Positions 1-64,000 of a DNA stretch of 64,000 nt are shown here, one piece after another (the first letter of the stretch is position 1; each line of letters begins with the position of its first letter). Made by a program: the position numbers and the translations under genes. The DNA is from Branchiostoma floridae (lineage: Eukaryota > Chordata > Leptocardii > Amphioxiformes > Branchiostomatidae). Under the pieces are notes generated by a model. It was not told the origin of the DNA, searched no databases, and saw only the letters and a list, made by a program, of their open reading frames with translations. The stretch lies in contig NC_049984.1 of assembly GCF_000003815.2 (NCBI RefSeq), forward strand, positions 16,536,684 to 16,600,683, read 5' to 3'.

Positions 1-2387
1 TCATTCTATGTTCATGTGTGGTCTATTGTGCACACTATTACACTGGGATCATGCTTGAATGCAGAGACAATTTTCAAAGTGACACTAAAAATGACGTCCC
101 ACTTCAAAGACATGTCACATCATTTTCCATGTTCTTTAATATCCTTCAATTTCACCAGAATGTGATTGACAAGCAAGTCATCGTCTCCATTTTCTGTCCA
201 GAAATCTCTATGCGGGACACGACACACATTAGCAGACAATGAAGTCAGTATCCATAATTATGTTACTTTCAAAATTGTTTCTGTTCAAGAAGAAAGAAGC
301 TGACACACGTTTTGGAACGGCAACTGCAAATTTATTCAGCTACACCTGTATATGAGAGGAATAGATACGAGATGCAACAATATAACGCTGCTAGAAATAA
401 TAATAAATCGTTCAAGGTTCTAAAATGAAATAAAATACTCAGATACTATTGAGTCAGTCATGATCAACAGTTACGTCACTAAATTGGCCAAAATCTGTCA
501 AAGGGTTTGCTTATTACTGCTTACTGTTTGTTCCATAGTGTAGTTATTGACTGTATACAAGGTCTGGCACGGGCATAGTAAGTGATTTTATAGTAGTTTT
601 CGGGGTTGTATATATCCTGCTAAGATGCCGATAGATTGTTTAGTGAAATACATTTATTGTACGTTTACGCCCAAGATTACAAGATAAGTACAGGTCATGG
701 TGATAAAGCATAAGTACAATTACATTGATATAAGAATGTACTGCATTTGTTATTGTTATTGTTATGTGTATGTTTATTGTTATGTTTGAAATTGGTTGAT
801 ATTGTTGCTTTAGACATCGGAATATCTGTAATGCCAAGTTGTAAGTTGGCTTCTACGAAAATAAGTAACTTAAAATAACAATTTTAAAGTAAACATGTTT
901 AAAACATCCGTAATCCTTATCAGGTGTAAACTACGAGCTTCTCAACTATAAAACTACACAATGTTTCGTCTGCTTTTAATGTAAGAATTTCAAAGCATTT
1001 ATCGTTTTATTCACTTTTCGTCTAACACCAAATTAATATGTAAGTTGAAGAACTAAATGTCGAACTAAACGTTGACGTAGCTATGATTATTGTTGTTTTA
1101 GCATGTCTATAATGCTTACTATTGTTAGCTATGACGTCAGGATATCTATACTGATGGCTATGAAGATCTATGATGTCAGGATGTTTATGCTCTTGCTTGA
1201 CTAGTTATGACTTCATGACGTGTAGATATGGTTGAAAAGCAGGTATGCCTGAGAGCTACAAATAGGCAACACGGTGACGAGCTGTCGGACAATTGTCGTC
1301 ATGGAGTAACCATGCCGCCGACTAGTTATTAAAATTGAGATAATATTCATGACAAATGTCGTGTAATTGTCTCGTAAATAAGAATTGAAAGATTAAGTTA
1401 CGCCCTGGTTAATGAGATTCTGCCGGGGCTTACGCTAAAACACAATGCTGGGCCTGCCACGTCACTGAAGTTTCAATGTTTATCTTCGCCAACAAGGTAA
1501 TTATGTTTCTGTAGTGTTTCTGGTCGTACCTCAAATTGTGAAGATACTTGGTTTTTCTTGACCTAGCCTATCAAACCGATTCTATTATTTTGCTTTTGCT
1601 AGCAGCTTTTTTAACTATCCAGTTCATGATATTTTTGTCTCCTGTACGTCTAATTACTTATAGTGCTTTTAATAATTTTGCATGCTTACGGTTTTCTCAC
1701 ACATTTAACATTTCAGAGCCCAACATTGTATTGCAGTTGCCGTGATGCCCATCGAAGTTAATGCATTTTCTTCCGTTCATAGTCTGTTCAATTGAGATCA
1801 GTGAAAGATAGCCGAGATATCATTGGAATACACTGAAGAACATTGTAAGATCATTCGAAGACCTTGAAATGAAAGGATTATTGATATCATTTAAAGATTT
1901 TTGAGACATCATCTGCCATTTTTTTCGTTAGCTCGAGATCAGGATATGGTCGTCCTGTGACCTGTAAGTAAAAGGTCACACAGGTCATGTGACACAGCAG
2001 AGCTCTGATAGAACCCCCCCCCCCCTGCCTATTGTCATCCAATAAATGAAATAGTTTGTTCTCAAATCTAATAAAGTTGTTCGTTGGTTTCTGTACGGGG
2101 GTGTGGGGCGTATCATATCTTTGGCCAAGTTTTCTTGTCACTGTTATCTATATGATGATTTCCCTTTATTGTTATTGTAGTGAATTTGCTTATAGTGTAG
2201 AAGACGAAAGAAAGAAGAAATGGTGCACTAAATTCTATAGGCTTATTATATATCGTGTAACTTACACTATATTGCATCATATTTCATATTTACTCCATTT
2301 CCAAGTAACGACTGTTGAGTTGAGATTTTGGTTGGGATATGTTGTGTGTTAACAAAGGTGGTGTGCTGTCTTTAGTTCCTGTTCCTT
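1..2387. other. No gene seen
   Basis: AT-rich sequence with only short chance frames. At 730-790 there is an ATTGTTATTGTTATG simple repeat. A C10 run is at 2017-2026. Nothing else supported. Confidence 0.6.
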
Positions 2388-2615
2388 ATACCCCTGTCAC
2401 ATTTGGCAAAAATCGATTGGACGACGATTCTGCGGCAATCGCTCGAGCCTCGCTTATAATAATAACGTTATTGCACAACAAGTGTACACGGTACAAAGTA
2501 TGGCTTATATGTGACTGGGACGTTTGTCAGGTGAAAGATACCGCAACCGTCTGTCGACATATGGCCGATGCTCCATCGATACGCCCGAAGATCGTGGATA
2601 ATGTGACAGGGGTAT
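2388..2615. mobile_element. MITE with ATACCCCTGTCACAT ends
   Basis: The ends ATACCCCTGTCACATT and AATGTGACAGGGGTAT are inverted, with length about 228 bp. It is closely similar to 22513-22748 along its whole length (ACAACAAGTGTACACGGTAC, ATCGATACGCCCGAAGATCG). Open frames that cross it are not genes. Confidence 0.75.
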
Positions 2616-2956
2616 CAATGAGTACACTGGATATATTTGGGATGCACAGAACCAGAACTGGCAACCTGGAAATGGAACAGATTATAAAACACGACGAAAA
2701 GGAAGTGGGGACGGCTCGTTCGCGAGGTCCTCAGTGTTTCAGCAAGTGAACTCCAGTCAGTGGGAGCGGTGGTCGTCCGGCTGGAGAGAAAAACAGACAA
2801 TGAACATGTTACTATGGCAACGGCAACAAGAAAAGGCAAATGATCGATGTAAAGACTTTATGGGCATGTAATTATAAAGATTGATTTGAATTGATTACAA
2901 ATTTTCACCTAATGGCATGTAAAATGAAAGAGGCGGACAATGATGTAGAACAGTAT

Positions 2957-3000
2957 ACCGTGTCTACTCAAGGAGCTTTTATAAAAAAAAAGCTCCTTGG
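2957..3000. repeat. Perfect 12-bp hairpin
   Basis: CAAGGAGCTTTT-ATAAAAA-AAAAGCTCCTTG makes a 12-base stem with a short A-rich loop. It could be a remnant of a palindromic element. No gene adjoins it. Confidence 0.6.
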
Positions 3001-3086
3001 TCTACTCTGATCGAAGAACTACACTCTAATCCTTCGCCTTCCACTGTCTCAGAAAACCCAAGTTAGACTTTTTTTGTAATGCGTGC

Positions 3087-3260
3087 GCCAACATTGATGC
3101 AGGAAGGTGCTGATGAGAGACTCAGAGGCACGATGCAACTCGATTCAAAGGGAGCTTTATTCACACACATGTGAAGTACAATCACGCCATGATGGAAGAG
3201 AGCGACCACGTGACCCTTAACACTGACGTCACTCAATAGTGACGTCATCACATAGTGGCG
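3087..3260. repeat. 174-bp direct repeat, copy 1
   Basis: It is nearly identical to 4411-4584: GCCAACATTGATGCAGGAAG, GGGAGCTTTATTCACACACA and the palindromic TGACGTCACTCAATAGTGACGTC near the end. The two copies lie 1,324 bp apart, as short LTRs might, but no TG..CA ends, primer site or polypurine tract were found. Confidence 0.7.
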
Positions 3261-4039
3261 TGATTTATCTTCTTTTCCATTTCTTCTTCTTTCTGCCTTA
3301 AGATTCTGATTGAAACAGAATAAAATCTGACAATATTGTCTATTTTTAGTGTAGTGATAAATCTGCAGAGCGGACATGAACTATAATAGTATTATCCATG
3401 AAATACCCCTCCCCCTGTTACAGAAATAGAAAATTTAGAACCGGTGAAGAGAAAGTAACATGACAATGTATGTGAAGGAAATTGTTGACTGATGAGGTAA
3501 GGTTTGTAGAACATAATGTAACAAATAACATTTAACATCAGATTGTGAATACATTACGTCTGAATATTGAGACAGTTGAATGGCATAAAATGTCAATGTT
3601 ACCATAGAATTACCGCGTCTAAATTAACGTAACATGGGGAATGATATACAAATATAGCAATAATCAAAAAGGTTACTGATAGGATATGGATCAGAGTTCT
3701 GTTTGGCTTGTGAGTTGTCCCAGTTCAGTGTAGGGCGACGCGATCTTGGTGTTTAGCGCTCTTCTTGGCAGACGAAAAGTCAGTGTTCGCTGGTCGAGAT
3801 GTTCCTACAGGCAGCTACAGTTCCGTGGGTTGATGCTCCTCTTAGTAGATCACAGGTTACAGTTACGGGCAAAGTTCCGGTAGCAAAGTCCATGGGCGGT
3901 CTCGGTCGATGTCGGGTGAACCAGGAAAACATGGCGGATGTTGTTGTTGATGGACGCCGCAAACACTCGGTCGGGGGAACGGAAAAATAAGGATTGCCGG
4001 ATAAATAAGCCGAGGCTACTCCCTACAACTTCTATGAGT

Positions 4040-4195
4040 CCTCTGGGGGTTGTTCAGCGAAGCTCCCTGCAACTTCTATTGAAACCTCTGTGGGTCTACA
4101 GCGAAGCTCTTTGCAACTTCTATTGAAACCTCTGTGGGTCTACAGCGAAGCTGCAACTTCTATTGAAACCTCTGTGGGTCTACAGCGAAGCTGAT
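4040..4195. repeat. Tandem repeat, ~40-52 bp unit
   Basis: Three to four units of CTGCAACTTCTATTGAAACC and TCTGTGGGTCTACAGCGAAG. It lies between the two 174-bp direct repeats. Non-coding. Confidence 0.8.
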
Positions 4196-4410
4196 GCAGG
4201 GATTAGGTGTAGACGGCACGGCGTAAATTCCGACCGGGGTCTCCGCGAAGGAGGTGAAACGCCAGAACCCCTCCTACACAAGTGAGAAAGTCCGCCATTG
4301 TTGTAGCTACATCCTTTTGGTTACGATTGGCCCGTTCCCTCTATTGCGACTCCTCCAGGCACAAAGTTCGGGTTTCGACATGGGTATCGTTTCCCAGCCG
4401 CTGCCACCAC

Positions 4411-4584
4411 GCCAACATTGATGCAGGAAGGTGCTGATGAGAGACTCAGAGGCACGATGCAACTCGATTCAAAGGGAGCTTTATTCACACACATGTGAAG
4501 TACAATCACGCCATGATGGAAGAGAGCGACCACGTGACCCTTAACACTGACGTCACTCAATAGTGACGCAATCACATAGTGGCG
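4411..4584. repeat. 174-bp direct repeat, copy 2
   Basis: It differs from copy 1 by very few bases (GACGCAATCACATAG in place of GACGTCATCACATAG at the end). The high identity implies a recent duplication or element. Confidence 0.7.
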
Positions 4585-5199
4585 GTGGGTTCTGTGACGT
4601 TAAGTGGGGAGTAGTTTTCATTTTGTCTGTAACGCAGAGATATTTCGATGGTATTAGCATGTTTCCTGACTTTTAGTCTCGGCATGCGTCATTCTAAATT
4701 TCTATCTTTGATAAAACTGGGGGAGCCAGATGATGTACTTTACTACACTTTCGTTTTTGCTCAGTAACAATAAGGTATTGTACGATATCTACCAAGGGAG
4801 AGCTGGTGCAGGGGGGCTTTGTGGAAGGCCATCTAAAAATGATTTAGGGGGACGGCCACGAAAAAAAAATTGGGGGTTAGAAAAAGGGCCATGGATTTTT
4901 TTTACGAATCAATTATGCTATCCTAGGTTCCGACAGTGTTCCAAAAAATATTCTTCTCATAAATCCCTATCCAACACCCACAGATAACGTCTTGAGATCA
5001 GCTGAATATCATCAATATAAGCAATGACGGCATTAACCAGGTATCCATTCTGTTCGTGCCTTATTGACTATGTAGCTTGCTTATGCTCTCTATAGGGCAA
5101 ATGTACTGAGCTCTCTGATGCCTAGTTATCTTGGTACCCATCAGTAGTTTCACGCGGGAGCAGTTTCACACAATAGGAGATTGATAACTCGGTGTAAAA

Positions 5200-5360
5200 C
5201 TGTCATGTATATTTTCTTAATCCGATTGCTGTCTAATTTTAAATGTTGTAAATGTATTAATGTTTTAAAGTTGATTCTGTGACTGATGACGTATTTCATG
5301 TGTATATACATGCAAAGTCATCCAGGAATAAAGCTGAATCTGAATCTGAATCTAAAACTC
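5200..5360 (+). mobile_element. Retroelement 3' tail with (TGAATC)n end
   Basis: An AT-rich stretch ends AGGAATAAAGCTGAATCTGA with further TGAATC copies, typical of a LINE or SINE 3' terminus. Its body is not recognised. Confidence 0.35.
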
Positions 5361-5566
5361 TTACCGCTTGAAAATCCTACCGAGTGCCAACGGTTACCCA
5401 TGCGGCAGGGAGCTACATCTGCCCCGTAGTTATGTACGCCAAGCCACAAACAGACTGGAAACGACGGCATTAGCAGTATACATGACTTTGCGCCATGGTG
5501 GAGGAATTGATACTAACTAACCGGAACATTCGGTTGCAGAAATTTTAAATCTTTGTACTCATCACC

Positions 5567-44600
<39,034 letters not shown>

Positions 44601-45179
44601 GTGAACTGTTAGAGATGCTGTTATACTGATACGCTACCGGTCGCTGATTGGTGTAAAAGAATTTCAACCGTAAGCATGCATCATGATACCATGTCCGTCA
44701 CGAGACCCCGCCAACGTGGACCATCGAACTAAAGTTGCAAACTCACTGCAGTTGCGTCAAACTTGCGTCACTGCGGGGTTCGTTCACTGAGTCACTGTTT
44801 TGTTATTCTCTCGGATTTTTTTTACCATTTAGGTATTGCGTAATACGTAGGACTTAGAAGACAACAAAGTACACAAAAAGGAAGAACATTCGTTCTTATT
44901 CTCTGAAATTCGTTAGTATCCTTTGAACCCCGCAGTGACGCAAGCTTAACGCAAGTGCAGTGAGACAGGGCTCAACGTCCGCTTTGTGCAGGAATCAGCT
45001 GTGCATGTACATGGGCTTAAGTACGGAATTTGTCAATGTGGGCCAAAGAGACACATGGAACACATATTATAGCTCTCATGAGGAGTATCGTGCGAGATTT
45101 AGGAGACAAAACAAGTTGATAGAGATTTTAAAAGATAATCAACAATCTACATGTAAAAAATATCACAGATGAAGCCTTG

Positions 45180-48100
45180 TTGTCCATGTTAATACCACGA
45201 CTGTGCCGACTCGGTGAGACTGAGTGTGATGGTGAAATATTGCAAATTGTACCAACCGACCATATTGCATGATGATTGGACTAATGTTCTGAATGTTCTC
45301 AAGGTTACACAGCCAGTGTTGCCTTGTGATACACCGGACTCACCAGTCAGGCCCGATGCTGACGTTCTGCGTGAGATGTAACCGGATCTACTGAATGAAA
45401 TGGCCTTCCAGTATGTTGTGCAAATATCAGTACAAGAGCAAGCCGATATACCTGCACACTGGCACTGTCTCATTGCTATAATATCCCACGCACGATAATC
45501 AGTGATACCCGTCAGACCAGGAGTCCAAACAAAGTCCGGTCTAGGTAAAGTTACACGACCTGAAAATGACGACGTTGTTTAATTGTTTCACGCCACACGC
45601 AACAGCCAGGACCACATGCTTGGACGCTCTGCGTGAGATGTACCCGGATCTGCCGGATAAAATGGCCTTCCAAACACACTGTCTCATTGCTATGATATCC
45701 CACGCACAATAATCAGTGATACCAGTGTATCTACTTTTCGTTCATTGTCGGTTGCAGTTTTATGTCTTAATGCATCAAAACATGTTCTTCATCTGCCACA
45801 GAGAACTGCATATAACTACATGGGTGGCCGTGTCGCTAGTGATTAAACATCGAAGATACACATGGAGCATGAAAACATAAACATGAAAATCATCATAGAT
45901 AAACGTAATCAACGTTGGAGTTCTTGTGGTGAATTACTGTACCATTATATTAATATGTTCAAACAGTACGTCTTGCATAGTGCAACTTGACTGTAGTGTA
46001 GCGAGGATTAAGTGTAACAGGATCTCTAACATAGACCTCCGGGTAGCTAATTTTCAAAATATTATAGACATACACACGTATTGTCTTATAGTTATGATCT
46101 GTCACCATGACTAGTGATATGTTTGCACGCAGGCTTTTGTTATGGGGACAAAGCGAGGCCAACATTCACAAGGCAACACTGGCTAACCTTGAGAACATTC
46201 AGAAAATAAGCCCAATTATTATGCAATATGGTCGGTGGGTACAATTTGCAATAATTCACCATCACATTCAGTCCCTTCAAGAGTCGGCGCAGTAGTTGTA
46301 TTTACATGTAAAAGGCTTTATCTGTGAGATAAATGCTGACACAAGAACTAGCTGCTGGTCTGGAACTGCTGGTCATTGACCCTTAGGCTACCTCATGTGA
46401 AATAATGTCTATAACTAAGGTTTATAACTATTTCAGAGTCGAACAATCCTCGCATTTCTGCCTCCTTCGTGCATCAAAATACCTACAGAAGATGTGGAAC
46501 AACCAGACAGAGATTTAAGTTGTTCAACTTTTTATGTTAACGACATCGTTGCACGCGTCACACGGGACTCAACAGACAGGGCCCGATGCTGACGCTCTGC
46601 GTGAGACGTACCCGGATCTACTGAGTAAAATGGCCTTCCAGCATGTTGTGAAAATAGCTTTAAAACGCCAGCTGATACACCTACACACTGCCTCATTGCT
46701 ATGATATCCCACGCACAATAATCAGTGATACCAGTGTATCTACTTTTCGTTCATTGTCGGTTGCAGTTTTATGTCTTAATGCATCAAAACATGTTCTTCG
46801 TCTGCCACAGAGAACTGCATATAACTACATGGGTGGCCGTGTCGCAAGTAATTAAACATCGAAGATACACATGAAGCATGAAAACATAAACATGAAAATC
46901 ATCATAGATAAACGTAATCAACGTTGGAGTTCTTGTGGTGAATTACTGTACCATTATATTAATATGTTCAAACAGTACGTCTTGCATAGTGCAACTTGAC
47001 TGTAGTGTAGCGAGGATTAAGTGTAACAGGATCTCTAACATAGACCTCCGGGTAGCTAATTTTCAAAATATTATAGACATACACACGTATTGTCTTATAG
47101 TTATGATCTGTCACCATGACTAGTGATATGTTTGCACGCAGGCTTTTGATATGGGGACAAAGCGAGGCCAACATTCACAAGGCAACACTGGCTAACCTTG
47201 AGAACATTCAGAAAATAAGCCCAATTATTATGCAATATGGTCGGTGGGTACAATTTGCAATAATTCACCATCACATTCAGTCCCTTCAAGAGTCGGCGCA
47301 GTAGTTGTATTTACATGTAAAAGGCTTTATCTGTGAGATAAATGCTGACACAAGAACTAGCTGCTGGTCTGAAACTGCTGGTCATTGACCCTTAGGCTAC
47401 CTCATGTGAAATAATGTCTATAACTAAGGTTTATAACTATTTCAGAGTCGAACAATCCTCGCATTTCTGCCTCCTTCGTGCATCAAAATACCTACAGAAG
47501 ATGTGGAACAACCAGACAGAGATTTAAGTTGTTCAACTTTTTATGTTAACGACATCGTTGCACGCGTCACACGGGACTCAACGGACAGGGCCCGATGCTG
47601 ACGCTCTGCGTGAGACGTACCCGGATCTACTGAGTAAAATGGCCTTCCAGCATGTTGTGAAAATAGCTTTAAAACGCCAGCTGATACACCTACACACTGC
47701 CTCATTGCTATGATATCCCACGCACAATAATCAGTGATACTAGTGTATCTACTTTTCTTTCATTGTCGGTTGCAGTGTTATATCCATAGTGGAGGATCCT
47801 ACAACACTTTAACACTCACGATACTGCAGTTTAGACCTAAGTCACAGTGAATAATCATAAGATCACCAACATTGATAACGTTTATCTGAATACTATGATG
47901 TTATTCATGTTTATGTTTTTATGCTTCGTGCTTATCAACGATGTTTTTACCACTAGCTACACGGCGACACATGTGAAATCATATATTCCGTGCCTCACGG
48001 TGGCAGACTAAGAATATAAATTTATTTTGCTGCTTTCTGGCATAAAACCGCAACGGAACGAAAATTAGATACACCTGCATCACTGATTATTGTGGCATAT

Positions 48101-49980
48101 CATAGCAATGAAGCCGTGTGTAGGTGTATCAGGTTGCGTTTTTAAAACAATTTTCACAACACACTGGAAGGCCATTTTATTCAGTAGATCCGGCTACATG
48201 TTACACAGAACGTCAGCATCGGGCCTGGCTGATGAGTCTGGTGTGACGTGTGCGACGATGTCGTTAAAAAATTAAACAACTTCGCCATTTCCCTGTCATT
48301 TCCTGGTCATTTGGGTCTCTGAAATCCCTGTCTGGTTGCGTTCCATATCTTCTGTAGGTATTTTGATGCACTGAGCTGGTAGAAATAAAATAATTGTTCG
48401 ACTTTGAAATAGTAATAAACTTATCTTAGTTATAGACATTATTTCACAAGTGGAAGGGTCAATGACCAGCGGTCCCAGACCCGGAGCTAGTTCTTGTGTC
48501 AGCATTTATCTCACAGATAAAGCCTTGTACGTGTAAATATCTCGACTGCGCCGACTCTTGAAGGGACTGAATGTGATGGTGAAATATCGCAAATTGTACC
48601 CACCGACCATATTGCATAATAATTGGGCTAATTTTCTGAATGTTCTCAAGGTTACACAGCCAGTGTTGCCTTGTGAATGTTGGCCTCGCTTTGTCCCCAT
48701 AACAAAAGCCTGCGTGCAAACATATCACTAGTCATGGTGACAGATCAAAACTATAAGACAATACGTGTTTATGTCTATGATATTTTGAAAATAAGCTGCC
48801 CGGACGTTTATGTTGTAGGATCCTACAACACTTAAGCCTGCGCTATACAGCAGTTCGAGCCTAATCAAGACGTATCATAGTGAATGACCACAAGATCACC
48901 AATATTGATAACTTTTGTCTGAATAGTACGATTTTTTTTTCATGTTTATGGTTTTATGCTTCATGTTTATCTCCGATGTTTCTACTATTAGCTACACGGA
49001 CACACATGTGAAATTATATATTACGTGCCTGTGGTAGATGAAGAATATAAATTCATTTTGATGCTTTTTGACATAAAACCGCGAACGAACGAAAATTAGA
49101 TACACTTATATCATTGATTATTGTGGGATATCATACCAATGAGACAGTGTGTAGGTGTATCAGCTTGCGGTTTTAAAACTATTTTCACAACATACTGGAA
49201 GGCCATTTTACTCAGTAGATTCGGGTACATCTCACGCAGAGCGTCAACATCTGGCCCTGTCTGTTGAGTGTGGCGTGAAACAATGAAACAACGTCGTCAT
49301 TTTCAGGTCGTGTTTAGACCGGGCTTGGTTTGGACTCCCGGGGTGGGGGGCTTATTTGGCCCCCCACCGTAAATTTCAAACCGGCTACGATCACCAAATT
49401 TGCAGGGGATGATGTACTCTCAAAGTTTAATTATGTTATTTTAATTATCCTATTACACTACTGCGCTATACTGCAGCTTGCCCTATTCAAGACGTACTGT
49501 TTGAACATATTAAGATAATGTTACAGTAATTCACCACAAGAACTCCAACGTTGATTACGTTTATCTATGATGATTTTCATGTTTATGTTTTCATGCTTCA
49601 TGTGTATCTTAGATGTTTAATCACTAGCGACACGGCCACCCATGTAGTTATATGCAGTTCTCTGTGGCAGACGAAGAACATGTTTTGATGCATTAAGACA
49701 TAAAACTGCAACCGACAATGAACGAAAATTAGATACACTGGTATCACTGATTATTGTGCGTGGGATATCATAGCAATGAGACAGTGTGTAGGTGTATCAG
49801 CTTGCGTTTGAAAACTATTTTCACAACATACTGGAAGGCCATTTTACTCAGTAGATCCGGGTACGTCTCACGCAGAGCGTCAGCATCGGGCCCTGGCTGT
49901 TGCGTGTGCGTGAAACAATTAAACAACGTCGTCATTTTCAAGTGGTGTAACTTTACCTAGACCGGGCTTTGTTTGGACTC
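45180..49980. repeat. Cluster of ~1-kb units in direct and inverted orientation
   Basis: 45745-46752 and 46754-47761 are nearly identical direct copies 1009 bp apart. 47790-48800, 48815-49310 and 49440-49980 carry the same material reversed. Shared blocks: TCTGCGTGAGATGTACCCGG, ATGGCCTTCCAGCATGTTGT and CACCGACCATATTGC. Short open frames of 61-69 codons recur in each copy (for example MFARRLLLWGQSEANIHKAT) and may be decayed pieces of a captured gene. No transposase is recognised. It lies upstream of the MACPF gene. Confidence 0.75.
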
Positions 49981-50199
49981 CTGGGAACACACACACACAC
50001 AGACTGTAATTTCAAACTGGCTTGGTTTACGATAACAATAATAGCAAATAATATAGCAATCAGATGCGTTCGCAAGGGTCACATACGTCATACGATACGA
50101 TGTACGGCAGCAATTAAGGGCGTTTTGGGACTGAAGTGGCACAATCTATGCAACGTCCCGCTGTCTTATGATTGTTGTACATCCTTGTTGATCGACGGA

Positions 50200-50350
50200 T
50201 CTGTCTAGTACCACTAGTTCACCTTTATCAACGGGGTGACCTATATCCGTTGTATTTAAAAAAAGGGTATTCATGGATACTAAGTTTGAAATTGATTTTT
50301 TTCAAAATATGGCAGTTTGAAATCACCCTACGTCGAGGACTCTATTTTCA
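50200..50350. repeat. Dispersed repeat, inverted copy
   Basis: CACTAGTTCACCTTTATCAA, CGGGGTGACCTATATCCGTT and GTATTCATGGATACTAAG resemble the reverse of 24160-24270. GGCAGTTTGAAATCACCCTACGTC follows. Confidence 0.5.
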
Positions 50351-50837
50351 AAGACAGCGGACATAGGTGATCCCGAGGATACAGGTGAAGTGTCCCACGT
50401 ACAATAGATAATAATTCAACATATTACCTGTCGTTCAGAAGCTATTACGAGATGAGAATCCCTGAACAACGTTGTTTGTTACCTAGGAGTTCTCTATGAT
50501 AGGTATGATATCGTCAACAGTTGGTAGGCTTGAAAAAAGGACTGTGAAAGGCATATTAGCCCTTGAATAATGGCGAAAAGCTGTAATATATTGTTGCCCT
50601 TTGCCATGGACAGAAAAAACATATATATAGAACACCACGAAGATCATGATACTGTGAAAAGAATATTAATGCCTCTGCCCCCCACCCCCCAAAATACTGC
50701 GAATTTGGGTTATGTGGACAGCCCCGAAATGCCCTCTATCGAGTAACATTGAATTACATTGCAGTTGCATCAGCCTGATTTAGCAGATGATGGCCTGTTT
50801 CAAACGCATGAATTCTATTTCTAGGTACAAATACCTG

Positions 50838-51203
50838 TCATTGACAACGACTTAGATATAAGTATGAGTGCACACAGTAGAGATCAGAAGGAGCTTTCGC
50901 TCGTTCTCTCTTGCATTCGTTCACGCATTCGTTCTCCCTTATCTGTCTCTGTAAACCAAAAGGTTTGTTTATCGTGGCTGTGACGACAAAGAATGTTCTA
51001 CTGAGCCGCCACGTATCACCATTGGAGCAGTCGGTGACATGTCTCACACATCCAAAACATGCGACGAATCTGACCATGTCAATATACGGGTCTCCGTGAC
51101 AGTACTGAAATGCCCTCTGGTAATACTCGGCTGTATTGCATATGCAGCAGCTTGGTCTCAAGCATAGCAAGTAATGATGCGAAATCGAAATACATACTAT
51201 CAT
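50838..51203 (-). other. Unassigned Cys-rich open frame (121 codons)
   Basis: The minus-strand frame holds a Cys-rich stretch (CCICNTAEYYQRAFQYCHGD, then VACFGCVRHVTDCSNGD). It might be an exon (an AG precedes CTGCTGCATATG) or chance. No partner exon was found nearby and no family is recognised. Confidence 0.2.
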
Positions 51204-51455
51204 TCAGACATTATTGTCCAGGTCTTCCCCTCCAACTTTTCGCAGTGGTCGCTAAGTATATGATGCTTTACTACACCCAGGAAAGTTGTCAAATATCAAA
51301 GTAATACATATTCATTTGGAGTAGTTAAACTTCGAATCCCCTTTCTAAGAATGGTTTGATGACAGAAAATACCTCAAATGTATAGCAAATGTATAGAAAT
51401 GCTTTCTTTTTCTAAACGTTACTTCACCAAAAAACTACTGACCATTTTGCACAGA

Positions 51456-51810
51456 TAAGGCCACACCAATTTAATTTCTTGGTTCACGGATTTTTTCATA
51501 AAAAAATATGGAGCGAGAGGGCGAAATAAAATAAAAATTGTAAAATGGTTGGGGTCAAGGTAACGGCTAATCCAAAACATAAAGAAAAAAAGTTTTCGGC
51601 TTGAAAAAAGTTTTAAAAAAACTATTATTGTACAGTAACAGCACCTGTACCCACACTTTAAGGAGCGTATGATATAAAGGCCAATTTGCTACACCAGAAA
51701 GCTGGTGAATGGTTTCATTAATGGTGAAAATTTGCTGACTGGTAATTTTTTTTTCCAAAAAATAGGAGCGAGCGAATCCGTGAACAAAGAAATTAAATTG
51801 ATGTGGCCTA
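51456..51810. mobile_element. MITE with TAAGGCCACACC ends
   Basis: The left end TAAGGCCACACCAATTTAAT and then TTGGTTCACGGATT is inverted with the right end AATCCGTGAACAAAGAAATT and AAATTGATGTGGCCTA. It is about 355 bp. The word AGGAGCGAGCGAATCC resembles arms of the hAT-like element at 7731-9954, so it may be a relative. Confidence 0.65.
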
Positions 51811-52923
51811 ACGCCCAAACGTAAAATGTCTGACGTTCTAACGCTGTTGGTCAATGGGATTTTACTTAAAGCAAAATGATAACAATTTGTAATAGTCTGT
51901 AGAGGATGTCATTCGAAAAATTTACTTGCTGTGGCCTTACTAAAACATATATCCTTCATATGACACTTGCTATATTATGTAACCATGGTGACAGCTGTCC
52001 TGTCTCGTTAAGGTCATTGACCTTATTTGCTTGTAACGGAGGAAGAAGGAGAAGGAACGAAACGAAATCATACTAAAAATCTATTTGCAAGGACACGTAT
52101 CAATCTTAAATATTCAAGACTTCTCCGGAAGTATATGATATATTTCTAGGTCATGGATTTATTTCTGGTATGGGATATAACAAATATTTGGAGCTATCAG
52201 AAGAAAAGGTAAACAGCTATAAGCTGACAAACATTATATAGACATATAGATATGTAAAATATATCAAGTAAAAAGACAACTTTTTATTTTGGAAAGATTT
52301 GTCTAAACGCATTAGAGATGTGATTGTGTTTGTTCCATCTGGCCGATTTGTTTCTGTTTGGGATCACTGCACTAAAATGTTACCTCAACCAACAACCACT
52401 TAATTGCAGCTATGTGCAACAGCGCCCATCTATAAAGTAGTTCGGTAACTCAACCTGTTTTAGAACGCATAACGACACCTGGACGATGCGTGCTATTGCT
52501 CTCTACACGGCTTGACTCAAATTCTATTCACACAGCCGCGGTAACGGCTGGCGCGGTGTTTAACGTAACAATTCATGCGGCATGCCGACCATGTTTGTGT
52601 CCAAAACATTGACGAGACAGATGGTGCGGTGTAGCACCAGGTTTGTAACCGTGAATAATGTACAGTATCGACCAAAACGAGCAGGAAAATACGATTCGGT
52701 CCCAGATATCCGGCTGTACCTGTGAATCATACACAGACGTCAATAGTTAAAGGTCATTCAACCGGATTCTTATGTCTACGGGGCAACTTCTGTGGGCCGT
52801 CTTTCATCGTGCTTGAGCAGTGCGAGTCTACGGTGAATACGAAGAGGTTTCTACGTGTTGCATGTCTCTTCTTTGCTAGATATACAACTGCAAAAGTTCG
52901 TAGTACCAGTTTATTCAACAAAG

Positions 52924-55900
52924 ATGGCTGAATCAGTGACGGTGGTAAAGATAGCGGCCATCTTGGTCACCTTTATCTTGACTATGATATTTGGGTTGGG
53001 GCCTGCTTGGTTCGTGTCTGGGAGGAAACAACGGTACAAACAACGAGGTAGGACGCCGGCCCTGCTCAGCTGCTTCGCCGGGGGAGTGTTTCTGGCCACC
53101 TGCCTCTTGGACTTGATTCCTGACGTCGAGGAGGAGCTGAACCTTGCCCTCGCGGGCTCACACCTCTCGTACCCGGGTTTCCCCCTCCCAATGCTCGTGG
53201 TGGCCATGGGCTTGTTCATGGTAGGGCTGGGTATCGGTACAGCGTACCGGTACAAAACCGGTTTTTCCTATTGGACCGGTCCAGAAAAACCGGACCTGAA
53301 AAAATTAGGTGGACCGGATGTTGGACCGGTTAGAAAATTAACAGATTATTTCATAAGGCATTTACGCGTTTTGGCGCTTGCAGGTGGAAGAAAATAACAA
53401 GAGTAAAGTAGAGTAGAGTTTATAGTAATTTCTACCAAGTTTTACAGCCAATCGTACAGGTGCAGTTAGCGTTGTAGGATTTTAAAACGCCAGTGGAAGT
53501 CTAGTACTCCACCAAACAGATTTCTTTGTAGTAAAATGGACTATTAGTATGAGTCATACTGAATCAGGTCCAGGTTCAGGTCCGGACCTGGACCTGATCT
53601 TTTGGACCTGAACCGGACCTGGACCTGAATTTTCTGTACCGGTACCCAGCCCTAGTTCATGGTTCTAACGGTGGAGCAGGTGGCCCTGAAGTACCACAGC
53701 AGGCCGCTACAGGCGCGGCACAACGGTACACACATCGCCCTGGAGACTCCCGTGTGCATAAACAACGAGGAAGAAGACGTGAACGTTATGGAGATGGGGG
53801 AAATGCACGGTGGAATACCCGACTCAGACCAGAGTGACGACCATGAACATTTGCATGCCAGGTAAGTGATGTAGCTACATAAACATTAAGCCGAAGTCTG
53901 AATATTCAAATTTAGTACAGTCAGTATATTAGAATATTGTTTACTTTGATTGTTTTCAGTAGAGCGATCAGTCGCAATAATGGTTCAATTTTAAATCGTT
54001 TCATCATTCTGTTTGATTTAGTTTGTAACAGCGGTGTTAATTGTAAAATAGTTTAAAATATTATGTATTTTTTTCATCTCAATCGACAACATTGTCTTTT
54101 GTACAACATATCTGCCCTGCAAAGAATATTTTGTCAACGACCCTTAAACAACCCGTTCGGCGTCATTTACCTACAGTTAATAAAGATAGTGACCATTTCA
54201 TAGGATTTTTAAGGCCCGTTCTTATGTCACAAACTTTTTTTTTTCATTTCCCGAATTCAGTCAACACATTTTCATCATAAATCCAGCAATAAGAAATTTG
54301 TAAGCATTGCAACTGAAATATGTTTTCTTTGGAGTACATTGATACCCATAGTAGCTGTTATGAGTTGTACGTATGCGTAGAAATGTTTACATCCGCCAAC
54401 AAATACGGCAACAGATCGTTGCGTTCTGTGTAGATTTGTTTACTTGAGATGACACTGCCAGATAGATCCAATAACAAGATTACAATGTTATATTGCCCCG
54501 CAATAGCCTGTGCCGGTAAAAACAATCATAGGATTATAACGTCAAATCTGGTAGTTGAAGGCATTACTATTTCTTGTTCTTTGCTTTTGTTAAATCGAGT
54601 TTTTACCCCGCATTTTCCAGCCTACGATCTTGGTCCCTACTCCTTGCCATTTCCCTACATTCCGTCTTTGAGGGCATCGCCGTTGGGCTACAGAAAGAGA
54701 CAGCCGGTAGGTAGCATGACGTCAGCACAGGCGATGACGTAGTAGTCCCAGTGGGTGATGGGAGATTTTAGTCACAGAACAAAGGAAACGATTACGATTA
54801 TAATTCACTCAGCCGCAAAATGAGCTGACCTAGTTCCCGGGGAAATTAACTGTTAAAATGTTCTGTATTTGCTAAGCCGTACATTAAGACCGGGTAACAT
54901 CTAGGGAATTTGATAATGTCTTAGAATTACGATTTTGACGTAAGCAATTAATGTGATTTACGTAAAGCGGATGTTCCAATACTTACGTATATTCCAACAC
55001 ATGTACAGGATTCTTATGTATCTAAAGCAGCAAAAAGTAGTAGGGTTTAGAAAGCACCTAGGAAAGTAGCCGAAATGCTATCGAAAAGTCTGCAGATAGA
55101 ATCTCATTGGTTGTGTAGATAAGAGCTGTTTGTGCATCTTTATTTACAAGCGTATGCCCGAACGAAAATTGCAACGGTTACGTATACAGTGATAAGTAGG
55201 CTTTGTGACTAGTATAGTAGAAATTAAGATTTTGTAGTTTTTTAGATGCTGAAATCTCGAGAAGATTGTGTTTCAAAATGCCTGTAGCCTGTGCCGGTAA
55301 ATGAATAATAAACAAAATGCCTGTTTCTTTCTGCTGTATAATGACGGCATTTACAGATTAAATGCATTTTATTTTCCATTGCACCAGGCCTATTGTACAA
55401 TAAACACATGGTTTTTATTCGAAATGGTAGCTTTTTATAACGTTCCTTTCTGTTGAATTATCCATCTGATGAAACTATTCCTGGTTCTTTCCTAGCCGTT
55501 TTACAGTTGATAACGGCAGTGGCACTGCACAAGTCTGTCATGGCCTTCAGCCTCGGGATGGCCCTGGTGCAAAGCACCATGGGAAGGACCACCATGGTAG
55601 GGCTCAGCATCTTCTTCGCCATCACGGCTCCGACAGGCATGGCCATTGGTGAGAACTGCGTTATTGTTTTTAATGTCTAGATTGACAAGGTACTCGTATG
55701 CACTGGCCCACTTCCATGCATCTGCAAAATGAGGTCCCAAACGTGGAGTTTAAATCTCGTGGTTCATGATTGCAGTTGGTTCTCTGATCTATTCGTTAAT
55801 CCAACTAGTTCTGTTGCAATCTCTGTGGACTCTTGTTAGTCCGGTCCAAGTCTGTTGCTGAGCTGTTTATTCCCCGAGATAATTTCATATGATTGGTAGA

Positions 55901-56500
55901 ATGTGCGATATTAGTGTTTTCTTTTACACAATCAGTAATATGCCTCACTTGTTTACGTTTCGATGCCTATCGGTCTCAGACATCTTTCTCAGAGTACTAG
56001 TAAGTAGCGATGTAGAGGTACGCTTTTGTGGCGTGACTAAGTTTATATCCCCCCTCACAAAAGCGCCACCTACATTGGCTACTTATAGCGGCAAGAAGCA
56101 GCATACTACATGTAGTTAGAACTTAGGAAGGTATCTGAAAGGCATCGAAACGTAAGAAGGTGAGACTTGACTGATTTTGTAACGGTCGTTTCTTTTGATA
56201 TGGTCTGTCACAGGGATGGTGGTCGAGTCCAGCTCTCAGACGACTCACAGCCACGGCGTAAGCGGGGTGCTGACGGGGCTGGCCACCGGCACCTTTCTGT
56301 ACGTAACGTTCCTGGAGGTTCTAGCGCACGAACTCAAGTCCAACAGGGACAGGCTTCTCAAACTGGGCGCCATTTTTCTCGGCTTCTTCACGGTGGTGGG
56401 ACTGATGTTTCTGGACGCAGACATGAAGGAAAACCGGCATTTCTGCCCGGAACAGTTTCATAACTTGACTTCGACAGGCGAACTGGTGCAGACTCCTTAA
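52924..56500 (+). CDS. ZIP-family metal transporter (SLC39A1/2/3-like), five exons, exon 1 split by a MITE
   Basis: Coding pieces: 52924-53220, then 53656-53861 after a MITE, 54621-54706, 55496-55648 and 56214-56500 (TAA). All joints are in phase and the total is about 342 residues, against 310-325 in human ZIP1/ZIP3. Predicted membrane segments: TM1 near VVKIAAILVTFILTMIFGLG, TM2 near CFAGGVFLATCLLDLIP, TM3 near LVVAMGLFMV, a short His-containing cytoplasmic loop (SDDHEHLH), TM4 with the transport motif HSVFEGIAVGLQ, TM5 with HKSVMAFSLG, and three C-terminal segments (FLYVTFLEVL is in TM7). These His and Glu residues bind zinc in the family, so plasma-membrane zinc (or iron/manganese) uptake is expected. 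The start codon is in AAGATGG context. Function depends on whether the MITE is spliced out. Confidence 0.9.
53222..53654. mobile_element. hAT-type MITE (433 bp) inserted in ZIP exon 1
   Basis: The terminal inverted repeats are TAGGGCTGGGTATCGGTACAG at the left and, on the reverse strand, TAGGGCTGGGTACCGGTACAG at the right (20 of 21 match). An 8-bp target duplication GTTCATGG flanks it at 53214-53221 and 53655-53662. Eight-base duplications and TAGGG/CAGGG ends are hAT features. It carries no transposase. If read through, the insert adds about 57 codons and then a stop at 53395-53397. Removing the element and one duplication gives an uninterrupted ZIP reading frame (MGLFMVLTVEQ). An older copy is at 9112-9555. 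Confidence 0.93.
55935..56165. mobile_element. Foldback MITE, same family, in last intron of the ZIP gene
   Basis: The left arm CCTCACTTGTTTACGTTTCG, ATGCCTATCGGTCTCAGACA is inverted with the right arm GTATCTGAAAGGCATCGAAA, CGTAAGAAGGTGAG. The core AAAAGCGCCACCTACATTGG matches the copy at 11.7 kb. It ends about 50 bp before exon 56214. Confidence 0.68.
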
Positions 56501-57121
56501 TAGGGATGACAATGACTTTCTCACTGAGTGAAATTTGTAGGAACAAATCCGACAACTAATCAGGCACAAAGTGGGCTTCCGCTTTCAAGCCACTTCTTAG
56601 CAGGACAACAAAAGACTTTATAGTGTTACAACGAAATTGTAAGAACGTAGTGTCAAAATGAAACATTCATTAAAGGTGTCCTTGTGTCTGCAACATACCA
56701 ATGGACAGAAGAACGGTTATTCATAGTATTTATTGTACAAGGTTCAAGGCCTGATGCCAATAGCTTGCGTCACTTTTATTAGATACATATATTCATCTAG
56801 GTTTAAATGTTCCGTGCAATATATTTGATTCACTTTGGTAACAAAGTAGAATTTGCACACGTAAAAGAATTTATCAGACGTAAAATCCATCGGAAATCTT
56901 GTTTAGATAGGTAATATTTATATTATAATTGTAAAGATTCTACGCTATATTCACACACAATGTTAAACGCTCATCAACACTCTTTTGACCAGTCCTCTGA
57001 TCCTTCTCAAGTTGAAATGACCCGAATGCACTGTCAGGTGACCATGACGGAACTGTGACGTCAGAAACGGGTCACCCGGCGTTTAAAGCCTTTACAATAT
57101 CAAGTATTGTCACATGTAGAC
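56501..57121 (+). other. ZIP 3' UTR region
   Basis: Non-coding sequence after the TAA. ATTAAA at 56668-56673 (CATTCATTAAAGG) is a possible polyadenylation signal. No further exons. Confidence 0.4.
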
Positions 57122-57857
57122 TAGAGTCGATTCCACATTACCAAGAGGGTCTTTCTTGCCTTTTGTTCCAACGTGTTGAAAATCTTTATAACATAATAAA
57201 TGTGATAAGTAACTGTTAAGAACTATTTCTAACATCTGTGTGATGTTCTAAATATTTTCTACAGTGTTCATACATGTTAGAAACATCAAATCCATTATTT
57301 CTGTTAGTTTCTAAACTGTTTCAACATAGGTTCACCATTTGTGATCACATGTGATCACATGTTCGAACAGTGAAACAAAATGATGAAACTGGGTCAGTGG
57401 GCTGGGAAGAGGGAAATTCACACATCCCTGCCAAGTACAAGAAATTGTGTCTGTCTGACAGCTTTTCACAAAAGAGCCACTAGTGTCTACTAAAGAAAAT
57501 CTAAAAATACAAGACCCAAACAAAAGGCCCAGCTTAGCAGCTTGGTTTATGGGGGTAATAAAAGTTTTTATGGAGTAAAAAAATGACGCAAATTGTTGGA
57601 ACATATGATCACTTGTTCCAACAATGACAAAAACACATAGATGTTTCTAAATTGTTTTTAATAAAGAGTTATTTGTACCATTAATTTCCCAATGTTTCCA
57701 ACATATATAGATAGGTTCAAACATGTTCAAACTTCCATTTTCAATTGTTTGAACAATTTAGAACGCCAGCCACTGAAATATTCTTTTGCTTAGAATAGTT
57801 CAAACTTATTACAAATATTATTTCAAAACCCTCTCGGTGACTCGGAATCGACTCTAT
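57122..57857. mobile_element. Second TIR element of the TAGAGTCGATTCC family
   Basis: The left end TAGAGTCGATTCCACATTACC is inverted with the right end GGTGACTCGGAATCGACTCTA. The inside is AT-rich with recurring short words such as GTTCAAAC and the palindromic TGTGATCACATGTGATCACA at 57337-57360. It has no long frame. It lies 0.6 kb beyond the ZIP stop codon. Confidence 0.7.
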
Positions 57858-58206
57858 CATTGGAAAGTAACGTTGTAAGATCGATTGCGAATTGCAAAAT
57901 AAGGTCATTTCTCAAAACGTGTTACAATAACTATCGATAACGGTCTGAACCCGGGTCAATGAACTATCGACATGCCATGTTAATCAATACGTTATTAGAA
58001 CACGTCCAAATGTTTTTTGAATAATGAAACATCTGTGAATGAATATTCTCAATTGTAGTAATTTGTTCCAATGACGCCAAAATAGTTTAGCTAAAATGAC
58101 TAGATTTAGCGATAGTCTTAAAATAAAATTTTCGTCAACATCATATTATTGTTTCAATTGCCCTCGCTGTTGCCCGAGTCATGCTCAATCAATGTGTTAG
58201 GGACTG

Positions 58207-58312
58207 TTTTCAGGTGAAAAATACGCGCGACCCTCTGTCGGTCTTTAAATCAGTCGACCTTCCAGCGATCGCGAAGTACGCCCAAAGATCGTCGACAATG
58301 TGACAGTGGTAT
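58207..58312. repeat. Fragment of the ATACCCC element family
   Basis: It resembles 23650-23750: GGTGAAAAATACGCGCGACC, then CCAGCGATCGCGAAGTACGC and GACAATGTGACAGTGGTAT. Only this end is recognisable. Confidence 0.55.
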
Positions 58313-59034
58313 AAGAACGGGTCTATTCTTTTTGCATGTCGAAAAGAGTATGGGGAATTTCCCCTGTACAATAGACCTGTAAATACTGTACATAGCGTTT
58401 GTATTCTCTGTTACGGCATTGTTTCTGTGATAGACAAATGATTCAAGGCGACAAGTACTCAAAACATCGTTTATTGTAACGTATGTCGGTGTCATAACTT
58501 TACAACATTTCAAAATCGTCCTAAACGCAAACCATGATACAGAGTTTAAAGTATATCATAGTGTCAATGTTACCTGGTGCTGTGGAATAGTGGCTGTGAG
58601 TGTTCGACTTGCATTTGGACGGTCGTAGTTCAAACCACGGACGGCCTTATACCGAAGATTTTTAAAATGGTGCATACTGCTTTCTCTGCATAGCACTCAG
58701 CAATCATGAATAGAGTATTGGAGTTGAATACACTCGTTAAAAAAATCTGGAAAACGGAAGATGTCACTGGCGGAAGCGTATAGGTCTAAGACGCTTGCCG
58801 CCAGACCTCTTCAGAGGCGAGACATTAAGCAAAATGTGGTTATAACGGACCCTCTAAGAGTCTTAATCTTGATGATATACACTCAATAAAAAGGAGGTCA
58901 TTGATGATTGTGCCCGCGTTTAAACTGGTGGAAGTCTTCACCTCAGTCTTCTCTAATCTTTTGTATTAACGCTAATTATCTTTCTCTGCTGGGTAACCTA
59001 TATAGGCATGGGTATTCAGGGATATCAAGTCGAT

Positions 59035-59175
59035 GGTTTCCGAGACTAAGAGTACAATATTTTCAAAATACTGCAGTTTGAAACCACAGTCCGTCGACTT
59101 GATATCCCTAAATATTCCATTTTTAAAAAGCAAAGGATACACAAGTTACACCGCGAATATAGGTGAACTAGCATT
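59035..59175. repeat. Dispersed repeat, third copy
   Basis: GCAGTTTGAAACCACAGTCC, GTCGACTTGATATCCCTAAA and AATATAGGTGAACTAGCATT match the family at 24.2 kb. Confidence 0.5.
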
Positions 59176-59429
59176 ATCTCTTTTCACACAAGGATTACGT
59201 GTTTATGACACTCTGAAGCGGAAGGTAAGGACCTCTGTCTTGAACCAATCCTGGTGCCACTAACCCTCACATCGAGAAAACCGGACACACTCTCCTTTCC
59301 GGATTTGCGGAATCCGGTGCTCGCGTCCGTCAGCGCAGAAGTGCAAGCTGGGTAAGAAATGGAAAATGGAATCGCAATCAGAATTTGGACTCTATGTTGA
59401 GTATGGCCATTACAAACAAATCCTAGCTC

Positions 59430-59535
59430 AAAAGGCCAACGTACTAACCATCTAAACTGGTCAGTTGGTAGCGCTTGAACCCTGAACTGTTACACTAAAA
59501 TATTTTGGCGACGTCTCAGGGGCGAGCCAAAGGTT
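59430..59535 (-). mobile_element. SINE family A, 3' part
   Basis: AACTGGTCAGTTGGTAGCGC, TTGAACCCTGAACTGTTACA, TTTTGGCGACGTCTCAGGGG match the body of the 10.2-kb copy. It lies just beyond the lipase stop codon (minus strand), so it may be within or after the 3' UTR. Confidence 0.5.
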
Positions 59536-59568
59536 ATTGTAGTGTTTCACTCAGAGGGATATTCCGTT

Positions 59569-62500
59569 CTAGCTAACACCCAAAAAGATAGATAACGTCA
59601 GCGAGATAAGATTTGTAATCTTGCACACAAACCTTTCCTGTGATTCCCCCGATTTCACACGGATTTTTCTCACGTGCATGACGTCACTTTCCGAGCGGCG
59701 ATGACGTCTACGTGGCGTAGTCTTCAGGAGAGCTCCGTCCTCACCGTGTCGACGACTATGATGCTTATTACCTCCTTTGCTCCCATTAATGTGCATTACG
59801 TCATCGTGACGTGTTGTGCCGTCAACAGAGTCGTCTATTTTACTTGTAGTGTTCCAAATACCACCTTTGTCCTGCAATTTGAGACTGATGAAAGGATGGT
59901 AAACTTGTAAGACCGCTTGCAGTGCCATCAGCTTGTTGGAGTCGTTCCTTTTCACACCTCGAGGCCTGGTGTACTTCCTCATACGTGCTTCGTCACCGGA
60001 AGTGACGTCGGCAATCACGTCACCGTACTTCCGGACAAATGCCTCAAACACGGCGTCATCACCACGGAGGTCACGCTTGCGACGTTTCCCCCAAAGGTCC
60101 CACAGACTGAAGCCATCGTTTTGCGAGGCCGATTCGCTGTCATCCCAGCGGAACGTCACGCTGTGCAGACGACCTAACCTGTCATGTGACGTCACTAGGA
60201 ACCTGACGTGATGCCCGGGTACCATGGTAACGGGTTCGCCGCTGAAGAAAAAGTACATATATAGTTATGACTTGTAGGAACAATGAGAAATTTCTATTAC
60301 TATCTTGGCGACCATGTTGGTGGGTAATTAGATTACAGCAGCAGCATGTTGGCTTGTTGAACAGACGTAACATTACATCTGTAATCCAACATGCATATAT
60401 GGCGCAAAATGACGTTTTATGAAAAGATTGTATGCACCATGTATAAAGTATAATGTACAAATGAATTACCTGAACACTTTAACAATACTAGACTTAAGTT
60501 TGCTTACTACCTTCGCCAAGAATGTTATGTTACCGTTAGCGTTTCTTTATTTGTTTGCTTGTTTGTTCGTTTGCGATTGAACAGAATAGCTCAAGAGGCT
60601 ATGGATAGATTGCTATAAAATTGTGTATGTCGTCAGGTCCTAACCTATCCTAGTAACTTTACATGGTACTGCAACAGGAATGTCCGTTTATGTACCTCAC
60701 TACTTTTTACAAACATTCTATGCTGTCTCAGCCTCGAAACGTCGGAACGATACCTTCCCCTCAAAACTGATACCTTTATATAGTATAGTAATTGTCCTTA
60801 CCTATTGAGGGGTAGTTCTTGGCTGGTCCCATTCTTGCCATGTAGGGTGACGAACAGGCGGCCCTCCCTTCGCCCCTCGTGTCTTCGGTGGTACCCTGAG
60901 CCGCGTCCGCGCCGGAAGTGTATCCTCACCGAGTAATGGTAAACTGGAGAAGAAATAGAACTATTGTGAAAGTGCCCTCACGCTGCAACAACGAATCTTG
61001 CATATTGCATATTGCACAGTGCAGCAGCGACACCTAGCTGCAGTTTGAAGTAGAGCCGGTTAGTATTGCCCTGAAACTCTCATTAGAATAGGCTTTCGGT
61101 GATTCTTCGATCCACGCAGTTCTTACAGTCAAAGATAAGACAAGGGTTTAGTTGTGCACGTGCTTGCGCCTGAGTCTGAGAGAGCGTGTGTGCATGTCTG
61201 CGTGTCTGTCGGTGTGTGTTCTAATTGAAATTGTATTCCCAGATTAAACGACCAAAAATTAAATGTACACTTTCAAGAGTGCTGATTCAGGGTTGTTGTT
61301 GTTTTTTTCATTCCAGTGGCGTTTATGTACCAAATGCTTACAGTCCTCACCTCGTATGACCGAGTACTATATAATAGATACTATAGTATAACATATAAGA
61401 ATTCTATTCAAGCCTTTCTACCTCTGTAAGGTTCTTCAGCCGTCGTGTGCAAGTACATCTTGACGTGTTTCTTCCTGGGAACTCTGGTGGCGTCTATCCC
61501 TATGCTCCTGCAGCGGTTCGCCCTGCAGCTCATGCAGGTTCCCGCTAGGAAGCGCTCGTGACTGTCGCACCTGTACGATCGGAGTGGAGGATTCTGGGAG
61601 TCCAAACTGCCATAGAAGTAGTAGATCGACTTGCGGTGATCGCAGAATGTCAACAGGTCCCCGAGAACTGTGGTAACGGCAATTCAAAATACTATAATCA
61701 ATCAAGTCTTTTGAATTTCAATTTTTGGTATCCAACCGTATTCAGCTTTCGTCCTGATTTCACTTTCATTTTTTTACATTGTTTATTTGCACAAAACAAA
61801 CATTTACAAATGTACAAAGAAATTCTAACCGTTATTCCGGAAAAAAGCTAAGGGCGATTATAAATCGGTACAAAAAATGAAGACTGGATAACAGGCAACT
61901 CTTTCACTGCCGTCCTTCTGACGCGTTGAGTTGTTTGACACACTAACAGATTTATTTCGTACAATGTTTTACGTGCACGGCTGTCTAACCTACTTACACG
62001 ACTCGCAGCCGGGTTGGTTCGTGCCGCCGTTCGGGTAAAAGTCCACGTGACCGACCGGACTCATGCCACTGGGACCTGGAAAAAGACACACGTTAAAGGA
62101 CGTGAAGACACGTCATGCAGTATTACATTTTGCACATTTGAGCATAGTGCATTTGAGCATTTTTCCCAAATTATCGTACTTCATAACGTTACAACAGATT
62201 TCAATCCAAGTATTTGCAAGGCGCTAGGTGGAATCTCGCTGACAAACTTTTGCTTCACAATTTCGAGAATAGAGTTTAATTGCATAGAGTGATTAATGCA
62301 GTTAAGAGCTCACAAATTGTTACTTTGATACCCTTGAAGACAGCCCTTGTTCCATGTTAGTTGATCAAATGCAATAGAGATGTAGAACATTAAGCACAGA
62401 TTTACCCATCCCGCCCAACATCTCGGCATCTGTGTGGATGATGTCCACAAACTCGGCATCTGTCGGGTCCAGTCGGGCCTCGGGCGGAGACTCGGCAAAG

Positions 62501-63117
62501 TACATGGCGGCTGGGTCCAGACCTGGGGGGTTAAGGACACAGTGCAAGAAATTTTGAAATAACGTAGCAGTCCTCATCGTTTGGTTTTACATTGTTGCTT
62601 TTGGCGTGTCTGTGAATATGTGTATGTCTGTATGTGTGTTTGTGTTTACTTATATCTATGGTCAGCACAACTTTTTGGATGAATGGTGATGATCGTGATT
62701 TGTTATGCGGATAGGGTTTGTGAAGACGATGTTGGACCCTCTAGTGTGTGTTCTCGTAGTATCCGTGTAATAGATTTTCTTTCGCGATCGGAGTTTTGTG
62801 AATTTTCTTCTTTTTGATGAAGCGACTGCATTCGTCCTCCTGACGATTCTGTAGCCTATATTTGTTTTCTCAGAGTCAGACAAGCTCTGATGACGTACCA
62901 AGAAAGACAAGACACAGAGTATTTCTCGAAAGCTTCGCAAAAGTAGCGAACTCTTTTGTCATGTGCAATCGTTAATTATATTATATTTTGTCAAAGAGTT
63001 GTATTTACCAGTGATCCTGCCCAGCCCCGGTAGCTGTGCGCCCGCCAGTCCCGCGATCTGTGCCCCGAAGCTGAAGCCCACGATGTGGAACGACTGGAGG
63101 GACACGCCGGTTATGTT
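59569..63117 (-). CDS. Pancreatic-lipase-family protein, PLA1-like, 3' part (six exons; 5' end outside the window)
   Basis: Exons (5' to 3'): 63009-63117, 62406-62522, 61998-62075, 61422-61667, 60802-60943 and 59569-60241, all in phase. The first has the nucleophile motif [13 protein letters not shown] (family usually GHSLGAH). The second has GLDPAAMYF with the catalytic Asp, then [16 protein letters not shown]. The third has [11 protein letters not shown] and the fourth CDHRKS with the catalytic His. Only ten residues lie between the two lid Cys, as in phospholipase A1 type enzymes, whereas triglyceride lipases have about twenty. A PLAT/C2-like domain follows ([21 protein letters not shown]), then an unusually long basic tail of about 150 residues ([17 protein letters not shown]). 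Secreted lipid hydrolysis is inferred. N-terminal exons should lie past 64 kb. Confidence 0.88.
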
Positions 63118-64000
63118 CTGTACGAAAACAAAACGCAGATGTTCGTGAAGTGTTCGTGAAAAGAAAACAAGTCATATTCGTCTTTTGGCAGTTCAGTGAT
63201 TTTGATTCTTCAGTGATGAACAATTTCATGCAGGCTCTTGTAAAAGGTAGTCCCGTAGCCATTTTAAGGTCATAGGGGCAATGGGCTGTTATCCACTGCG
63301 TCTAGGGAAAAGATCACCAGTTCTGTGTCCTATCAAAATATGTAGAAAATAGGTAAGGAACAGGCTGCTAAAGGTCACATTTTTAGTCCATGAAAAACTC
63401 ACATGGGCATCGTAGCCTGACCTCTAAAGTACCCATCTAGTGAAACCTATAGGCGGTAACCCTTCTCACACCACCTCATGACCTCGATATGCAAGACCTG
63501 ATGACATACAAACTGCCTTTCCAGTTGCTGTTTTTCTTTTTCAGTTTACCACGACACTCCAAGCAAAAGGGACAAAAGCCTGTGACACAGCGAAGTGTTG
63601 TTTTGAAGGCTTCTGCCAGACTTATGGCAAGTAATCCCCTAAAATACGATGAATGATGTTGTTAAGGCAATTATCATTTACTTACGTGGATTGGCGTTGC
63701 TAACGAAATGTGCTAAACATAAAATAGGGTGGTTCAGTAAAGATTTGGCATGACCCACGTCTTGTCACTGTAAGACGCACAGGTATTATTATGATACACC
63801 TCTTCATATGTCACATGCCTATTCTATTCTCTAAACTCTCAATCTTCCCTGTAGACAGTTGCTAGTATGAAGTGAGACATTTGAATTCAGAGTTGTTATC
63901 GGGTCCCTGCCTATGTGTTTTTGTCAACTAGTTTCCCACAAGCTAAATGTGATATCTCGCAGAAGTTGCGGCACGTTAAAACACCGATAAAAAACGAATC
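63118..64000. other. Lipase intron, no exon seen
   Basis: Upstream of the catalytic-Ser exon. It carries the SINE fragment at 63240 and otherwise no exon-like sequence. Earlier lipase exons should be beyond the window. Confidence 0.45.
63240..63315 (-). mobile_element. SINE family B fragment
   Basis: GTAAAAGGTAGTCCCGTAGC then GGGGCAATGGGCTGTTATCC matches the body of the copies at 26.9 and 29.2 kb. It lies in the lipase intron upstream of exon 63009-63117. Confidence 0.5.

Follow-up and report, generated by a model that had tools for sequence, protein, structure and literature searches.

The ZIP gene and the element in its first coding exon

The stretch of DNA analysed here (the window, 64 kb, C6:16536684-16600683) belongs to a Branchiostoma floridae genome of 513 Mb in 431 contigs and carries a gene which, judged by its sequence, is that of a ZIP (SLC39-like) transporter, with the Pfam Zip domain extending over the whole protein. 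When an inserted element in the first exon is left out, the gene consists of four coding exons (Table 1), and the inferred exon joins yield a protein of 340 aa with no internal stops. This protein matches the Pfam Zip profile with 209.9 bits against a cut-off of 35.1, from position 3 to 322 of the 323 in the profile, and a phmmer search against solved structures gave no match at E 0.01. Apart from the element, no lesion was seen in the reading frame, the four exons, the splice sites or the ZIP domain. The end of exon 1 given in the preliminary description has been corrected to 53861.

The preliminary description had reported a 433-bp element with terminal inverted repeats (TIRs) matching at 20 of 21 positions and a perfect 8-bp target-site duplication (TSD), all of which was confirmed. 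The two 21-bp TIR arms lie at 53222-53242 and 53634-53654. The element interrupts codon 100 behind its first base, a place which we, like the preliminary description, assign to TM3 by the general layout of the ZIP family; Met99 ends at 53220, and codon 100 begins with the G at 53221, which is native to ZIP. Without the insertion, the site would read GGCTTGTTCATGGTTCTAACG. An assembly artefact is unlikely, as the TSD and TIRs are typical of the MITE family to which the element belongs.

Table 1. Positions in the window of the ZIP coding exons, the inserted element, its possible splice signals and a distant relative of the element
Feature	Position	Strand	Remarks
Degenerate older relative of the ZIP-exon MITE	9127..9547	+	68% across 419 aligned columns and 96% in a further piece of 28 nt
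ZIP coding exon 1, 5' part	52924..53220	+	codons 1-99, to Met99; ORF and Pfam Zip PF02535
Left target-site duplication	53214..53221	+	GTTCATGG; last G forms potential donor ATG/GTAGGG
Potential GT-AG intron (predicted)	53221..53655	+	donor 6.5 bits, acceptor -0.9 bits (vertebrate-like matrix)
hAT-type MITE, 433 bp	53222..53654	+	TIR TAGGGCTGGGTATCGGTACAG; member of a family with at least 555 stringent copies
Rival CAG acceptor within the 3' TIR	53647..53649	+	6.2 bits (vertebrate-like matrix); 6 nt upstream of TAG
Right target-site duplication	53655..53662	+	GTTCATGG; perfect 8-bp copy of the left one
ZIP coding exon 1, 3' part	53663..53861	+	up to donor CAG/GTAAGT at 53862
ZIP coding exon 2	54621..54706	+	HSVFEG motif; borders predicted from frame and splice sites
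ZIP coding exon 3	55496..55648	+	contains ATGGTAGGGCT; borders predicted from frame and splice sites
ZIP coding exon 4, including the stop	56214..56501	+	acceptor predicted

Comparison of the exon-1 protein with the genome returned 10 matches, two of which are the halves of the interrupted exon itself (98-99% identity), and the remaining eight are divergent (29-45% identity). Among these 10 matches, the assembly yielded neither a second copy of this ZIP gene nor an alternative allele. Six of the eight divergent matches cross residues 99-100 in one uninterrupted frame, the other two (on C16 and C15) stop short of the insertion site, and the single paralog that was inspected (L089) aligns through the site without a gap. 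The empty site is thus the ancestral state, and an ancestral intron at this position was rejected on the same grounds.

The element family and the age of the insertion

The element belongs, by its sequence features, to a hAT-type MITE family, as the preliminary description had proposed. This assignment is based on the 8-bp TSD, the short TIRs, a target resembling nTnnnnAn, which is the preference of the Ac group, and the nature of the family, whose members are short, non-coding and present in many copies. For hAT elements in general, TSDs of 8 bp and TIRs of 10-25 bp are described (PMC3942097). A hAT transposase mobilising the family would be expected to come from an element with the same TIRs, ending in TAGGGCTGGG. 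An initial search yielded 2928 candidate places, the best 40 of which were scored and, apart from the ZIP copy itself, showed 94-98% identity. With a stringent pattern demanding both TIRs, the 513-Mb genome gave 555 copies, as against none with the reversed control pattern, by which a chance repeat was rejected.

Target sites were read from 30 copies taken without selection for flanks; these head the list of copies and lie without exception on contig C1. The TSD is a perfect 8 bp in 26 of the 30 and matches at 7 or more of 8 positions in 29, the one exception reaching 3/8. The TSD logo is GTnnnnAC (G1 17/29, T2 21/29, A7 19/29, C8 16/29), in which T2 and A7 correspond to the nTnnnnAn preference. 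Two of these 30 copies, L060 and L061 (C1:15957482 and C1:15961140), lie 3.7 kb apart with the common TSD GAGTCAGA, and are probably, from this shared target, products of a local duplication rather than of two insertions.

Copies flanked by G...G on either strand number 136 beside the 555 stringent ones, roughly a quarter, the two patterns not being strictly nested. A family-wide excess of G...G as a sign of selection for introns was considered and rejected, since this proportion agrees with the 7 of 30 flank-unselected TSDs that have G...G or C...C. The examined part of these 136 amounts to 51, among them the ZIP copy. The wider comparison began with 88 loci and retained 79 distinct copies after removal of eight duplicates and of L002, which was not located because its right end did not fit the pattern. 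These 79 comprise 51 copies with G...G or C...C (50 fetched for their flanks, and the ZIP copy) and 28 without, and 78 of them have a TSD matching at 7 or more of 8 positions.

The window itself holds a degenerate older relative of the element, overlain by a long open frame at 9121-9777 that looks accidental. Additionally, repeated peptide-like units occur in several frames at 13924-14182 and 21361-22170, representing a tandem or dispersed repeat.

Relative to the 79-copy consensus, to which flank-selected copies contribute the larger share, the ZIP copy differs at 13 of 433 sites and ranks 35th of 79, at the median divergence of 3.0%. Its nearest sibling among the best 40 of the 2928 places is L002, which differs from it at 10 of 424 sites and shares most of its differences from the consensus. 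Of these ten differences, six can be assigned to L002 and three to the ZIP copy, while one, where all three states differ, is undecided. Since other copies share the state of the ZIP copy at two of its three sites and at the undecided one, its own branch carries between one and four changes, corresponding to 0.2-0.9% (95% limits 0.01-2.4%). A closer sibling, which may exist among the copies outside the scored set, would lower this figure.

For lancelet haplotypes, a heterozygosity of 3.2-4.2% has been published (PMC12500494). Resequencing sets exist for 41 B. floridae samples (PMC12373286) and for a family of 106 members (PMC12500494). At mean coalescence, 1.6-2.1% would be expected per lineage, or 6.9-9.1 changes in 433 bp, and the chance of four or fewer is then P 0.05-0.18. 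By this count of changes the insertion probably, though not with certainty, postdates the split that typically separates two alleles, so that the natural expectation is a probably still polymorphic insertion; it could instead be fixed, four or fewer changes not being clearly below the coalescent expectation. Maintenance of the frame by selection after the insertion is an uninformative criterion, since the insertion is too young, and for the same reason the absence of other lesions in ZIP is uninformative.

At none of the 78 other distinct copies was a host coding exon recognisable in a survey by site-spanning ORFs and Pfam. From the 25 longest ORFs spanning the insertion sites, 20 were submitted to Pfam, leaving out the two ZIP frames, two frames of L087 masked by N and that of L038. 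Two matches exceeded the cut-off, in L071 (Fes1) and L028 (RRM_1), but in neither does the domain span the insertion, to one side of which it lies, and we read the insertion sites as intronic in both. In the second batch of ten, two ORFs produced three matches between them, none of which reached the Pfam cut-offs. L087, which adjoins masked N, and L038 were not counted as host exons; the latter (C4:14019287-14019722) lies inside a long retrotransposon reverse-transcriptase frame (RVT_1, 66.6 bits). With an assumed coding fraction of 5-10%, neutrality would predict 4-8 exonic copies, and the probability of seeing none is 0.02-0.0003. Exonic copies thus seem, on a weak showing given that detection without annotation is imperfect, to have been removed, which speaks against routine harmless splicing.

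Splice signals and predicted products

The last base of the left TSD and the first of the right one complete a GT and an AG at the two edges of the element. The arithmetic of the preliminary description holds: any 8-bp TSD beginning and ending in G around TA...TA ends yields GT...AG, and splicing there leaves six additional nucleotides in every case. The strength of these sites was estimated with a simple matrix of approximate vertebrate-like frequencies rather than lancelet values. On this vertebrate-like scale, the donor at 53221 scores 6.5 bits, third among the 67 GTs in 52924-53869 and close to the weakest of ZIP's own donors (12.6, 7.9 and 7.1 bits). It had been called a good donor; the GT is indeed present, but the site is fair rather than strong. 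The same holds in a more pronounced way for the proposed acceptor CCCTAG ending at 53655, whose AG exists but scores -0.9 bits on the vertebrate-like matrix, 19th of the 50 AGs in 53230-53869, as compared with 9.8, 9.2 and 7.0 bits for the three inferred ZIP acceptors. ZIP intron 2 apparently also ends in a TAG.

A better CAG lies upstream of the weak TAG, within the 3' TIR sequence CCCAGCCCTA. When both ends of 78 copies were compared, on either strand, 154 of the 156 had kept this CAG at its TIR position, and the competition therefore concerns the family at large. Among G-preceded copies, mostly fetched for G...G, the stretch joined at the CAG contains a stop in 70 of 162 phase cases and that joined at the TAG in 36 of 153. 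In other reading phases, the TIR CAG would by sequence give an open intron adding 12 nt and needing only a terminal G of the TSD on the coding strand. The general rule offered in the preliminary description, that any hAT element with TA...TA ends landing on G(N6)G would form an intron, does not follow, because the dinucleotides alone are insufficient when the TAG scores -0.9 bits and a CAG of 6.2 bits competes on the vertebrate-like matrix.

The predicted products differ sharply in their consequences. Left unspliced, the frame would stop after 157 aa, the last 57 being foreign residues from TM3 on, in agreement with the roughly 57 foreign codons expected earlier. Removal of 53221-53655 keeps the frame open, as previously calculated, and would give a protein of 342 aa reading MGLFM-FM-VLTVEQ, in which six additional nucleotides place Phe-Met within TM3. 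These two extra residues leave the domain recognised, since Pfam Zip still scores 202.5 bits as against 209.9 for the whole protein and 66.6 as against 73.3 for exon 1. Use of the CAG at 53649 is likewise in frame but reads ATG CCC TAG, giving MGLFMP-stop at 100 aa; the stop is built with the same G that completes the TAG acceptor. Joining the donor at 53221 to the AG at 53679 would keep the frame open with VLTVEQ dropped, through an acceptor of 0.8 bits on the vertebrate-like matrix.

In the predicted RNA fold, the TIRs pair and place the donor and the acceptor at the foot of the stem. The fold energy is -180.8 kcal/mol (z -6.9), a stability reached by none of 100 shuffles. According to this model, the pairing may either hide the splice sites or bring them together. 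The 11-mer of the donor context, ATGGTAGGGCT, recurs at 55594-55604 in coding exon 3, in frame with ZIP, against a chance expectation of 0.01 matches in the window. This is probably a coincidence, and the exon-3 occurrence shows no sign of acting as a donor in the Pfam Zip search of the whole ZIP protein, where the domain match is intact. Taken together, the sequence argues against efficient and correct splicing of the element.

A probably disruptive insertion or a possible intron at birth

The reading that we consider probable is that of a recent, probably polymorphic and mainly loss-of-function MITE insertion, with correct splicing leaky at best. A non-autonomous hAT-type element would have inserted recently by cut-and-paste and duplicated GTTCATGG in exon 1 of a ZIP gene for which the assembly offers no close second copy; on this view, the sequenced haplotype carries an allele that is young and probably still polymorphic. 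Transcripts left unspliced would end after the foreign residues. Should the donor be used, the stronger CAG ought to prevail over the TAG and lead to an immediate stop, and the in-frame Phe-Met product would be at most minor and leaky. The element itself, its family and TSD, its youth as compared with its siblings, a reading frame undamaged elsewhere and the sequences of the splice sites are shown; polymorphism, splice choice and loss of function are the parts of this reading that we infer. Counting against it, a donor close to ZIP's weakest and the TAG of intron 2 leave splicing possible.

The strongest rival is a functional new intron, in which the TSD and TIR bases supply the GT and AG, the element is removed, and a working ZIP protein two residues longer is made. 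The canonical borders, the open 342-aa product with its full Pfam Zip match, a fair donor ranking third of 67 and the otherwise intact gene all favour it; pairing of the TIRs could, by the fold model, draw donor and acceptor close to each other, and Ds/Ds1 and the Introners offer a precedent. Nevertheless, we regard it as unlikely. The TAG acceptor ranks 19th of 50 with a better, stop-producing CAG 6 nt before it, a stable predicted stem has both splice sites at its base, the two residues are added in TM3 where the paralog aligns without a gap, and the donor 11-mer is also coding sequence in exon 3. A damaging, possibly variable insertion is more likely than a working new intron.

An insertion fixed in a decaying ZIP gene that is becoming a pseudogene in B. 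floridae appears improbable: an empty copy was not found in the assembly, and related functions could reside in the eight divergent ZIP matches at other loci, but the insertion is young, and all four exons are intact together with their splice sites and the ZIP domain. Least probable is a neutral bypass of the element that is not an intron, by alternative start or exon use (a downstream promoter, or the acceptor at 53679, which keeps the frame open from the donor at 53221), as the protein would lack TM1-3 altogether or a portion of TM3, and the acceptor scores 0.8 bits.

The principle of transposon-made introns is already known. Maize Ds and Ds1 are reportedly spliced from exons, going by the titles of Dennis 1988, Wessler 1991 and Giroux 1994, which speak of a Ds1 that 'acts as an intron' and of Ds in the 'de novo synthesis of an intron'. 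Ds1 is about 400 bp long with an 8-bp TSD. As in the ZIP gene, a non-autonomous hAT element lies in a coding exon; in maize it reportedly acts there as an intron, with splicing found, by title, in the message, whereas the ZIP case is a possibility read from sequence, and the TIR sequence and the host are unrelated to those of the lancelet MITE.

Introners are described by Gozashti et al. 2022 (PMC9860276) as DNA-transposon-like elements whose splice sites come from the element and the TSD, some cases adding codons (12 bp in Aureococcus); within animals, this systematic survey places them in two groups only. The ZIP MITE resembles them in having TIRs and a TSD, with a canonical GT...AG at the junction of element and TSD and the frame kept at the cost of 6 nt. 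However, Introner families, as portrayed there, sit in many genes as introns, whereas the lancelet family looks like a general MITE. Closer to the present host, intron gain has been reported in amphioxus PRHOXNB, with the MITE LanceletTn-2 in the intron (PMC5802833); lancelet, MITE and reported gain are shared with our case, and the gene is another. In a review (PMC3443670), transposon insertion is given as a route of intron gain with the target AGGT, and Table 1 has 35 such events in Oryza, Drosophila, Oikopleura and Zea. There, too, the target duplication provides splice-site bases, and Oikopleura is also a chordate; the splice in that scheme is length-neutral, unlike the six nucleotides added by the ZIP MITE. 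No report of this MITE family as introns was found in the literature searched.

A bolder proposition is that a hAT MITE with TA...TA ends is a live source of introns in this lancelet, adding 12 nt in frame through the CAG or 6 nt through the TAG wherever the TSD ends in G on the coding strand, and that the ZIP allele is a segregating intron polymorphism caught at birth; we hold this to be doubtful. Proof of a hAT intron still polymorphic in a lancelet would, if true, be of real interest. With a rival CAG present in its own TIR, the ZIP insertion, even if disruptive, would offer a clear and inexpensive way to test whether a transposon bordered by GT and AG is thereby spliced. If it were proven at population frequency in lancelet, the birth of an intron could be watched as it happens.
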